Positions 1 to 64,000 of a stretch of 64,000 nucleotides of DNA are shown here, piece after piece (position 1 is the stretch's first letter; each line of letters starts with the position of its first letter). Location: NCBI RefSeq assembly GCF_025371035.1, contig NZ_JANZXB010000013.1, forward strand, positions 62,001 to 126,000. Direction: 5' to 3'. Under the pieces are notes generated by a model. It had not been told where the DNA came from. It worked only from the letters and a program-made list of their open reading frames with translations, and ran no database searches. A program made the position numbers and the translations under genes. This DNA is from Sphingomonas sp. LC-1 (GTDB taxonomy: Bacteria; Pseudomonadota; Alphaproteobacteria; Sphingomonadales; Sphingomonadaceae).

Positions 1-750
1 GGGGAGGAACGGGTGCGGGGCCTGTTCCCGGCGGAGTTGCGCGCCGGGCTGTTCGGCACATTGGGGCGGCTCTATCCCAAGGCCGATTGGGCGCCGCGTC
101 CGCTTCGTGCGAAGACGACCTTGCTGGCGCTCGGCATGGACGGGGCGGAGGCCTATGCCCGCGCCGTCGGCGTCACCAGTCCCGAATGGCGCGCCCGTCT
201 GTTCTCGGCGGAGGCAAAGGGGGCGCTGGGCGGACACCGGGCCGAGGATCGCTATGTCGCGGCGATGCGGCAGGCGCCAGCGCGCGACGCGATCGACCGG
301 GCGCAATATGCCGATCTGAAGATATGGCTGCCCGGCGATATCCTGACCAAGACCGATCGCACCTCGATGGCGGTGGGGTTGGAGGCGCGCGAACCGCTGC
401 TCGACCACCGGCTGGTCGAATATGCCGCGCGCCTGCCCGCCGCGATGCGGGTGAGGGGCGGACAAGGCAAATGGCTGATGAAGAAGGCGCTGGAGCCCTA
501 TCTGCCGCGCGACATTCTTTATCGCCCCAAAACGGGGTTCGTGACGCCGATCAGCGCTTGGTTCCGCGGCGCGCTGGCCGACGATGCCGCCGGTCTGGAG
601 CATAGCGGGCTGCTGCGGGAGACGGGGTGGTTCGAGTTGGCAGAGCTGGGGCGAATGGCCGCCGACCACCGATCGGGCCGGGCCGATCATGGCCGGACGC
701 TGTGGCAGATGATGATGCTGGAGCGCAGCCTGACGCGGTTGTTCGCCTGA
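1..750 (+). CDS. Asparagine synthase-type amidotransferase, C-terminal part (5' truncated)
   Basis: The reading frame is open from the first base, so the gene begins outside the window; only about 249 C-terminal residues are present. They match the synthetase domain of AsnB-like enzymes: the LPGDILTKTDRTSMAVGLE stretch and the EPLLDHRLVEYAA stretch are the conserved C-terminal blocks that follow the ATP-pyrophosphatase core. The glutamine-hydrolysing N-terminus cannot be judged. The tail (YRPKTGFVTPISAWFRG, then RADHGRTLWQMMMLE) resembles the exosortase-A-associated amidotransferase branch that sits in exopolysaccharide clusters, so a role in modifying a polysaccharide is more likely than asparagine biosynthesis. 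That assignment is inference, because the neighbouring locus is not visible. Confidence 0.85.
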   Translation, partial: GEERVRGLFPAELRAGLFGTLGRLYPKADWAPRPLRAKTTLLALGMDGAEAYARAVGVTSPEWRARLFSAEAKGALGGHRAEDRYVAAMRQAPARDAIDRAQYADLKIWLPGDILTKTDRTSMAVGLEAREPLLDHRLVEYAARLPAAMRVRGGQGKWLMKKALEPYLPRDILYRPKTGFVTPISAWFRGALADDAAGLEHSGLLRETGWFELAELGRMAADHRSGRADHGRTLWQMMMLERSLTRLFA

Positions 751-755
751 CCCGC

Positions 756-782
756 CCCCAGGCTCGGTCTGGGGACGGTTTT
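756..782 (+). terminator. Probable intrinsic terminator after the amidotransferase
   Basis: A CCCCAG/CTGGGG stem (756-761 with 769-774) closes a 7-nt loop and is followed within four bases by TTTT. It lies 6 nt after the stop codon and between two convergent genes. Confidence 0.5.
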
Positions 783-807
783 CCTACATCGGAAAGCAGG
801 CAATGGA

Positions 808-1818
808 TCACCCCCGCAACGTCTGGCTGATCCAGCGATTGAACAGATCGGGCCAGAGCCGCTCGGGCGACCCTTCGGGCGCGCTCAGGGCACCGAAGCC
901 GTGACCGCCTCGTTCGAAGAAATGCGCCTCGACCGGCACTTTCGCGGCGCGAGCCTGGGTCAGCACATCGATCGACTGGTCTATCGGCACCAGCCCGTCA
1001 TCGACGGCATGGACCAGGAACAGCGGCGGTGTGTTTGCGCCGATCCGACGCGGCGTATCATAACGCGCCTTGGTCGCAGGATCGGGGGCGGGGCCAAGCA
1101 GATTGTCGCGCGACCCGGCATGGGTGGTCGGCGTCGACAGGCTCGCGACCGGATAGACCAGGCCGGAGAAACGCGGGCGTGCCGATTGACGATCGGCCGC
1201 ATCGAGTGCCGTATAGACCTTGTCGTCATACCCCACCGTCAGCGATGCGGCGAGATGTCCGCCCGCCGAAAAGGCGACGATACCCAGATTGGCTGCATCG
1301 ATGCCATAGCGCCCGGCCTGGGTGCGGATCAGCCGCATCGCGCGCTGCGCATCCTGGAGCGGCACGTCCGCCTGACGATCCCACCCCTCCGACGGCAGGC
1401 GATAGGAAAGGGCGAAGACGGTGATGCCATGCGGGTTCAGCGTTCGGGCGACATCGATCCCCTCATTCTGGATCGACACGAAGCCATAACCGCCCCCCGG
1501 AATGGTCAGCACGGCGCGGCCATCGGGGCGTTCGGGGCGAAAGACCGCGACGATCGGATCGGCGGTGCCCCGCAACCACAAATTCTGCTGCCCGGCAGGA
1601 CCGTTCATCGATGGGTTCGGGGTGGGCAGCTTGGCCCGCGCGCCCGGCGGGCGTCCGGGCCAAAGGGAAAAATGCTCGGCGGGTGGCCAGGGCGTCATCG
1701 TGCCTGCCGTCATGGAGGAACCGGCTTGCGCGGCGCCATTCGTGGCCAGCGGCGCGGCGGCCATCGCCCCGATCAGGGTGCGTCGATCGATCACTCTCTT
1801 CCCCTCCGTGTCGCGCAT
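808..1818 (-). CDS. Exported alpha/beta hydrolase (acetyl esterase-like)
   Basis: A 336-residue hydrolase. Near the N-terminus is a twin-arginine signal (DRRTLIGAMAAAP, about residues 11-23) followed by a hydrophobic stretch and an AQA-type cleavage site, so export through Tat is likely. The oxyanion region reads IPGGGYGFVS, the nucleophile elbow is FSAGGH, the acid is in HAVDDGLVP and the catalytic His is in GGHGFG. This matches the BD-FAE/acetyl-xylan esterase branch of alpha/beta hydrolases, which remove acetyl groups from carbohydrate side chains. The substrate is not deducible. It is monocistronic, convergent with the gene on its left. Confidence 0.8.
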   Translation of the reverse strand: MRDTEGKRVIDRRTLIGAMAAAPLATNGAAQAGSSMTAGTMTPWPPAEHFSLWPGRPPGARAKLPTPNPSMNGPAGQQNLWLRGTADPIVAVFRPERPDGRAVLTIPGGGYGFVSIQNEGIDVARTLNPHGITVFALSYRLPSEGWDRQADVPLQDAQRAMRLIRTQAGRYGIDAANLGIVAFSAGGHLAASLTVGYDDKVYTALDAADRQSARPRFSGLVYPVASLSTPTTHAGSRDNLLGPAPDPATKARYDTPRRIGANTPPLFLVHAVDDGLVPIDQSIDVLTQARAAKVPVEAHFFERGGHGFGALSAPEGSPERLWPDLFNRWISQTLRG

Positions 1819-1868
1819 GGGAGCGCTATTGTGCGGAGGGTGCCGGGCTGTTCTGCGTCAGGCAAGTG

Positions 1869-1899
1869 AAAAGGGGCGGAACCTCTGCGGTTCCGCCCC
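1869..1899 (-). terminator. Strong intrinsic terminator of the polyamine gene cluster
   Basis: A perfect 10-bp inverted repeat (GGGGCGGAAC at 1873-1882, its complement at 1890-1899) with a 7-nt loop. On the minus strand it is followed directly by TTTT. It lies 5 nt past the stop of the 48-residue gene, so that small gene ends the transcription unit. Confidence 0.85.
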
Positions 1900-1904
1900 T
1901 CATT

Positions 1905-2051
1905 TCAATGCCCGTACTTCTTGATCCCGCGGCGGCGGAGCTTTTCGCGCTTGCGTCGCCGGGAATAGGGGACAGCGAAAGCCAGCCCGGCGATCAGAAC
2001 GACGCCGATGATGATGTAAGCCAGCTGTTCGCGTTCAAGAAATTCCAGCAT
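1905..2051 (-). CDS. Small basic single-helix membrane protein coupled to the deoxyhypusine synthase-like gene
   Basis: A 48-residue protein. Residues 1-9 are acidic (MLEFLEREQ), residues 11-29 form one hydrophobic helix (AYIIIGVVLIAGLAFAVPY), and the tail is strongly basic (RRRKREKLRRRGIKK). Its ATG shares one base with the TAA of the upstream gene (TAATG), a typical coupling arrangement, and a strong terminator follows immediately. Together these make a real gene likely despite its size. The positive-inside rule suggests the tail is cytoplasmic. No family is recognised. Its job may be linked to polyamine metabolism, but only position argues for this. Confidence 0.7.
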   Translation of the reverse strand: MLEFLEREQLAYIIIGVVLIAGLAFAVPYSRRRKREKLRRRGIKKYGH

Positions 2052-3100
2052 TAGTCGAAAATCGCTCCCCAACGACGCTTTACGCGCTCCCGCCAGTGGC
2101 CGCGATGATAGGCGTCCGAAGCCAGCAGCGGCATGACCGAGCCCGCTTCCGCAAACACCATCTGCTCGAGCGCGGTATCGACCTTGCCCCAGCTCGCCGC
2201 TTCCTTCAGCGTCGAGGACGAGCAGGCGCCGTCCCGAACATCGGCCACCGTGATCTGCACCGCGTATTTGTGCATCTCGACGTCGTCATGGCCCAGGATT
2301 TCGGCACAGACAACCGTGTCCTGGATGAAATTCTTCGGCACGCCACCGCCGATCATCAAAAGACCAGTCGTGCCCGCCTTGATCTTGATGTCGGTCAGTT
2401 CGCGGAAGTCGGCAATAGCGTCGAGCACCATGTACGGCTTGCCTTCCTTGGCACGCTCGACCTGGTGCTTCACCAGACCGAAGCCGGCCGACGAGTCGAC
2501 GAATGCCGGGCAGAAGATCGGCACGTCATGCTCATAGGCGAGCTTGACGAGGCTGTTTTCCTTCTTGCCATGCTCGGCCAGATACTTGCCCATCTCGCGG
2601 ATGAAGGCGCGGCTCGAATAGGGCTTGGGCTCCAGCGAGTCGGCTATCTTGCCGATCGTGTGGTCGCAGTCCTGCAGCTGCTCTTCGTCGATATAGGTGT
2701 CGTAGATGCGGTCGATGTAGAGCGAACGCAGCGTGTTGTCGTCCGGCACTTCCAGCGCCTGGTAATGCTTGTGGCCCAGGCCCTCGAAGAAATCCATGTC
2801 GACGATCGACGCGCCGGTCGCGACGACGCCGTCGATCATGTTCGAGCGCAGCAGCTCGGCATAGAGATCCATGCAGCCGCCGGCCGAGGTCGAACCCGCG
2901 ATGACGAGGAAGATCGAGCAGTCCTTGTCGGCCAGCATCTGGTTGTAGATGCCGGTCGCGCGCGCCAGGTCGCGGCTGGTGAAGCTCATCTTGCCCATCG
3001 AATCGATGATCGGGCGGGCGTCGAACTTGGTGATGTCGATATGCTCGACCACGCTGGAGAGCAGCTCGGCCTTGCGGTTGTCGTTGATCGTGTCGGTCAT
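2051..3100 (-). CDS. Deoxyhypusine synthase-like enzyme, possibly homospermidine synthase
   Basis: A 349-residue member of the deoxyhypusine synthase family. The family's NAD-dependent chemistry moves an aminobutyl group from spermidine or putrescine onto an acceptor amine through a Lys imine; the SWGK motif holding that lysine is present (Lys306), as are the GSTSAGGCMD, DSSAGFG and IGGGVPKNF segments. Bacteria have no eIF5A, so classical hypusine formation is ruled out. Sphingomonas makes homospermidine, and the gene lies 184 bp downstream of ornithine decarboxylase on the same strand. A homospermidine synthase role (two putrescines joined) is therefore the best inference; spermidine formation by aminobutyl transfer is the alternative. 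Cytoplasmic. Confidence 0.85.
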   Translation of the reverse strand: MTDTINDNRKAELLSSVVEHIDITKFDARPIIDSMGKMSFTSRDLARATGIYNQMLADKDCSIFLVIAGSTSAGGCMDLYAELLRSNMIDGVVATGASIVDMDFFEGLGHKHYQALEVPDDNTLRSLYIDRIYDTYIDEEQLQDCDHTIGKIADSLEPKPYSSRAFIREMGKYLAEHGKKENSLVKLAYEHDVPIFCPAFVDSSAGFGLVKHQVERAKEGKPYMVLDAIADFRELTDIKIKAGTTGLLMIGGGVPKNFIQDTVVCAEILGHDDVEMHKYAVQITVADVRDGACSSSTLKEAASWGKVDTALEQMVFAEAGSVMPLLASDAYHRGHWRERVKRRWGAIFD

Positions 3101-3236
3101 GATGGTTCCATCATCATCGAGAAGCCGCCGTCGTTATTGGGGACGCGGTAACCCGGCTGGCCCGGCTCTGCGCGAATGGCAGGACCGGTATGGGAAGGGG
3201 CCTTATCGTGGGCGAACCCGCAATGCCACCCCATTC

Positions 3237-3258
3237 CCCTCCCGCCGGAGCGGGAGGG
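3237..3258. other. Hairpin downstream of ornithine decarboxylase
   Basis: A 9-bp GC-rich inverted repeat (CCCTCCCGC/GCGGGAGGG) with a CGGA loop, 27 nt past the decarboxylase stop. There is no T tract on either side, so it may be an RNA-stabilising element or partial terminator between the two polyamine genes. Confidence 0.4.
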
Positions 3259-3284
3259 TTGTAGAGTTTGCTAGTCGGGCTGGG

Positions 3285-4520
3285 TTACAGCTTGACGACG
3301 TTGGCAGGCAGCGCCTGCTCGGCCTCGTCGCGATAGACCGACAGCATCGGCTCATCGTCGGTGACGACGAACTCGTGGCAGGTGAAGCCGTTGAATTGCG
3401 TCCGCATCGCCTGGCCATAGGCACCGAGCATGCCGATCTCGAAATAATCGCCGGTGTTCGTATCCGCGGGCAGCGGGAACGGACCCTGCATATAGTCGAG
3501 ATCGTCGCAGGTCGGGCCCCAGAAGCTGAAGTCCATGTCTCGCGCGTCCGAATCCGGTTCGCGCAGCAACTGGACGGGGTACTTCCACCCGATATGCGCC
3601 GCGTCGAACAGCGCGCCATAGGCGCCGTCGTTGATGTACAGCTCATTGCCTCGGCGACGCTCGACGCGCACCACGACGGACGAATATTCGGCGCACAGCG
3701 CGCGGCCCGGCTCGGCCCAGAGTTCGGCCGAATAGGACACCGGCAGGCTCTCGAACGCGCGGTGGATCGTCTCGAAGAAACGCTCCAGCGGCGGCGGGGT
3801 CATGCCCGGATAGGCCGAGGGGAAGCCGCCGCCGACATCGATCACGTCGACCGTGACCGCCGCCGCGACGATCGCCGCACGCACGCGCTCCATCGCCGCC
3901 GAATAGGCGTCGGGGGTCATGGTCTGGCTGCCGACATGGAAGCAGATGCCCAGCGCATCGGCGACCTGGCGGGTCGCGATCAGCAGGTCCTTCGACTCTT
4001 CCAGGCTGACGCCGAACTTCGATCCCAGGCTGAGCTTCGCATATTCGGACGACACGCGCATGCGGACGCACAGGGTCAGGTCGGTCGCGCCGTTCGTGGC
4101 GCGGACGATCTTGTCCAGCTCTTCCAGGCTGTCGAGCGAATAGGTGCGGACGCCGTGCGTGAAATAGGCCTCGGCAATCGCCTCTTCCGACTTCACCGGA
4201 TGCATGAAGCAGCAGACGGCCTGGGGAACGACCGACTTCACCATCCGCACTTCCGCGATCGAGGCGGTGTCGAAATGGGTGATGCCATTGTCCCACAGGA
4301 TCTGGATCAGATCCGGCGACGGATTCGCCTTTACCGCATACATCGACCGGCCCGGAAACTTCTCGACGAAGAATCGGGCGGCGCGCGCAGCGGCGTGTGG
4401 GCGAAGCAGCGTGACCGGATCAGCCGGGCGACGCTTGGCGATGTCGATGCCGCGCTCCAGGTTGGAGGGAACGGCGGTCGAACGGGCAGCTAGCCCCAGC
4501 GCGCGATGATTCTGGTGCAA
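3285..4520 (-). CDS. Ornithine decarboxylase (fold type III, PLP-dependent)
   Basis: Converts ornithine to putrescine, the first committed step of polyamine synthesis. The YAVKAN motif carries the PLP lysine (Lys64), WAEPGRALCAEYS is the phosphate-binding and C-terminal barrel segment, and WGPTCDDLD carries the substrate-site cysteine. At about 411 residues it has the usual ODC/lysine-ornithine decarboxylase length. The frame also has an ATG 30 bp upstream (4550), but a GGAGG at 4530-4534 stands 9 nt before the TTG at 4520 and lies inside the longer version, so TTG is preferred. It heads the polyamine cluster. Lysine decarboxylation cannot be excluded by sequence. Confidence 0.9.
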   Translation of the reverse strand: MHQNHRALGLAARSTAVPSNLERGIDIAKRRPADPVTLLRPHAAARAARFFVEKFPGRSMYAVKANPSPDLIQILWDNGITHFDTASIAEVRMVKSVVPQAVCCFMHPVKSEEAIAEAYFTHGVRTYSLDSLEELDKIVRATNGATDLTLCVRMRVSSEYAKLSLGSKFGVSLEESKDLLIATRQVADALGICFHVGSQTMTPDAYSAAMERVRAAIVAAAVTVDVIDVGGGFPSAYPGMTPPPLERFFETIHRAFESLPVSYSAELWAEPGRALCAEYSSVVVRVERRRGNELYINDGAYGALFDAAHIGWKYPVQLLREPDSDARDMDFSFWGPTCDDLDYMQGPFPLPADTNTGDYFEIGMLGAYGQAMRTQFNGFTCHEFVVTDDEPMLSVYRDEAEQALPANVVKL

Positions 4521-4604
4521 CTCAAGGGACCTCCAATTGCCTGACGGCATACGGTGACAAAAAGCTGCCTTGCGGTTGGAAGTCCCATGGGGCAGCGGAG
4601 GCGC

Positions 4605-4633
4605 GAAATAGGGTTCGCTTTTTCGAATGTAAA
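4605..4633 (-). promoter_or_regulatory. Candidate sigma-70 promoter for ornithine decarboxylase
   Basis: On the minus strand TTTACA (4628-4633), a 17-bp spacer, then TATTTC (4605-4610). This places transcription start about 78 nt before the TTG start codon. The -10 box is only a partial match. Confidence 0.35.
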
Positions 4634-4661
4634 GCGGTTGAAAGGCCGTCGGAGATAAAAA

Positions 4662-5624
4662 GTGACAATCTTAAGACAGCCGACAAAAGCCGGGGTCCGC
4701 GACGCCGCCGAAAAGATCGCGCGAGTGCTGCCGCCAAGTCCCATTTTTCCATTTTTAATCAATGGGAAAACGATAGTTTTCAAGGCCGAGTGCCTGCAGC
4801 CGATCGGCGCCTTCAAATTGCGAGGCGCATGGCACCGATTAACCGCGTTGGACGAGGCCGCGCGGGCGCGTGGCGTAATCGCCTTTTCGTCGGGCAATCA
4901 TGCACAGGGAATCGCCTGGGCCGCCCGGCGACTGGGAATCGCGGCGACCATCGTGATGCCGGCTGATGCGCCGCCATCGAAGCGAGAGGGTACGCTCGCG
5001 CTGGGGGCGGAGATCGTCGATTATGACCGCGCGACCGAAAGCCGCGAGCTGATTGCGCGCCGACTCGCCGAAGCACGGGGCGCGACGCTGGTGCCGAGCT
5101 TCGACGACCCCTGGGTGATCGAGGGGCAGGGTTCAGCCGGGATCGAAGCGGCGGCGCAGATGGCCGCATTGGGCATGGCCGCGCCGACGCACGTCGTATC
5201 GCCCTGTGGTGGCGGCGGTCTCGCAGCGGGCGTGGCCCTGGCGCTGCCCGATGCGAGGGTGACGGTGGTCGAGCCCGAGGGCTGGGACGATATGCGCCGG
5301 TCGTTGGAGGCGGGGTGGATCGAGCCGGTGGGCGACAGCCCTCCGCCGACCGCGTGCGACTCGCTCCAGACCACACGAGTCTCGCCGCTGACCTTCGAGG
5401 TGCTGGCCCGGCGTGGAGCCGAGGGCGTCGCGGTCAGCGAGGCCGAGGTCGCCGCGGCCCAGCGCTTCGCGGCGGAACGGTTGCGGCTGGTGGTCGAGCC
5501 GGGCGGGGCGGTCGCGCTCGCCGCGCTTCTCTCGGGCAAGGTGGCGGCGGAGGATGGGATGCTTGTCCTGCTGTCTGGCGGCAATGTCGACCGCGCCGCC
5601 TATGCCCGGGTGCTGGCGGGCTGA
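4662..5624 (+). CDS. Threonine/serine dehydratase, PLP-dependent
   Basis: A 320-residue fold type II PLP enzyme. The PLP lysine is in GAFKLRG, substrate contacts are in SSGNHAQG, and the phosphate-cup glycines are in CGGGGLAAG. The absence of a C-terminal ACT regulatory domain places it with the catabolic dehydratases (TdcB-like) or serine racemases rather than the feedback-controlled IlvA. It releases ammonia and a 2-oxo acid from threonine or serine. It starts with GTG, preceded by GGAG at 7 nt. The gene is divergent from ornithine decarboxylase and its TGA overlaps the ATG of the next small gene. Confidence 0.88.
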   Translation: MTILRQPTKAGVRDAAEKIARVLPPSPIFPFLINGKTIVFKAECLQPIGAFKLRGAWHRLTALDEAARARGVIAFSSGNHAQGIAWAARRLGIAATIVMPADAPPSKREGTLALGAEIVDYDRATESRELIARRLAEARGATLVPSFDDPWVIEGQGSAGIEAAAQMAALGMAAPTHVVSPCGGGGLAAGVALALPDARVTVVEPEGWDDMRRSLEAGWIEPVGDSPPPTACDSLQTTRVSPLTFEVLARRGAEGVAVSEAEVAAAQRFAAERLRLVVEPGGAVALAALLSGKVAAEDGMLVLLSGGNVDRAAYARVLAG

Positions 5625-5788
5625 TGGAGGGTATCGCGCAGGCTGCGCCCGGTATCGCGATGCTGGCCGCCTTTGCCTGTGTCGCGGGCGGGGTGGTGGC
5701 GATCCGGCGCGGGGATCGTCGCAAGGGCGTGTTGATGCTGGTGATGGCGGTCGTGCTGGTCGGCAATGTGCTGATCTGGACGATGTAG
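5624..5788 (+). CDS. Small two-helix membrane protein
   Basis: A 54-residue protein whose ATG overlaps the TGA of the dehydratase (TGATG), so it is probably translationally coupled. Two hydrophobic segments (about residues 8-27 and 36-52) are separated by a short basic loop, RRGDRRKG, which is the layout of a small inner-membrane hairpin protein with its loop in the cytoplasm. No family is recognised. The second candidate start would remove the first helix, so the overlapping ATG is preferred. Confidence 0.6.
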   Translation: MEGIAQAAPGIAMLAAFACVAGGVVAIRRGDRRKGVLMLVMAVVLVGNVLIWTM

Positions 5789-5805
5789 CGTCGTCCATTT
5801 CCCAC

Positions 5806-5963
5806 CCGTTCCCCGGCGAAGGCCGGGGCCCCGTTGCTATGGAGTTCGGGGCGGTGGCTGAATGGGCGTGGGAGGTATTTCTGAGCGGGGTGCTTCTGCC
5901 TCCTAAGCACCGTCTTGCGCACCTTCGATCGTGAAGTAACAGCGCCCGGTCTTCGCCGGGGAA
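5806..5963. repeat. Inverted pair of GC-rich dispersed repeats (type 2)
   Basis: One arm at 5806-5833 contains CCCCGGCGAAGGCCGGGG; an imperfect copy in the opposite direction lies at 5942-5963. The same element occurs as a pair at 34754-34907. No gene is seen in this gap. Confidence 0.6.
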
Positions 5964-6017
5964 ACAGGGCGCGGTGGCAAGTGACCTGCGTCGCAAACCC
6001 CGCTAAAGCCCGGTCCC

Positions 6018-6692
6018 ATGTTCCGCATCGCTCGCTGGGCCCTGAAGGCCGTGCTCGCCTTTGTGATCCTCAGTATCGTCTGGGTCGGCGTCTATCGCTT
6101 CGTGCCGCCGCCCTACACCGTCACCATGCTGGGCGACGCGGTCGGCGGACATGAGGTGACCAAGGACTGGATGCCGCTGTCCGAGATGGACCCCGACATG
6201 GCGCGCGCGGCGATCGCGGGCGAGGATGCGCGCTTCTGTTCGCATAACGGCTTCGACTTCAAGGCGATGGCAAGTGCTGCCTATCGCAATGCCAAGGGCG
6301 GGCGGATACGCGGCGGCTCGACGATCAGCCAGCAGACGGCGAAGAACGCCTTTCTGTTCCAGGGCGGCGGCTATGTCCGCAAGGCGTTCGAGGCCTGGTT
6401 CACCTTCCTGATCGAAACGCTGTGGGGCAAGCGGCGGATCATGGAGGTCTATCTCAACATCGCCGAGACCGGGATCGGGACGTACGGGGCCAATGCCGGG
6501 GCGATGCGCTATTTCGGCCATGACGCCTCGCATTTGTCGCCCACCGAGGCGGCGCGGATCGCGGCCGTTCTTCCGCTACCGAAGAAGCGCGCAGCGGTGG
6601 CGCCGACGGGCTTCGTGCGGCGGCACGGCAATGTCATCGCGCGTTATGTGGGGGTGGTACGACGGCAGGATCTGGATGCCTGTATTCGGTAA
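6018..6692 (+). CDS. mtgA: Monofunctional biosynthetic peptidoglycan transglycosylase
   Basis: A 224-residue GT51 enzyme that polymerises lipid II into glycan strands at the outer face of the inner membrane. One N-terminal transmembrane helix (about residues 10-27) anchors it. The catalytic glutamate lies in AGEDARF (Glu69), with the conserved GGSTISQQTAKN block and the second glutamate region MEVYLNIAETG. No transpeptidase domain follows, which sets it apart from class A penicillin-binding proteins. The length is normal for MtgA. It stands alone, with no overlapping partner. Confidence 0.93.
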   Translation: MFRIARWALKAVLAFVILSIVWVGVYRFVPPPYTVTMLGDAVGGHEVTKDWMPLSEMDPDMARAAIAGEDARFCSHNGFDFKAMASAAYRNAKGGRIRGGSTISQQTAKNAFLFQGGGYVRKAFEAWFTFLIETLWGKRRIMEVYLNIAETGIGTYGANAGAMRYFGHDASHLSPTEAARIAAVLPLPKKRAAVAPTGFVRRHGNVIARYVGVVRRQDLDACIR

Positions 6693-6699
6693 GATGGGA

Positions 6700-6725
6700 G
6701 GGCTCCGCCGCATGCGACGAAGCCC
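6700..6725. terminator. Possible shared terminator between convergent genes
   Basis: A 26-nt near-palindrome, GGGCT...AGCCC. It pairs fully on the minus strand when two G-U pairs are allowed. It lies between mtgA and the convergent small membrane gene. The T tract is weak. Confidence 0.35.
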
Positions 6726-6741
6726 CGTTTAGGGTCCCAGA

Positions 6742-6996
6742 TTACTTGCCGTCGCCGGAAATCGCGTCGCCCGCTTTCTTGGCGGTGTCGCCCACGCTCT
6801 TGGCGGCGGAGGTCACGGCGGCGTCGCGACGGTTTTCCGCGCCACCCCGGCTGAACAGGTAGAAGCCGCCGACCAGCACCGCGATCAAGAGGACGATGGC
6901 GATCGCCATGCCGCCACCGCCGCCACTGCGGCGCTCGATCACCGTGGTATGGGGCTGCTGATTGCCATAGGTTTCGGTAACACGTTCGTCGGCCAT
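6742..6996 (-). CDS. Small membrane-anchored protein with glycine hinge
   Basis: An 84-residue protein with a hydrophilic N-terminus, a GGGGG linker, one transmembrane helix (about residues 30-49) and an Ala/Lys/Asp-rich tail (AAKSVGDTAKKAGDAIS) that could form an amphipathic helix. A strong AGGAGG precedes the ATG. Similar short proteins are common in sphingomonads, but no function is known to me. It is convergent with mtgA and precedes no obvious operon. Confidence 0.65.
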   Translation of the reverse strand: MADERVTETYGNQQPHTTVIERRSGGGGGMAIAIVLLIAVLVGGFYLFSRGGAENRRDAAVTSAAKSVGDTAKKAGDAISGDGK

Positions 6997-7069
6997 GACA
7001 TTCCCTCCTTTATGGGTGGGGAAGCAACGCCATGACCGCCATACCGTTCCCGAAACGACTGGAACCAGA

Positions 7070-7393
7070 TCAGAAGGGCAGCTTGAAGCCCGGCGGCAGC
7101 GGCAGGCCGTTGGTCATCTTCGACATTTCCGCGCCCGACGCGCTGTCCGCCTTGGTCCGCGCATCGTTGATCGCGGCGGCCAGCAGGTCCTCCAGCATCC
7201 CCTTCTCCGAGGGCTGCATCAGCGAGTCGTCGATGGTGATGCCGATGATCCGGCCCTTGGCCGACGCCTTCACCTTGACCAGACCGCCGCCAGAGACGCC
7301 TTCGACCTCGATCGTGTCGAGATTGGCCTGCGCCTTTTCCAGCTCGTTCTGGACGTTCTGGGCCATCGCCAGGATTTCGTCGAGATTCTTCAC
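7070..7393 (-). CDS. YbaB/EbfC family nucleoid-associated protein
   Basis: A 107-residue DNA-binding protein of the YbaB/EbfC family. The dimer-forming helices are at the N-terminus (MAQNVQNELEKAQANL), with VEGVSGGGLVKVKASAKG as the conserved strand pair and a Pro/Gly-rich C-terminus. The start is GTG, one base after the dnaX stop, with GGAG seven bases upstream. Linkage to dnaX, usually followed by recR, is conserved across bacteria; recR is not found next to it here. Confidence 0.93.
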   Translation of the reverse strand: MKNLDEILAMAQNVQNELEKAQANLDTIEVEGVSGGGLVKVKASAKGRIIGITIDDSLMQPSEKGMLEDLLAAAINDARTKADSASGAEMSKMTNGLPLPPGFKLPF

Positions 7394-7394
7394 A

Positions 7395-9074
7395 TCATGC
7401 TCCGTTCACACTGCGTTTGCCGGGCCATTCCATCAATTCGGCCTCGGGGAAAGCCTCGCGCGCGGCGCGGACCATGTCCGATTCCCACGCGGCGGTCTTG
7501 ATCGCTTCCTCGGCGGCAACCTGCTGCTCGTGCAGGGTCGGCGCGCCGGGCACATCCTCCAGCGTGACGCGCCAGACCTGGCCCGTCGCCGTCTTCAGCG
7601 CCGCGATCAGCTCGCTCAGCGTATCGGCCGCGATCGGGCGCGATCCGCTGAACACCATTTCCGGGGGGGTGTAACGCACGAGACGCGCGCCATGGCGCAA
7701 GCGGGCGGCCAGCGCGAGTTGCCCCATATCGTCCAGCCGGTCGATCATCGCGACGAAGCTGTCGGGCAGCTTGGGCGGCTCGGGCTCGGCCGGGGGAGGG
7801 GGCGGGGCGAGGGCGACGGGCGCAGCGGCTTGCGCCGGTTGATGCGTCACCGCCGGAGCACTGACCGCCGCCACGCCGCCGTCACGAATCTGTCGCGCCA
7901 ACTCGCCCGGATCGGGCAGGGTCGAGGCATGGATCGCGCGCAGGAGCGCCATTTCCGCCGCCTCGATGGGCAGGGCAGCACGAGCGACTTCGTCATGTCC
8001 CTTCAGGAACAACTGCCACAGCCGATGCAGCGCCGGGAAGCTGAGCGATCCCGCCCATTCCTCGCGTGCGGCACGCTCTTCCAGTGGCTGCGCGGCGTCG
8101 GGCGGCGTGCCGACCTTGGTCAGGGTGATGCCATGCACCGTCTCCAGCAGCGAACGCAGCACCGATTGCGGATCGACGCCATAATCATATTGCCGTCGCA
8201 GCGACGCCAGCGCCCCCGCCCCGTCGCCGTTCAGCACCAGTCCCAGCAGGTCGCGCACCGCCCCGCGATCCGACAGACCCAGCATCTCGCGCACGGCTGC
8301 CGCGGTGACACCGCCGCCCTCCAGATCGGCATGGGCGATCGCCTGGTCGAGGATCGACAGGCCGTCGCGCGCCGAGCCTTCCGCCGCGCGCGCGACCAGC
8401 ATCAGCGCCTCGTCCTCGGCCGTCACGCCTTCCTTGACGCAGATGTCGGCGAAGTGCGCCGCCAGCTTGTCCGCCGTGATCCGCCGCAGGTCGAAACGCT
8501 GGCAGCGCGACAGGACGGTGATCGGAACCTTGTTCACCTCGGTGGTGGCGAACAGGAACTTCACATGCGCGGGCGGCTCTTCCAGCGTCTTCAACAGCGC
8601 GTTGAAGGCGTTCTTGGAGAGCATATGGACTTCGTCGACGATGTAGATCTTGAAGCGCGCGGAGACGGCGGCATAGCGCGACGCCTCGATGATCTCGCGC
8701 ACGTCGTCCACGCCGGTATGGCTGGCGGCGTCCATCTCGATCACGTCGATATGGCGGCCCTCGGCGATGGCGCGGCACGGCTCGCATACGCCGCAAGGGG
8801 AAATGGTCGGGCCGCCCTTACCGTCCGGGCCGACGCAGTTCAGCGCCTTGGCGATCAGGCGCGCGGTCGAGGTCTTGCCGACCCCGCGCACGCCGGTCAT
8901 CAGGAACGCATGCGCCAGCCGGTCGCGCTTGATCGCGTTGCCCAGCGTCTGGACCATCGCGTCCTGCCCGATCAGCGCGTCGAAGGTCTGCGGCCGGTAT
9001 TTGCGCGCGAGGACGCGATACGCCTCCGCCTTGGCGGGCTGGGGCGGTTCGCCCAAGTCGAACGAATCAGCCAT
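7395..9074 (-). CDS. dnaX: DNA polymerase III subunit gamma/tau
   Basis: A 559-residue clamp-loader ATPase. It has the Walker A GVRGVGKTS, a zinc-binding cysteine cluster (CVGPDGKGG...CGVCEPC), the DEVHML Walker B region, the SRC sensor (LSRCQRFDLR) and then domain III. A Pro/Ala-rich linker (about residues 400-425) leads to a C-terminal tau-like domain of about 130 residues, consistent with the alphaproteobacterial length. It loads the beta clamp and couples the polymerases at the fork. It is transcribed with the YbaB/EbfC gene just downstream. Confidence 0.95.
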   Translation of the reverse strand: MADSFDLGEPPQPAKAEAYRVLARKYRPQTFDALIGQDAMVQTLGNAIKRDRLAHAFLMTGVRGVGKTSTARLIAKALNCVGPDGKGGPTISPCGVCEPCRAIAEGRHIDVIEMDAASHTGVDDVREIIEASRYAAVSARFKIYIVDEVHMLSKNAFNALLKTLEEPPAHVKFLFATTEVNKVPITVLSRCQRFDLRRITADKLAAHFADICVKEGVTAEDEALMLVARAAEGSARDGLSILDQAIAHADLEGGGVTAAAVREMLGLSDRGAVRDLLGLVLNGDGAGALASLRRQYDYGVDPQSVLRSLLETVHGITLTKVGTPPDAAQPLEERAAREEWAGSLSFPALHRLWQLFLKGHDEVARAALPIEAAEMALLRAIHASTLPDPGELARQIRDGGVAAVSAPAVTHQPAQAAAPVALAPPPPPAEPEPPKLPDSFVAMIDRLDDMGQLALAARLRHGARLVRYTPPEMVFSGSRPIAADTLSELIAALKTATGQVWRVTLEDVPGAPTLHEQQVAAEEAIKTAAWESDMVRAAREAFPEAELMEWPGKRSVNGA

Positions 9075-9284
9075 GCCGGGTCTGGGTGGTCGGGGTGTTG
9101 GAAAGCATCGCCGGCCAACATAGGCGCTCGGGCGCGCCGCGTCAGGTCAAATCGTGTGTTAAGACACACACACAACCGTCGCCCCAGCACAGGCCGGGGC
9201 CCTTGGCGAGTGCATCCCCCGAACGCGAAAAGGCCCCAGCCTGCGCTAGGGCGACGCTGCGTTGTGCGTTTCCGAAATGCTGGA

Positions 9285-9380
9285 AAGGTGGGAGCCGGGA
9301 CGACCCGCAGCGAAATCGTTGCGGCTGCTTCCGTCAGGACCTGACCGGGTTGGCGATGACTACGTCCGCCCGACTCCCGC
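9285..9380 (-). ncRNA. ffs: 4.5S signal recognition particle RNA (small bacterial type)
   Basis: On the minus strand the hallmark apical region GGTCAGGTCC-TGAC-GGAAGCAGCC is present, and the outer arms GGGAGTCGGG (ending at 9378) and CCCGGCTCCC (9290-9299) pair with one G-U. The tetraloop is UGAC, the URRC type, not GGAA. The RNA binds Ffh and directs membrane proteins to FtsY. The rest of the gap from 9075 to 9451 holds a short CA-rich run and one lone half of a GC repeat; no gene is seen there. Confidence 0.93.
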
Positions 9381-9451
9381 CGCGCATATGGCGAAACGGG
9401 GCCGGGGGATCAAGTCCTTATCCCATCGGCCCCATCGTTCGTATCAGCGCG

Positions 9452-9751
9452 TCAGCGGCGGAAGCACTGGCGCACCGGACCGTCCCAGGTCCGCACCCAG
9501 CGACAGGTCACGCGGGGGCGGCCATAGCCACGCCAGCCCGGACCCCGATCATAGCCGCCGCGATGCCAGCCGGGTCCGCGGTCCCAGCCACGGCCGCGAT
9601 CCCAACCCGGTCCGCGATGATCCCAACCCGGCCCGCGATCCCAGCCGGGGCCACGGCCCCAGCGATCATGCGGTGCGGCTTCGGCAGGTGCGGCGGCGGC
9701 GATACCGCTGACAGCGATCAGACCGGCGCCCAAGACAGCAAGAATTTTCAT
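9452..9751 (-). CDS. Secreted Gly/Trp/Arg-rich repeat protein
   Basis: A 99-residue protein with a clear signal peptide (residues 1 to about 25, ending AAPAEAAP). The mature part is built of about seven short units of the RGPGWDRG type and ends in a Cys pair (CRWVRTWDGPVRQC) that could form a disulfide. The repetitive, very basic, Trp-rich composition resembles small exported proteins found in many sphingomonads. The function is unknown; envelope or surface association is inferred only from the signal peptide. It is read from the same strand as the SRP RNA, upstream of it. Confidence 0.65.
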   Translation of the reverse strand: MKILAVLGAGLIAVSGIAAAAPAEAAPHDRWGRGPGWDRGPGWDHRGPGWDRGRGWDRGPGWHRGGYDRGPGWRGYGRPRVTCRWVRTWDGPVRQCFRR

Positions 9752-9848
9752 AACGCTTTACTCCCGGTAGGCCCGCCTTCCAGCGAGCATGAGGGGAGAT
9801 TGCCGAATCGGCGATGATTGCGTGCTGAACCAACTCGTTATCGCAGGT

Positions 9849-10154
9849 TCAGGGAAGCCGGACGGTCAATCCGTCAAGGCTTTGGTCCAGCATGATCTGG
9901 CAGGCGAGGCGGCTGGCGCGCGTGGCGTCGGGGACGAGGTCGAGCATATCCTCCTCCTCCACGGACGGCGGGGCGAGGCGATCGAGATAGGCGGCATCGA
10001 TCAGCACATGGCAGGTCGCACAGGCCATCTGCCCGCCGCAGGTGCCCTCCATCGCTTGGCCCGCACGCTGTCCGGCGCGGAGCAGCGTTTCGCCCGGCAT
10101 CGCCTCGGTCGTGACGTCGTGGCCGTCATGGGGAATGAAGGTCAGCGCGATCAT
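9849..10154 (-). CDS. 2Fe-2S ferredoxin (adrenodoxin/ISC type)
   Basis: A 101-residue plant-like/adrenodoxin-fold ferredoxin. Cluster ligands are Cys39, Cys45 and Cys48 (CGGQMACATC) and Cys85 (LACQI). It carries single electrons in the cytoplasm. Its ATG overlaps the TGA of the upstream cysteine desulfurase (ATGA), so it belongs to the same operon and may supply electrons for iron-sulfur cluster assembly, as Fdx does in isc operons. Pairing with a P450 or reductase elsewhere is the alternative. Confidence 0.85.
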   Translation of the reverse strand: MIALTFIPHDGHDVTTEAMPGETLLRAGQRAGQAMEGTCGGQMACATCHVLIDAAYLDRLAPPSVEEEDMLDLVPDATRASRLACQIMLDQSLDGLTVRLP

Positions 10155-11212
10155 CGCCGCTGCGCCCCGGCCGCCGCCGTCAGCCGGTCGATGGCCTCCG
10201 TCAATTCCGCCTCCGTCGTGTAACGGCCGAAGCCGAGCCGGATCGAGGACTTGGCCTGCCGATCGGTCAGCCCGAGTGCGGTCAGCACATGGCTGGGCCG
10301 CCCCGATCCGCTGGCGCACGCGCTGCCCGCCGAAAAGGCGACGTCGCGGCAATCGGACATGAGACGCGCGACATCCAGCCCGTCGCGGCGGATGTTGAGG
10401 TTCCCCCGGTAGCGATGGGTGGTCGAACCATTGACGATCCAGTCCGGCCCCAGCCGATCGACCGCCAATGCCCAAAGCCGCTGGACATGGGCGAGGTCCT
10501 GCTCCGCTCGCGCGGCCATCAACTTCGCCGCCGCGCCGAACCCGGCGCAGAGCGCGGGACTGAGCGTGCCCGAGCGTCCCAGTTCCTGATCCCCGCCATG
10601 GAGCAGCGGGGGCAGGGTGATGCCGTCGCGTATCCACAAGGCGCCGATGCCCTTGGGACCATGGATCTTGTGCGCCGACAAGGCGACCATATCGACGCCG
10701 TTCGGAATGGGGATACGGCCATAGCCCTGCACAGCGTCGCACAGCATCCATGCCCCGGCCCGATGCGCGTCGTCGGCCATTGCGGCGATGGGGAGGATGG
10801 TGCCGATCTCATTGTTGACCAGCATCGCAGCGACCAGCCCGACGCCTTTCGGGATCGGTGCGGGCGTCGCCACGCCCTGACCATCGACCGGCAGGATGGT
10901 CAGCGGACGTCCGGTCGCGGCGGCGGTATCGAGAACAGCGGCATGTTCGATTGCGGTCGTGACGATGCCGCCGCTCGCCCCCTTGATCGCCCAGTTGAGC
11001 GCCTCGGTCGCACCGCTGGTAAACACCACCCGCCCGCCGGGGGGCAGCAGCGAAGCGACTTGGTCCCGCGCGACCTCGACGGCGGCCTTGGCCTGTCGTC
11101 CGGCGCGATGCGGCGAGTGAGGGTTGGCGTGCCCCTGCTCCAGCCAGGGGAGCATCGCCTTCAACGCTTCGGGGGCGAGCGGAGTCGTCGCCTGATAGTC
11201 GAGATAGATCAT
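10151..11212 (-). CDS. Cysteine desulfurase (NifS/IscS-like), second of a tandem pair
   Basis: A 353-residue fold type I PLP enzyme that takes sulfur from cysteine. The N-terminal YLDYQATTP, the PLP lysine in SAHKIHGPKG and the persulfide-forming cysteine in SAGSACASG are all intact. The loop around that cysteine is the short group I (IscS/NifS) form, not the SufS form. It overlaps by ATGA both with the paralogue upstream and with the ferredoxin downstream, so the three are one operon. A longer frame continues upstream, but it is the neighbour's shadow; the ATG at 11212 gives the family's normal start. Confidence 0.9.
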   Translation of the reverse strand: MIYLDYQATTPLAPEALKAMLPWLEQGHANPHSPHRAGRQAKAAVEVARDQVASLLPPGGRVVFTSGATEALNWAIKGASGGIVTTAIEHAAVLDTAAATGRPLTILPVDGQGVATPAPIPKGVGLVAAMLVNNEIGTILPIAAMADDAHRAGAWMLCDAVQGYGRIPIPNGVDMVALSAHKIHGPKGIGALWIRDGITLPPLLHGGDQELGRSGTLSPALCAGFGAAAKLMAARAEQDLAHVQRLWALAVDRLGPDWIVNGSTTHRYRGNLNIRRDGLDVARLMSDCRDVAFSAGSACASGSGRPSHVLTALGLTDRQAKSSIRLGFGRYTTEAELTEAIDRLTAAAGAQRR

Positions 11213-12255
11213 GCCGCCCGCTTGCCCCGCGCTATGGCGCGCCAGGCGGCGACGAAGCGGTCGACATCGTCGCGCGACGTCGTCCGGCCGAAGCTGACCC
11301 GCACCACCTCGCGCCCCGCCTCCACGCTCCACCCCAGCGCGGCGAGGACGTGGCTGGGCTTCAGGCTGCCGCTGGCACAGGCGCTGCCCGCCGAAACGGA
11401 AATCTGCGCCAGGTCGAACTGGATCAACTGCGCGGCGGAGGGCTTGCCCGGCATGTGATAGCTGGCGATGGCGGGATGGCGGCGGCTGGCGTCCGCCACG
11501 ACGATGCCGCCGGAACGCCGGATCGCATCGTCGCAATATGCGCGCAGTTCGGCGTGATCGGGCTCCGGCTCGGCCAGCGCGGCGGCATAGCCCAGCACGC
11601 CCGGCATATTCTCGGTGCCGGGGCGGTAGCCGCGCTCCTGCCCGCCGGTCGGCGCCAGCAACGCCAGGTCGCGCACCAGCAGCGCGCCGATCCCCGGCGG
11701 GCCACCGCGCTTGTGCGCCGACAGCGCGACCAGATCGGCATGTTCGATCACTTGCGGGTCGGCGCCGGCGGGCATCTGCGCGGCATCGACCAGCATGATG
11801 TGTCCGGCGGCATGAATCGCCTCGGCCAGTTCGGCGATGGGCTGGCGCACTCCGGTCTCGCTATTGGCCCATTGCACCGTCACCATGGCACGGGAGCCGG
11901 TCAGGTCGGGCAGGCGCAATATCCCATCCGGCCCCACCGGCATGACGATCGCGTCCGGGGCCGCGCGCAGCACCGCATCATGGTCGATCGCCCCGATGAA
12001 GCGCCGCGCCGCCATCGCACGGGTCAATGCGATCGATAGCGACTCGCTGGCCCCGCTGGTGAACAGGATCTCGTGCTTCCAGCCCAGCGATCGGGCGATG
12101 GCGGCACGTGCATCCTCCAGCGCACGCTTGGCGGCGCGCCCCTCGGCATGGGGGGAGGAGGGGTTGGCCCAGATTGCGCAACCCTCCGCCAGCGCGGCGC
12201 GCGAAGCCCCGGTCATCGGCGTGGTCGCGGCATGGTCGAGATAAAGGCGCTGCAT
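11209..12255 (-). CDS. Cysteine desulfurase family protein, first of a tandem pair
   Basis: About 348 residues from MQRLYLDHAATTP, the usual family start; an ATG 12 nt further upstream is also possible. Catalytic features are present: PLP lysine in SAHKRGGPPG, and the cysteine loop SAGSACASGSLKPSHV. It differs clearly from its downstream partner, so the pair is not a recent duplication. It probably delivers sulfur for Fe-S clusters or thio-modification. It is the first gene of the three-gene operon and shares a control region with the divergent hydrolase gene. Confidence 0.88.
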   Translation of the reverse strand: MQRLYLDHAATTPMTGASRAALAEGCAIWANPSSPHAEGRAAKRALEDARAAIARSLGWKHEILFTSGASESLSIALTRAMAARRFIGAIDHDAVLRAAPDAIVMPVGPDGILRLPDLTGSRAMVTVQWANSETGVRQPIAELAEAIHAAGHIMLVDAAQMPAGADPQVIEHADLVALSAHKRGGPPGIGALLVRDLALLAPTGGQERGYRPGTENMPGVLGYAAALAEPEPDHAELRAYCDDAIRRSGGIVVADASRRHPAIASYHMPGKPSAAQLIQFDLAQISVSAGSACASGSLKPSHVLAALGWSVEAGREVVRVSFGRTTSRDDVDRFVAAWRAIARGKRAA

Positions 12256-12310
12256 CACGGGGGGCATAGGATGGGACAGGGTTTGTTCCGTCGCTGGAAT
12301 GATCGAACAA

Positions 12311-12338
12311 TTGCGAAAATGGCGTGTCGGCCTATATA
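12311..12338 (+). promoter_or_regulatory. Candidate sigma-70 promoter for the alpha/beta hydrolase gene
   Basis: TTGCGA (12311-12316), a 16-bp spacer and TATATA (12333-12338) lie in the divergent gap between the desulfurase operon and the hydrolase. The predicted leader is about 45 nt. Confidence 0.45.
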
Positions 12339-12389
12339 GCGCAACGTTCCGGGTGCTCCACCAGCGCCCTTCCAGATCGGCGAGTTTTG

Positions 12390-13046
12390 ATGCCCGAAGT
12401 CATTTTTCCTGGCCCCGAAGGCCGTCTCGAAGGCCGTTTCGCCCCCGCTCCGCGTCCCCGCGCGCCCGTGGCGATGATCCTGCATCCGCACCCCAATGCG
12501 GGCGGCACGATGAACAACCGGATCGTGCAGGAACTCTACAAGACCTTCCAGCGGCGCGGCTTCGCCACGCTCCGCTTCAACTTTCGCGGCGTGGGCAAGA
12601 GCCAGGGCACATTCGACAACGGCATCGGCGAGCTGTCCGACGCGGCCTCGGCGCTCGACTGGGTGCAGAGCTTCCATCCCGAAGCCTCGACCACCTGGAT
12701 CGCGGGCGTCAGCTTCGGCGCATGGATCGGGATGCAGCTGCTGATGCGCCGCCCCGAAATCCGCGGTTTCATCTCGGTGGCACCGCCCGCCAACATGTAC
12801 GACTTCACCTTCCTGGCGCCGTGCCCCTCATCGGGCATCATCATCCAGGGCGAGGCGGACGAGGTCGCGACCCCGGCGGCGACCCAGAAGCTGGTCGACA
12901 AGCTGCGCACCCAGAAGCACATCACCATCCACCACGACACCATCCCCAAGGCGAACCATTTCTTCGAGCATGAGATGCCCGAGCTGATGGGGTCGGTGGA
13001 CCGCTATCTCGATATGCGGCTGGACCCCAACTCGCCGATCCGCTGA
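12390..13046 (+). CDS. Alpha/beta hydrolase (COG2945-like)
   Basis: A 218-residue hydrolase starting MPEVIFPGPEGRLEG. HPHPNAGGTMNN is the oxyanion segment typical of this family, GVSFGAW is the nucleophile elbow, the acid is in GEADEVATP and the His is in KANHFFE. The reading frame extends 22 codons upstream, but that part covers the likely promoter and has no homologous look. The family is cytoplasmic and its substrate is unknown. In alphaproteobacteria such a gene often sits beside cysteine desulfurase or suf genes, as here. Confidence 0.82.
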   Translation: MPEVIFPGPEGRLEGRFAPAPRPRAPVAMILHPHPNAGGTMNNRIVQELYKTFQRRGFATLRFNFRGVGKSQGTFDNGIGELSDAASALDWVQSFHPEASTTWIAGVSFGAWIGMQLLMRRPEIRGFISVAPPANMYDFTFLAPCPSSGIIIQGEADEVATPAATQKLVDKLRTQKHITIHHDTIPKANHFFEHEMPELMGSVDRYLDMRLDPNSPIR

Positions 13047-13071
13047 GCCGGTTCGGACAAGGCGATCAAAG

Positions 13072-13098
13072 GCCCCCGGCGAAAGTCGGGGGCTTTTT
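13072..13098 (+). terminator. Intrinsic terminator of the hydrolase gene
   Basis: GCCCCCG/CGGGGGC stem with an 8-nt loop, followed by TTTTT. A-rich bases before the stem suggest it may also work for the convergent GNAT gene. Confidence 0.85.
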
Positions 13099-13127
13099 AT
13101 TGTGGGTGGCGCCTGTGACGGAGCGGG

Positions 13128-13562
13128 TCAGGACGGGGTGATCCACACCGCCATGCCTTGCGAGGCGGGGGCGACGGGTTCGAACCCGAATTGCCCATAG
13201 AGGCGGTGCGCCTCGCCATCGGCGATCAGATTGACATAGGTCTCGGCGGGGACGTTTGCCGCGATATGGGCCATGAGCGCGGCCATGATCGCTTTGCCCA
13301 GTCCACGCCCCTGATGCTCAGGATCGACCGCAATGTCGGCGATGTGCAGGCATAGCGCACCGTCGCCGATGATCCGGCCCATGCCGATCGCACGCCCGTC
13401 CCGCTCGATCGTCACGCCGAAGATCGTTCGCGGCAATCCGGCCTCGGCGGCGGCGACGCTGCGCGGGGTCAGTCCGGCGATCCGGCGAAGGCGGAGATAA
13501 TCCGCGACGTCCGGGATAATGGGGCGCAACCGATAGCCAGGGGGAAGGTCGGGCGCCGCCAT
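13128..13562 (-). CDS. GNAT family N-acetyltransferase
   Basis: A 144-residue single-domain acetyltransferase. The acetyl-CoA pyrophosphate loop reads QGRGLGKA and is preceded by IADIAVDPEH, the beta-4 strand; the C-terminal YGQFGFEPV is the usual CoA-side segment. The substrate cannot be predicted. It stands alone between a terminator and the amine oxidase gene, on the same strand as the latter but 39 bp downstream of it, so co-transcription is possible. Confidence 0.85.
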   Translation of the reverse strand: MAAPDLPPGYRLRPIIPDVADYLRLRRIAGLTPRSVAAAEAGLPRTIFGVTIERDGRAIGMGRIIGDGALCLHIADIAVDPEHQGRGLGKAIMAALMAHIAANVPAETYVNLIADGEAHRLYGQFGFEPVAPASQGMAVWITPS

Positions 13563-13601
13563 CAGGGTCCTTTCGCATGTCTTGCCACCCGGAAGGGCGG
13601 A

Positions 13602-14822
13602 TCAGGAGGATGCCAATATTGCCCGCGCCGCCGCAAGGCCGGTTTCATAAGCGCCGTGCGCGGTGGAGAAATCCTCGCGTGAGCACGCCTCGCCCGCGAA
13701 GAACAGCCGCCCGTCTACCGGCTCGGCCAATCCTTGCCGCGCGTTCGCGTGACCGACCCTGGCATGACTATAGCTGCCTCCGATCAGTGGGGCGTGTCGC
13801 CAGCGCGTCGCGCCCAGCGGCGTGAAGCGTCGCCGCCAGTCGCTGCCCAACAGCGCCACCAGTTCGTCGATCGCGAAGGCCGCCGCCGCGCCGTCTTCCT
13901 CCAGCGCCTCGGCGCAGGGGCCGCCGAAGAAGCTCTCGACGATGGGCCAGCCGAAAGGAGACAGGCGGTGGCTGGCGGTGCAGGCGCTATGCGGATCACC
14001 GGTCAGATGCGCATGGGCGGGCCAGGGCAGGGGACCCTCGACCGACAGGAAGACCTTGTCAGCGATCCCGAGCGGCAACGCGGCGGCGGCCTCCTGCTTG
14101 GCGGGCAAAGGCGGGTCGAAGGTTAGATTACCTTCCGCCAGCACCGTGGTGGGCACGGCGACAATGACGTGATCCGCCTCGATTGTACCGGCCGAGGTTT
14201 CGATACGGATGGTCTTGCCGCGATGGTCGATCCGCGTGGCCATCACGCCTGTGCGGACGGTCAGCCCGGCGGCGTGGTTCGCGACGACCGTGCCATAGCC
14301 CTCGACCACCGCCCAATTGTCGTCGGTTGCCGCATTCTCATAGGCCGCCCAGTCGTGCAGCGATACCTCGGCCAGCGAGGCGCCATTGGCATAGCCCGAG
14401 ATCGCGTCGATCATCGGCCGCCAGGGATCGTCCTTGGCCACGAAATCGGAAAGCGGCCGATCGGGGCCGTCGAGCGCCGCCATGGCGGCATCCTCGAACC
14501 GGGCATAGGCCTTGCCCGAGGCGCGCTTCTCGTCAGGGGGAAAGCGCAAGTCGTTCCACTGGACCTGCCAGTTGGGGGAGCGGCGGTCGATGGTGAAACC
14601 CGACTGCTCGGCAATGGCGGTCCAGCGATTGCGTCGGGCGGAGTGCAACCAGCCGCAGCCGTGATCGACGACATGGCCAGACGGCAATCGCTTGCTAAGC
14701 GCCCGGCCGCCCAGATGGTCCGCCGCCTCGATCAGCAGGACCTCGTGTCCTGCATCATGCAGCGTCCGCGCCGCCGCGATCCCGGCCGCGCCGCCGCCGA
14801 TGACGACGGTGCGGCTGGTCAT
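13602..14822 (-). CDS. FAD-dependent amine oxidase-like oxidoreductase
   Basis: A 406-residue flavoprotein. The dinucleotide-binding GGGAAGIAAARTL at the N-terminus, the LIEAADHLGGRA segment and the C-terminal LFFAGEACS (FAD contact) are typical of the monoamine oxidase/phytoene desaturase superfamily. The substrate (polyamine, amine or other) is not set by sequence. The stop lies close to the GNAT gene, and its ATG begins 2 nt after the stop of rpoH, so the three could be co-transcribed. Confidence 0.85.
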   Translation of the reverse strand: MTSRTVVIGGGAAGIAAARTLHDAGHEVLLIEAADHLGGRALSKRLPSGHVVDHGCGWLHSARRNRWTAIAEQSGFTIDRRSPNWQVQWNDLRFPPDEKRASGKAYARFEDAAMAALDGPDRPLSDFVAKDDPWRPMIDAISGYANGASLAEVSLHDWAAYENAATDDNWAVVEGYGTVVANHAAGLTVRTGVMATRIDHRGKTIRIETSAGTIEADHVIVAVPTTVLAEGNLTFDPPLPAKQEAAAALPLGIADKVFLSVEGPLPWPAHAHLTGDPHSACTASHRLSPFGWPIVESFFGGPCAEALEEDGAAAAFAIDELVALLGSDWRRRFTPLGATRWRHAPLIGGSYSHARVGHANARQGLAEPVDGRLFFAGEACSREDFSTAHGAYETGLAAARAILASS

Positions 14823-14824
14823 GG

Positions 14825-15730
14825 TCAGGCGGCCGCCAGCAGCCGCTTTTCACCGGCGATGCGCATCATCGCCTTTTGCAGCTTCTCGAACGCGCGCACC
14901 TCGATCTGGCGGACGCGCTCGCGGCTGACGCCGTAAACCTGGCTCAGTTCCTCCAACGTCTTGGGATCGTCGGTCAGGCGACGCTCGGTCAGGATGTGCT
15001 TCTCGCGGTCGTTCAGGTCGTCCATCGCGCTGACCAGCATGTCGTGGCGGACATCCGCCTCCTGCTGCTCGGCGACGACCGAGTCCTGGAGCGGCGCGTC
15101 ATCGGCCAGCCAGTCCTGCCACTGGCCCTCGCCATCCTCGCGCATCGAGACGTTGAGCGACGTGTCGCCCCCCATCGCCATGCGGCGGTTCATGCTGATG
15201 ACCTCGTCCTCATTTACGCCCAGATCGGTGGCGATCTTGGTCACGTCCTCGGGCCGCAGGTCGCCATCCTCGAACGCGTCGAGCTTCGACTTCATCCGGC
15301 GCAGGTTGAAGAACAGCTTTTTCTGCGCCGCCGTGGTGCCCATCTTAACAAGGCTCCACGACCGCAGGATATATTCCTGGATCGAGGCGCGGATCCACCA
15401 CATCGCATAGGTCGCCAGGCGGAAGCCGCGATCGGGCTCGAACTTCTTCACGCCCTGCATCAGGCCGATATTACCCTCCGAGATCAGCTCGGAGGTCGGC
15501 AGGCCATAGCCACGATAACCCATTGCGATCTTGGCCACGAGACGCAGGTGCGAGGTGACGAGCTGCGCCGCCGCCTCCGGGTCGCCATGCTCCTGAAAGC
15601 GCTTGGCGAGCATATATTCCTGCTCCGGGGCAAGGATCGGGAATTTCTTGATCTCGGCCAGATAGCGGTTGAGCGATTGCTCCCCGCCGAGCGCAGGAAT
15701 CGTCGCCGGGACGTTGCTGCCTTTTGCCAT
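14825..15730 (-). CDS. rpoH: RNA polymerase heat-shock sigma factor
   Basis: A 301-residue group 3 sigma-70 factor. The RpoH box QKKLFFNLRR (about residues 136-145) is diagnostic, region 2 includes the ATYAMWWIRASIQEYIL core-binding/-10 segment, and region 4 ends in SRERVRQIEVRAFEKLQ. It steers RNA polymerase to chaperone and protease genes. The frame is open 47 codons further upstream, but GGGAGATAAGGATC stands before the ATG at 15730 and the protein begins there as in other alphaproteobacteria. Confidence 0.95.
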   Translation of the reverse strand: MAKGSNVPATIPALGGEQSLNRYLAEIKKFPILAPEQEYMLAKRFQEHGDPEAAAQLVTSHLRLVAKIAMGYRGYGLPTSELISEGNIGLMQGVKKFEPDRGFRLATYAMWWIRASIQEYILRSWSLVKMGTTAAQKKLFFNLRRMKSKLDAFEDGDLRPEDVTKIATDLGVNEDEVISMNRRMAMGGDTSLNVSMREDGEGQWQDWLADDAPLQDSVVAEQQEADVRHDMLVSAMDDLNDREKHILTERRLTDDPKTLEELSQVYGVSRERVRQIEVRAFEKLQKAMMRIAGEKRLLAAA

Positions 15731-15797
15731 GATCCTTATCTCCCTTTCTGGAGCGTCATTCCGTCCGGCCCACCACACGGGTCGAGGCGGTCTTCTG

Positions 15798-16745
15798 CTA
15801 TACGTGAAGCCGGCTGAACAGTTCCTGCATGTCGGGCGGCATCGCGCTCTCAAACGCCAAAGCGTTACCACTTATGGGATGAATAAATCCCAGATGCGCC
15901 GCGTGCAGGGCTTGGCGCCGGAAATCGAGTTCATCGAGCAGGGCTTTTTGAGCACCCTTTGTTCTACCATAAACCGGGTCGCCCAGCAAGGCGTGACCCA
16001 GCGATTGCATATGCACGCGGACCTGATGCGTTCGCCCCGTCTCCAGGCGGCATTCGACCAGCGCGGCGTTGTTGAGCTTTTCGATGGTGCGGTAATGAGT
16101 CACGGCGCGCTTGCCGCCCGGCACGATCGCCACCTTCTTGCGGTTCTGCGGACTGCGCGCCAGCGGTGCGTCCACGCTGCCGTCGGCGGGGCGCGGAATG
16201 CCCCCGGTGATCGCGCGGTAGCGGCGGTCGATCGAGTGCGCCGCGAACTGCTTGGCCAGCCCCTCATGGGTGCGGTCGGTCTTGGCCGCGACCATCAGGC
16301 CGGAGGTGTCCTTGTCGATCCGGTGGACGATCCCCGGTCGCGCGACGCCGCCGATCCCCGACAGCGATCCGCCGCAATGATGCAGCAGCGCGTTGACCAG
16401 TGTCCCGTCCAGATTGCCCGCCGCCGGATGCACGACCAGCCCGGCGGGCTTGTCGATGACGATCAGATGCTCGTCTTCGTATGCGATGACGAGCGGAATA
16501 TCCTGCGCCTCGTTATGCGCGGGCGTGGGGGCGGGGACGGCAACCTGGAACTGGTCGCCCGCCGCCGCACGCTTGGCGGGGTCGCGCGCCATCACGCCGT
16601 CGCGCGTTACCGCGCCGCTGGCGATCAGCACCTTCAGCCGCTCGCGCGACAGAGTCGGCACCGCATCGGCCAGCGCACGGTCCAACCGCCAGCCATCCGC
16701 TGTGGGCGCGATCCGCGCATCGATGATGGAAACCCCCCGGTCCAT
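15798..16745 (-). CDS. RluD-family 23S rRNA pseudouridine synthase
   Basis: A 315-residue RluA/RluD-family enzyme that isomerises uridines in 23S rRNA. The N-terminal S4 RNA-binding domain covers about residues 18-75 (DRALADAVPTLSRERLKVLI), and the catalytic aspartate is in VHRIDKDTSGL. DKPAGLVVHPAAG is the other family block. The S4 domain and length favour RluD (positions 1911/1915/1917) over RluA or RluC. The gene lies upstream of rpoH on the same strand, with a gap of 67 bp. Confidence 0.9.
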   Translation of the reverse strand: MDRGVSIIDARIAPTADGWRLDRALADAVPTLSRERLKVLIASGAVTRDGVMARDPAKRAAAGDQFQVAVPAPTPAHNEAQDIPLVIAYEDEHLIVIDKPAGLVVHPAAGNLDGTLVNALLHHCGGSLSGIGGVARPGIVHRIDKDTSGLMVAAKTDRTHEGLAKQFAAHSIDRRYRAITGGIPRPADGSVDAPLARSPQNRKKVAIVPGGKRAVTHYRTIEKLNNAALVECRLETGRTHQVRVHMQSLGHALLGDPVYGRTKGAQKALLDELDFRRQALHAAHLGFIHPISGNALAFESAMPPDMQELFSRLHV

Positions 16746-16762
16746 GGCTTAGTAAATTGGGC

Positions 16763-17215
16763 ATGACCGTAACGATTTCAAGCGATGCGCTGGACTTCCT
16801 GTTGATAAGTGCCGAGTCTTCGCCCGATCGCGAGATATGCGGGCTGGTGCTGGGCGAGGGCGATCATATCGCGCGGCTTGTGCCCTGCTCCAATGTCGCT
16901 GCCGAGCCCTGGCACCGGTTCGAGATCGATCCGGCCGCGCTGATTGCGGCACACCGGGCGGCGCGATCGGGCGGCCCGGCCGTTATCGGCCATTATCACT
17001 CGCACCCGACCGGACTGGCCGAGCCATCGCCCCGCGATGCCGCCGATGCGGTGCCGGACGGCTCGATCTGGCTGATCGCGGGCGGAAATCGGGTCACCGC
17101 CTGGCGCGCGGTCGCGGCGGGTCGGCGTCATGGGCGGTTCGATCCGCTCGACCTTGCTTGCGTCGATGGGATGGCCGCGCCACAAGGGGAGGATTCGTCG
17201 AGGGATTTTGCATGA
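16763..17215 (+). CDS. M67 family metallopeptidase (JAB1/MPN domain)
   Basis: A 150-residue single JAMM-domain protein. The zinc motif is complete: HSHPTGLAEPSPRD gives H-x-H-x7-S-x2-D, and the upstream glutamate is in REICGLVLGEG. Bacterial stand-alone JAMM proteins cleave C-terminal extensions of ubiquitin-like sulfur carriers or isopeptide bonds. The ATG at 16763 is chosen over a TTG two codons earlier. The stop overlaps the chpT start (ATGA), so the two are coupled, a pairing seen widely in sphingomonads. The functional link is unclear. Confidence 0.88.
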   Translation: MTVTISSDALDFLLISAESSPDREICGLVLGEGDHIARLVPCSNVAAEPWHRFEIDPAALIAAHRAARSGGPAVIGHYHSHPTGLAEPSPRDAADAVPDGSIWLIAGGNRVTAWRAVAAGRRHGRFDPLDLACVDGMAAPQGEDSSRDFA

Positions 17216-17856
17216 ACGTCAGCGCGGTGGATTTCGCGAGCCTGTTGTGTTCGCGACTGTGCCACGATCTTTTGTCGCCGGTCGGGGCGCTCAACAACGG
17301 GTTGGAACTGCTCGCCGACGAGACCGATCCGGCGATGCGCGAACGCTGCATGGAATTGCTGGCTGATAGCGCGCGGGCGTCGGCCAACAAGCTGAAATTC
17401 TTTCGGCTGGCGTTCGGCGCGGGCGGCGGTTTCACCGATCGGATCGACACGGGCGAGGTGAAGGCCGCGATCGAGGGGCTGTTGGCCGACAATCGCCGCA
17501 CGACGCTGGGCTGGCTGGTCGAATCGCCCTCTCTACCCAAGCCCGCCGTTCGCATCCTGATGAACCTGGCGCTGATCGCGACCGAGGCGTTGGCGCGGGG
17601 CGGCACGATCGACATCGGGGCCGAGGCAGGGCGCGAGGCGATCGAAATTGCGATCCGGATCGAGGGGCCGCGCATCCTGCTCGACCCCGAAATCCGCCGT
17701 ACCCTGATGGAGGGGCAGGGGATCGAGCCGCTGGGGTCGCGCACCGCCCCCGCTTTCCTGATACATACGCTGACCACCGAGCATGGCGGCATGACGCTGG
17801 TAACCGAGCCTGCGCCCAATACCATGATCCTGGGCGCGGCGATCCGCGCGGGGTAA
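17212..17856 (+). CDS. chpT: Histidine phosphotransferase ChpT
   Basis: A 214-residue protein of the ChpT family, which passes phosphate from the CckA hybrid kinase to CtrA and CpdR in alphaproteobacterial cell-cycle and motility control. The phosphorylated histidine is in SRLCHDLLSPVGAL (His18), in a two-helix dimer domain, followed by a degenerate ATPase-like domain (residues 85-214) without the full N, G1 and G2 boxes. It overlaps the JAMM peptidase gene by four bases and lies 60 bp before cheA, so control of motility and chemotaxis may be linked. Confidence 0.9.
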   Translation: MNVSAVDFASLLCSRLCHDLLSPVGALNNGLELLADETDPAMRERCMELLADSARASANKLKFFRLAFGAGGGFTDRIDTGEVKAAIEGLLADNRRTTLGWLVESPSLPKPAVRILMNLALIATEALARGGTIDIGAEAGREAIEIAIRIEGPRILLDPEIRRTLMEGQGIEPLGSRTAPAFLIHTLTTEHGGMTLVTEPAPNTMILGAAIRAG

Positions 17857-17916
17857 ACACCCTTTTAATCTTGTAGCGGCATGAGGGGGTGGGAATTTCC
17901 GCTCCCTCGGGGATTT

Positions 17917-20244
17917 ATGGACGAGCTGCTGCAGGAATTCATTGCCGAGACACGCGAGACGCTGGAGGCGCTTTCCGGCGAGATCGTCGCGTGGGAGGCT
18001 GCGCCCGCCGACCGGGCGCGGCTGGATGCGATTTTCCGGTTCGTGCATACCGTGAAGGGAAGCTGCGGCTTCCTCGACCTGCCGCGTCTCGCCCGGTTGA
18101 GCCATGCCGCCGAAGACGTGCTGGCCGCCGTGCGCGATGGCCAGCGTGTGCCCGACACTGCCCTGGTCGATGCCGTGCTGGCGATCGTCGACCGTATCGG
18201 GGCGATCGTCGAGGCGATCGCGGCGGGCGTGCCACATGACGATTCGGACGATGCCGCGCTGATTGCGGCGCTTTCGGAAACAAGCGCCGCCCCGGTGGCC
18301 CCCGCGCCCCGCGCCGTCGCCGCGCCGCGCATCGCGCCGCGCAGCGTCCGCTTGAGTGTCGATCTGCTCGACCGGATGATGAGCGGCATGTCCGACATGG
18401 TGCTGGCGCGCAACGAACTGGCGCGGCGGCTGCGCGACGATGTGCTCGATCCCCGGGTCGAGGCGGCGCTCGACCGGTTGTCGCTGACCGTCGCCGACAT
18501 GCGCGACACGGTGACACGCTCGCGGATGCAGACGGTCGACGGGCTGTTTTCCGCGCTGCCCCGCATGGTGCGCGACGTGGCGGCCGAGCTGGGCAAGGCG
18601 GTGTCGCTGCGCATCGAGGGCGCCGATGTCGAACTGGACCGCGAGATGATCGAGATGATGCGGGACCCGATGGTCCACATCATCCGCAACGCGATCGATC
18701 ACGGCATCGAGACGCCTGCCGAACGCCGTCGGCTCGGCAAGTCGCCCACCGGCCAGATCCGGGTCAGCGCACGCCAGTCGGGCAACCAGATCCTGATCGA
18801 GGTCGAGGATGACGGTGCGGGCATCGACGTCGCACGCATCGCGGCCAAGGCGGTGGCGGGCGAACGGCGTAGCGCGGCCGAGGTCGCAGCCATGTCGCCG
18901 GCGGAAAAGCTGCGCCTGATCTTCGAACCCGGTCTTTCCAGCCGCGACACCGTGTCCGCCACGTCGGGGCGCGGCGTCGGCATGGATGTGGTCCATGCCA
19001 ATATCGAACATGTCGGGGGTCGCGTCGCGCTGGACAACCGGCCGGGGCAGGGGCTGACCATCACCGTCCAGGTGCCGCTGACCCTGTCGATCATGTCGAC
19101 CATCGTCGTTTCGGTGGGGGATCAGCGCTTCGCGATCGCACGGCAGACGATCGAGGAGATCGTCAAGATACGCGGCGACCAGGTGCGGATCGATCCGGTC
19201 GGCGACATTCGCGTCGCGACGGTGCGCGGGCGGCGCCTGCCCATGCTGCCGCTGGGGGCTTTTCTGGAACTGGGCGGGGGCGATCCGGCGACGCTGGTGA
19301 TCGTGGCGACCCGCGACGGCGATTATGCCCTGGGCGTGGACGATGTGCTCGACACCGAGGAGGTGGTGGTCAAGCCCGCCGCCCCGGCGGTGATGGCGAC
19401 CGGGCTCTACGCCGGACAGACGCTTCCCGACAGCGGCCTGCCGATGCTGTTGCTCGATGGCGGGGGGCTGGCGCAGGCGGCGGGGTTGCGTTTCCAGCGG
19501 GCGGCGATCGCCGCCGTCCCGGAGGTCGAGGTGGAGGCCACATCCCCCGCTTTGCTGTTCGAGGATCTGGACGGCCTGCGCCGTGCCATCCCGCTGGGCG
19601 CGATCGACCGTGTCGAAAAGGCTGCGGCGGATGCCGTGCACCTGTCCGGCGGGCGTGTCCGGCTGGTCGTCGGCGAGATGACGATCCCGCTTCACCACAA
19701 CGACGCGGTGGCCCCGACCGATCTGCTGTCGGGGGGTGAGATAGAGGTGATGCGCTTGACCGATGGCGAGAGCGAATGCGCCTATGCCATGCTATGCGCG
19801 GCAGAGATCATCCAATTGCCGACCGACATCGCACCCGCCCCCGGTGCGGGGCCGATATTGGGGATCGCGGTATGGGAGGGGCGGCCGATCGAGATCCTCG
19901 ATCCGCTCGCCTTGTTCCTCGATACCGCGCCCATCGGGGACGCGGCGGCATCGCCCCTCTGCCTGCTGGACGGGACGGGCGCGGCCTGGATGGACCGCTT
20001 CCTGCGCCCGGTGCTGGAAGCCAATGGCTATCGCTGCGTGCTGCAACCGCCCAAGGACGAGTCGCCTGCCGTTCGCCTGATGATGGAAGATGATGCCCCT
20101 GCCGACGAGAGCGGCGGCGCGCCGGTGGTGCGGTTGCGACGCGAGCGCGATACGCCTGCCGATCCCGACAGCATCTATCGCTATGACCGGTCGGCGCTGA
20201 TCGCCGCGGTGGCGGGTCACGCCCGTCGTGGAGGGGGCCGATGA
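17917..20244 (+). CDS. cheA: Chemotaxis histidine kinase CheA (no P2 domain, atypical C-terminus)
   Basis: 775 residues from the ATG preceded by GGGGA; an earlier in-frame ATG (17881) lacks family similarity. Order of domains: Hpt (1 to about 105, phospho-His44 in FVHTVKGSCG), a Pro/Ala linker, dimerisation helices (about 145-225), the ATPase with HIIRNAIDHGIE, DDGAGID and GRGVGMD boxes, and a CheW-like P5 (about 385-520). A CheY/CheB-binding P2 domain is missing between Hpt and dimerisation. After P5 come some 250 residues that look like a second, weak CheW-like unit and a receiver-like end lacking the phospho-acceptor. It starts the cheA-W-Y-B-R operon. Confidence 0.92.
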   Translation: MDELLQEFIAETRETLEALSGEIVAWEAAPADRARLDAIFRFVHTVKGSCGFLDLPRLARLSHAAEDVLAAVRDGQRVPDTALVDAVLAIVDRIGAIVEAIAAGVPHDDSDDAALIAALSETSAAPVAPAPRAVAAPRIAPRSVRLSVDLLDRMMSGMSDMVLARNELARRLRDDVLDPRVEAALDRLSLTVADMRDTVTRSRMQTVDGLFSALPRMVRDVAAELGKAVSLRIEGADVELDREMIEMMRDPMVHIIRNAIDHGIETPAERRRLGKSPTGQIRVSARQSGNQILIEVEDDGAGIDVARIAAKAVAGERRSAAEVAAMSPAEKLRLIFEPGLSSRDTVSATSGRGVGMDVVHANIEHVGGRVALDNRPGQGLTITVQVPLTLSIMSTIVVSVGDQRFAIARQTIEEIVKIRGDQVRIDPVGDIRVATVRGRRLPMLPLGAFLELGGGDPATLVIVATRDGDYALGVDDVLDTEEVVVKPAAPAVMATGLYAGQTLPDSGLPMLLLDGGGLAQAAGLRFQRAAIAAVPEVEVEATSPALLFEDLDGLRRAIPLGAIDRVEKAAADAVHLSGGRVRLVVGEMTIPLHHNDAVAPTDLLSGGEIEVMRLTDGESECAYAMLCAAEIIQLPTDIAPAPGAGPILGIAVWEGRPIEILDPLALFLDTAPIGDAAASPLCLLDGTGAAWMDRFLRPVLEANGYRCVLQPPKDESPAVRLMMEDDAPADESGGAPVVRLRRERDTPADPDSIYRYDRSALIAAVAGHARRGGGR

Positions 20245-20669
20245 CCCTGTTCCTGATCGCCAGTCTCGCCGGGCAGGGGGTGGTCTTCGACGCCGATCAG
20301 GTCGATTCGGTGGTGGACATCGGCGAGGTCGTGGCGGTGCCCCGTGCAGCCCCCTCGGTCCGGGGGCTGACGGCTTTGCGAAGCCGGGTGGTCACGGTCG
20401 TCGATACGCGACGCGCGCTGGGGCTGGAGCCCATGCCGCCGCACATTCGTCGTGCGGTCATCACCAAGCAGGACGGCCATTATTACGCCATGCTGGTCGA
20501 TGCGCTCGACGATATCGAGACGTTCGAGACGAGCCCCATGCCGCACGTGCCGGCCAGCCGTGGTGCCTGGTCGCGCGCGGCGAATGGCATGGTGGTGCGC
20601 GACGGCGAGCCGTTGCTGATCCTCGACCTGTCGCGGCTGGTGCCGCACGCCACCCCAATCCTCGCCTAG
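20241..20669 (+). CDS. cheW: Chemotaxis coupling protein CheW
   Basis: A 142-residue CheW-fold protein that bridges receptors and CheA. The conserved VDTRRALGLEP strand and LPILDLSRL-like end (PLLILDLSRLVPH) are visible; RGLTALRSRVVTVVD is the family signature. It is somewhat divergent from enterobacterial CheW at the N-terminus. The start overlaps the cheA stop (ATGA). Confidence 0.88.
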   Translation: MTLFLIASLAGQGVVFDADQVDSVVDIGEVVAVPRAAPSVRGLTALRSRVVTVVDTRRALGLEPMPPHIRRAVITKQDGHYYAMLVDALDDIETFETSPMPHVPASRGAWSRAANGMVVRDGEPLLILDLSRLVPHATPILA

Positions 20670-20753
20670 GCAATTAACCCAGCTGTTACTTTTCAAGCGC
20701 TATCATCGACTTTGAGGTCCTGCTTGGACCGCAGAAGTAACAAGGCGTGCCGA

Positions 20754-21119
20754 ATGAAAACCTGTCTCGTCGTCGATGACTCCAAGGTGATCCGAAAGGT
20801 CGCTCGGCACATATTGGAAACCCTGGATCTTCAGGTGCGCGAGGCCGGGGACGGGCGCGAGGCGCTGGAGGCGTGTCTGGAATCGGTGCCCGACGTCATC
20901 CTGCTCGACTGGAACATGCCGGTCATGAGCGGCATGGATTTCCTGCGGGCCCTGCGCGAGGCCAATCTGCCGCAGCGTCCGCGTATCGTCTTCTGCACCA
21001 CCGAAAACGGCATGGCGCATATCCGTGCGGCGATCGATGCGGGGGCGGACGAATATATCATGAAGCCGTTCGACCGCGACACGCTGGAGAGCAAGCTCCA
21101 GCTCGTCGGTATAATCTGA
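20754..21119 (+). CDS. cheY: CheY-type single-domain response regulator
   Basis: A 121-residue receiver. The acidic pair is in VVDDSKVIRK, the phospho-acceptor is in ILLDWNMPVMSG, the switch Thr in VFCTTENG and the Lys in IMKPFD. No output domain follows, so it acts by protein contact, probably at the flagellar motor. The internal ATG is chosen; 14 upstream codons in frame are not family-like. It lies in the che operon after an 84-bp gap that contains a small hairpin (GTCC...GGAC). Confidence 0.92.
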   Translation: MKTCLVVDDSKVIRKVARHILETLDLQVREAGDGREALEACLESVPDVILLDWNMPVMSGMDFLRALREANLPQRPRIVFCTTENGMAHIRAAIDAGADEYIMKPFDRDTLESKLQLVGII

Positions 21120-21132
21120 TCCCGTCGGGTCG

Positions 21133-22224
21133 GTGTCTGTCCGCGATCAAAATGGCGTAACGTCGCAGCCCATAGCGGGGGACGTTGCGTTCGCCTTCGG
21201 CGGCGGCCCCACGCGAATCCTGATCGTCGACGATTCGGCCGTCGCCCGTGCCCTGATCGCGCGTCAGATCGAGCCGCATGTCCGCTTCGCCGTGGTCGGT
21301 GCGGTCAGCCATGTCGACGCCGCGCTGGCCTTTCTGGCGACCGACCGTGCCGACATCATCCTGCTCGACGTCGCGATGCCGGGCATGGACGGGATCACCG
21401 CGTTGCCCAGCCTTTTGGCTGCGGGGCAGGGGGCACGGATCATCATCGTGTCCTCCTCCACCCCGACCGGCGGGGCGGCGGCGGTGCAGGCCCTGGCGCA
21501 CGGCGCCGCCGACACGCTGGTGAAGCCCAGGCCTCAGGGCCTGTCCGAATTCTCCGACGCGCTGCTTCACAAGCTTGATGCGCTGGCGCTGCGCGGCGAG
21601 CGTGTCATGGCAGCGCCGAGCGCTCCGCCGCCCATGATCGGGAAAGCCAGGCCCGAGATCATCGCGATCGGCGCCTCGACGGGCGGCATCCATGCTCTGG
21701 CGAAATTGCTGGCGCCGCTCCCCTCCGCGATGACCGTGCCGATCGTCGTGACGCAGCACCTGCCCGCGTCCTTCATGCCCTTCTTTGCGGCGCAACTGAC
21801 CGCCATGGCACGCCGCCCTTGTGACGTGGCGGAGGACCGGATGCGCTTGCGGCCGGGGCGGATCGTCATCGCACCGGGCGATGCCCACATCACCTTCGCC
21901 GAGCTTGGCGATGGCGGGGCCGCCATCCGGTTGCGATACGACCGGGCGAGCAGCGGCTGTTTGCCGTCGGTCGATCCGATGTTCGCTTCGATCGCTCAGA
22001 TATGGGGTGATCGTGCCTGGGGGATCGTCCTGACCGGCATGGGCCGTGACGGCATGGAGGGCGCGCGCGCGATGAAGGCGGCGGGAGCGACGATGATCGC
22101 GCAGGATCGGGAGAGTTCGGTCGTCTGGGGCATGCCGGGTGCGGTCGTCTCCCATGATCTGGCAGACCTTGTCCTGCCGCCCGATACGATCGGCGCGATG
22201 ATCGCGTCCGGAGCCGTCGCATGA
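21133..22224 (+). CDS. cheB: Chemotaxis methylesterase CheB
   Basis: A 363-residue two-domain protein. The receiver (about residues 27-145) has VDDSAVARA and the acceptor Asp in ILLDVAMPGMDG. The methylesterase domain (about 175-360) has the nucleophile in IGASTGG, the His in VTQHLPASF and the Asp in TGMGRDG. It removes methyl groups from receptors for adaptation. The start is GTG without a clear ribosome-binding site; later starts would cut into the receiver domain or shorten the leader only. Its stop overlaps the cheR ATG. Confidence 0.93.
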   Translation: MSVRDQNGVTSQPIAGDVAFAFGGGPTRILIVDDSAVARALIARQIEPHVRFAVVGAVSHVDAALAFLATDRADIILLDVAMPGMDGITALPSLLAAGQGARIIIVSSSTPTGGAAAVQALAHGAADTLVKPRPQGLSEFSDALLHKLDALALRGERVMAAPSAPPPMIGKARPEIIAIGASTGGIHALAKLLAPLPSAMTVPIVVTQHLPASFMPFFAAQLTAMARRPCDVAEDRMRLRPGRIVIAPGDAHITFAELGDGGAAIRLRYDRASSGCLPSVDPMFASIAQIWGDRAWGIVLTGMGRDGMEGARAMKAAGATMIAQDRESSVVWGMPGAVVSHDLADLVLPPDTIGAMIASGAVA

Positions 22225-23126
22225 CGATGCCGGGCCTGGCCTGGTCGCCGTCCTTTCCCGACCGTGCCGTCGCGCCCGCCTCCGTTTCCGCGCCCGCCGC
22301 CTCGGGACAGGCGCTGACCGTGCTCGCCGCGCTGCTGGAGGCGCGAACCGGGCAGCAGATAGCCAGCCATCGCTCGGCGCGGGTCGATACGGTTCTGGTG
22401 CCCCTGATGCGCGAGCGGCGATTCGACACGCTGGACCAGCTGGTGTCGGCGGTGCTCGACGGGCGCGATCCCTCGCTGGCGGGGCGGGTGGTCGATGCGC
22501 TGGTCAATGGCGAGACCTCCTTCTTCCGCGATCCGCATGTCTTCGACCAGATCCTGACCGTCGTGGCGGAGGTCGAGCGCGCCGGGCGACGCCCGCGAAT
22601 CTGGTGCGCCGGATGCTCGTCGGGGCAGGAGCCGTTGTCGATCGCGATGCTCTTTGCCGAGCGGCAGCAAAGCGCGGGCCTGTCGATGCCGGAGATCGTC
22701 GCGACCGACGTGTCCGATGCGGCGCTGGCGCGGGCGCGGTCGGGCTGCTTCACCCAGTTCGAGGTGCAGCGCGGCCTGCCCATTCGTTATCTGGTTCGTT
22801 GGTTCGAGGGGCGTCCGGGAAGCGAATGGGTGGTTCGCCCCGAATTGCTCCGCCATATCAGCTTTCGCCAGATGAACCTCGTCACCGACCCCGTAACGGG
22901 CGGCCCGTTCGATCTGGTCCTGTGTCGCAACGTCATGCTTTATTTGTCGCCCGAGGCCAAAAGGCGCGCGTTTCAGACCATCGCCAACGCCATGCGCCCG
23001 TCGGCCGGATTGATCCTGGGCGCGGGTGAGACGGTGATCGGCCAGACCGAGTTGTTCCAGCTCGCCCCGATCGGGCGCGGCGTTTACGAGAAATGCATGC
23101 CGGAGGATCCCGTTCGCCGCGCATGA
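22221..23126 (+). CDS. cheR: Chemotaxis receptor methyltransferase CheR
   Basis: A 301-residue SAM-dependent enzyme that methylates receptor glutamates. It has the N-terminal all-helical domain with NGETSFFRDPHVFD, the SAM-binding segment IWCAGCSSGQEPLSIAM, IVATDVSDAALARAR, and LVLCRNVMLYLSPE (motif IV). Gene length is normal. It ends the che operon. No chemoreceptor gene is in the window. Confidence 0.94.
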   Translation: MTMPGLAWSPSFPDRAVAPASVSAPAASGQALTVLAALLEARTGQQIASHRSARVDTVLVPLMRERRFDTLDQLVSAVLDGRDPSLAGRVVDALVNGETSFFRDPHVFDQILTVVAEVERAGRRPRIWCAGCSSGQEPLSIAMLFAERQQSAGLSMPEIVATDVSDAALARARSGCFTQFEVQRGLPIRYLVRWFEGRPGSEWVVRPELLRHISFRQMNLVTDPVTGGPFDLVLCRNVMLYLSPEAKRRAFQTIANAMRPSAGLILGAGETVIGQTELFQLAPIGRGVYEKCMPEDPVRRA

Positions 23127-23192
23127 GGGCATATCCTTGCGCCCGCGATGCCGCTAACAGGGGCATCGAACCGGGGTCGTTCAGGAGGTTGC

Positions 23193-23882
23193 ATGACGAT
23201 CGTCGAAACGCCGTCACCAAATTTCGACGCGCGCAGTCTGCCCATCACGATGATCGTATTGCACTATACGGGAATGCAGGACGCGGAATCGGCGATCGCA
23301 CGCCTGTGCGATCCCGAGGCCAAGGTGTCCTGCCATTATCTGGTCGCCGAGGACGGCACCGTCCTGCGCATGGTCGATGAGGAGAACCGAGCCTGGCATG
23401 CCGGCCGCTCGCACTGGCGCGCGATCGAGGACGTGAATTCGGCCAGCATCGGGATCGAGATCGTCAATCCCGGCCATGAATGGGGCTATCGTCCCTTTCC
23501 CGACGAACAGATCGCGGCGGTGATGGAATTGGTCGCCGATATCCAGAAGCGGCACGGTATCACCCGCGGCAATATCGTCGGCCATTCCGACATCGCGCCC
23601 GCCCGCAAGCGCGATCCGGGCGAACTCTTCCCCTGGGGCGCACTGGCCCGGCGGCGGCTGGCGCTGCCGCGTCCAACCAAGAATCTGATGGACCCGATGT
23701 GGACCGAGGCGGGCTTCTGCCTGGCGCTGGAGCGGTTCGGTTATGACGTGACTGACCGGATGGCGGCGATCATGGCGTTCCAGCGGCGCTTCCGCCCCGA
23801 ATTGATCGATGGTGAGATCGACGCGGAATGCCGGATGATCCTGCTCGCGCTGCTGCTGCCCCGACCGCAGGGGGATGATTGA
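23193..23882 (+). CDS. N-acetylmuramoyl-L-alanine amidase with C-terminal peptidoglycan-binding domain
   Basis: A 229-residue AmiD-like Amidase_2 enzyme cutting the bond between MurNAc and the stem peptide. Zinc ligands are the His in VLHYTGM and the His/Asp in GHSDIAPARKRDPGELFPW. The C-terminal 50 residues (LERFGYDVTDRMAAIMAFQRR) form a peptidoglycan-binding domain of type 1. No signal peptide is seen, which suggests a role on recycled anhydro-muropeptides in the cytoplasm or non-classical export. AGGAGG precedes the chosen ATG by four bases; an upstream in-frame ATG has no such site. Confidence 0.9.
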   Translation: MTIVETPSPNFDARSLPITMIVLHYTGMQDAESAIARLCDPEAKVSCHYLVAEDGTVLRMVDEENRAWHAGRSHWRAIEDVNSASIGIEIVNPGHEWGYRPFPDEQIAAVMELVADIQKRHGITRGNIVGHSDIAPARKRDPGELFPWGALARRRLALPRPTKNLMDPMWTEAGFCLALERFGYDVTDRMAAIMAFQRRFRPELIDGEIDAECRMILLALLLPRPQGDD

Positions 23883-23897
23883 GGGGGGATTCCCTTG

Positions 23898-23974
23898 GGC
23901 TTCGACTTCGCTCAGCCTGAACGGCTCCTGGGCTAGACACCAACCCCCGTTCAGCCTGAGCGAAGTCGAAGGCC
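23898..23974. repeat. Inverted repeat pair, type 1 (REPIN-like)
   Basis: Two 26-28 bp copies of an element with core TTCAGCCTGAGCGAAGTCG face each other across about 22 bp, able to form one long hairpin with few mismatches. It lies between the amidase gene and rnpB. Related pairs occur at 28833-28917, 45633-45723 and 57337-57434. Confidence 0.75.
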
Positions 23975-24042
23975 ACGCCCCCAACGCCCCCCATCAACCA
24001 CAAACCCCTTGCCCTCCCGCCCAATCCGTCTACAGCCGCCCC

Positions 24043-24423
24043 AGTCAGAGGGCCGGGCGGCCGCGGCCTCGGGAAACCGGGGGCGAGGAAAGTCCGGGCT
24101 CCACGGAACGACGGTGCCGGGTAACGCCCGGCGGGGGTGACCCTAGGGACAGTGCCACAGAGAGCAGACGGCCACGGCTTCGGCCAGGTCAGGGTGAAAG
24201 GGTGCGGTAAAAGCGCACCGCGGTCCCGGTAACGGGAACGGCATGGCAAACCCCACCGGGAGCAAGACCGAATAGGGATGGCATGGCGCGAAAGCGTCGG
24301 GGCGTGTTCCCGCCCGCTATCCGGGTTGGTTGCTTGAGGCGATGTGCGAGCATCGTCCTAGAAGAATGGTCGCCCATCCGGCCTTTGCGCCGGTGGACAG
24401 AACCCGGCTTACAGGCCCTCTGG
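24043..24423 (+). ncRNA. rnpB: RNase P RNA component (bacterial type A)
   Basis: The catalytic RNA that trims the 5' ends of pre-tRNAs. The 5' conserved block GAGGAAAGTCCGGGCTCC, the internal AGGGTGAAAGGGTGCGGTAA, and the 3' block ACAGAACCCGGCTTACAGG are all present. The terminal P1 helix pairs CAGAGGGCC at the start with GGCCCTCTG at the end. The ends given are those of P1 and may be off by a few bases. Confidence 0.95.
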
Positions 24424-24452
24424 CTGATTCCCTCGAAGGGCGCGGTGTCCCG

Positions 24453-25517
24453 TCAGGACCCCATCGCGCGGGGGTTGATGGATATCGTGCTTCCCTGTGC
24501 CTTGGCGGAAGGAGCGCCTTTGGCGATCAAGTCGAATAGCTGTTCGGGACGGGGCAGGGCGTTGAATGAGGGAAAGCTGTCCGCACTGTCGTCGACATGA
24601 TGGAGCACGACCGAATAGGACATGGATTTGCGCTTCTCGATCTGGCTCATGATGCCGGGGAAGACGTCGATGGTCCGTCCGGCATCGTAAAGCGCCATCA
24701 TATAGCCGCTGCTGTCCGATCCTTCCCTGCGATAGACGCCATAGGCGGTGTGGGCCGTGCCGTCGCGGCATAGCGGTGCGGTGGGCTTCTCGGGTTCGGA
24801 CGAGGGGGCGGGCTTGCGATTGGCCAGAACAGCGCTGCTCAACAGATTGGCGAGGACATCGACACCATTGGGCTTTTCCACCTTGGCCTTGGGCAGATGC
24901 GCGAAGTCGGTCTGGATTGCGCAAGGGCGGATCGGCACCGCCGGACCCGGATAGGCGGCGGTCGTTGCGATGGCGGGCTTCAGCGCGGCGATGAGGTCGT
25001 TCATCGTCCGGTCGAGCGCATCCGCATTCAGCTTTTCGGCGGTCAGCCGGACGACCAGCATCCACTCGCCCATCGGCATGACGGCCAGCGAGGTGCTGCG
25101 ATAGGGACTGCTGAGCAACGAATAGGTCTGGCGCAACGCGACCGCCGGGCCGGTGCCCGAGGGGGCGAAGGCGACGGGGTCCGCGCTGGCGGGCGCGCCC
25201 TTGTCGAAACCCTTGCGCTCCTCGATCGCAGTGCGCGACCGGTCGAACCACAGGGGCACGCTGGGCACCGCCGGATGGAAGAGGAACAGGGTGGCGAAGA
25301 CGGACTTGTCCGCGCTCTCGAGCTTGACCGCCACGTCCCGCTCGGTCGTCGTCGCATCGGTGATCGCGGTGCGGGTCAGCCCGGCGACGTTGGGCCTGAC
25401 GATGAGCCGCGTCTGGGCATGCATCCAGCCCTTGTCCGCAGGCACCGCCAGATCGCGCGCCGACGCCGCGCCAGCCATCATGACCGCCGCCAGCGCGGCA
25501 CCATACCAGAACCGCAT
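24453..25517 (-). CDS. Exported protein of unknown function
   Basis: A 354-residue protein with a signal peptide (about residues 1-20, ASA cleavage). The mature part has no motif I recognise; it contains scattered cysteines (PCAIQ, LCRDG) and aromatic-rich strands consistent with a beta-rich periplasmic or outer-membrane-associated fold. It is convergent with rnpB and ends 30 bp from it. Length and codon usage match the neighbouring genes, so the gene is real; function is not claimed. Confidence 0.7.
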   Translation of the reverse strand: MRFWYGAALAAVMMAGAASARDLAVPADKGWMHAQTRLIVRPNVAGLTRTAITDATTTERDVAVKLESADKSVFATLFLFHPAVPSVPLWFDRSRTAIEERKGFDKGAPASADPVAFAPSGTGPAVALRQTYSLLSSPYRSTSLAVMPMGEWMLVVRLTAEKLNADALDRTMNDLIAALKPAIATTAAYPGPAVPIRPCAIQTDFAHLPKAKVEKPNGVDVLANLLSSAVLANRKPAPSSEPEKPTAPLCRDGTAHTAYGVYRREGSDSSGYMMALYDAGRTIDVFPGIMSQIEKRKSMSYSVVLHHVDDSADSFPSFNALPRPEQLFDLIAKGAPSAKAQGSTISINPRAMGS

Positions 25518-25579
25518 ATCGTTCTCCCCCCATGGACGGGGCCGAGGCTAGGCGCTCAAAGGGGCGCGATCAAGCACGG

Positions 25580-26218
25580 TCAGACCAGCACCTTATCCGG
25601 TCGTTCCAGCCCGTCGAGATCGGTGTCGGCATCGATCTCCAACAGGGTTTTGATATGTCCGTCGCGAATGTCATAGACCCAGCCGTGCAGCCACAGCTCG
25701 CGCTTTTCGGCAAAGGCCTTCTGGATGGTGTCCAGCCGGGCGAGATGGCGCAGCTGCTCCATCACATTGACCTCGACCAGACGGTTGACCTTGGCGCCCT
25801 GGTCAGGCTGAGCGTCGATCTCGTCCCGGTGACGGTGGAGAACGTCGCGGGCATTGCCCAGCCACTGGTCGACCGGCCCTTCGGTGCCGCCGTTCAGCGT
25901 GGCCAGCACCCCGCCGCAACCATGATGGCCGCACAGGATGACGTGGCGGACGCGCAGCACGTCGACCGCATATTGCACGACGGACAACAGGTTCAGGTCG
26001 TCATCATGCACCAGATTGGCGATGTTCCGGTGCAGGAACATGCCGCCCGGCGGGGTCATGGTCATCTGCTCTGGCGTCACCCGGCTGTCGGAGCAACCGA
26101 TCCACAGAAAGTCCGGCTTCTGCCCCACGGTCTGCCGCTGGAAGAAGTCGGTCTTCTCCTCCAGCAGTTCGGCGGCCCATGCCTTATTGGCGAGCAGGAG
26201 TTGCTTATATTCCCTCAT
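25580..26218 (-). CDS. Beta-class carbonic anhydrase
   Basis: A 212-residue zinc enzyme interconverting CO2 and bicarbonate. Zinc ligands are in CSDSRV (Cys, with the Asp-Arg dyad) and CGHHGCGG (His and Cys). The length and start are normal for the Can/CynT branch. Its ATG overlaps the TGA of the SulP transporter gene upstream (ATGA), so the pair is translationally coupled. This points to a bicarbonate uptake or CO2-balancing role rather than cyanate degradation. Confidence 0.93.
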   Translation of the reverse strand: MREYKQLLLANKAWAAELLEEKTDFFQRQTVGQKPDFLWIGCSDSRVTPEQMTMTPPGGMFLHRNIANLVHDDDLNLLSVVQYAVDVLRVRHVILCGHHGCGGVLATLNGGTEGPVDQWLGNARDVLHRHRDEIDAQPDQGAKVNRLVEVNVMEQLRHLARLDTIQKAFAEKRELWLHGWVYDIRDGHIKTLLEIDADTDLDGLERPDKVLV

Positions 26219-27795
26219 GCGTAGCGCACTCCGGTCGAGGGGGCATTGATCATCGGTGCGGTCCGCTCGGCGATGTCGCCGCGCACGATCACGCTGATGC
26301 CTCGGAAATCCGCGCCCTTGATGAAGGCGTTGATGATGTCGACATTGTCGAGATCGACATAAGAGGTGGACGACAAGTCGATCAGCAGGTTGGCGCCGTC
26401 CGGCACCTTGGCCAGCGACTTCTGCAATTCATATTTGTGGATGAAATACAGGTTGCGCCGCGCGCGGATCAGGCAATCCTCGCCGTCACAGGCAAAGGTC
26501 AGCGCGGGGCGGAAGTTGCGCGCGACGACGAAGACGAAACCGACGGTCAGGCCGACCAATATGCCGATCAGCAGGTCGGTGCGCAGGATCGCCAGGATGG
26601 TGACGATGAAGGGAATGAACTGCGTCCAGCCCTGCCTGTACCGCTCGGTGAAGAGCTTGGGCTTGCACAGCTTATAGCCGGTCGCGATCAGCACGGCGGC
26701 CAGCGCGGCGAGCGGAATCTGGTTCAGCACCACCGGGATCAATGCGACCGACAACAGCAGCCAGGTCGCGTGGAGCATCGTCGACAGCTTGCTTTCCGCA
26801 CCCGCATCGACATTGGCCGAGGAACGCACGATCACCGAAGTGACCGGCAGGCCGCCCAGCAGGCCCGACACGATGTTGCCGCCGCCCTGCGCCATCAACT
26901 CCCAATTCTTGTCGGTGGTCCGGCGACGCGGGTCGAGTTCGTCCACCGCCTTGACGCTCAGCAGCGATTCCAGGCTGGCGACGATGGCGAGGGTGATGGC
27001 GGTCGTCCACACCGCGCCCGTGCCGATCGCGGCGAAATCGGGGAGCTGGAACTGACCGACGAATTCCGACGCGCTGCCCGCCACCGGTACCTGGACCAGA
27101 TGGCTGCCGACCAGTTTCCAGTCGGGGCGGACCGCGCCCAGGATCATGTTGCCGACCACGCCGATCACGACGACCACCAGAGGGCCCGGCAACAGCCGCA
27201 ACGGACCCTGTTTGGGCTTGGCGTGATCCCACCAGAACAGGAAGGCGAGCGAGATCGCACCGATCAGGACCGCACCGGGCGCGATGTCGTTGCTGACGCT
27301 GGTCCACAAATCGGTGAAGGTATTGCCGCCCGCCCGGCTGGCATATTCGAAGCTGCCCTCGAAATCGCCGTCATAGCCGATGGCATGGGGTATCTGCTTG
27401 AGGATCAGGATCAGGCCGATCGCCGCCAGCATGCCGGTGATGACCGACGAGGGGACGAACTCGGCCAGCACCCCGGCCCGCGTGAAGGAGAAGGCGAGTT
27501 GCAGGATGCCCGCCAGCACCACCGCGAGCAGAAAGACCTGGAAACTCGGCAACCGCTCGATCGCCTCGAACACAATGACGGTCAGGCCCGCGGCAGGCCC
27601 CGCAACCGAGAGCGGCGATTTGGACAGAAAGCCGACGACCAGGCCACCGGCGATACCCGCGATCATCCCCGCGAAAGGCGGTGCCCCGGATGCGACCGCG
27701 ACGCCCAGACACAGCGGCAGGGCGACCAGCGCCACCACGATCGAAGCTGGCACGTCCGCCCTCGCGGTGGCCAGAAAAGAACGGTTTTGGGCCAC
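26215..27795 (-). CDS. SulP family anion transporter with STAS domain
   Basis: About 526 residues. The N-terminal two thirds hold some 12 hydrophobic helices of the SulP/SLC26 fold (DVPASIVVALVALPLCLGVA opening; GPAAGLTVIVFEAI and GLLGGLPVTSVIVRSSANV in the core), and the C-terminus is a STAS domain (LLIDLSSTSYVDLDNV). The frame is open to 27951, but the upstream part has no in-frame ATG and is unlike the family; a GTG at 27795 preceded by GGGAG gives the expected start. Overlap with carbonic anhydrase suggests bicarbonate as substrate; sulfate is the alternative. Confidence 0.9.
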   Translation of the reverse strand: MAQNRSFLATARADVPASIVVALVALPLCLGVAVASGAPPFAGMIAGIAGGLVVGFLSKSPLSVAGPAAGLTVIVFEAIERLPSFQVFLLAVVLAGILQLAFSFTRAGVLAEFVPSSVITGMLAAIGLILILKQIPHAIGYDGDFEGSFEYASRAGGNTFTDLWTSVSNDIAPGAVLIGAISLAFLFWWDHAKPKQGPLRLLPGPLVVVVIGVVGNMILGAVRPDWKLVGSHLVQVPVAGSASEFVGQFQLPDFAAIGTGAVWTTAITLAIVASLESLLSVKAVDELDPRRRTTDKNWELMAQGGGNIVSGLLGGLPVTSVIVRSSANVDAGAESKLSTMLHATWLLLSVALIPVVLNQIPLAALAAVLIATGYKLCKPKLFTERYRQGWTQFIPFIVTILAILRTDLLIGILVGLTVGFVFVVARNFRPALTFACDGEDCLIRARRNLYFIHKYELQKSLAKVPDGANLLIDLSSTSYVDLDNVDIINAFIKGADFRGISVIVRGDIAERTAPMINAPSTGVRYA

Positions 27796-27941
27796 GACGG
27801 CTCCCGACAAGCTAGCGTCCGCATATGTCCGGTAAGGACATGAATATATGATGACGCCGTTGTCATGAACGACGTTCTGGCGGACGGTCAAGCGTTTCCA
27901 GCGGCCATTTCGGGCCTTGCTGATACAAAGCAATCGCGTCG

Positions 27942-28520
27942 ATGCTTGCACCGCGAGCCAAGTCGCTTAAATCGAGCCGCGTGGCGCGTTCTACTACCCG
28001 ATCCAATGACTGGGGCTTTCCTCGCTGGCGCAGCTATGGCGCGGCGCGGGAGGCCAAGCCCGTGCGAATCTGCGACCGGCATGGTTGCGACCAGCCCGGC
28101 AATTGTCCGGCCCCCAAATCGCCCAACAGCCCCGACCGCTGGTATTTCTGCGAGGCACACGCCGCCGAGTATAATCGCGGCTGGGACTATTTTCAGGGCT
28201 TGAGTGCCGAAGAAGCCGCCGCACGGGAGGCCTCCGAACGGCGGACCAGCGCGGGCTATGCCCAATCGAAGCATCAGGCCTGGGCCGGTCCCGGCGATGG
28301 CACCCGCTCGCGCGACGAGATGCGCGCGCTCGACGCGCTGGGGCTGGAGCCCGATGCCGAGTTCGACCTGATCCGCGCGACGTGGCGCGGGCTGGCCAAG
28401 GCGAATCATCCCGATATCCGTCCGAACGATCCCGAAGCGGCGACCAAGTTCCAGCAGGTGCAGGCGGCATATGAAGTCCTGCGCGCGGCGGAGGAACGGC
28501 GGAGCTGGAAGCCCGAATGA
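27942..28520 (+). CDS. J-domain protein
   Basis: A 192-residue protein. The N-terminal half holds a cysteine pair region (ICDRHGCDQPGNC and FCEAHAAEYN) that could bind metal; the C-terminal 60 residues are a J domain (LGLEPDAEFDLIRATWRGL) with the HPD motif in KANHPDIRP. J domains stimulate DnaK ATPase, so it is a cochaperone of a kind common in alphaproteobacteria, different from DnaJ itself (no Gly/Phe or zinc-finger repeats). Its stop overlaps the next gene start (ATGA). Confidence 0.85.
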   Translation: MLAPRAKSLKSSRVARSTTRSNDWGFPRWRSYGAAREAKPVRICDRHGCDQPGNCPAPKSPNSPDRWYFCEAHAAEYNRGWDYFQGLSAEEAAAREASERRTSAGYAQSKHQAWAGPGDGTRSRDEMRALDALGLEPDAEFDLIRATWRGLAKANHPDIRPNDPEAATKFQQVQAAYEVLRAAEERRSWKPE

Positions 28521-28813
28521 TCCGTCGCGCCAAGGCGGATTGGGAAACGACGGTCCTGGTCTGCGGCAAATGTTCGAAGAAGGTCGGCGGCGGGTTCGGG
28601 CCGAAGGGCAAGACGCCGCTTGCCAAGGCGCTCCGGCGGATATTCGGCAAGGGGCGCAAGGCGTCGGTCGGGGTGATCGAGACCAAGTGCCTGGGGCTGT
28701 GCCCGAAAAATGCGGTGACGTTGGTCGATGGGCGCAAGCCGGGCGAGTGGCTGGTCGTGACGCCGGACGAGGATGTGGAGGCGATTGCGGCGCGGTTGGG
28801 ACGGGGAGCCTGA
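28517..28813 (+). CDS. Small thioredoxin-fold 2Fe-2S protein
   Basis: 98 residues. Cysteines are arranged as CGKCSKK near the N-terminus and CLGLCPKNAV in the middle, the pattern of the thioredoxin-like ferredoxins (CxxC ... CxxxC). The fold binds a 2Fe-2S cluster and is found in NuoE-like subunits and stand-alone proteins. It is coupled to the J-domain gene by a four-base overlap, so the two may act together, for example in handling a client. That is inference. Confidence 0.75.
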   Translation: MIRRAKADWETTVLVCGKCSKKVGGGFGPKGKTPLAKALRRIFGKGRKASVGVIETKCLGLCPKNAVTLVDGRKPGEWLVVTPDEDVEAIAARLGRGA

Positions 28814-28832
28814 TCGGCGGCCGTTCGGGCGT

Positions 28833-28917
28833 GGCCTTCGACTTCGCTCAGGCTGAACGGAGGTTATAGCGGTTGGCCCCCACATCACTCCGTTTGGCCT
28901 GAACGGATTCGAAGGCC
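28833..28917. repeat. Inverted repeat pair, type 1 (REPIN-like), partly decayed
   Basis: Left arm 28833-28860 (core CTTCGACTTCGCTCAGGC) and an opposite, mutated right arm 28890-28917. It lies between two convergent genes. Confidence 0.7.
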
Positions 28918-28930
28918 AGGCGGTTGCCCC

Positions 28931-29332
28931 TCAATACCGCCCTGCCGTCTCGCGGATCAGCGCGATCATATTGGGAATCCCCTGGGTCCGGTTCGAGCTC
29001 AACTGGTTCCGCAAGTCGAACGGCGCCAGCTCGCCCTCGATGTCGGTCGCCAGTATCTCTGCGGGCGTCCTGTCCTGCACGGTCTTCAGGACCAGCGCGA
29101 TGATCCCCTTGGTGATCGCCGCGTTCGAGTCCGCCAGGAAATGCAGGCCATCATTATCCCCCTTGGTCGGGTAGACCCAGACCGAGGCCGAACAGCCGCG
29201 CACCAGCGTCGCGTCCGTCTTCAGCGCGTCCGGCATCGGTTCCAGCGCGCGGCCGAGGTCGATCAGCAGGCGATAGCGATCGTCGGCGTCGAGGAATTCA
29301 TATTCGTCGCGGATTTCGGCAAGATCGGACAT
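28931..29332 (-). CDS. sufE: SufE family cysteine desulfurase activator
   Basis: A 133-residue sulfur acceptor that takes persulfide from a SufS-type cysteine desulfurase and passes it to the scaffold. The acceptor cysteine is in VRGCSASVWV (Cys47). The ATG giving MSDLAEIRDEYEF is chosen, as in other SufE; 12 upstream codons are dropped. It lies 39 bp downstream of the last gene of the psp operon on the same strand, so read-through is possible. Confidence 0.92.
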   Translation of the reverse strand: MSDLAEIRDEYEFLDADDRYRLLIDLGRALEPMPDALKTDATLVRGCSASVWVYPTKGDNDGLHFLADSNAAITKGIIALVLKTVQDRTPAEILATDIEGELAPFDLRNQLSSNRTQGIPNMIALIRETAGRY

Positions 29333-29371
29333 GGTGCCCGCGCTACCGTGGTTCGCGCGCGCCGACAACCG

Positions 29372-30040
29372 TCAGTCCTTGAGCAGTGCGTCCACCGATC
29401 CGCCATTACGCGCCAGTTCGGCCGCGACCCGGCGGCGTCCTTCATAATAGGTCAGTATGCGGGCATTCGGATCCAGCTTGCGGATACGCGCTTCGTCCTC
29501 CGGGTGAATGCTGGTCTCGCGCGCGACATAGTCGGGATAGCCCTCGCGCTTCCAGGCGGGCAGGCGCTGCGCCGCCCATTCGCCGATATGGTCCGCGACC
29601 AGCCGGTGGGTCATCTCATACGCGATGGTGCCCGACAGCGTCCGCACCCCGCCCAGGGCCGCGCCGTTGGTCACGCGGTCCGCCGCGATCACGCTGCGGT
29701 TGAAGATCAGCGCATGGCCGAAGGGCCGCCGAAAGGCGATCGAGCCCCGTGCTCCGATCGACAGCACATCCCAGCGCCAGCCGCCATCGGTCAGCACGAC
29801 CTCTCGCGCCAGTCCCGGCCGATCGAGCGGGCTTGCCGCCAGCAGCGTGTCGGCGCGGGCGAGCACGCGCCCCATCGCGGCACGGTCGATCGGCTGTTCG
29901 GCGAGAACAGTCGTCGATCCGAAATCGGCCCGATAGGGAAAGGCGAGCGCGGCGGGGACATGGACGACCCCGGCGACGATCACCGCGCCGCCACAGGCGA
30001 TCCGGGTGCCCCAGCGGCGAAGGGCGGCGGAACGCGCCAT
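29372..30040 (-). CDS. Membrane protein at the end of the psp operon, zincin-like remnant
   Basis: 222 residues. One N-terminal helix (about residues 14-33, a signal anchor), then an extracytoplasmic domain. SGTIAYEMTHRLVADHIG resembles the HExxH helix of a metallopeptidase, but the first His is replaced (YEMTH), so it would not bind zinc in the usual way. The C-terminal half is rich in charged residues (RRRVAAELARNGG). Two bases separate it from the preceding psp-like gene. No family is recognised with confidence. Its place suggests a role in envelope stress. Confidence 0.7.
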   Translation of the reverse strand: MARSAALRRWGTRIACGGAVIVAGVVHVPAALAFPYRADFGSTTVLAEQPIDRAAMGRVLARADTLLAASPLDRPGLAREVVLTDGGWRWDVLSIGARGSIAFRRPFGHALIFNRSVIAADRVTNGAALGGVRTLSGTIAYEMTHRLVADHIGEWAAQRLPAWKREGYPDYVARETSIHPEDEARIRKLDPNARILTYYEGRRRVAAELARNGGSVDALLKD

Positions 30041-30042
30041 GG

Positions 30043-30282
30043 TCAGAGATCCACGCCCGCCGCAATGGCTTCGAGCTTGCGGATGCGCTCCTTCAGGTCC
30101 GCCATCTCGATGCGCGACGCCGCCGAGCTGGCGGGCGGGTAGGGCATGTCATGGGTGCGGTCGAACTCGCGGCTCTTGAGCTGCAACCAGCCGCGCCAGC
30201 CGGCGAGGCCCGCGGTGACGATCATCGCCAGGCCGGCCAATCCGGCGGTCGCGATCACGATGTAAAGATTGGTGTCGGTCAT
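30043..30282 (-). CDS. PspB-like small membrane protein 4 (single helix, coiled coil)
   Basis: 79 residues: a transmembrane helix (about 7-29), a short loop, then a coiled-coil end (IEMADLKERIRKLEAI). The end matches the LKERI-LE segment of its neighbours but lacks the final EIDxLR tail. It is the shortest and most degenerate of the four PspB-like genes in this operon. Confidence 0.65.
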   Translation of the reverse strand: MTDTNLYIVIATAGLAGLAMIVTAGLAGWRGWLQLKSREFDRTHDMPYPPASSAASRIEMADLKERIRKLEAIAAGVDL

Positions 30283-30314
30283 GATCCGGGCTCCCTGTCC
30301 GTATCAATGGTGGT

Positions 30315-30572
30315 TCAGCGGTCGCGCAGGCGCTCGATCTCGCGGTCGAGGTCGATGCTCTTGTGCTGGTCGGTGATGACGCGCTCCAGCACCTGGATGC
30401 GTTCCTTGAGCTGCTGAACCTCGGCGCGCAGCGCCTGGGTGTCGCGGGCCCCTTCGCCGCGCAGATGCTCGACGATGTCGAGGCCGGGCGAGCGCTTGTG
30501 CTTGGCCTTGAAGATGCTGGCGATCATCACGATTGCGACGATCATGACGACCATGAACTGTCCGCCGGACAT
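30315..30572 (-). CDS. PspB-like small membrane protein 3
   Basis: 85 residues. N-terminal helix (about residues 5-22), basic segment (FKAKHKRS), then a heptad-like coiled coil (LRAEVQQLKERIQVLERVI) and the tail DLDREIERLRDR. The helix plus coiled-coil layout and the VLERxxTD motif are shared with PspB and the other copies. The function is not known; by analogy it may bind PspA or PspC at the membrane. Confidence 0.72.
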   Translation of the reverse strand: MSGGQFMVVMIVAIVMIASIFKAKHKRSPGLDIVEHLRGEGARDTQALRAEVQQLKERIQVLERVITDQHKSIDLDREIERLRDR

Positions 30573-30599
30573 AGCGGTAACTCCCCTTTAGATTTTATG

Positions 30600-30887
30600 T
30601 CAGTGTTCGATGCGGGCGGGCATTTCGCCGGGCGCGCGGAGGCCGTCGATCTCATCGCTCAAGCCCAGGCCGCGATCGGTGACGATCCGCTCCAGCACCC
30701 GGACCCGCTGTTCGAGCCGTTCGGCCTGGGCCGCATATTGCGCCGCCTTTTCCGCGACCATCGAAGCTTCGGTGGCCAGCCGCTTTTCGCGGTAGGCGAA
30801 CCAGGGCTTGATGACGACGCCGCCGATGATCGCAACCATGCCGCAGCTGATGCCGAAGAGCGGGATCAGGATAGCGAAATCATGCAT
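30600..30887 (-). CDS. PspB-like small membrane protein 2
   Basis: 95 residues. Hydrophobic helix (about residues 5-27), then KPWFAYREKR and a long Ala-rich coiled coil (AAQYAAQAERLEQRVRVLER) and IVTD...DEIDGLR. It has the same architecture as the flanking genes, with a 12-bp gap to the upstream copy. No similarity outside the Psp-like set is recognised. Confidence 0.72.
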   Translation of the reverse strand: MHDFAILIPLFGISCGMVAIIGGVVIKPWFAYREKRLATEASMVAEKAAQYAAQAERLEQRVRVLERIVTDRGLGLSDEIDGLRAPGEMPARIEH

Positions 30888-30899
30888 CGCTTCTCTCCC

Positions 30900-31196
30900 T
30901 CAACGATCACGCAAGCTGTCGATTTCGCGGGCGGTCCGCTCGGCGGGGTCGGTGGCGATCCGTTCCAGGACGGCGATCCGCTCTTCCAACCGGCTGACCT
31001 GGCCGACCAGCTTCTGGTTCTCGGCGGTCAGCAACTCGACCTTGCGGCTCTCTCCAAGATCGCCCTTGTGGGTCATGCCGCCCCATTCATATTCCAGGCT
31101 ATAGCCGTGCTTGGCACGGATCCAGGTGGTGACCACCCACGCGATCATCGAGATCGAGATGATCGCCAGGACGAAACCGGGTCCTCCCGAAGACAT
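30900..31196 (-). CDS. PspB-like small membrane protein 1
   Basis: 98 residues from the ATG preceded by GGGAG at 8 nt; an ATG five codons upstream is possible. Helix at about residues 6-25 (FVLAIISISMIAWVVTT), then a polar stretch, a coiled coil (LLTAENQKLVGQVSRLEERI) and the tail VLERIATD...REIDSLRDR. The last part equals the end of PspC almost residue for residue (EIDSLR). Confidence 0.74.
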   Translation of the reverse strand: MSSGGPGFVLAIISISMIAWVVTTWIRAKHGYSLEYEWGGMTHKGDLGESRKVELLTAENQKLVGQVSRLEERIAVLERIATDPAERTAREIDSLRDR

Positions 31197-31238
31197 AATC
31201 CATACTCCCATAGGATAGTTGATATGTGGCCCCGGCGA

Positions 31239-31622
31239 TCAGCGCAGGCTGTCGATCTCGTCGGCCAGTTGGCGGTTGCGGCTGGTGTAATGCAGCTCGA
31301 TATCGGCGAGGCGACGATCGAGATCGCGGAACTTCGAGCGGACCTCGGCGGTCGAGCGGCGCGGATTGCTGCGCACGCCCTGCCAGAATTTGGCGTCCTC
31401 GTCCGACTGGTAAAGGCCGATCGGCTTGGCCGTCGCCATCCAGGCGACCAGGATATAGGCGAGCGGAACCCATGGCATACCGACCCCGGTGACGGTCAGC
31501 AGGACCGCGGCGATGCGGACCCAGAGGACGTCGACGCCGGTATAGTCGGCGATGCCGGCGCACACGCCCTTGAACTTGGCATTCTGCTTGTCGAGATAGA
31601 ATTGGGTGCGGCTGGCGGTCAT
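31239..31622 (-). CDS. pspC: Phage shock protein C (PspC domain)
   Basis: 127 residues. The PspC domain is at the N-terminus: FKGVCAGIADYTGVDVLWVR followed by a hydrophobic helix (VLLTVTGVGMPWVPLAYIL), the regular amphipathic-plus-helix form that senses membrane stress and recruits PspA. The C-terminal third is a predicted coiled coil ending LADEIDSLR. E. coli PspC lacks that tail, so it may be a specific interface with the PspB-like proteins here. It lies one base after pspB. Confidence 0.88.
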   Translation of the reverse strand: MTASRTQFYLDKQNAKFKGVCAGIADYTGVDVLWVRIAAVLLTVTGVGMPWVPLAYILVAWMATAKPIGLYQSDEDAKFWQGVRSNPRRSTAEVRSKFRDLDRRLADIELHYTSRNRQLADEIDSLR

Positions 31623-31623
31623 C

Positions 31624-31917
31624 TCAATTCCTCCGATCGAGGCTGTAGTCGGTGCGGCTCAGGCGGCTTTCGGGGCGCCATTCGGGCTGCGACAGGCTGG
31701 GTTTGAAGTCGGGGTTGTCGGCCGCGACGATCCGTTCGACCGTGTTCAGCCGGTCTTCCAGACGCCGGGCGAGCAGGTGAAGCTCGTCGAGCAGCTGCTC
31801 GTCCTCATGGGTGATCTTCGGCGCCTGCTTCCACTTCGTCATATAGTGGAGGAACAACCAGGGCAGCGCGATGAAGATCGAGACGATCGGGACTGCGATG
31901 TTGAAGAAATCCTCCAT
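31624..31917 (-). CDS. pspB: Phage shock protein B (PspB-like)
   Basis: 97 residues. An N-terminal helix (about residues 5-24, AVPIVSIFIALPWLFLHYM), a basic patch, then a coiled coil (LLDELHLLARRLEDRLNTVER) as in PspB, with an extended polar tail. PspB works with PspC to relay membrane stress to PspA. The gene sits one base from pspA and one from pspC, in the usual A-B-C order. Confidence 0.85.
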   Translation of the reverse strand: MEDFFNIAVPIVSIFIALPWLFLHYMTKWKQAPKITHEDEQLLDELHLLARRLEDRLNTVERIVAADNPDFKPSLSQPEWRPESRLSRTDYSLDRRN

Positions 31918-31918
31918 C

Positions 31919-32587
31919 TCACTCCCCCTTGTTCAGGCGCGCCTTGAGCGCGGCGAGTTCGGCATCGACCCGGTCCGAGGCGCGCAGTTCGGCGATCTCG
32001 TCCTCCAGCGTCTTGGGGTTGGCGCCCAGGCCCAGCGCTTCCGCGCGGCCCTCGGCCTCGTCCACCTTGCGCTCCAGAATGTCGAAGCGGCTGAACGCGT
32101 CGTGCGTCTTGGGGCCATTCCACATCTCGCGCAGGCGATAGCGGTTGTTGGCGCTTTCCAGACGGGTCTGGACCGCATTCTGCTTGGTCCGGGCCTCGCG
32201 CAGTTTATTCTGCAGCTTGGCGATATCCTCTTCCGACGCGCGCAGCGCATCATCGAGCACCTGGACTTCGGCCTTCAGCTGGTCGGCCATGTCGGCGGCC
32301 TTCTGACGCTCGATCAGCGCGGCCTTGGCGAGGTCTTCGCGGTCCTTCGACAGCGCCAGCTCGGCCTTTTCGGTCCAGCTGTCCTGAAGCTGGTCCAGCT
32401 TCATGATGTGGCGGCGAATTTCCTTCTGATCGGCGATCGTGCGGGCGGCAGAGGCGCGCACCTCGACAAGCGTCTCCTCCATTTCGAGGATGATCATGCG
32501 GATCATCTTCGCGGGGTCTTCCGCCTTGTCCAGCAGGTCGGCGAAATTGGCAGCGACGATGTCGCGGGTGCGGGAGAAAATGCCCAT
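31919..32587 (-). CDS. pspA: Phage shock protein A
   Basis: 222 residues, an ESCRT-III/Vipp1-family protein that binds stressed inner membrane and inhibits PspF in the resting state. The start MGIFSRTRDIVAANFADLLD is the amphipathic helix; the rest is almost all coiled coil (LRLESANNRY, LKAEVQVLDDALRASEEDI). The family signature EDPAKMIRMIILEMEETLVE is intact. It is the second gene of the operon, after the 48-residue exported protein. Confidence 0.94.
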   Translation of the reverse strand: MGIFSRTRDIVAANFADLLDKAEDPAKMIRMIILEMEETLVEVRASAARTIADQKEIRRHIMKLDQLQDSWTEKAELALSKDREDLAKAALIERQKAADMADQLKAEVQVLDDALRASEEDIAKLQNKLREARTKQNAVQTRLESANNRYRLREMWNGPKTHDAFSRFDILERKVDEAEGRAEALGLGANPKTLEDEIAELRASDRVDAELAALKARLNKGE

Positions 32588-32616
32588 CGGATACTCCTTG
32601 ATGGCGGAATGCGTGA

Positions 32617-32763
32617 TTATGCGATCGGCGCCTCGATCGCTGCAACCGGGGCCGTGGTGGTGGCGACATGCGCGGGGGCGAGGGCGCCCAGCAGGCAGGT
32701 GGCGCTCATCACGACGGTGCAGGCGATGGCGGCGATCTGGCGGGTGAAGGTGGTGGCGAACAT
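32617..32763 (-). CDS. Small exported protein, first gene of the psp operon
   Basis: 48 residues: a signal-peptide-like N-terminus (RQIAAIACTVVMSATCLLGALA) and a short Ala/Thr/Val-rich mature end (VATTTAPVAAIEAPIA). GGGAG precedes the ATG by 8 nt, and the gene is the first open frame after the sigma-54 promoter, 29 bp before pspA. A frame extending upstream would run into the promoter, so the internal ATG is right. It is not a known Psp protein. It may be a small periplasmic effector, or its translation may serve to set up the pspA message. Confidence 0.65.
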   Translation of the reverse strand: MFATTFTRQIAAIACTVVMSATCLLGALAPAHVATTTAPVAAIEAPIA

Positions 32764-32822
32764 GGTGAAAACTCCCTGATATCTTTGTTTCGGTCCGCTC
32801 GTTGGCGGGATGCCAGAAGCTT

Positions 32823-32839
32823 TGCAGGAGGCGTGCCAA
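32823..32839 (-). promoter_or_regulatory. Sigma-54 promoter of the psp operon
   Basis: On the minus strand TTGGCACG (32832-32839), then CCTCC and TGCA (32823-32826). The GG at -24 and GC at -12 are exactly 10 bases apart, matching the RpoN consensus. Transcription would start about 49 nt before the 48-residue gene. PspF, encoded divergently next to it, is the expected activator. Confidence 0.9.
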
Positions 32840-32852
32840 TTTAAAAAACCAC

Positions 32853-32870
32853 GCAAATACAAGGATTTGC
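32853..32870. promoter_or_regulatory. Candidate PspF upstream activating site
   Basis: A perfect inverted repeat, GCAAAT-N6-ATTTGC, 14 bp upstream of the -24 element, in an AT-rich stretch. The position is close to the promoter, closer than usual for enhancer sites, so this is tentative. Confidence 0.4.
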
Positions 32871-32938
32871 TAAATAGTTGCGATGCGCGAACGATTGTGC
32901 CCTTGCCAAGGCTTGGGAAAATCCGCCACCTGTTGGGA

Positions 32939-33988
32939 ATGGAGCGTACGAGTCAGGTTATCGGCCAGTCGGGGGCCTTTCTCGACACGCTGGAACGCGC
33001 CAGCCGTGCGGCCGCGCTTGATCGTCCGGTGCTGGTCATCGGCGAGCGCGGGACCGGCAAGGAACTGGTCGCCGAGCGTCTCCACCGGCTGAGCGGGCGA
33101 TGGGACCAGCCCCTGGTCATCATGAACTGCGCCGCGCTGCCCGAGACGTTGATCGAGGCCGAATTGTTCGGGCATGAGGCGGGGGCCTTCACCGGCGCGA
33201 CCAAGGCGCGGGCCGGGCGGTTCGAGGAGGCCAATGGCGGCACGCTCTTCCTCGACGAATTGGGCACGCTGTCGATGGCGGCGCAGGACCGGCTGCTCCG
33301 CGCGGTCGAATATGGCGAGGTGACGCGGATCGGCTCGTCGCGGCCCGTACGGGTCGATGTCCGCATCGTCGCGGCGACCAACGAGCATCTGCCCGACAAG
33401 GTCGCCGCGCATCAATTCCGCGCCGACCTGCTCGACCGGCTGTGCTTCGAGGTGGTGACGCTGCCCCCGCTTCGCGCCCGCAAGAGCGACATCATGCTGC
33501 TCGCCAATCATTTCGGGCGGCGCATGGCGGCGGAGATCGGGTGGCAGGATTGGCCGGGCTTCGGCGCCACCGCGACCGATGCGCTGATGGAACATCGCTG
33601 GCCAGGCAATGTCCGCGAATTGCGCAACGTGGTGGAGCGCGCCGTCTATCGCTGGGATCGCGAGGGGCCGGTCGATGCGATCGAGATCGATCCCTTTCGC
33701 TCGCCCTATCGCCCGCAGGGCCAGTCGCCTGCCGCCGCGAGAAGCGAGCAGGCCGGCGCGCCCCTGTCCACTTCCGCGCCGATGAACGACGGCGACGAGG
33801 TGGCCGCGTGCGAGGTCGGGCCCTCCGACTTCAAGTCGCGCGTCGCCCGGTTCGAGCGTGAGTTGCTGACCAAGGCGCTGGCCGAAAATCGCTTCAACCA
33901 GCGGACCACGGCGGAGTCGCTGGGGTTGAGCTATGACCAGCTTCGCCACGCGCTTCGTCGCCATGATCTGATCGGAACGGTTGCGTAA
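32939..33988 (+). CDS. pspF: Sigma-54 activator PspF
   Basis: 349 residues. It has no N-terminal sensory domain: it begins directly with the AAA+ domain (residues 1 to about 235), with Walker A GERGTGKEL, the GAFTGA loop that contacts sigma-54, Walker B GTLFLDELGT and the R-finger region. A linker of about 50 residues leads to a Fis-type helix-turn-helix (RTTAESLGLSYDQLRHALRR). The lack of a receiver and the position divergent from pspA identify it. The longer frame to 32810 is not used: the ATG at 32939 gives the normal PspF start. Confidence 0.92.
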   Translation: MERTSQVIGQSGAFLDTLERASRAAALDRPVLVIGERGTGKELVAERLHRLSGRWDQPLVIMNCAALPETLIEAELFGHEAGAFTGATKARAGRFEEANGGTLFLDELGTLSMAAQDRLLRAVEYGEVTRIGSSRPVRVDVRIVAATNEHLPDKVAAHQFRADLLDRLCFEVVTLPPLRARKSDIMLLANHFGRRMAAEIGWQDWPGFGATATDALMEHRWPGNVRELRNVVERAVYRWDREGPVDAIEIDPFRSPYRPQGQSPAAARSEQAGAPLSTSAPMNDGDEVAACEVGPSDFKSRVARFERELLTKALAENRFNQRTTAESLGLSYDQLRHALRRHDLIGTVA

Positions 33989-34054
33989 CTCCGTTCGGGG
34001 AGCCATTTGAGGTCCCCGGCGTTGCCACAGGCAAACCCCAAAGGAGCATTTACG

Positions 34055-34666
34055 ATGGCTTTCGAACTGCCGCCCCTTCCGTACGACTATGACGCGCTGG
34101 AGCCGGTCATCTCCAAGGAGACGATGACGTTCCACCACGACAAGCATCACGCCGCCTATACCAACAAGTTGAACGAGGCGGTCGAGGCGGACTCGTCGCT
34201 CCAGGGCAAGTCGATCGAGGACATCCTCGCCACCATCTCGTCCGCCCCGGCGGTCGTCCGCAACAATGGCGGCGGTTTCTGGAACCATGACTTCTTCTGG
34301 AAGATCATGACCAAGCCCGGAACGACCCAGCCTTCCGGCAAGCTCGCCGAGGCGATCGAGGCGTTCGGCGGTCTCGACAAGCTGAAGGAAGAGTTCAACA
34401 CCAAGGGTGCGGGCCAGTTCGGTTCGGGCTGGGCCTGGGTGATCGCGGATGCCGAGGGCAAGCTGAAGGTCACTTCGACCCCCAACCAGGACAACCCCCT
34501 GATGGACGTCGTCACCGACAAGGGCACGCCGATCCTGGGTAACGACGTGTGGGAGCACGCCTATTACCTGACCTACATGAACGACCGTCCGGGCTATCTG
34601 AAGGCCTGGTGGGATGTGGTGAACTGGGACGAGGCCGGTCGCCGGTACGAGGCGGCGGTCGCGTAA
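34055..34666 (+). CDS. sodB: Superoxide dismutase, Fe/Mn family
   Basis: 203 residues. It turns superoxide into oxygen and peroxide in the cytoplasm. Metal ligands: His in MTFHHDKHH, His in GFWNHDFFW, and Asp/His in DVWEHAYYLTYMN. GAGQFGSGWAWV is the family block that favours iron, hence sodB. AAAGGAG precedes the ATG; a 16-codon upstream extension is rejected. Confidence 0.95.
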   Translation: MAFELPPLPYDYDALEPVISKETMTFHHDKHHAAYTNKLNEAVEADSSLQGKSIEDILATISSAPAVVRNNGGGFWNHDFFWKIMTKPGTTQPSGKLAEAIEAFGGLDKLKEEFNTKGAGQFGSGWAWVIADAEGKLKVTSTPNQDNPLMDVVTDKGTPILGNDVWEHAYYLTYMNDRPGYLKAWWDVVNWDEAGRRYEAAVA

Positions 34667-34694
34667 TTTCGCGGCTATCCGGTTCGGATAAGGG

Positions 34695-34724
34695 AAAGGG
34701 CGACTCCGCGAGGGGCCGCCCTTT
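34695..34724 (+). terminator. Terminator of sodB
   Basis: AAAGGGCG/CGCCCTTT stem of 8 bp with a 14-nt loop, ending in TTTC, 29 nt past the stop codon. Confidence 0.75.
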
Positions 34725-34753
34725 CTGATTCCTGTACGCTGAAAATGTGCCCC

Positions 34754-34907
34754 ACCCCGGCGAAGGCCGGGGCCCAGTCTCCACCAAGTCGAGGCTATGC
34801 TGGAGCGGCGAGGGGGAGGCAAATGCCACCGGCCGCCATTGCTTCCCACGCGAAGTCTGACCGCGCCTCCCACCTCACCGCAACTGGGCCCCGGCCTTCG
34901 CCGGGGT
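34754..34907. repeat. Inverted repeat pair, type 2
   Basis: Two 25-bp arms (34754-34778 and 34883-34907), exact inverted copies with core CCCCGGCGAAGGCCGGGG, flank a 104-bp middle with no reading frame of note. The same element occurs at 5806-5963. Confidence 0.8.
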
Positions 34908-34930
34908 CGTGCCGGGAGTGGGGAGGATCG

Positions 34931-35545
34931 TCATTCCACCGGCGGTTCGTCGACCTTCGCTTCTTCGGTATTCAACCCATGCTTCAACAGCATCGGGATA
35001 TTCGCGACCGCAAAGCCCAGCGTCAGCGGCATCGCGCCCCACAGCTTGAACCCGACCCAGAAATCCCAGGTCGAATTGCGCCAGACCGCTTCGTTCAGCA
35101 CTGCCATGAAGGCGAAGAAGATCGCCCAATTGCGCGTCAGCTTCTGCCATCCCTCCGGGGTCAGACCCGAATAGACGCTGCCCAACACCATCTGGATCAA
35201 CGGCCGCCCGGTCACCAGCCCGAAGAACAGGATCGCGGAGAACATCGCATAGACGATGGTCGGCTTCATCTTGATGAAGCGCTCGTCGTGGAAATACAGG
35301 GTCAGCCCGCCGAACACGACGACCAGCGCTCCCGACATCCACAGCATCGGCGAGATGCGGCCCAGCTTCATCTTGCTGACGATCATCGACACCACGGTCG
35401 CCGCCATGAACACGCCCGTCGCGACCAGTACGCGCGTCAATGGCCCCAGCGGCGCCAGGAAATTGACCGCGAAGAACAGGATCAGCGGACCATATTCGAT
35501 TCCGGCCTTCAAACCGGCACTCGCTTCCTTTTCGGGCGCGCTCAC
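34931..35545 (-). CDS. yciB: Inner membrane-spanning protein YciB (septation protein A family)
   Basis: 204 residues with about five to six hydrophobic helices. The family blocks YGPLILFFAVNF, EGWQKLTRNWAIFFAFMAVLNE and FKLWGAMPLTLGFAVANIPML are present. YciB links cell-wall synthesis with septation at the inner membrane. Its ATG overlaps the ftsY stop (ATGA). The ftsY-yciB order is conserved in alphaproteobacteria. Confidence 0.9.
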   Translation of the reverse strand: MSAPEKEASAGLKAGIEYGPLILFFAVNFLAPLGPLTRVLVATGVFMAATVVSMIVSKMKLGRISPMLWMSGALVVVFGGLTLYFHDERFIKMKPTIVYAMFSAILFFGLVTGRPLIQMVLGSVYSGLTPEGWQKLTRNWAIFFAFMAVLNEAVWRNSTWDFWVGFKLWGAMPLTLGFAVANIPMLLKHGLNTEEAKVDEPPVE

Positions 35546-36477
35546 TTCCGGCCTCCCTCGATCCCGGCGATGATCCGGCTGACTTCGTTGGCGTCGAACG
35601 GACGCAGGTCGGTCATGCCTTCGCCGACGCCGATGGCATGGATGGGGAGGCCGTATTTCTCCGCCGCCGCGACCAGCACGCCGCCGCGCGCGGTGCCGTC
35701 CAGCTTGGTCATGACCAGCCCGGTGACGCCTGCCACATCCTTGAACACCTCGATCTGGTTGAGCGCATTCTGGCCGGTGGTCGCGTCGAGGACCAGCAGG
35801 ATGTCATGCGGCGCCTCGGGGTTCAGGCGGCCCAGCACGCGGCGGATCTTGGACAGCTCGTCCATCAGTTCGCGCTTGTTCTGGAGCCGCCCGGCGGTGT
35901 CGACGATCAGCACGTCGATGCCGGTCGCAGTCGCCTGCTTCACCGCCTCATAGACGATGCCCGCCGCGTCGCCGCCTTCCTTGCCCGAGACGATCGGCAC
36001 GCCCACGCGCTCGGCCCAGGTGGCGAGCTGGCCGATGGCGGCGGCGCGGAAGGTGTCGCCCGCGGCCAGCATCACGCCATAATCCTGCTCCATGAACAGA
36101 TGCGCGAGCTTGGCGATCGTCGTGGTCTTGCCCGATCCGTTGACGCCGATGACCAAGATCACCTGCGGCCGGGGAAAGGCGTCGATCTCCAAGGGCGTGG
36201 CGACCTTGGCCAGCGCCTTTTCCACCTCCTCGGCGACGACCAAGCGGATGCCCAGGTCTTCCATGTTCCGCTCGAAGCTGCCTTCGGACAGGCGGGTACG
36301 GATATGCCCGGCCGTTTCGGGGCCCAGATCGGAGGCGATCAGCGCTTCCTCGATCTCGTCCAGCGTCTCCTCGTCGAGCCGTGCGGTGCCGAGCCCGGCG
36401 AGATTGCCGACCAGCCGGTCCGATGTGCGACGGAAACCGCCGAGCAGCTTTTCGTGCCAGGAGGAGGAAGAACTCAT
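35542..36477 (-). CDS. ftsY: Signal recognition particle receptor FtsY
   Basis: 311 residues, SRP-family GTPase. Walker motif GVNGSGKTTTIAKL, DTAGRLQNKRELMDEL and TKLDGTARGG; the N-domain comes first (HEKLLGGFRRTSDRLVGNLAGL). The acidic A-domain seen in E. coli is missing, which is usual in alphaproteobacteria. It receives Ffh-4.5S RNA complexes at the membrane. It overlaps mtaB upstream and yciB downstream by four bases each. Confidence 0.95.
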   Translation of the reverse strand: MSSSSSWHEKLLGGFRRTSDRLVGNLAGLGTARLDEETLDEIEEALIASDLGPETAGHIRTRLSEGSFERNMEDLGIRLVVAEEVEKALAKVATPLEIDAFPRPQVILVIGVNGSGKTTTIAKLAHLFMEQDYGVMLAAGDTFRAAAIGQLATWAERVGVPIVSGKEGGDAAGIVYEAVKQATATGIDVLIVDTAGRLQNKRELMDELSKIRRVLGRLNPEAPHDILLVLDATTGQNALNQIEVFKDVAGVTGLVMTKLDGTARGGVLVAAAEKYGLPIHAIGVGEGMTDLRPFDANEVSRIIAGIEGGRK

Positions 36478-37718
36478 GCCAATTGTCCGATCAGATGGGT
36501 TTCGGTCGCCGCCATGACCCGAACGCGGGCGATGCTGCCCGGTTCGGTGGCGGGGGAAAAATGAATGTCGGCGAAGTCGGGGGCGTGGCCGCGCGTGCCC
36601 GGCCGCTCGACCAGAACGTCGCGGGTCTGACCGACCTGCGCCGCCAGCCAGTGGCGACGGCGACGGGCGGCTGCCTCGCGCAATCGTGCCGCGCGTTCGC
36701 GACGCAGCGGGTGTGGCACCTGCGGCATTCGTGCGGCAGGGGTGCCGTCGCGCGCCGAATAGGGGAAGATATGGGCGTGCACGATCTGCGCATCGTCGAT
36801 TAGCGCCAGCGTATCCGCCGCCATCGCTTCGTCTTCGGTCGGGAAACCCGCGATCAGGTCGGCACCGATCGCAATCTCGGGCCGCGCGGTCAGCAGTCGC
36901 TCGACGATCGCGACCGATTGCGCGCGGCTGTGGCGGCGCTTCATCCGCTTGAGAATCAGGTCATTGCCCGCCTGGAGCGAGAGATGGAGATGCGGCATCA
37001 CCCGCGGCTCGCCCGTCACCAGCTCGAACAGCCTATCGTCGATCTCGATCGAGTCGAGCGAGGACAGGCGAAGGCGGGGCAGGGTAGGGACGTGCGTCAG
37101 AATTCGCTCGACCAACTGGCCGAGAGAGGGTGCCCCAGGCAGGTCATGGCCATAGCTGGTCAGGTCTACCCCGGTCAGCACGACCTCCTGGTGACCCAGC
37201 TCGACCGCGCGCGTGATGCGCTCGATCACCAACCCGGCGGGGACCGAGCGGCTGGGGCCGCGCCCGGTCGGGATGATGCAGAAGGTGCAACTATGGTCGC
37301 AGCCATTCTGGACTTCCACGAAGGCGCGGGCATGCCCGGCAAAGGCGGCGGCCAGATGCGGCGCCGTCTCCACCACCTGGGACAGGTCGGTGACCAGCAT
37401 CGGTTCGGCCGAGGCCCAGCTTTCGGGGCGCAGCTTGTCGGCATTGCCCAGCACGCGCGCGACCTCTGGCATGGCGGCGAAGCTGGCGGGGTCGATCTGG
37501 GCCGCGCATCCGGTCACGACGATCTCGGCATCGGGCCGGGCCTTGGCCGCGCGTCGGATCGCCGCGCGGGTCTGCTTCACCGCCTCATTGGTGACGGCGC
37601 AGCTATTGACGACGACCATGTCCTCGCGCCCCGCGGCCAGCGCGCGGATCGTTTCGCTTTCGGCGATGTTGAGGCGACAGCCCAGACTGATGATCTCGGG
37701 CCCTGAGGGGGACGACAT
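36474..37718 (-). CDS. mtaB: tRNA-t6A37 methylthiotransferase MtaB
   Basis: 414 residues from the ATG at 37718, giving MSSPSGPEIISLGCRLN. A radical SAM methylthiotransferase converting t6A to ms2t6A at position 37 of tRNA. It has the N-terminal UPF0004 domain with its three cluster cysteines (SLGCRLN, VNSCAV, TGCAAQ), the radical SAM motif CDHSCTFC, and a TRAM-like end. The frame extends to 37817 with no family similarity. Its start region overlaps the divergent DUF924 gene by two bases. No ribosome-binding site is clear. Confidence 0.92.
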   Translation of the reverse strand: MSSPSGPEIISLGCRLNIAESETIRALAAGREDMVVVNSCAVTNEAVKQTRAAIRRAAKARPDAEIVVTGCAAQIDPASFAAMPEVARVLGNADKLRPESWASAEPMLVTDLSQVVETAPHLAAAFAGHARAFVEVQNGCDHSCTFCIIPTGRGPSRSVPAGLVIERITRAVELGHQEVVLTGVDLTSYGHDLPGAPSLGQLVERILTHVPTLPRLRLSSLDSIEIDDRLFELVTGEPRVMPHLHLSLQAGNDLILKRMKRRHSRAQSVAIVERLLTARPEIAIGADLIAGFPTEDEAMAADTLALIDDAQIVHAHIFPYSARDGTPAARMPQVPHPLRRERAARLREAAARRRRHWLAAQVGQTRDVLVERPGTRGHAPDFADIHFSPATEPGSIARVRVMAATETHLIGQLA

Positions 37719-38292
37719 GATTGCTGATCTAGGGATGGATGAACGACGTGTCCACGCGGAGGCGCGGGACATAGTCGACTTCTGGTTCGCGCTGCCACCC
37801 GAAAAGCATTTCACCAAGGACGATGCGCTCGACCGGGTGATCGCGGAGCGGTTCGGTCGTCTGCGCGATCAGGTGCTGGCGACGGCGGCGGCCGGATGGC
37901 GCGACGATCCCGACACGCTGCTGGCGGCGATCCTGTTGCTCGACCAGTTTTCGCGCAATCTGCATCGGGGATCGGCGCAGGCCTATACCGCCGATCCGCT
38001 GGCGCTGGACCTTTGCCTGTCGGCGATCGATGCGGGATGGGAGGATCGTTATCCGCCCGAGCGGCGGATCTTCGTCTATATGCCGCTGATGCACGCCGAA
38101 TCCCGTGCCATGCAGGATTCGAGCGTCGCGAAGTTCGCCGAATTGGGCCTGGACGACAATCTTACCTTCGCGCGCGATCATCGCGAGGTGATCCGGCAAT
38201 ATGGCCGCTTTCCCAGCCGCAACGAAGCGCTGGGCCGTACCTCTACCGAGGAGGAGCGGATATATCTCAGCCGGCCAGACGCGGGCTGGTGA
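37717..38292 (+). CDS. DUF924 family protein
   Basis: 191 residues of the DUF924 family, a helical, TPR-like fold of unknown function. Conserved blocks: DIVDFWFALPPEKHF, LLLDQFSRNLHRGSAQAYTAD, and FVYMPLMHAES. The chosen ATG is preceded by GAGGGGG at 5 nt and overlaps the start codon of the divergent mtaB by two bases (CATG). An ATG six codons later also exists. The 3' end overlaps the convergent GGDEF/EAL gene by 26 bases. Confidence 0.85.
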   Translation: MIADLGMDERRVHAEARDIVDFWFALPPEKHFTKDDALDRVIAERFGRLRDQVLATAAAGWRDDPDTLLAAILLLDQFSRNLHRGSAQAYTADPLALDLCLSAIDAGWEDRYPPERRIFVYMPLMHAESRAMQDSSVAKFAELGLDDNLTFARDHREVIRQYGRFPSRNEALGRTSTEEERIYLSRPDAGW

Positions 38293-39811
38293 TCGGCGCG
38301 GCGGCCACGCCCGCCAGCAAGCGCTTTTCCGCCAACAGCTGACGCACCTGCGCCAGATCGAGCAGCGGGCCGTAGAGCGGCCCCTGGCCGTGCGAGCATC
38401 CCATCTCGCGCAGCCGTGCCTCGGTCTCGGCATCGCGAAGACCCTTGGCGGCGATGGGCAAATGGAGATTGTCGCCCAACTGGACGATGGCGGAAACGAT
38501 CGCGCCGCAATCGGGATCGGCAGTCATGTTGCGGATGAAATCCGGGTCGATCCGTACCCGGTCGAAGGGCAGCACGCGCAGATGCGCCAGGCTGGAATGG
38601 CCGCTGCCGAAATGGTCCAGGGCCAGCGCGATCCCCTGATTCTTCAGGCTGATCACGATCGATTGCGCCAGCGCCAGATTGGCGAACAGCGTGTTCTCGG
38701 TGATCTCGATTTCCAACCGATGCGCCGGGAAACCGCACTCGGTCAGCGTCTTGATGATCTTCTGCGCCAGCCAGGCGTCCTGGAACTGCGAAGCGACCAT
38801 CGGCACGGACAGGGTGATCGACGGGTCCCAGTCGCGCGCACCGGCCATCGCCTGTCGCATCAGGCTGAGCGAAACTTCACCCGACAGGCCGCATGCCTCC
38901 GCCACCGGCAGGAAGCGGTCGGCGGTGATCGCGCCCAGCACGGGATGCTCCCAATGCCCCGATACTTCGAACCCGGTCAGGCGACCGGTGCCCAGATCGA
39001 CCTGCGGCTGGAAACGCGGGCGGATATGTCCATCGGCCAGCGCGGTGCGAAGGTCGGTGACGATCAGGTTGCGCTCCGCCATGGCGTCTTCCATCGCGGG
39101 GGCGAACCATAAGGGCTTGCCGTCGCCGCGCGTCTTGGCGGTGATCAGTGCCAGATCGGCCTGGCGGATCAACTGGTCGATCGTCGCTGTGCCACCCTCG
39201 ACCGCGGCCATCGCGATGGCGGTGCGGGGAGCGAAATCCTGATCGGCGAGGCGGATGGGCTGACCCAGCCGGATGGCAAGACGATCGGCCAGACGGTCGA
39301 TCCGGTCGCGCGCGCGCGGATCATAGGAGACGAGGCAGCCGAAACAGTCGCTTTCGAACCGCGCGACGATTGCTTCGGACGGGGCCTCCGCGCGGATCGT
39401 CTTGGCGACATGCTGCAGCAGGCTGTCGCCGGCCTCATGCCCATGCGACCCGGCAAAGGCACGAAACCGGTCGATGTCGAGCAGCAGCAGGGCGACCCCG
39501 CGTTTGCGGCGCCGCATCGCCTCCACCATCACCTGGCCGCTGTCATGGAAGAAGCGCCGGTTCGCCAGTCCGGTCAGAGGATCGCGCTGGTCGGGGGCGG
39601 CCCTTTTTTGCGCGTGAAGCGCGGGCAGGCGCCAGTAAACGACGGTGGACGCCGTCGCGGTCGCAAAGAGCAGCAATTTGGCAGGCTGATCGTATCCCAG
39701 CTCGATCAGAAGGATAGCGACGGCGAGCAGAAGAGTGCCGACCCCCACCGCCACGCTGACGAGGCGCGCGGGGACATTGGTGTGGGCATCGTTCCTGTGC
39801 GACCCGGACAT
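38267..39811 (-). CDS. Degenerate GGDEF-EAL protein with two membrane helices
   Basis: 514 residues. N-terminal transmembrane helices (about 18-38 and 45-60), then a GGDEF-type domain (about 75-235) and an EAL-type domain (about 250-495). Both signatures are lost: GGDEF reads FESDC (152-156), EAL reads EVS (282-284), the metal-binding DDFGTG has become DHFGSG (399-404), the Asn of LSVN is Pro, and the catalytic Lys is Arg. It is therefore likely to bind c-di-GMP or another ligand, or act as a membrane scaffold, without turning it over. Monocistronic. Confidence 0.88.
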   Translation of the reverse strand: MSGSHRNDAHTNVPARLVSVAVGVGTLLLAVAILLIELGYDQPAKLLLFATATASTVVYWRLPALHAQKRAAPDQRDPLTGLANRRFFHDSGQVMVEAMRRRKRGVALLLLDIDRFRAFAGSHGHEAGDSLLQHVAKTIRAEAPSEAIVARFESDCFGCLVSYDPRARDRIDRLADRLAIRLGQPIRLADQDFAPRTAIAMAAVEGGTATIDQLIRQADLALITAKTRGDGKPLWFAPAMEDAMAERNLIVTDLRTALADGHIRPRFQPQVDLGTGRLTGFEVSGHWEHPVLGAITADRFLPVAEACGLSGEVSLSLMRQAMAGARDWDPSITLSVPMVASQFQDAWLAQKIIKTLTECGFPAHRLEIEITENTLFANLALAQSIVISLKNQGIALALDHFGSGHSSLAHLRVLPFDRVRIDPDFIRNMTADPDCGAIVSAIVQLGDNLHLPIAAKGLRDAETEARLREMGCSHGQGPLYGPLLDLAQVRQLLAEKRLLAGVAAAPITSPRLAG

Positions 39812-40001
39812 GTGAAAATGGGTCGCATGTAAGTTATGTACAACCCATTAACGCCGCGCCTGACCGCCCCGTCGATGCGCTGACCCGCCGGTGCCGGCCG
39901 TCCCGAATTGGGCCGACTTGCGCCGGACGGCATTTTCCCATAAGAGCCACACCAAGTTCCGTTTCGGAATGTGAAAGTGAAGCGCCCAAGGGTGCACGCT
40001 G

Positions 40002-40031
40002 GCCGGCGAGGTTTCGCCCGCCGGCGCTTTT
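40002..40031 (+). terminator. Terminator-like hairpin in the ffh leader
   Basis: GCCGGCG/CGCCGGC stem (40002-40008 with 40019-40025), 10-nt loop, then GC and TTTT. It lies 53 nt before the ffh start. An alternative stem, GGCGA/TCGCC, overlaps it, so an attenuator or a small RNA ending here is possible. The rest of the 39812-40083 gap has no other structure that I can name. Confidence 0.55.
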
Positions 40032-40083
40032 GTGTTTGGACGGATCGGGTTGGCTTTCGGGCCGGTTTTGTTGAGGTGAGGCG

Positions 40084-41604
40084 ATGTTCGACAGCTTGAG
40101 CGATCGGCTTGGCGGCGTTTTCGACCGCCTCCGCGGCCGTGGTGCGCTGACCGAGGCGGATGTCCGTACCGCGATGCGCGAAGTCCGCGTCGCGCTGCTG
40201 GAGGCGGACGTCGCGCTGCCCGTCGCGCGCGACTTCGTCGACAAGGTCACCGAACAGGCGGTCGGCCAGAACGTCCTGCGTTCGATCACGCCGGGCCAGC
40301 AGGTCGTCAAGATCGTCCATGACGCGCTGGTCGCGATGCTGGGCGCGGATGCCAGCGAGCTTCTGCTCGACGTGACACCGCCCGCCGTCGTGATGATGGT
40401 CGGCCTTCAGGGTTCGGGTAAGACCACCACCACCGCGAAGATCGCCAAGCGGCTGTCGAGCGGGGCGATGGGTCGCGAGCGCAAGAAGGTGCTGATGGCG
40501 TCGCTCGACGTCAATCGCCCGGCCGCGCAGGAGCAGTTGGCGACGCTGGGTACGCAGGTCGAGGTGTCGACCCTGCCGATCATTAGCGGGCAGCAGCCCG
40601 TCGAGATCGCCCGCCGCGCGCTGCAGGCAGCCAAGCTCCAGGGCTATGATGTCCTGATGCTCGACACCGCCGGTCGTCTGCACGTCGACCAGGCGCTGAT
40701 GGACGAGATGAAGGCGGTGGCGGAGATCGCCCAGCCTCAGGAAATCCTGCTCGTCGTCGACTCGCTGACCGGTCAGGACGCGGTGAACGTCGCGACCAGC
40801 TTCTCGGAGCAGGTGCCGCTGACCGGCGTGGTGCTGACCCGTATGGACGGCGATGCGCGCGGTGGTGCGGCGCTGTCGATGCGGGCGGTCACGGGCAAGC
40901 CCATCAAGTTCGCCGGCGTCGGCGAAAAGATGGATGCGCTGGAAGCCTTCCACCCTGAACGGGTCGCGGGTCGCATTCTCGGCATGGGCGACGTCGTTTC
41001 GCTGGTCGAGCGCGCCGCCGAGTCGATCCAGCAGGAAGACGCCGAGCGCATGGCCAAGAAGATGGCCAAGGGTCAGTTCGACATGGACGACCTGCGCGGC
41101 CAGCTTCAGCAGATGCGCCGCATGGGCGGACTTGGCGCGCTGGCGGGCATGATGCCGGGCATGAAGAAGGCGCAGAACGCGCTGGCCGATGCCGGTGGCG
41201 ACAAGATCCTGCTCCGCATGGATGCGATCATCACCTCGATGACGCCCAAGGAGCGCGGCAAGCCCGAGCTGATCAACGCCAAGCGCAAGATCCGCATCGC
41301 CAAGGGTTCCGGCACCACGGTGCAGGACGTGAACAAGCTCCTGAAAATGCATCAGGAAATGTCCACGGCGATGAAGAAGATCAAGAAGATGGGCGGCATC
41401 AAGGGCATGATGTCGATGCTCGGCAAGGGCGGCCTTGGCGGTCTGGGCAATGCGCTGGGCGGTCCGCAGATGGGCGAAATGCTCAACAAGGCGGGCAGCA
41501 ACGGCCTGCCCGGTGGCGGCCTGGGTGGTCTGGGCGGCGGCAAGCTGCCCGACGGGATGCCCAAGCTGCCCCCCGGCTTCGAGAACCTTCTCAAGAAGAA
41601 ATAA
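40084..41604 (+). CDS. ffh: Signal recognition particle protein Ffh
   Basis: 506 residues. N domain, then G domain with GLQGSGKTTTTAKIA, LDTAGRLHVDQALMDEM and LTRMDGDARGG, and a methionine-rich M domain (about 330-430) that binds the 4.5S RNA and signal sequences. A long Gly/Met/Leu tail follows (GGLGGLGNALGGPQMGEML). It starts the ffh-rpsP-rimM-trmD-rplS order of alphaproteobacteria, and its RNA partner lies 31 kb to the left. Confidence 0.96.
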   Translation: MFDSLSDRLGGVFDRLRGRGALTEADVRTAMREVRVALLEADVALPVARDFVDKVTEQAVGQNVLRSITPGQQVVKIVHDALVAMLGADASELLLDVTPPAVVMMVGLQGSGKTTTTAKIAKRLSSGAMGRERKKVLMASLDVNRPAAQEQLATLGTQVEVSTLPIISGQQPVEIARRALQAAKLQGYDVLMLDTAGRLHVDQALMDEMKAVAEIAQPQEILLVVDSLTGQDAVNVATSFSEQVPLTGVVLTRMDGDARGGAALSMRAVTGKPIKFAGVGEKMDALEAFHPERVAGRILGMGDVVSLVERAAESIQQEDAERMAKKMAKGQFDMDDLRGQLQQMRRMGGLGALAGMMPGMKKAQNALADAGGDKILLRMDAIITSMTPKERGKPELINAKRKIRIAKGSGTTVQDVNKLLKMHQEMSTAMKKIKKMGGIKGMMSMLGKGGLGGLGNALGGPQMGEMLNKAGSNGLPGGGLGGLGGGKLPDGMPKLPPGFENLLKKK

Positions 41605-41660
41605 CCCCCGCGCCGGACGGAACGCCGGTAACTTTGAACTTTTACTCCAAGGACTGAAAT

Positions 41661-42044
41661 ATGGCTCTCAGCATTCGTCTGTCGCGTGGTGGCTCCAAGA
41701 AGCGCCCTTACTACCGCATCGTGGTGGCCGACGCCCGTGCGCCGCGCGACGGCAAGTTCATCGAGAAGATCGGCAACTACAACCCGCTGCTCGCCAAGGA
41801 CAACGACCAGCGCGTGCAGCTCGACACCGAGCGCGCCAAGCACTGGCTGGCCAATGGCGCGCAGCCGACCGACCGCGTCGCCCGCTTCCTGGACGCCGCC
41901 GGTGTCCGTGAGCGCGCTGCTCGCAACAACCCGAAGAAGGCCGAGCCGGGCGACAAGGCCAAGGAGCGCGCCGAGGAGCGTGCCGAGAAGCTGAAGGCCG
42001 CCGAGGAAGCCGCCAACGCTCCGGCCGAAACCGCCGAGGCCTGA
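41661..42044 (+). CDS. rpsP: 30S ribosomal protein S16
   Basis: 127 residues. The N-terminal 80 residues are the S16 fold ([20 protein letters not shown]); the charged Ala/Glu/Lys-rich C-terminal extension ([20 protein letters not shown]) is common in alphaproteobacteria. It lies 56 bp after ffh. Confidence 0.97.
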
Positions 42045-42055
42045 TCGCCTCTGAT

Positions 42056-42097
42056 CCTGGACGGGCACCGGTCGGTCACGACCGGGTCCGTCCCAGG
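42056..42097 (+). other. Long hairpin between rpsP and rimM
   Basis: CCTGGACGG with CCGTCCCAGG, enclosing ACCGGTCG...CGACCGGG. No T tract follows. It may protect the rpsP 3' end or set the level of downstream genes. Confidence 0.5.
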
Positions 42098-42153
42098 CAT
42101 CGGAATGCGGGGCCATGCGTTATCCAAAGCCCTTGGCTTCAGGAGAATAGCGC

Positions 42154-42294
42154 ATGACCCCGCCGACCGAACCCGATCCCCGGACCGCACCCGACGACAA
42201 TGACGACGCGACCAACCAAGGCGTCTCCGCCCCAGAACCCGTCGAAGGCGGCGATGACACCCCCGATGGCGACTCCGACTCGCCAGCCGGGTGA
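42154..42294 (+). CDS. Candidate acidic micro-protein upstream of rimM
   Basis: 46 residues, rich in Asp, Pro, Gly and Thr (EGGDDTPDGDSDSP), with no hydrophobic core. AGGAG stands 8 nt before the ATG, and the frame differs from rimM, whose start lies inside it. It could be a leader peptide whose translation opens the rimM start, or a chance frame. Length, composition and overlap make it uncertain. Confidence 0.35.
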   Translation: MTPPTEPDPRTAPDDNDDATNQGVSAPEPVEGGDDTPDGDSDSPAG

Positions 42295-42760
42295 ACCCCG
42301 CGTCACGCTGGCGGTGATTGTCGGCGCGCATGGCATTGGGGGCGAGGTTCGGCTCAAGGTCTTCGCCGAAGACCTGTCGGGCTATTCCGCCTTCAATGAC
42401 GGGGCATTGACCCTGAAATCGGTGCGGGAAGGCTCGAACGGCGTCATCGCGCGGCTGGTCGAGGTGACCGACCGCAATGCCGCCGAAGCGCTGCGCGGTA
42501 CGGAATTGACCGTGCCACGCTCGGCGCTCCCCCCGCTCGAAGACGGGGAATATTATCATGCCGACATCATCGGGCTTCCCGCGATCGCCAGCGATGGCGA
42601 GTCACTGGGCCAGGTGGTGCTGATCGAGAATTTCGGCGCGGGCGACGTGCTGGAAATCGAACGTCCCGATGGCCGCCGCTTCATGGTGCCGATGAAGGCG
42701 GAGGCGGTGCCCGAATGGGATCAGGACCGCCTGATCGTGGATCGCGCTTTCATCGCCTGA
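42254..42760 (+). CDS. rimM: 16S rRNA processing protein RimM
   Basis: About 168 residues; it binds S19 and helps mature the 30S head. N-terminal beta-barrel RimM domain (VTLAVIVGAHGIGGEVRLKV) and a PRC-barrel end (GEYYHADIIGLPAI, RRFMVPMKAEAVPEWD). The frame is open to 42200; the ATG at 42254 has GAAGG at 5 nt and the one at 42266 is also possible. The stop overlaps a convergent gene by 11 bases. Confidence 0.9.
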   Translation: MTPPMATPTRQPGEPRVTLAVIVGAHGIGGEVRLKVFAEDLSGYSAFNDGALTLKSVREGSNGVIARLVEVTDRNAAEALRGTELTVPRSALPPLEDGEYYHADIIGLPAIASDGESLGQVVLIENFGAGDVLEIERPDGRRFMVPMKAEAVPEWDQDRLIVDRAFIA

Positions 42761-43658
42761 TCGGCGTCTGCTCGTTGAGCAGGTTGCGGATGGTCGTCGC
42801 GGCGACCCCGGCCTCGCCCATGGCGTGGCTGATCTGATCCAGCCCCTTCACCACATCCCCCGCCGCGAACAGGCCGGGGATCGACGTGCGCTGATGGTCG
42901 TCCACCTCCAGGCAACCGCTCGGGTCGGCCCTGGCCCCCGCCGATACCGCCAGTTCCGATCGGATGCGGGATCCCATCGCCGGATAGACGCTGTCGAAGC
43001 GCATCCGCCCGTTCGCAGTGTCCAGCGCGAGGCAATCCCCCTCGATCGCCCAGCCGCCACAGGGGCCGTCCACGCGCGCGATACCGGCGTTGTCCAGCGC
43101 CGCGGCGCAGCGGGGATCGAGGTCATGTGCCGCATCCGGCGCGATCAACGTCACGTCGCGGGTGAAGCCGCGCAGAAACAGCGCCTCGCGCATGCCATGG
43201 TCGCTGGTGCCGATGACACCGACACGCTTGTCGGTCACTTCATAGCCGTCGCACACCGGGCAGTAGCGCAGCAGACCCCGCTGGAGCGCCGGATCATGGA
43301 CTTCGGGCAGCAGATGCTTGGGCCGGTGGTTGACGACACCCGTCGCCAGCAGCACCGTCCGGGTGAGATGGTCGCCCTGCTCGGTGGTGATGCGGAAATG
43401 TCCGTCTTCGGGATGGAGGCCGGTTACGCGTTGCGGAATGCAATGCGCGCCATAGCGCCTGGCCTGCTCGTGCATTCGGGCCAGCAGCGCCTTTCCGCTG
43501 ATCCCCTCGGGATAGCCGGCATGGTTGTGCGTGCAGGGGATCATCGCCGCGCGGCTCGATCCGCTGTCGAACATCCGGATTTTGAGATGGTAACGGGCGA
43601 GATAGATCGCCGCCGTCAGTCCGGCCGGGCCTGCGCCGATGATGATGCAATCGTCCAT
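42750..43658 (-). CDS. Thioredoxin reductase-like FAD/NAD(P) oxidoreductase
   Basis: 302 residues. FAD-binding GAGPAGLTAAIYLAR at the N-terminus, a CPVCDGYE redox cysteine pair in the position of CATC in TrxB, the NAD(P) domain with VGVIGTSDHGM, and the C-terminal GLFAAGDVV. The NADP motif is altered (GTSDHG instead of GGGDxA), and the CPVC pair and length fit the ferredoxin/thioredoxin reductase-like group rather than TrxB itself. The electron partner is unknown. It lies on the opposite strand, inside the ribosomal operon, so it is an insertion. Confidence 0.82.
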   Translation of the reverse strand: MDDCIIIGAGPAGLTAAIYLARYHLKIRMFDSGSSRAAMIPCTHNHAGYPEGISGKALLARMHEQARRYGAHCIPQRVTGLHPEDGHFRITTEQGDHLTRTVLLATGVVNHRPKHLLPEVHDPALQRGLLRYCPVCDGYEVTDKRVGVIGTSDHGMREALFLRGFTRDVTLIAPDAAHDLDPRCAAALDNAGIARVDGPCGGWAIEGDCLALDTANGRMRFDSVYPAMGSRIRSELAVSAGARADPSGCLEVDDHQRTSIPGLFAAGDVVKGLDQISHAMGEAGVAATTIRNLLNEQTPIRR

Positions 43659-43714
43659 GGCGAAGGCAAAGCACGAGCCTGCGCAACGTTCCTTGTCCGG
43701 CGGGGCGGTTCAAT

Positions 43715-43735
43715 GTATATACATGGTGTATATAC
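43715..43735. promoter_or_regulatory. Twin palindromic operator before vapB
   Basis: Two copies of the self-complementary GTATATAC (43715-43722 and 43728-43735), centres 13 bp apart, 9 bp before the vapB ATG and overlapping its likely ribosome-binding region. Antitoxins of this family bind such boxes to repress their own operon. Confidence 0.7.
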
Positions 43736-43744
43736 GGAGATTTT

Positions 43745-44017
43745 ATGGGCAAGGACTTTCAGGCCAAGGTCTTCCGCTCGGGCAACTCGCTCGCACTGCG
43801 CCTCCCCGCCGCGCTGGGTCTGACCGAGGGCACCGAGATGATCCTCCGCGAAGAGCAGGGGCGCTATGTGTTCGAGCCCGTCCAGGCGCCGCGCAAGACG
43901 ATCGACCTGACGGGAATTGCTGGGTCGATGCCGTGGCTGGAGCCGTTGACGCGCGAGGAACGCAAATTCGATGATCCGGAGCGTCCCTGGCATTTGCTGA
44001 ACGACAAGGACGCGTGA
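43745..44017 (+). CDS. vapB: Antitoxin VapB (AbrB/MazE fold)
   Basis: 90 residues. N-terminal swapped-hairpin DNA-binding domain (MGKDFQAKVFRSGNSLALRL), then a C-terminal tail with MPWLEPLTREERKFDDPERP that would wrap the toxin. It neutralises VapC and represses its own operon through the palindromes upstream. GGAG is at 5 nt from the ATG. The gene is 4 bp from vapC, inside the trmD operon. Confidence 0.85.
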   Translation: MGKDFQAKVFRSGNSLALRLPAALGLTEGTEMILREEQGRYVFEPVQAPRKTIDLTGIAGSMPWLEPLTREERKFDDPERPWHLLNDKDA

Positions 44018-44021
44018 AACG

Positions 44022-44396
44022 GTGCGATACCTGATCGACACCAACTGCTGCATCTTTTTGTTCGCCGGCCATTACCCCGCGCTTCTGGAACGTGTTGCCG
44101 CGACGCCGATGGGTGACATTGGCCTGTCGAGCATCGTCTTCGCCGAACTGGCGCTAGGTGTTCGGCATGGCAAGCCGCCGCTCGAACGACAATTGGAGCA
44201 GCTGGCGACGCAGATGCCGATCCTGCCATTCGACGAAGCGGCAGCGCGCTGCTATGCGCGGCTTCCCTTTCGTCGGGGACGGTTCGACCGGCTGCTCGGC
44301 GCTCATGCGCTTAGCTTGGGTAGTACGGTCATCACCGACAACGAGGCCGACTTTGCCGACATCCCCGGCCTGACCATCGAGAACTGGACGCTGTGA
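44022..44396 (+). CDS. vapC: Toxin VapC (PIN-domain ribonuclease)
   Basis: 124 residues, PIN fold. Acidic active-site residues are visible in [12 protein letters not shown] (Asp6), FAELALGV (Glu), the Asp in [11 protein letters not shown], and TDNEADF. The segment before the third Asp is shorter than in the usual VapC ([15 protein letters not shown]), so activity may be reduced. VapC toxins cut tRNA or rRNA. The TGA overlaps the GTG of trmD (GTGA), coupling an essential gene to the toxin's translation. Confidence 0.86.
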
Positions 44397-45112
44397 CCTT
44401 TCGCGCAACGATATTGACGCTCTATCCGGAGATGTTTCCGGGACCGCTCGGGGCTTCGCTGGCGGGGCGGGCGCTGCGCGAGGATCGCTGGGCGCTGGAG
44501 ACGGTGCAAATTCGCGACTTCGCCACCGACAAGCATCGCTCGGTCGACGATACCCCCGCTGGCGGCGGGGCGGGCATGGTGCTGCGCGCCGATGTGCTGG
44601 CGGCGGCGGTGGATTCGGTCGCCGACGACCGGCCCGTGCTGGCGATGACGCCGCGCGGGCGGCCCCTGACCCAGCCGCGCGTGCGCGAGCTGGCGGCGGG
44701 GCCGGGCGTCACCGTGCTGTGCGGCCGGTTCGAGGGGTTCGACGAGCGCCTGTTCGAGGCGCGCGGCATCGAACAAGTGTCGATCGGCGACTATATCCTG
44801 TCGGGTGGCGAGATGGGGGCGCTGGTGCTGCTCGATGCTTGCGTTCGGCTGCTTCCCGGCGTAATGGGCGCGGCTTCCAGTGGAGTCGAGGAAAGCTTCG
44901 AAAGCGGCCTCCTCGAATATCCGCAATATACCCGTCCTGCGGAGTGGGAAGGGCGCACGATCCCTGAGGTGCTGCGATCGGGGGATCATGCGAAAATCGC
45001 AAAATGGCGTCATGCCAGGGCTTGCGAGGATACACGGTCAAGGCGGCCGGACCTTTGGGAACGTCATGAGGGCGTTCGGGTCGGTCTCCCTCTGGCGCGC
45101 GGCGACGATTGA
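44393..45112 (+). CDS. trmD: tRNA (guanine-N1)-methyltransferase
   Basis: 239 residues, SPOUT knot methyltransferase making m1G37 in tRNA. Knot blocks: [33 protein letters not shown] and [15 protein letters not shown]; the C-terminal [11 protein letters not shown] is also typical. It starts with GTG and overlaps vapC. It is essential in most bacteria because it prevents frameshifts. Its position after rimM, with vapBC between, is unusual. Confidence 0.95.
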
Positions 45113-45123
45113 GGAATAGTGTC

Positions 45124-45516
45124 ATGAACGTGATCCAGCAGATCGAAGCTGAGCAGATCGCCAAGTTCAACGAGACGAAGAAGATCCCCGAATTCCGCCC
45201 CGGCGACACGCTGAAGGTCGGTGTGAAGGTCGTCGAAGGCGAGCGCACCCGCGTCCAGTTCTATGAGGGCGTCTGCATCGCCCGCGCGAACAAGGGCATG
45301 GGCTCGTCGTTCACCGTCCGCAAGATCTCCTTCGGTGAGGGCGTGGAGCGCGTCTTCCCGCTCTACTCGCCGAACGTCGATTCGATCGAGGTCGTCCGCA
45401 AGGGCGCCGTGCGTCGCGCGAAGCTCTATTATCTGCGTGGCCGCACCGGCAAGTCGGCGCGTATCGCCGAGCGTCGCGACACGCGTCCGGCCAAGGGCAC
45501 CGCGGCCGCCGAGTAA
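45124..45516 (+). CDS. rplS: 50S ribosomal protein L19
   Basis: 130 residues. [20 protein letters not shown] and [20 protein letters not shown] are diagnostic of L19, and the [19 protein letters not shown] end is intact. GAGGA precedes the ATG. It lies 11 bp after trmD and is followed by a strong terminator that ends the operon. Confidence 0.97.
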
Positions 45517-45553
45517 TCGGCGCGGCGGATCGCTCCAGCGGTTCGACAGGGAA

Positions 45554-45589
45554 GGGGCGGTGGCACCGATCGGTGTCGCCGCCCTTTTT
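45554..45589 (+). terminator. Intrinsic terminator of the ffh-rplS operon
   Basis: GGGCGG/CCGCCC outer stem with a self-complementary interior (GGCACCGATCGGTGTC) and TTTTT after it. Confidence 0.9.
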
Positions 45590-45632
45590 CTTTGCTCCAA
45601 ACCACCGCTCAGCGAGACAAAATGCCGTCCCC

Positions 45633-45723
45633 CGTTCGGCCTGAGCGAAGTCGAAGGCCACGCTTCAACGCTCGCCGCATCATGGGGCGAGGGTATTCCT
45701 TGGCCTTCGCTCAGGCTGAACGG
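45633..45723. repeat. Inverted repeat pair, type 1 (REPIN-like)
   Basis: Left arm 45633-45660 (core GGCCTGAGCGAAGTCGAAGG) and an opposite, shortened arm 45702-45723, between two convergent genes. Confidence 0.7.
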
Positions 45724-45735
45724 AGGGGAGGGGGG

Positions 45736-46377
45736 TTATCCCCCGAAATTGTACAGCCACATCTTCGGCTCGCCCGTGGGCCGGGGCTTGCCGTCCAGAC
45801 GCTTGGCGGTGATCAGCCGGACCGGTTGCAGGATCATCTGCCCCTTCATCGCGTCCATGCCGCCCCCCGAGGGTTTGGCAAGGATCTTCTTCACCGTATC
45901 CATGCCTGCAACGACCCGCCCGAACGCGGCATAGCCCTGATAGCCCGGCCGGGCATCCATGCCCGGCGTCGGGCCGACGGTGATGAAGAAATTGCCGCCG
46001 GCCGATTTGGGCGACTGGCCCCGCGCCATCGAAATGGTGGCGTCGAGATGCTTGATCCCCGTCTGCGCCGTCGTCTCCAGGGGGAAGGGCGGCAGGATGC
46101 GCCGCGCGTCGGTGCGGATGCCGCCCTGGACGAAGCCTTGCCGCGGATTCCGCTTGTCGCGGGCCGCCCGGTAGAAGCTGGTGCCGTCGAACCGGCCATC
46201 ATCGACATAGGCCAGGAAATTGGCACTGGTCGCGGGCGCATGGCGCGTATCGAGCGCGATCACGATCGGCCCTTCCGAGGTATTCAACTGGACCCGGACA
46301 TAGCCGGGGCGGGGGACATTGGTGTTGGCAGGGGCTGCGGCAACCAGCAGCGCAAGGAGGGGAAACGCATACTTCAT
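45736..46377 (-). CDS. Periplasmic cyclophilin-type peptidyl-prolyl isomerase
   Basis: 213 residues. The ATG giving [17 protein letters not shown] starts a signal peptide (about residues 1-19); eight upstream codons are dropped. The cyclophilin fold is recognised by [29 protein letters not shown] and [12 protein letters not shown]. It isomerises proline bonds in exported proteins. It is convergent with rplS and followed by rpoD upstream on the same strand. Confidence 0.9.
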
Positions 46378-46469
46378 GGTGGGCGGCTTACCGTTTTCCA
46401 CCCGGCTTGTGGAGGGGGAGGCCCGACCGTGAATGCGGCGATCGAGGCAGCGCTACGGATGCCGATACG

Positions 46470-46505
46470 AAAAGGGCCGCCGATCCTTCGACCGGCGACC
46501 CTTTT
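46470..46505 (-). terminator. Intrinsic terminator of rpoD
   Basis: AAAAGGG...CCCTTTT with an inner TCGCCG/CGGCGG stem (one G-U), 22 bp past the rpoD stop. The symmetry makes it usable in both directions. Confidence 0.85.
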
Positions 46506-46526
46506 GCCTCATCATCGTGCCTGGCC

Positions 46527-48554
<2,028 letters not shown>

Positions 48555-48696
48555 CAAATGCCCTCGGGTCTCAATGCCCGGCCTCTTTCACGCACGCCGC
48601 CGGTTTGGCAAGCGGGTGAGGGGGCCATGCGTAATTTTCCAGTGTGGGCGCAATCCGCCCAATATGCCCCGGATATGGGGCGCGGGGTTGCCTGTA

Positions 48697-50544
48697 TCAA
48701 GCGGCCTCCCCGGCTTGCCTGTCCGCCAGGTCGCGCACATTCTCCAGCCAGCTATAGAGCTGGTCGAGCGATTGCGCATGCGCGGCGTGGCACCGCGTCT
48801 GTTCGGCGAAGCGATCCTCGGTCATGTCCGACTGGAACGCCTCGACCGCGCGCTCGCGGTTGGCGCGCGTCTCGCTTTCCTCCAGCATCACCTCGATGAC
48901 CTTTTCCAGATCGCGCACGGCGATGGCGGGATCGGTCATCTTGCTGAAGAAGCTGAAGGCGAGGTCGCGGGTATAGTCGCGCGCGTCGATCGGATGAACG
49001 TCGGTGGTTGCCATGATCTGTTCGATCAGGCTCTCCGCCTCGGCCGCGTCCTTGCGCGACAGATGTGGATCGTTGACCGCCGCGTCCAGCAGATGATGCC
49101 GCCAATCGTTGAGATAGCGATCGCCCATGTCCAGGCGGCTGATCTCGTCCATGTACCGGCACAGCACATGCGGATAGCGCATCAGTCCGAGCAGCACCGC
49201 ACGCTTCAGGCTGTATTCGACGCCGCGCCCGACATGGCGATTGGCCTCCGCCACCGCCTGATGCACCGCCGCCGCATTGACGCGTCGGATGCCGAAGATG
49301 TCGAAATAGCGCGACATCATGGCGCGCTTATATTCGTAGGCCAGATCCTTGTGCGGGATCTGCTGTGCCAGTTCCTCCAGCCGCTGCTTCAGTGCCGCGC
49401 GCCCCTCGGGCGTGTCGGTCTGCGCCTGCGCGATCTCCGACTGCCAGAGCAGGTCGCTGAGCGGCATGGCGCGGGTGAGCACCGCCTCGAAGCCTGCCGC
49501 GCCCTTTTCCTGGACCAGATCGTCAGGATCCTGGCCTTGCGGCAGGGTGACGAAGGACAGGCTCTTGCCCGGTTGGAGCAGCGGCAGCGCGCGGTGGGCG
49601 GCTCGGATCGCGGCCTTCTGTCCGGCGGCATCGCCGTCGAAGCAGAGCGTGGGCACATCGACCATCCGCCACAGCCGTTCGATCTGATGCTCGGTCAGCG
49701 CGGTGCCCAGCGGCGCGACGGCTTCCTCGATCCCGGCCTGGGCGAGGGCGATCACGTCCATATAGCCCTCGACCACCAGCACCCGGCCGGATTTGCGCAC
49801 CGCAGGCGCGGCGCGGTCGAGATTGTAGAGCGTGCGCCCCTTATCGAAGAGCGGGGTATCGGGGGAGTTCAGATATTTCGGCTCGCCCTCGCCGATGATC
49901 CGGCCGCCGAACGCGATCACCCGTCCGCGCGCGTCGCGGATCGGGATCATCAACCGGCCGCGGAAGCGGTCGTACGGGTCCTTGCCGTCAACCTTGATCA
50001 GCAACCCGCACTCGATCAGCGCGGGGTCGCCATAATCCTTGAGCGCGGCCTTCAGCTTGCCCCGGCTGTCCGGCGCAAATCCCAGCCCGAAGGCGCGGGC
50101 GGTCTCGGGCGTCACCCTGCGGCGGGTCAGTAGTTCCCGAGCGTCGCCGCCCGACAGGCCGCCCAGCTGTTCGGAAAACCAGGCGGCGGCGTCCGCCATC
50201 CCATCGTGCAGCCCCTTGGCCCGCTCCGCCTTCTGCGCGGCGCGGCGGTCCTGTGCGGGGACTTCGAGCCCGGCCGCCTGCGCCAGTTCCTTGACCGCAT
50301 CGATAAAGGGCAGGCCGCGCTGGTCGGTCATCCAGCGAATGGCATCGCCATGCGCCGAGCAGCCGAAACAATGGTAAAAGCCCTTGTCGTCGTTGACGTA
50401 GAAGCTGGGCGTCTTTTCGTTATGGAAAGGGCAGCAGCCCTTATATTCGCGGCCTGCCTTTTGCAGCTTCACCGTCTTGCCGATCAATGCCGACAGACTG
50501 GTCCGAGCGCGAAGCTCGTCAAGGAATTGCGGGGTCAGGCTCAT
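48697..50544 (-). CDS. dnaG: DNA primase
   Basis: 615 residues from MSLTPQFLDELRART. N-terminal zinc ribbon with CCPFHNEKTPSF and FYHCFGCSAHG, then the TOPRIM catalytic core (VLVVEGYMDVIAL and the DGDAAG motif) and a C-terminal helicase-binding domain. It makes RNA primers at the fork. The frame continues 16 codons upstream without family similarity. It precedes rpoD by 142 bp on the same strand. Confidence 0.96.
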   Translation of the reverse strand: MSLTPQFLDELRARTSLSALIGKTVKLQKAGREYKGCCPFHNEKTPSFYVNDDKGFYHCFGCSAHGDAIRWMTDQRGLPFIDAVKELAQAAGLEVPAQDRRAAQKAERAKGLHDGMADAAAWFSEQLGGLSGGDARELLTRRRVTPETARAFGLGFAPDSRGKLKAALKDYGDPALIECGLLIKVDGKDPYDRFRGRLMIPIRDARGRVIAFGGRIIGEGEPKYLNSPDTPLFDKGRTLYNLDRAAPAVRKSGRVLVVEGYMDVIALAQAGIEEAVAPLGTALTEHQIERLWRMVDVPTLCFDGDAAGQKAAIRAAHRALPLLQPGKSLSFVTLPQGQDPDDLVQEKGAAGFEAVLTRAMPLSDLLWQSEIAQAQTDTPEGRAALKQRLEELAQQIPHKDLAYEYKRAMMSRYFDIFGIRRVNAAAVHQAVAEANRHVGRGVEYSLKRAVLLGLMRYPHVLCRYMDEISRLDMGDRYLNDWRHHLLDAAVNDPHLSRKDAAEAESLIEQIMATTDVHPIDARDYTRDLAFSFFSKMTDPAIAVRDLEKVIEVMLEESETRANRERAVEAFQSDMTEDRFAEQTRCHAAHAQSLDQLYSWLENVRDLADRQAGEAA

Positions 50545-50604
50545 GGCGTCCTCGCGATTATAAACCCTATCGCGAAGGGGCCGTTTTGGCAAGGAAAATG
50601 GGGC

Positions 50605-50632
50605 GGGGAGCGGCGTGGCTCGCCTGCTCCCC
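50605..50632 (-). terminator. Likely terminator of yqeY
   Basis: GGGGAGC/GCTCCCC outer stem with an inner GGCG/CGCC stem, then GCCCC and ATTTTCC on the minus strand, 9 bp past the yqeY stop. Confidence 0.55.
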
Positions 50633-50640
50633 GACCATAG

Positions 50641-51093
50641 TTAAGCCAGCGCCGCCTTCACCAGCCCGCTCGCCTTGCTCATGTCGAGCACCGCCGCGTG
50701 GCGCGCCTTCAGCTCGGCCATCACCCGGCCCATGTCCTTCATGCCCGACGCGCCGATCTCGGCCTTGATCGCCTCGATCGCGGCCTTGGTCTCGTCCTCG
50801 GTCAGCGTCTGCGGCAGGAAGCGCTCGATCACCGCGACTTCGGCCTTTTCCTGGTCGGCCAGTTCCTGGCGACCGCCCTGTTCGTACATGGCGATCGATT
50901 CGCGACGCTGCTTGACCATCTTCTGCAGCACTTCGATCACGACCATGTCGTCATCGGCGGGCGCTTCGCCGGTGCGGAGTTCGATGTCGCGGTTCTTGAT
51001 GGCGGCCTGGATCAGGCTGATCGCCGCGCGGCTTTCCTTGTCGCCCGCTTTCATGGCGGCCACCTGCGCGGCCTTGATGTCGTCGCGAATCAT
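50641..51093 (-). CDS. yqeY: GatB/YqeY domain protein
   Basis: 150 residues. A free-standing YqeY, related to the tail domain of GatB and thought to bind tRNA in an amidotransferase-like way. It opens MIRDDIKAAQVAAMKAGDKE and has IKNRDIELRTGE and the helical GMKDMGRVMAELKARH end. The 26-codon upstream extension is rejected. It is upstream of dnaG and divergent from carA, an arrangement common in proteobacteria. Confidence 0.9.
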   Translation of the reverse strand: MIRDDIKAAQVAAMKAGDKESRAAISLIQAAIKNRDIELRTGEAPADDDMVVIEVLQKMVKQRRESIAMYEQGGRQELADQEKAEVAVIERFLPQTLTEDETKAAIEAIKAEIGASGMKDMGRVMAELKARHAAVLDMSKASGLVKAALA

Positions 51094-51233
51094 GTTTTTT
51101 CCGTCTTGTCTGAAAGGCGGGGACGATAGCCGATGGAACCAATTCCGTGAACCGGTTGACGGATGGTCCATCGGGGTCTAGCGGACGCCACTTAGCGACA
51201 TTGCAGACATTTTAGCAGGAGTGCCCGCCGATC

Positions 51234-52418
51234 ATGGCCGACGCCAAGCCATTCGCCATGCCCGAAAAGCCTGAAGGCGCCACGGGCGTTCTCGTTCTGG
51301 CGAACGGAGACGTGTTATGGGGGCGCGGTTTCGGCGTCGAGGGTGATGCCGTCGGCGAGGTGTGCTTCCACACCGCGATGACCGGCTATCAGGAGATCAT
51401 GACCGATCCGTCCTTCGCCGGGCAGATCATCACCTTCACCTTCCCGCATATCGGCAACGTCGGCGCGAACCCCGACGATATCGAGGCGGACGCGCCGCAC
51501 GCGCTGGGCATGATCGTCCGCGAGGACCCGACCGCCCCGTCCAACTTCCGCGCGATGGAGAACCTGGCCGGGTGGATGGCGCGGCACAACCGTATCGGCC
51601 TGGCGGGCATCGATACCCGCGCGCTGACCCGCCGTATCCGTGCGGCTGGCGCGCCCAACGGCGTGATCGCGCATTCGGCCGCCGGAGAGTTCGATCTGCC
51701 TGCGCTGCTCGAAAAGGCGAAGGCCTGGCCGGGGCTGGAGGGCATGGACCTCGCCAAGGACGTGTCGACCGAGCTGCATTATGGCTGGGGCGAGACCCGC
51801 GAGGGTGGGTTGTGGCGGTTGGGCTTCGGCTATGCAGGCGCGGAGGGCGAAGATCGCCCGCACGTCGTCGCGATCGATTATGGCAGCAAGCACAACATCT
51901 TCCGCAACCTGGTCCAGGCCGGAGCGAAGGTGTCGGTGGTCCCCGCCACCGCGTCTTACGAGGATGTGATGGCGCTGAACCCGGACGGCATCTTCCTGTC
52001 CAACGGCCCCGGCGATCCGGCGGCGACGGGTGAATATACCGTGCCGGTGATCCGCCAGTTGCTCGACACGGGCAAGCCGCTGTTCGGCATCTGCCTGGGT
52101 CACCAGCTTCTGGGTCTGGCGGTCGGCGCGAAGACCACCAAGATGCACCAGGGCCATCGCGGCGCGAACCACCCGGTCAAGCGCCTGTCCGACGGTCTGG
52201 TCGAGATCACCAGCATGAACCACGGCTTCGCGGTCGAGCGCGAGACGCTGCCCGCGAACGCGCGTGAGACTCATGTGTCGCTGTTCGACGGGTCGAATGC
52301 GGGCCTGGAGCTGACCGACCGCCCGGCCTTCTCGGTCCAGTACCACCCCGAAGCCTCGCCGGGGCCGCAGGACAGCTTCTATCTGTTCGAGCGGTTCGTG
52401 GGGTCGCTACGGAAATGA
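51234..52418 (+). CDS. carA: Carbamoyl-phosphate synthase, small (glutaminase) subunit
   Basis: 394 residues. It hydrolyses glutamine and passes ammonia to CarB for arginine and pyrimidine synthesis. N-terminal CPSase_sm domain (CFHTAMTGYQEIMTDPSFAG) and class I glutamine amidotransferase with nucleophile Cys in FGICLGHQLLG and His/Glu in QYHPEASPGP. The TGA overlaps the start of the small lipoprotein gene. Confidence 0.96.
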   Translation: MADAKPFAMPEKPEGATGVLVLANGDVLWGRGFGVEGDAVGEVCFHTAMTGYQEIMTDPSFAGQIITFTFPHIGNVGANPDDIEADAPHALGMIVREDPTAPSNFRAMENLAGWMARHNRIGLAGIDTRALTRRIRAAGAPNGVIAHSAAGEFDLPALLEKAKAWPGLEGMDLAKDVSTELHYGWGETREGGLWRLGFGYAGAEGEDRPHVVAIDYGSKHNIFRNLVQAGAKVSVVPATASYEDVMALNPDGIFLSNGPGDPAATGEYTVPVIRQLLDTGKPLFGICLGHQLLGLAVGAKTTKMHQGHRGANHPVKRLSDGLVEITSMNHGFAVERETLPANARETHVSLFDGSNAGLELTDRPAFSVQYHPEASPGPQDSFYLFERFVGSLRK

Positions 52419-52717
52419 GGTTGGTGGCTTCCGCCGTTGCCCTGATCGCACCTGCCATGCTGGCCGGGTGCGCAGGGCAATCAGGTGGAATGCCATTTCT
52501 CAATCCAAAGGTATTTGCCCGTGCCGCTGCGAAATGTGGGGTCGTGACGACCCATGTTTCTCGCAGGCGGAAGGGCAGAATCCCTTACGCGACCTATAAA
52601 ATCCCTGGCCCCGCCGGGGAGGTGCGCTCGGATGACGGAAAAAGCCGAGCCTGCCTGACGGACGCACTTCGCGGCTATCGATACGATTATCTGGGTGAGC
52701 AGTTTCCCGACACCTAG
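52415..52717 (+). CDS. Small lipoprotein between carA and carB
   Basis: 100 residues. Signal peptide with lipobox LAGC (Cys about 19), so it is lipid-modified. The mature part has the motif RAAAKCGV, then KGRIPYATYKIP, and a Cys...DALRGYRYDYLGEQ end, with a likely disulfide. The same pattern occurs in the lipoprotein gene at 61384-61707. It overlaps the carA stop by four bases (ATGA) and lies 51 bp before carB, so it is in that operon. Function unknown. Confidence 0.75.
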   Translation: MRLVASAVALIAPAMLAGCAGQSGGMPFLNPKVFARAAAKCGVVTTHVSRRRKGRIPYATYKIPGPAGEVRSDDGKSRACLTDALRGYRYDYLGEQFPDT

Positions 52718-52768
52718 CACTGTGACGACAGCCCTTATCCTGCATTCCTTTTAAATGGTCATCGCCCA

Positions 52769-56101
<3,333 letters not shown>

Positions 56102-56129
56102 TCCCGACATGAGAACATGATGTGCTGGC

Positions 56130-56159
56130 GGACCGCTCTCCCGGTTGGGAGGGCGGTCC
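56130..56159 (+). other. Hairpin between carB and greA
   Basis: GGACCGC...GCGGTCC, 13-bp stem with one G-U and a GGTT loop. No T tract. It may be a terminator-like or leader structure. Confidence 0.4.
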
Positions 56160-56195
56160 GTACCGGGAATGCGTATGGAAGTGGGGACTAGGATT

Positions 56196-56672
56196 ATGGC
56201 GACCGTCGAAAAGATGCCGATGCTCCAGGAGGGCTATGATAAGCTCACCCAGGACCTGCGGCGTCTGAAAGAGGAACGGCCGCAGATCGTCGACGCGATC
56301 GAGGAAGCGCGCGCGCATGGCGACCTCTCCGAAAACGCCGAATATCACGCGGCCAAGGAGCGTCAGGGCCAGATCGAGGCATCGATCGCCGATATCGAGG
56401 ACAAGCTGAGCCGTGCGCAGATCATCGACCCGAAGGACTTGTCGGGTGACAAGATCGTGTTCGGCGCGACCGTCACGCTGCTCGACGAGGACGACAAGCC
56501 GGTCAAGTATCAGATCGTCGGCCAGACCGAGGCGGACGCCAAGACCGGCCGGATCAGCTATAATTCTCCGCTGGGCCGCGCGCTCATCGGGCGCAAGCTG
56601 GATGAAGAGGTTGAGGTGACGGTGCCGTCGGGCGACCGTTATTACGTCGTCAACAAGATCGAATTCATCTGA
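56196..56672 (+). CDS. greA: Transcription elongation factor GreA
   Basis: 158 residues. N-terminal coiled-coil ([20 protein letters not shown]) with the acidic tip in [12 protein letters not shown], and the FKBP-like C-terminal domain ([18 protein letters not shown]). It frees backtracked RNA polymerase by stimulating transcript cleavage. A 17-codon upstream extension is rejected because the ATG at 56196 gives the family start. It follows carB, as in many alphaproteobacteria. Confidence 0.95.
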
Positions 56673-56676
56673 TCCC

Positions 56677-57315
56677 ATGGATTGGGCAGCGGCACGGGCG
56701 ACGACGGCCATTGCGGCCGTCACGGCGATCGTGTCGCTGATCCTGATCGCGGGCGCTATGGTGCCTGAAGCGGCGGTTGCGGCGGGTTTCATTCCGTTGC
56801 GCTTTGAGGGGGCAGCTTTGCCCCCCGATTTCGGTATTGCGGTACCGACCGTGCTGACCCCGTTGACCGCGACCCTGGTCCATGGCGGCTTGGCGCATAT
56901 CGCATTCAACCTGATCATGCTGGTCTATTGCGGCGCGCAGACCGAACGCGCGATCGGGGCGCGCGGGATCGCGGTCCTTTATGTCGTCGGGGCCTATGCG
57001 GCGGCGATCGCGCAATATTTCCCGGATCCCGGCTCGCCTATGCCCATGATTGGCGCGAGCGGCGCGATTTCGGCGATCGTGGGGGCCTATGCGCTTCTCT
57101 ATGGACGGCGTCGCGCGGCAAAGGGCGTGGCCGGACTGTCCGCCGAGGCGACCCATGTGCTGTGGCTGGCGGCGGGATGGATCGGCATCCAGTTGCTGAT
57201 CGGCTATGCCGGCATGGGGATGGGCGCGATCGCGGTGGCGGCACATATCGGCGGCTTCATCGCCGGACTGGTCTTCGCCAAGCCGCTGCTCTTGTGGCGC
57301 TATCGTAACGCCTGA
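56677..57315 (+). CDS. Rhomboid family intramembrane serine protease
   Basis: 212 residues with about six hydrophobic helices. Catalytic Ser in GASGAIS and His in AAHIGGFIAG; LAHIAFNLIMLVY is the family loop helix. It cleaves within or near membrane helices. It lies 4 bp after greA. The substrate is not known. Confidence 0.92.
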   Translation: MDWAAARATTAIAAVTAIVSLILIAGAMVPEAAVAAGFIPLRFEGAALPPDFGIAVPTVLTPLTATLVHGGLAHIAFNLIMLVYCGAQTERAIGARGIAVLYVVGAYAAAIAQYFPDPGSPMPMIGASGAISAIVGAYALLYGRRRAAKGVAGLSAEATHVLWLAAGWIGIQLLIGYAGMGMGAIAVAAHIGGFIAGLVFAKPLLLWRYRNA

Positions 57316-57336
57316 GGCGGGCGGGCTGCCCCTGCA

Positions 57337-57434
57337 CTTCGACTTTGCTGATGGCGAACGGAATGTTGGGCACTGACGAGCAAAGGGTGGGGCGCTATCC
57401 CAACCTGGTTCAGCCTGAGCGAAGTCGAAGGCCA
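57337..57434. repeat. Inverted repeat pair, type 1, left arm decayed
   Basis: Left arm 57337-57361 (with several changes) and a clean right arm 57408-57434, core TTCAGCCTGAGCGAAGTCG. It lies between convergent genes. Confidence 0.65.
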
Positions 57435-57462
57435 TGCCCCCGACCTCGCCCCGGGTCCGACA

Positions 57463-57678
57463 TCAACCCAGCGAAGGCTCCAGCAGGCGGTGCAGATGCA
57501 CCACCACGAACTTCATCTCCGCATCGTCGACCGTCCGCTGGGCGGCGGCGCGCCAGGCCTTTTCGGCGCTGGCATAGTCGGGAAAGACGCCGACCACTTC
57601 CAGCGCGGCGGGATCGACGAAATCAAGGGTCTGCGGGTCGCTGACGCGGCCGCCGAACACGAGGTGCAGCTTGCTCAT
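57463..57678 (-). CDS. DUF4170 domain protein
   Basis: 71 residues. KLHLVFGGRVSDPQTLDF and AQRTVDDAEMKFVVVHLHRL are the family blocks. Small cytoplasmic protein of unknown role, found widely in alphaproteobacteria. AGGAGA is close to the ATG. Confidence 0.85.
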   Translation of the reverse strand: MSKLHLVFGGRVSDPQTLDFVDPAALEVVGVFPDYASAEKAWRAAAQRTVDDAEMKFVVVHLHRLLEPSLG

Positions 57679-57798
57679 GGTGTCTCCTGAGGGTTTGCCC
57701 TTTCCCTAGCGGCAACGCGGGCCCGATTGAAGACGCTGTTTCGCGCTTGCAACGCTTTGTCATGGTGATTGGCAGAAGGCGGCTTTCCATCCTAGGTT

Positions 57799-59055
57799 AT
57801 GCAGATGATCGACAGCCTCACCTCATCCTACGACATCGTCATCGTCGGCACCGGCCATGCGGGTGCACAGGCCGCCATTGCCCTGCGCCAGGAAGGCTTT
57901 GACGGTACGATCGCCATGGTCGGGGAGGAACGTCATCCGCCCTATGAACGCCCGCCATTGTCCAAGGAATATCTGGCCGGGGACAAGCCGTTCGAGCGCA
58001 TCCTGATCCGCCCGGAGCGCTTCTGGGAGGAACGCGACGTCGTGCTACGGCTGGGCGAACGCATCGTCGCGGTCGATGCCGAAGCGCGGCTGCTGACCAC
58101 CGAGGCGGGGGCCGCGATCGAATATGGCACGTTGATCTGGGCGGCTGGCGGTCATGCTCGGCGGCTGTCCTGCGATGGCCATGACCTGAGGGGCGTGCAT
58201 GGCGTGCGGACCCGTGCCGATGTTGATCGCCTGATCGCCGAATTGCCCGATGTGCGCGACGTGGTGGTGATCGGCGGCGGCTATATCGGACTGGAGGCTG
58301 CGGCCGTGCTGACCAAGTTCGGCAAGGCGGTGACGATTGTCGAGGCGCAGTCGCGTGTGCTCGCGCGTGTCGCGGGCGAGGCGCTGTCGCGCTTCTACGA
58401 GGCGGAGCATCGTGCGCATGGGGTGACCGTGCGGCTGAACGAGAGCGTAGCCTGCATCGAGGGGGAGGGCGCGATCACCGGGGTTCGGTTGGCGGACGGA
58501 TCTGTCCTGCCCGCGCAGATGGCGATCGTCGGCATAGGCATCATCCCCTCGGTCGAGCCGCTGGTTGCGGCGGGAGCGACCGGGCAGAATGGGGTGACCG
58601 TCGATGCGCAGGGTCGGACCAGCCTGCCGCATGTCTTTGCGATCGGCGATTGCGCGGCCCATGCCAATGACTTCGCCGACGGCGCGGTGATCCGGCTGGA
58701 GTCGGTCCAGAATGCCCATGACCAAGCGACGATCGCCGCGCGGACGCTGATGGGCAAGGAGGTCGCCTATCATGCGGTGCCCTGGTTCTGGTCGAACCAA
58801 TATGACCTGAAATTGCAGACGGTGGGCCTCTCCGCGGGCCATGACCAGGCGATATTGCGCGGCGATCCGGCGACCCGCAGCTTCTCGGTCGTCTATCTGC
58901 GACAAGGCCGGGTGATCGCGCTGGATTGCGTCAATGCCATGCGCGACTTCGCCCAGGGCAAGGCACTGGTCGCGGACGGAGCGATCGTGCCGGTCGAGGC
59001 GCTGGCAGACCCCGGCCGCCCGCTCAAGACACTCTGGCCGGTAACCAGCGCCTGA
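57799..59055 (+). CDS. FAD-dependent ferredoxin/rubredoxin reductase-like oxidoreductase
   Basis: 418 residues. Two nucleotide-binding motifs (GTGHAGAQAAIAL for FAD; GGGYIGLEAAAVL for NADH), the FAD segment LPHVFAIGDCA, and the start PYERPPLSKEYLAG typical of the reductases that feed ferredoxin to oxygenases or P450s. The C-terminal reductase domain (PWFWSNQYDLKLQTVGL) is complete. No partner ferredoxin or oxygenase is adjacent. A second ATG two codons in is equally likely. Confidence 0.9.
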   Translation: MQMIDSLTSSYDIVIVGTGHAGAQAAIALRQEGFDGTIAMVGEERHPPYERPPLSKEYLAGDKPFERILIRPERFWEERDVVLRLGERIVAVDAEARLLTTEAGAAIEYGTLIWAAGGHARRLSCDGHDLRGVHGVRTRADVDRLIAELPDVRDVVVIGGGYIGLEAAAVLTKFGKAVTIVEAQSRVLARVAGEALSRFYEAEHRAHGVTVRLNESVACIEGEGAITGVRLADGSVLPAQMAIVGIGIIPSVEPLVAAGATGQNGVTVDAQGRTSLPHVFAIGDCAAHANDFADGAVIRLESVQNAHDQATIAARTLMGKEVAYHAVPWFWSNQYDLKLQTVGLSAGHDQAILRGDPATRSFSVVYLRQGRVIALDCVNAMRDFAQGKALVADGAIVPVEALADPGRPLKTLWPVTSA

Positions 59056-59130
59056 CGTTTCCAAACAAGCACTTGCTCCGCGAGGCATCGCTATGTCAGA
59101 CTTAATGCAAAGGTTTGCAGGAGAGGTCTG

Positions 59131-61371
59131 ATGCGCTGGCGCAATGCGATTCTGGCGGGTGTGGGTTTGGTGGCGCTCGCAGCCCCTGTTTGCGCGAAGG
59201 TGACGGCTCCGGCTGGCGCCAGGGTCTTTCGCCTGGATGGCGGCGGGGTGACCTATGCCATGGGGGTGGACGAGAAGGGCTATCTCCAGCCGCTATATTG
59301 GGGCGCATCGCTGGCGGATGGGGATCCGCTGGTCTCGGGGGATCCGGTCAAGACTGGCGATCCCATCGTCCTGAAGGCGCCGGGCGAATTGTCGGGCTTC
59401 GACCCCGCCGGTTCGGTGACACTTCAGGAATATCCGGGGCAGGGGGAAGGGCTGGTCAGCGAGCCGGGCGTCAAGGCGCTGTTCGCCGATGGCAATCGCG
59501 ACCTCGTCCTGAAATATCGCAGCCACAAGACCAGCGGCGAAACGCTGACCGTCGAACTGGCGGATATTCGTCGGCCCCTGTTCGTCACCCTGACCTATAG
59601 CATCGATTCCGAGACCGGCATCGTCGCGCGCTCTGCCAAGGTGCGCAACGGCGATGCCAGGCCGGTGCGGGTCGATCAATTGGCGGCGGCCGTCCTGTCG
59701 CTGCCGGTCGGGGATGACTACCGGCTCCATTATCTGACCGGGCGCCACGCCGCGGAGTGGACGCAGAAGACCGTGCCCGTCGAGGCGGCGGCGACCGTGC
59801 TGGAAAGCCGTCGCGGCTCGACCGGCCATGGCAACAATCCCTGGTTCGCGATCGGGCGCGAAGGGCTGACCAGCGAGGTCGATGGCCCGGTCTGGTATGG
59901 CGCGCTCGCCTGGTCGGGATCGTTCCGGATCAGCGTGGCGTCGGACAATCTCGGCCGGGTGCGGATCGCGGGCGGGTACAACCCCTATGACTTTTCCTGG
60001 ACGTTGAAGCCGGGCGAGACGCTCGACACGCCGGTCTTCTATGCGGGATATTCGGACAAGGGGCTGGGCGGCGCGTCGCGGACCTTCCACCGATTCGAGG
60101 TTGCGCATATCCTGCCGCATGGGGACAAGGCGCGCCTGCGCCCGGTCCTCTACAATAGCTGGGAAGCGACCGCCTTCGACGTGACCGAGGCGGGGCAGAT
60201 GGCGCTGGCGGAGAAGGCCGCGAAGATCGGCGTCGAGCGGTTCGTGGTCGATGACGGCTGGTTCGGCGCGCGCAATAGCGACAAGGCGGGGCTGGGCGAC
60301 TGGACGGTGAACCCGACCAAATTCCCCAACGGCCTCAAGCCGCTGATCGATCGGGTGAAGGGCCTGGGCATGGACTTCGGCCTGTGGGTCGAGCCCGAGA
60401 TGGTCAATGTCGACAGCGATCTCTACCGCGCGCATCCCGACTGGGTGCTGAACTTCCCCGATCGCCCCCGGACGGAGGGGCGCAACCAACTCGTCCTCAA
60501 CCTCGCGCGTGCGGATGTCCGAGACCACCTCCTGGCCGTGCTCGACAAGCTGGTCAGCGAGAACGACATCGCGTTCCTGAAGTGGGACTATAACCGCAAC
60601 TGGACCGAGGCGGGCTGGCCCGAACAGCCGGTCGCCGACCAGCAGCGCGTCTATGTCGAATATGTCCGCAACCTTTATTACATCCTGTCCGAATTGCGGC
60701 GGCGGCACCCGAAGCTCGAAATCGAAGCATGTTCGGGCGGCGGCGGCCGTGTCGATCTGGGCATCATCGGGCTGACCGACGAGGTCTGGCCATCGGATAA
60801 CACCGACCCCGCCGACCGGCTGACCATTCAGGACGGCTTCACCCGCGCCTATCCCGTGGCGGTGATGATGGCATGGGTGACGGACAGCCCCAATTGGGCG
60901 AATACCCGCGTGACGAGCCTGGACTATCGCTTCCTGTCGTCGATGCAGGGAGGGCTGGGGATCGGCGCGAACCTCGATAAGTGGAACGCTACCGACTTCG
61001 CAACCGCCGCCAAATGGGTGTCTGCCTACAAGACGATCCGCGAGACGGTGCAGCGCGGGGCGCTCTACCGGCTGGAGTCTCCGACCGGCGACAATGCCAC
61101 CGCGGCCACCATGTATGTCGGTCGCGACCGGCGGCAGGCGGTGCTGTTCCAGATGCTGCATTCGTCGATGTGGCGCGACAATCCGGCGGCGATCCATGCG
61201 CAGGGGCTGGACCCGGCGCGGGTCTATGCGGTCAAGATGCTCGATGGCTCGGCCCGGCCTGCGGGGGTGCCGGAGCGGGCCTCGGGCGCCTATTGGATGA
61301 ACCGCGGGCTTCGCGCGCCGCTAAAGGGCGATTATGTCGGCGCGGCGTTCGTGTTCGAGGCGGTGAACTGA
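59131..61371 (+). CDS. Exported alpha-galactosidase (GH36)
   Basis: 746 residues with a signal peptide (about residues 1-23). N-terminal beta-supersandwich, then the catalytic barrel: nucleophile Asp in FLKWDYNRN, acid/base Asp in EVWPSDNTD, and EACSGGGGRVDLGI. It removes terminal alpha-galactose from oligosaccharides such as raffinose or galactomannan side chains, in the periplasm. It is followed by a small lipoprotein gene and, further on, by a FadR-type regulator that may respond to sugar acids. Confidence 0.93.
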   Translation: MRWRNAILAGVGLVALAAPVCAKVTAPAGARVFRLDGGGVTYAMGVDEKGYLQPLYWGASLADGDPLVSGDPVKTGDPIVLKAPGELSGFDPAGSVTLQEYPGQGEGLVSEPGVKALFADGNRDLVLKYRSHKTSGETLTVELADIRRPLFVTLTYSIDSETGIVARSAKVRNGDARPVRVDQLAAAVLSLPVGDDYRLHYLTGRHAAEWTQKTVPVEAAATVLESRRGSTGHGNNPWFAIGREGLTSEVDGPVWYGALAWSGSFRISVASDNLGRVRIAGGYNPYDFSWTLKPGETLDTPVFYAGYSDKGLGGASRTFHRFEVAHILPHGDKARLRPVLYNSWEATAFDVTEAGQMALAEKAAKIGVERFVVDDGWFGARNSDKAGLGDWTVNPTKFPNGLKPLIDRVKGLGMDFGLWVEPEMVNVDSDLYRAHPDWVLNFPDRPRTEGRNQLVLNLARADVRDHLLAVLDKLVSENDIAFLKWDYNRNWTEAGWPEQPVADQQRVYVEYVRNLYYILSELRRRHPKLEIEACSGGGGRVDLGIIGLTDEVWPSDNTDPADRLTIQDGFTRAYPVAVMMAWVTDSPNWANTRVTSLDYRFLSSMQGGLGIGANLDKWNATDFATAAKWVSAYKTIRETVQRGALYRLESPTGDNATAATMYVGRDRRQAVLFQMLHSSMWRDNPAAIHAQGLDPARVYAVKMLDGSARPAGVPERASGAYWMNRGLRAPLKGDYVGAAFVFEAVN

Positions 61372-61383
61372 TCGGGGGGGCTT

Positions 61384-61707
61384 ATGAAAGTGACGGGCCG
61401 GATGGTGGTGACGGCGTGCCTGCTCCTGGCGGGATGCGCCACGACGACCAGGGAAAAACCCCTGCTGACCAATCGCGCCTTGGGCCGTGCGGCAGCGAAA
61501 TGCCATGTGAAGTCGCTGGGCGTCCATTATTCGCGCACGGGCAAACTTCCTTATGGGGATTATCTGATCCCCGCGTCGGAGATCGATGCGGGGCCGAATG
61601 AGCGTCCCAGCGCGGATTGCATGCATGATGCCCTGAAAGGGTATCGCCGCGACTATCTGGGGCAGGTGGAGCATGAGCCTGGCACGCGGCCTCCGCCACG
61701 GGATTGA
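61384..61707 (+). CDS. Small lipoprotein, paralogue of the carA-carB lipoprotein
   Basis: 107 residues. Lipobox LAGC after a short signal peptide; mature part with GRAAAKCHV, TGKLPYGDYLIPA and a C-terminal C..DALKGYRRDYLGQV, the same pattern as at 52415-52717. It ends with a Pro/Arg tail. It lies 12 bp after the alpha-galactosidase. Function unknown. Confidence 0.75.
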   Translation: MKVTGRMVVTACLLLAGCATTTREKPLLTNRALGRAAAKCHVKSLGVHYSRTGKLPYGDYLIPASEIDAGPNERPSADCMHDALKGYRRDYLGQVEHEPGTRPPPRD

Positions 61708-61755
61708 AGAGTCCGGCGTCGCTGGCTACTGTGAGGGCGCTTGCCGTGAGGTCCC

Positions 61756-62064
61756 ATGATCGACGTTCAACAGGCCGAGATCGCAAACGTGCCCGGCGCC
61801 GCACCGGTCGCCGGTCCGGTGGTGACGATCCCGCGCCAATGTCCTCCCCAAGCTGCGGACGGCGAGATCATCGTGTGTGGGCGCAAGGACAATGAGCAGT
61901 TTCGGCTTCGTCCTATTCCAGCGCCGCCGCCCGATGGACTCTTATCCCGTCCCCTCCGCGTCCAACTGGCGCCGGGGGTATCATTCGGGTTTCAGCGCGG
62001 CGGTGGCTTTGGCCTGCGAACCGAATTCGGACCGGGCAAAAAGTCGGGGCAAGAAGAAGAGTGA
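61756..62064 (+). CDS. Small Cys-motif protein, unknown
   Basis: 102 residues. A central CPPQAADGEIIVCGRKDNE segment with two cysteines followed by a RLRP stretch is a signature I know from uncharacterised sphingomonad proteins, most of which carry a signal peptide. This one has none visible (start MIDVQQAEIANV), so the true start may lie elsewhere or the gene may be truncated at its 5' end. The tail is Gly/Lys/Glu-rich. Confidence 0.55.
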   Translation: MIDVQQAEIANVPGAAPVAGPVVTIPRQCPPQAADGEIIVCGRKDNEQFRLRPIPAPPPDGLLSRPLRVQLAPGVSFGFQRGGGFGLRTEFGPGKKSGQEEE

Positions 62065-62128
62065 CGCACGGCTGCGTCGTGGCGGAATTGCCCTTCCGCC
62101 AATCCCCGCGCCTGCCGACATAGCGTCG

Positions 62129-62836
62129 TTACCGCGCCAGCGCGCGCTCCGTATCCTCTCGCGCCTGATCGACCAGCACGATCGTCGCTGCGCGCGCGGC
62201 GGCGGCGTCGGAGTCCGCGATGGCGGCGAAGAGCTGTCGGTGCTCAGGCATGGAGTCGCGGGGCAGGCGGGTACCGCGATGCTTGTAGAGCGTGGTCCAG
62301 CGGACGGCGGCGCCGATGCTTCCCGACAGGCTGATCAGCAATTCGTTGCCGGTCGCCTCCAATATGATGTTGTGGAAAAGCTGGTCGGCGGCGCGGCCCT
62401 GTTCGGTGTGCAGGCCATGGTCGCCCATCGCCTCCAGTGCGGCGCCCATGCGTGACAATTGGCGGGTGTCGCGCTTCACGGCGGCCAGTTCGGCGGCGGC
62501 GGGCTCGACGATCAGGCGCAGCTGGAAGAGGCTCTGAACGAAGCCCGCAGGGGGTTCCCCCTCGAACATCCAGGCGAGCAGTTCGGGGTCGAGCAGATTC
62601 CATTCCAGCCGCTCGCGAACCCGCGTCCCCGCCTTGGGCTTGCTGACCACCAGTCCCTTGGCAGACAACATGCGCAGCGCTTCCCGCACCACCGAGCGGG
62701 ACATGCCGCGCTGTTCGGCAATCTCGACCTCGCCGGGCAGGGTCGATCCGGTGGGAATTCGTCCGGTCACGATGGCGACACCGATATCCCGCGCCAGGGC
62801 GCTATGGGCGGGTCCGCGTCGCTTCAATGTGGTCAC
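62129..62836 (-). CDS. FadR/GntR-family transcriptional regulator
   Basis: 235 residues. N-terminal winged helix (LPGEVEIAEQRGMSRSVVREALRML) and an FCD ligand domain (about residues 90-230). The usual metal triad of FCD is partly present: Asp and His in ADQLFHN, a His in MPEHRQL, but the third His near the end is not seen (VLVDQARED). FCD regulators sense sugar acids and similar metabolites. The divergent esterase gene and the alpha-galactosidase nearby are possible targets. Confidence 0.88.
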   Translation of the reverse strand: MTTLKRRGPAHSALARDIGVAIVTGRIPTGSTLPGEVEIAEQRGMSRSVVREALRMLSAKGLVVSKPKAGTRVRERLEWNLLDPELLAWMFEGEPPAGFVQSLFQLRLIVEPAAAELAAVKRDTRQLSRMGAALEAMGDHGLHTEQGRAADQLFHNIILEATGNELLISLSGSIGAAVRWTTLYKHRGTRLPRDSMPEHRQLFAAIADSDAAAARAATIVLVDQAREDTERALAR

Positions 62837-63059
62837 TCGGCTGTTTCCTCTCCGAAGGGAAGGGCTTGGGCGCGCCTTTGTCAGACCTTTCTATGGGCCA
62901 TGATCGCGAAAGGAAAGCATGGCGTCATGTGGGCGACCGGGGCTCCGGCACTTGTGGCGTCAATGATATAATGTAACAGGATTAAATTCGGCCAGTTGCC
63001 CTGACGCATCGATCACGGCACGATGGGCCATCAACCGATCCATGAGGGGATCCGTTTTC

Positions 63060-64000
63060 ATGACGTTGCGTAACCTTCTGCTTGCCGCCAGCGCGCTTGC
63101 GATCCTGACTCCCGCCGCCGCGCAGCAGCGCACCGAGGCGTCGACGCCGGTCAAGGTCGTGACCGACTCCACGGTCAGCGACATTCCTGCCCATTTCACG
63201 CCCCCGACCGACATAGCCGAGCGCGATTACGACAAGCGCGAAGTGATGATCCCGATGCGTGACGGGACCAAGCTCTACACCGTCATCGTCGTGCCCAAGG
63301 GCGCGGTGAATGCGCCGATCGTGCTGACCCGCACGCCGTATAACGCCGCCGGTCGCGCCAAGCGTTCGGACAGCACGCGGATGATCGAAGCGCTGCCGCT
63401 GGCCGACGAGGAATTCACCAAGGCGGGCTATATCCGCGTCTATCAGGACATTCGCGGCAAATATGGATCGGAGGGCGATTATGTCGTGACCCGCCCTGTG
63501 ATCGGTCCGCTGAACGCCACCAAGGTCGATCACACCACCGACGCCTATGACACGATCGACTGGCTGGTGAACAAGGCCAATCTGCCCGAATCCAATGGCC
63601 GGGTCGGGATGATCGGGTCCTCCTATGAAGGCTTCACGGTCGTCATGGCGTTGCTCCATCCGCATCCGGCGCTGAAGGTCGCCGCGCCCGAAAGCCCGAT
63701 GATCGATGGCTGGATGGGCGACGACTGGTTCCATTACGGCGCGTTCCGCTATGCCAATATCGGCTGGATCGGTTCGCAGACGGGCTACAAGGGCGAAGGC
63801 AAGGCACCGCCGAGCGGCGGCTTCGACGATTACGAAAACTTCCGCACCGGCTCGGCGAACGACTGGGCGAAGAAATCGGGATATGATCAGCTCCCCTTCT
63901 GGCAGCGTATCGTCCAGCACCCGTCCTATGATTTCTACTGGCAGGGCCAGGCGCTCGACAAGCTGCTGGCGGCCAATCCCTCTAACGTCCCGACCATCTG
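63060..64000 (+). CDS. CocE/NonD hydrolase, alpha-amino-acid-ester-hydrolase-like (3' truncated)
   Basis: 313 codons are in the window; the gene runs off the right edge. A signal peptide (LLAASALAILTPAAA, residues 7-21) is followed by an alpha/beta hydrolase core with the nucleophile in GSSYEG (Ser188) and PESPMIDGWMGDDWFHYGAF. These blocks match alpha-amino-acid ester hydrolases and glutaryl-acylase-like enzymes of the X-Pro dipeptidyl-peptidase group, which act on amino-acid esters or beta-lactam side chains. The Asp and His of the triad lie beyond the edge, so the final function cannot be set. Confidence 0.85.
   Translation, partial: MTLRNLLLAASALAILTPAAAQQRTEASTPVKVVTDSTVSDIPAHFTPPTDIAERDYDKREVMIPMRDGTKLYTVIVVPKGAVNAPIVLTRTPYNAAGRAKRSDSTRMIEALPLADEEFTKAGYIRVYQDIRGKYGSEGDYVVTRPVIGPLNATKVDHTTDAYDTIDWLVNKANLPESNGRVGMIGSSYEGFTVVMALLHPHPALKVAAPESPMIDGWMGDDWFHYGAFRYANIGWIGSQTGYKGEGKAPPSGGFDDYENFRTGSANDWAKKSGYDQLPFWQRIVQHPSYDFYWQGQALDKLLAANPSNVPTI

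Follow-up and report, generated by a model that had tools for sequence, protein, structure and literature searches.

A vapBC toxin-antitoxin cassette at the rimM-trmD junction of Sphingomonas and its probable translational coupling to trmD

The DNA analysed, called the window here, is a stretch of 64,000 nt from Sphingomonas sp. LC-1 (assembly GCF_025371035.1, contig NZ_JANZXB010000013.1, positions 62,001-126,000), and all coordinates below are those of the window. It carries ffh (40084-41604), followed by rpsP (41661-42044) and rimM (42200-42760, plus strand; above the cut-offs of PF01782 and TIGR02273). The next gene lies on the minus strand (42750-43658; PF07992, 102.8 bits), encodes an FAD/NAD(P) oxidoreductase with a CPVCDG motif and overlaps the 3' end of rimM tail to tail by 11 nt. 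This reductase is called thioredoxin reductase-like only, since its score against the thioredoxin reductase model TIGR01292 (164.4 bits) falls under the equivalog cut-off of 343.45. It separates rimM, the upstream neighbour, from a plus-strand series consisting of the antitoxin gene vapB (43745-44017), the PIN-domain toxin gene vapC (44022-44396), trmD for tRNA (guanine37-N1)-methyltransferase (44393-45112; above the cut-offs of NF000648 and TIGR00088) and, downstream of trmD, rplS for ribosomal protein L19 (45124-45516; above the cut-off of TIGR01024). The order and strands, ffh included, are those given in the original prediction. As it also stated, vapC runs into trmD: at the plus-strand junction (44379-44401) the vapC tail E N W T L stop lies over the GTG start of trmD, and the TGA (44394-44396) and the GTG (44393-44395) form a 4-nt overlap.

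The toxin is well defined by its domain. VapC scores 46.3 bits against PF01850 (curated cut-off 23.6), and its nearest solved structures are VapC chains (5k8j, 3tnd, 3zvk and others; best E 1.4e-11). The models specific for VapC acting on tRNA(fMet) stay below their cut-offs (NF047863, 83.3 bits with a cut-off of 140; NF010285, 43.3 with a cut-off of 143). Residues D6, E42, D89 and N107 are invariant in 70/70 aligned copies, which were collected by profile, so that very degraded copies could escape; the conserved acidic residues are presumably the active site. Moreover, vapC evolves with dN/dS of 0.02-0.07 in 13/13 pairs, indicating purifying selection. With the catalytic residues kept and selection purifying, VapC looks active, and the possibility that vapBC is a dead remnant is ruled out. 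The antitoxin is composed of an AbrB/MazE-like N-terminal part (residues 1 to about 70) and an exchangeable C-terminal tail. The AbrB/MazE-type domain model and the VapB models remain under their cut-offs (PF04014, 21.7 with 24.7; NF040493, 19.7 with 60; NF047862, 20.2 with 100), and the protein is called VapB-like by this weak match together with its place and its operator. The vapB stop at 44017 immediately precedes the vapC start at 44022, which is the layout of a toxin-antitoxin module.

Upstream of vapB lies a candidate plus-strand promoter (43693-43721) made of TTGTCC (43693-43698), a 17-nt spacer and TATATA (43716-43721), which is absent from the matches of a consensus promoter scan. 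A predicted operator of two GTATATAC copies on the plus strand (43715-43722 and 43728-43735), with starts 13 nt apart, overlaps the candidate -10 and is followed by the Shine-Dalgarno sequence GGAG. The pair or a near form of it occurs in 59/64 VapC loci, with a spacing of 13 in 58/59, and GTATATAC is absent from 397,447 bp of regions lacking VapC. These predicted sites provide the palindromic operator at the promoter that marks a type II VapBC module. A -35 conserved at a single spacing is excluded, as TTG stands at -23/-22 relative to TATATA in 15 of 49 operator-bearing loci and at -20 to -18 in 33. A count of 16-18 nt spacers (17/55, with 36 in one shifted control) is misleading as evidence for a -35.

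The junction was compared in related genomes, as had been proposed, and the arrangement recurs. VapC lies upstream of trmD in 64/139 Sphingomonas regions, being adjacent to it in 55; within about 4 kb upstream of trmD it was not found in the other 75/139. The reductase gene is divergent from vapB, within 200 nt of it, in 39/55 regions. The same 4-nt overlap of vapC and trmD is present in 51/55 adjacent regions of the genus (51/54 genomes with vapC as the neighbour), and therefore is not due to chance. Outside Sphingomonas, VapC occupies the junction in 15/64 regions and 12/56 genera, counts that leave out six regions of one genus (g2) picked by DNA pattern. Among regions of other genera with no known gene separating vapC from trmD, 16/20 show the 4-nt overlap; without the nine regions picked by DNA pattern it is seen in 7/11, and in 4/11 vapC does not overlap trmD. 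In further regions of these genera an additional reading frame or a wider spacing separates vapC from trmD. The original description of the rimM-trmD junction as normally tight is often right, the two genes sharing the 4-nt overlap in 9/15 cases from other genera that have rimM next to trmD, and rimM is the gene to which trmD is usually coupled there. A single recent insertion in the LC-1 genome is ruled out by this recurrence in the genus and in 12/56 others.

The VapC family also appears tied to this place. All 25/25 VapC relatives from a named genome collection are flanked by rimM and trmD, and in 61 genomes matches of at least 74 bits are next to trmD in 30/30 cases, those of at most 62 bits lying on other contigs in 11/11. 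By comparison, the family proves confined to the trmD locus within the genomes searched. Repeated acquisition of a mobile vapBC from elsewhere accordingly lacks support as far as VapC is concerned, its strong relatives occurring only at trmD in these genomes.

The original prediction had trmD depending on vapC translation, and the ribosome-binding signals support this well. A Shine-Dalgarno sequence precedes trmD in 3/53 genomes with vapC adjacent, whereas it does so in 28/34 with the divergent reductase as neighbour (Fisher p 9e-14, uncorrected for kinship); by the energy limit applied, the window junction has none. When restricted to tree-independent pairs, the contrast can be drawn in 7, with on average 3.4 for, 0.0 against and 3.6 equal, and these are therefore too few for significance. 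In other genera, 4/9 reductase-divergent trmD genes carry a Shine-Dalgarno sequence. Additionally, NTGA starts are found in 74/75 coupled trmD genes, there partly by construction, versus 16/34 divergent ones. The vapC-trmD junction combines the two marks of a coupled gene pair, a stop overlapping a start and no independent Shine-Dalgarno sequence. As trmD behind vapC mostly has no such sequence of its own, its translation very probably proceeds by coupling to that of vapC.

Dependence of trmD and rplS on the vapBC promoter, the other half of that prediction, is plausible, given the strongly conserved operator (59/64 loci) and the reductase gene lying divergent from vapB in 39/55 regions. No plus-strand terminator-like site was found between rimM and vapB in a scan of the window, so that read-through from rimM is possible and the dependence may be partial, nothing of this kind isolating vapBC from rimM. 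Two weak terminator-like matches within vapC are not above chance. In nine other genera chosen without the pattern, as well as in g2, rimM is followed by vapBC with no reductase gene between them, and there trmD can be served by the promoter of the ribosomal operon. CTTGCC occurs within 60 nt in 14/34 reductase-divergent genomes and, as a mark of a trmD promoter in them, is suggestive only.

Taken as a whole, these data are probably best explained by a translation-coupling slot before trmD that is occupied by an exchangeable, locus-confined vapBC. By comparison, the rimM-trmD junction of Sphingomonadaceae appears to be such a slot, in which the ATGA or GTGA at the trmD start carries the stop of whichever gene lies upstream on the same strand: rimM in many other genera, vapC in the window, or sometimes a serine hydrolase or phosphoesterase gene. 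In the window and its relatives the slot holds a vapBC pair with a conserved operator, and the VapC of this pair belongs to the confined family. It is well supported that ribosomes finishing vapC would go on to translate trmD, mostly without a Shine-Dalgarno sequence of its own. The trmD-rplS mRNA probably begins largely at the vapB promoter-operator, because the reductase gene faces the opposite way, and relief of VapBC repression would therefore raise TrmD and L19 along with the toxin.

A rather unlikely, still credible alternative is that the slot is simply permissive, tolerating any insert whose reading ends at the trmD start, with vapBC one passenger among several, coupling a side effect and TrmD and L19 not linked by regulation to the state of the toxin. 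Other occupants do take the same place with like overlaps, namely a serine hydrolase (c0; 12 cases, 9 with the 4-nt overlap and 3 at -1), a phosphoesterase (c1; 4-nt overlap in 3/3) and a short frame (c12; 4/4). They were found with an automatic gene-content sketch of the junction, which is noisy owing to shadow reading frames and served only this purpose. The patchy presence of adjacent VapC, for which the TrmD-L19 tree requires 25 changes (12 of them forced by starred branches), fits this alternative as well. However, mere passengers need neither confinement nor operator, active site or purifying selection, and the VapC family is confined to the locus in 61 genomes, keeps its operator and active site and is under strong purifying selection.

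Occupation of the slot by an exchangeable cassette is best seen in close relatives. Among 44 pairs whose TrmD and L19 are at least 97% identical, VapC is less than 60% identical in 22. These pairs are not independent of one another: the window's clade supplies many of them, and as many as five (L166), each with VapC below 60%, rest mostly on L19. The N-terminal part of VapB has a median identity of 91% in the close pairs and is not always constant, since it is less than 60% identical in 9/44. In the window's clade the swapped portion comprises the tail of the antitoxin and the greater part of vapC, with sharp edges; the identity of vapB breaks at about 43956 between VapC types, and the DNA-binding part of VapB, the operator and the vapC tail are constant. 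The 50-column bin at 44356-44405, comprising the last 41 nt of vapC and the start of trmD, is 96-100% identical to the window in 7/7 comparisons, including those in which the rest of vapC belongs to a different type. The entire module differs between near-identical flanks in certain other clades. The alignments thus show toxin and antitoxin tail, and sometimes the whole module, to have been swapped in place between near-identical flanks, and homologous recombination in the flanks would be the simplest cause. We read the locus as a locus-confined polymorphic toxin-antidote cassette in the translation-coupling slot of an essential gene. New relative to the original prediction are the recurrence across the genus and family, the restriction of this VapC family to one locus, and the in-place exchange of the toxin, which has happened repeatedly. 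A bolder extension, which we hold to be possible and somewhat unlikely, is a lock in which production of TrmD and L19 would require translation of the toxin, derepression under stress would raise TrmD, L19 and toxin, and loss or miscopying of the cassette would cost TrmD unless its start is rewired. Alleles would be replaced by recombination in the flanks, and the locus would therefore behave as a chromosomal, locus-confined, drive-like element that is not mobile.

It is also conceivable, if doubtful as the main cause, that phages or competing vapBC alleles keep the cassette polymorphic through allelic warfare or phage defence, with the coupling to trmD merely providing constant flanks. The divergence of VapC between close pairs beside a largely stable VapB N-terminal part suits this, and so does the finding that vapC and vapB each exceed trmD in synonymous divergence in 13/13 pairs of the window's clade. 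Against it, neither VapB nor VapC matches a PADLOC family at E 0.001. Such conflict is compatible with, and not exclusive of, the coupling-slot explanation.

An improbable account is that trmD has its own promoter and an unusual start of its own in the 3' end of vapC, the overlap being historical and vapC translation irrelevant. A start signal could equally explain the identity of the 44356-44405 bin, and the window does contain one plus-strand consensus promoter match within vapB (43946-43975). Inside vapC of the window, however, there is no consensus promoter match, and the absence of a Shine-Dalgarno sequence in 50/53 cases behind vapC speaks for coupling rather than an independent start.

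The claim that loss of the module would be lethal is contradicted by 75/139 regions having no VapC within about 4 kb upstream of trmD, by the 25 tree changes and by deletion scars consisting of a vapC tail. These scars are present in two lineages, one a clade in which nine genomes carry the scar and a tenth does so less clearly, the other a single genome of another genus. After loss, trmD either has its own Shine-Dalgarno sequence or is fused to the vapC tail; in the scar clade trmD lacks such a sequence as well (0/10). VapC loss goes with another start arrangement and hence may be costly, being survivable over evolution. Strict addiction, in which trmD and rplS could not be expressed without vapBC, so that loss is lethal and the module fixed, agrees with the missing Shine-Dalgarno sequences (50/53) and the opposed reductase, but is very improbable, as regions without VapC in the stretch covered and scars of survival after loss largely refute it over evolution.

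Compared with known systems, the locus resembles type II VapBC modules in the order of its genes, in a PIN toxin whose acidic residues are conserved, in a small antitoxin of the MazE/AbrB-like type and in a palindromic operator over a candidate promoter. It differs in the 4-nt tie to a housekeeping gene, the single chromosomal slot and the replacement of the cassette. trmD is essential in many bacteria. Some toxin-antitoxin systems have regulation beyond their own two genes; here such reach would act in cis, through the operon and the overlapping start codon, onto trmD-rplS. Chromosomal toxin-antitoxin loci of E. coli likewise have fixed flanking genes, patchy presence and horizontal turnover, and we know of none that shares a start and stop codon with an essential gene. 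In polymorphic toxin-immunity loci such as CDI, a constant body carries an exchangeable toxic tip with its immunity gene. The likeness lies in toxin and antidote parts being exchanged together between constant flanks. The difference is that the pair here is an intracellular toxin and antitoxin, whose constant parts in the window's clade are the DNA-binding half of VapB and the 3' tail of vapC with trmD. Among the titles and abstract openings listed from a mostly open-access literature, no description of the vapBC-trmD arrangement was found, nor in passages of PMC2701414, PMC6755753 and PMC3920265.

Why chromosomal toxin-antitoxin modules persist is a long-standing question. The 139 species of one genus offer a natural comparison, in which trmD is preceded by the module, by a replaced one, by its scar alone or by none of these. 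It can therefore be tested whether a toxin locus gains stability from being coupled to an essential gene, and whether control of tRNA m1G37 methylation and of L19 has come to include a toxin-antitoxin promoter.

The trmD gene of the window (44393–45112, plus strand), which encodes tRNA (guanine37-N1)-methyltransferase, follows ffh, rpsP, rimM, a TrxR-like reductase gene on the other strand (42750–43658), vapB (43745–44017, plus strand), and vapC (44022–44396, plus strand), and precedes rplS, the gene for ribosomal protein L19. The ends of rimM and the reductase gene overlap tail to tail, and trmD starts with a GTG at 44393, inside the end of vapC at 44396. The gene order, strands, and vapC–trmD overlap of the original prediction are thus correct according to the gene calls in the window. 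In a collection of named genomes, Sphingomonas sanguinis, S. yabuuchiae, and S. paucimobilis are among the nearest kin of this Sphingomonas genome, which carries one further PIN-domain match on another contig.

Comparison of the junction in related genomes reveals that the arrangement recurs. Of 151 genomes in the genus, 149 gave a trmD; 138 regions, most of them extending some 4 kb upstream, were fetched and compared together with the window. VapC is present in 64 of these 139 regions. In 55 of them vapC and trmD are no more than 8 nt apart, 51 of these with an overlap of exactly 4 nt (−4), and in the other nine VapC-bearing regions further genes or space separate the two. In that collection of named genomes, a search with exact peptide patterns from the window's VapC, which detects close relatives only, placed all 25 relatives between rimM and trmD, including those of S. 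paucimobilis NBRC 13935 and Sphingobium jiangsuense; 19 stand at −4 to trmD, one forms TGATG, and five have an intervening reading frame. Among other genera not picked by pattern, VapC occupies the junction in 15 of 64 regions (12 of 56 genera), a non-random sample in which 27 regions are best TrmD matches; in genus g2, picked by pattern, it does so in 6/6. Six of the 55 adjacent regions (L094, L102, L108, L116, L129, and L147) hold an additional VapC some 700 nt upstream of trmD, ahead of the trmD-adjacent copy; it is of a different type, with a W-F ending. In L208, a metagenome-assembled genome, a gene that looks phosphoesterase-like by eye (4375 onward) separates vapC from trmD and has its own 4-nt overlap with vapC.

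Coupling of trmD translation to vapC, as originally predicted, is supported by both the Shine–Dalgarno contrast and the stop/start overlaps. With a duplex-energy limit of −4, which 27% of random 20-mers pass, a Shine–Dalgarno site is called at trmD in 3/53 cases with vapC adjacent vs 28/34 with a divergent reductase neighbour (Fisher p 9e-14); an earlier grouping gave 2/51 vs 43/62. Kinship weakens these statistics, as the tree leaves seven independent pairs, of which on average 3.4 favour the contrast, 0.0 oppose it, and 3.6 are equal. The contrast is smaller in other genera (4/9 divergent vs 2/20 with vapC last). An NTGA start, carrying the upstream stop, is kept in 74/75 coupled genomes, in part because of how that group was defined, vs 16/34 divergent ones. 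Moreover, all 19 cases in the genus with another same-strand neighbour (serine hydrolase, PF00144; phosphoesterase, PF00149; or a short frame) show a 4- or 1-nt overlap with trmD, and rimM itself overlaps it in 1/3 in the genus and 10/15 in other genera (nine at −4, one at −1). We would read the rimM–trmD junction as a coupling slot, used by rimM in many genera and by vapC here. The serine hydrolase, of beta-lactamase fold, takes the place of vapC in region L048 (2442–4004) and eleven others, at −4 in 9/12 and −1 in 3/12. In genome G047 (L167) trmD reads as two overlapping pieces and in G082 (L166) its start is irregular, reflecting either sequencing error or real change.

To judge from its sequence, the vapC of this locus is alive rather than decaying. 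D6, E42, D89, and N107 are invariant in all 70 VapC copies from the 64 regions, and vapC dN/dS is 0.02 to 0.07 in 13/13 pairs of the window's clade. A paired candidate operator, GTATATAC plus the same or a near-form partner, precedes vapB in 59 of 64 VapC loci, with a spacing of 13 in 58 of the 59; GTATATAC is absent from 397,447 bp of VapC-less regions, and most of 49 loci have a TTG element upstream, placed at either of two distances. Furthermore, across 61 genomes of the genus, with placement compared by eye from coordinates, all 30 VapC matches of at least 74 bits lie by trmD and all 11 of at most 62 bits on contigs other than that of trmD. Since the strong matches are all by trmD and the weaker ones elsewhere, the alleles at this locus seem to form a distinct family.

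Within this family the toxin has been replaced in place between closely related genomes. The window belongs to a clade of eight genomes whose TrmD is 97–99% identical to the window's; VapC is of one type in five of them and another in three, the types being about 50% identical. Across the two types, the DNA matches the window at 78–94% in four bins over vapB codons ~4–70 and at only 26–60% from the vapB tail through vapC position ~44255; the two bins that follow give 62–78%, and bin 44356–44405, spanning the vapC end and trmD start, is back at 96–100%. Synonymous divergence of vapB and vapC (43745–44396) exceeds that of adjoining trmD (44393–45112) about 1.3 to 5 times in 13/13 pairs of this clade, which could reflect more frequent import of the cassette or tighter constraint on trmD codons. 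The genus yields 44 pairs in which TrmD+L19 identity is 97% or more; they are non-independent, many being from the window's clade and as many as five depending mostly on L19. VapC is below 60% identical in 22 of the 44, while VapB has a median identity of 91% over amino acids 1–69 (below 60% in nine) and 48% in its tail. Genome pairs G133/G060 (TrmD+L19 98%, VapC 50%, VapB N-terminal part 77%) and G008/G105 (96%, 46%, and 81%) show toxin replacement in other clades also. For G009 and G066 vs G042, G085, and G037, and for G104/G058, both VapC (37–47%) and the VapB N-terminal part (43–49%) differ, a pattern that suggests replacement of the entire module. Identity in VapC barely tracks that in TrmD+L19 (Spearman 0.16 across 53 genomes, 1378 pairs). 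Known kinds include VapBC modules, autoregulation, overlaps within operons, and toxin–antitoxin loci at fixed places. Among the matches listed in searches of open-licence papers, none was found to combine them as here, with a toxin family restricted to the start of one housekeeping gene, the toxin stop codon providing the coupling, and cassette-wise replacement at that site.

The proposed dependence of trmD and rplS on the vapBC promoter is plausible where the reductase diverges next to vapB, as in 39 of 55 regions. It is countered by the window's plus strand, which has no terminator-like site from rimM to vapB, and by nine other genera, not picked by pattern, in which vapBC stands in line behind rimM without the reductase. 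In type II modules repression falls as the antitoxin is degraded; therefore, if m1G37 methylation and L19 supply were tied to antitoxin level, greater toxin activity would bring more TrmD and L19 rather than less.

Loss of the module had been expected to be lethal, which in the strict sense is contradicted by vapC tails left before trmD in VapC-less genomes. Adjacent VapC presence changes 25 times on the TrmD–L19 tree, at least 12 by starred branches, counted without direction. One VapC-less clade has kin still carrying vapBC (L082 and L093), and nine of its genomes retain GAGAATTGGACGC(T/C), a vapC tail, directly before the trmD GTG. The tail closes a 19-codon open frame, which has GTG as its first codon and runs into the GTG of trmD (L049, L053, L055, L057, L062, L064, L069, L072, and L077), possibly a leader peptide left by vapBC deletion. 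Because tails remain both in this clade and in L196, a region of another genus with the same tail and an apparent degenerate operator, vapBC was most likely deleted at least twice. Evidently trmD persists without the module after such deletion, and a cost of loss to be met by rewiring would fit. The tenth genome of the scar clade, L054, keeps only a weaker remnant of the vapC tail.
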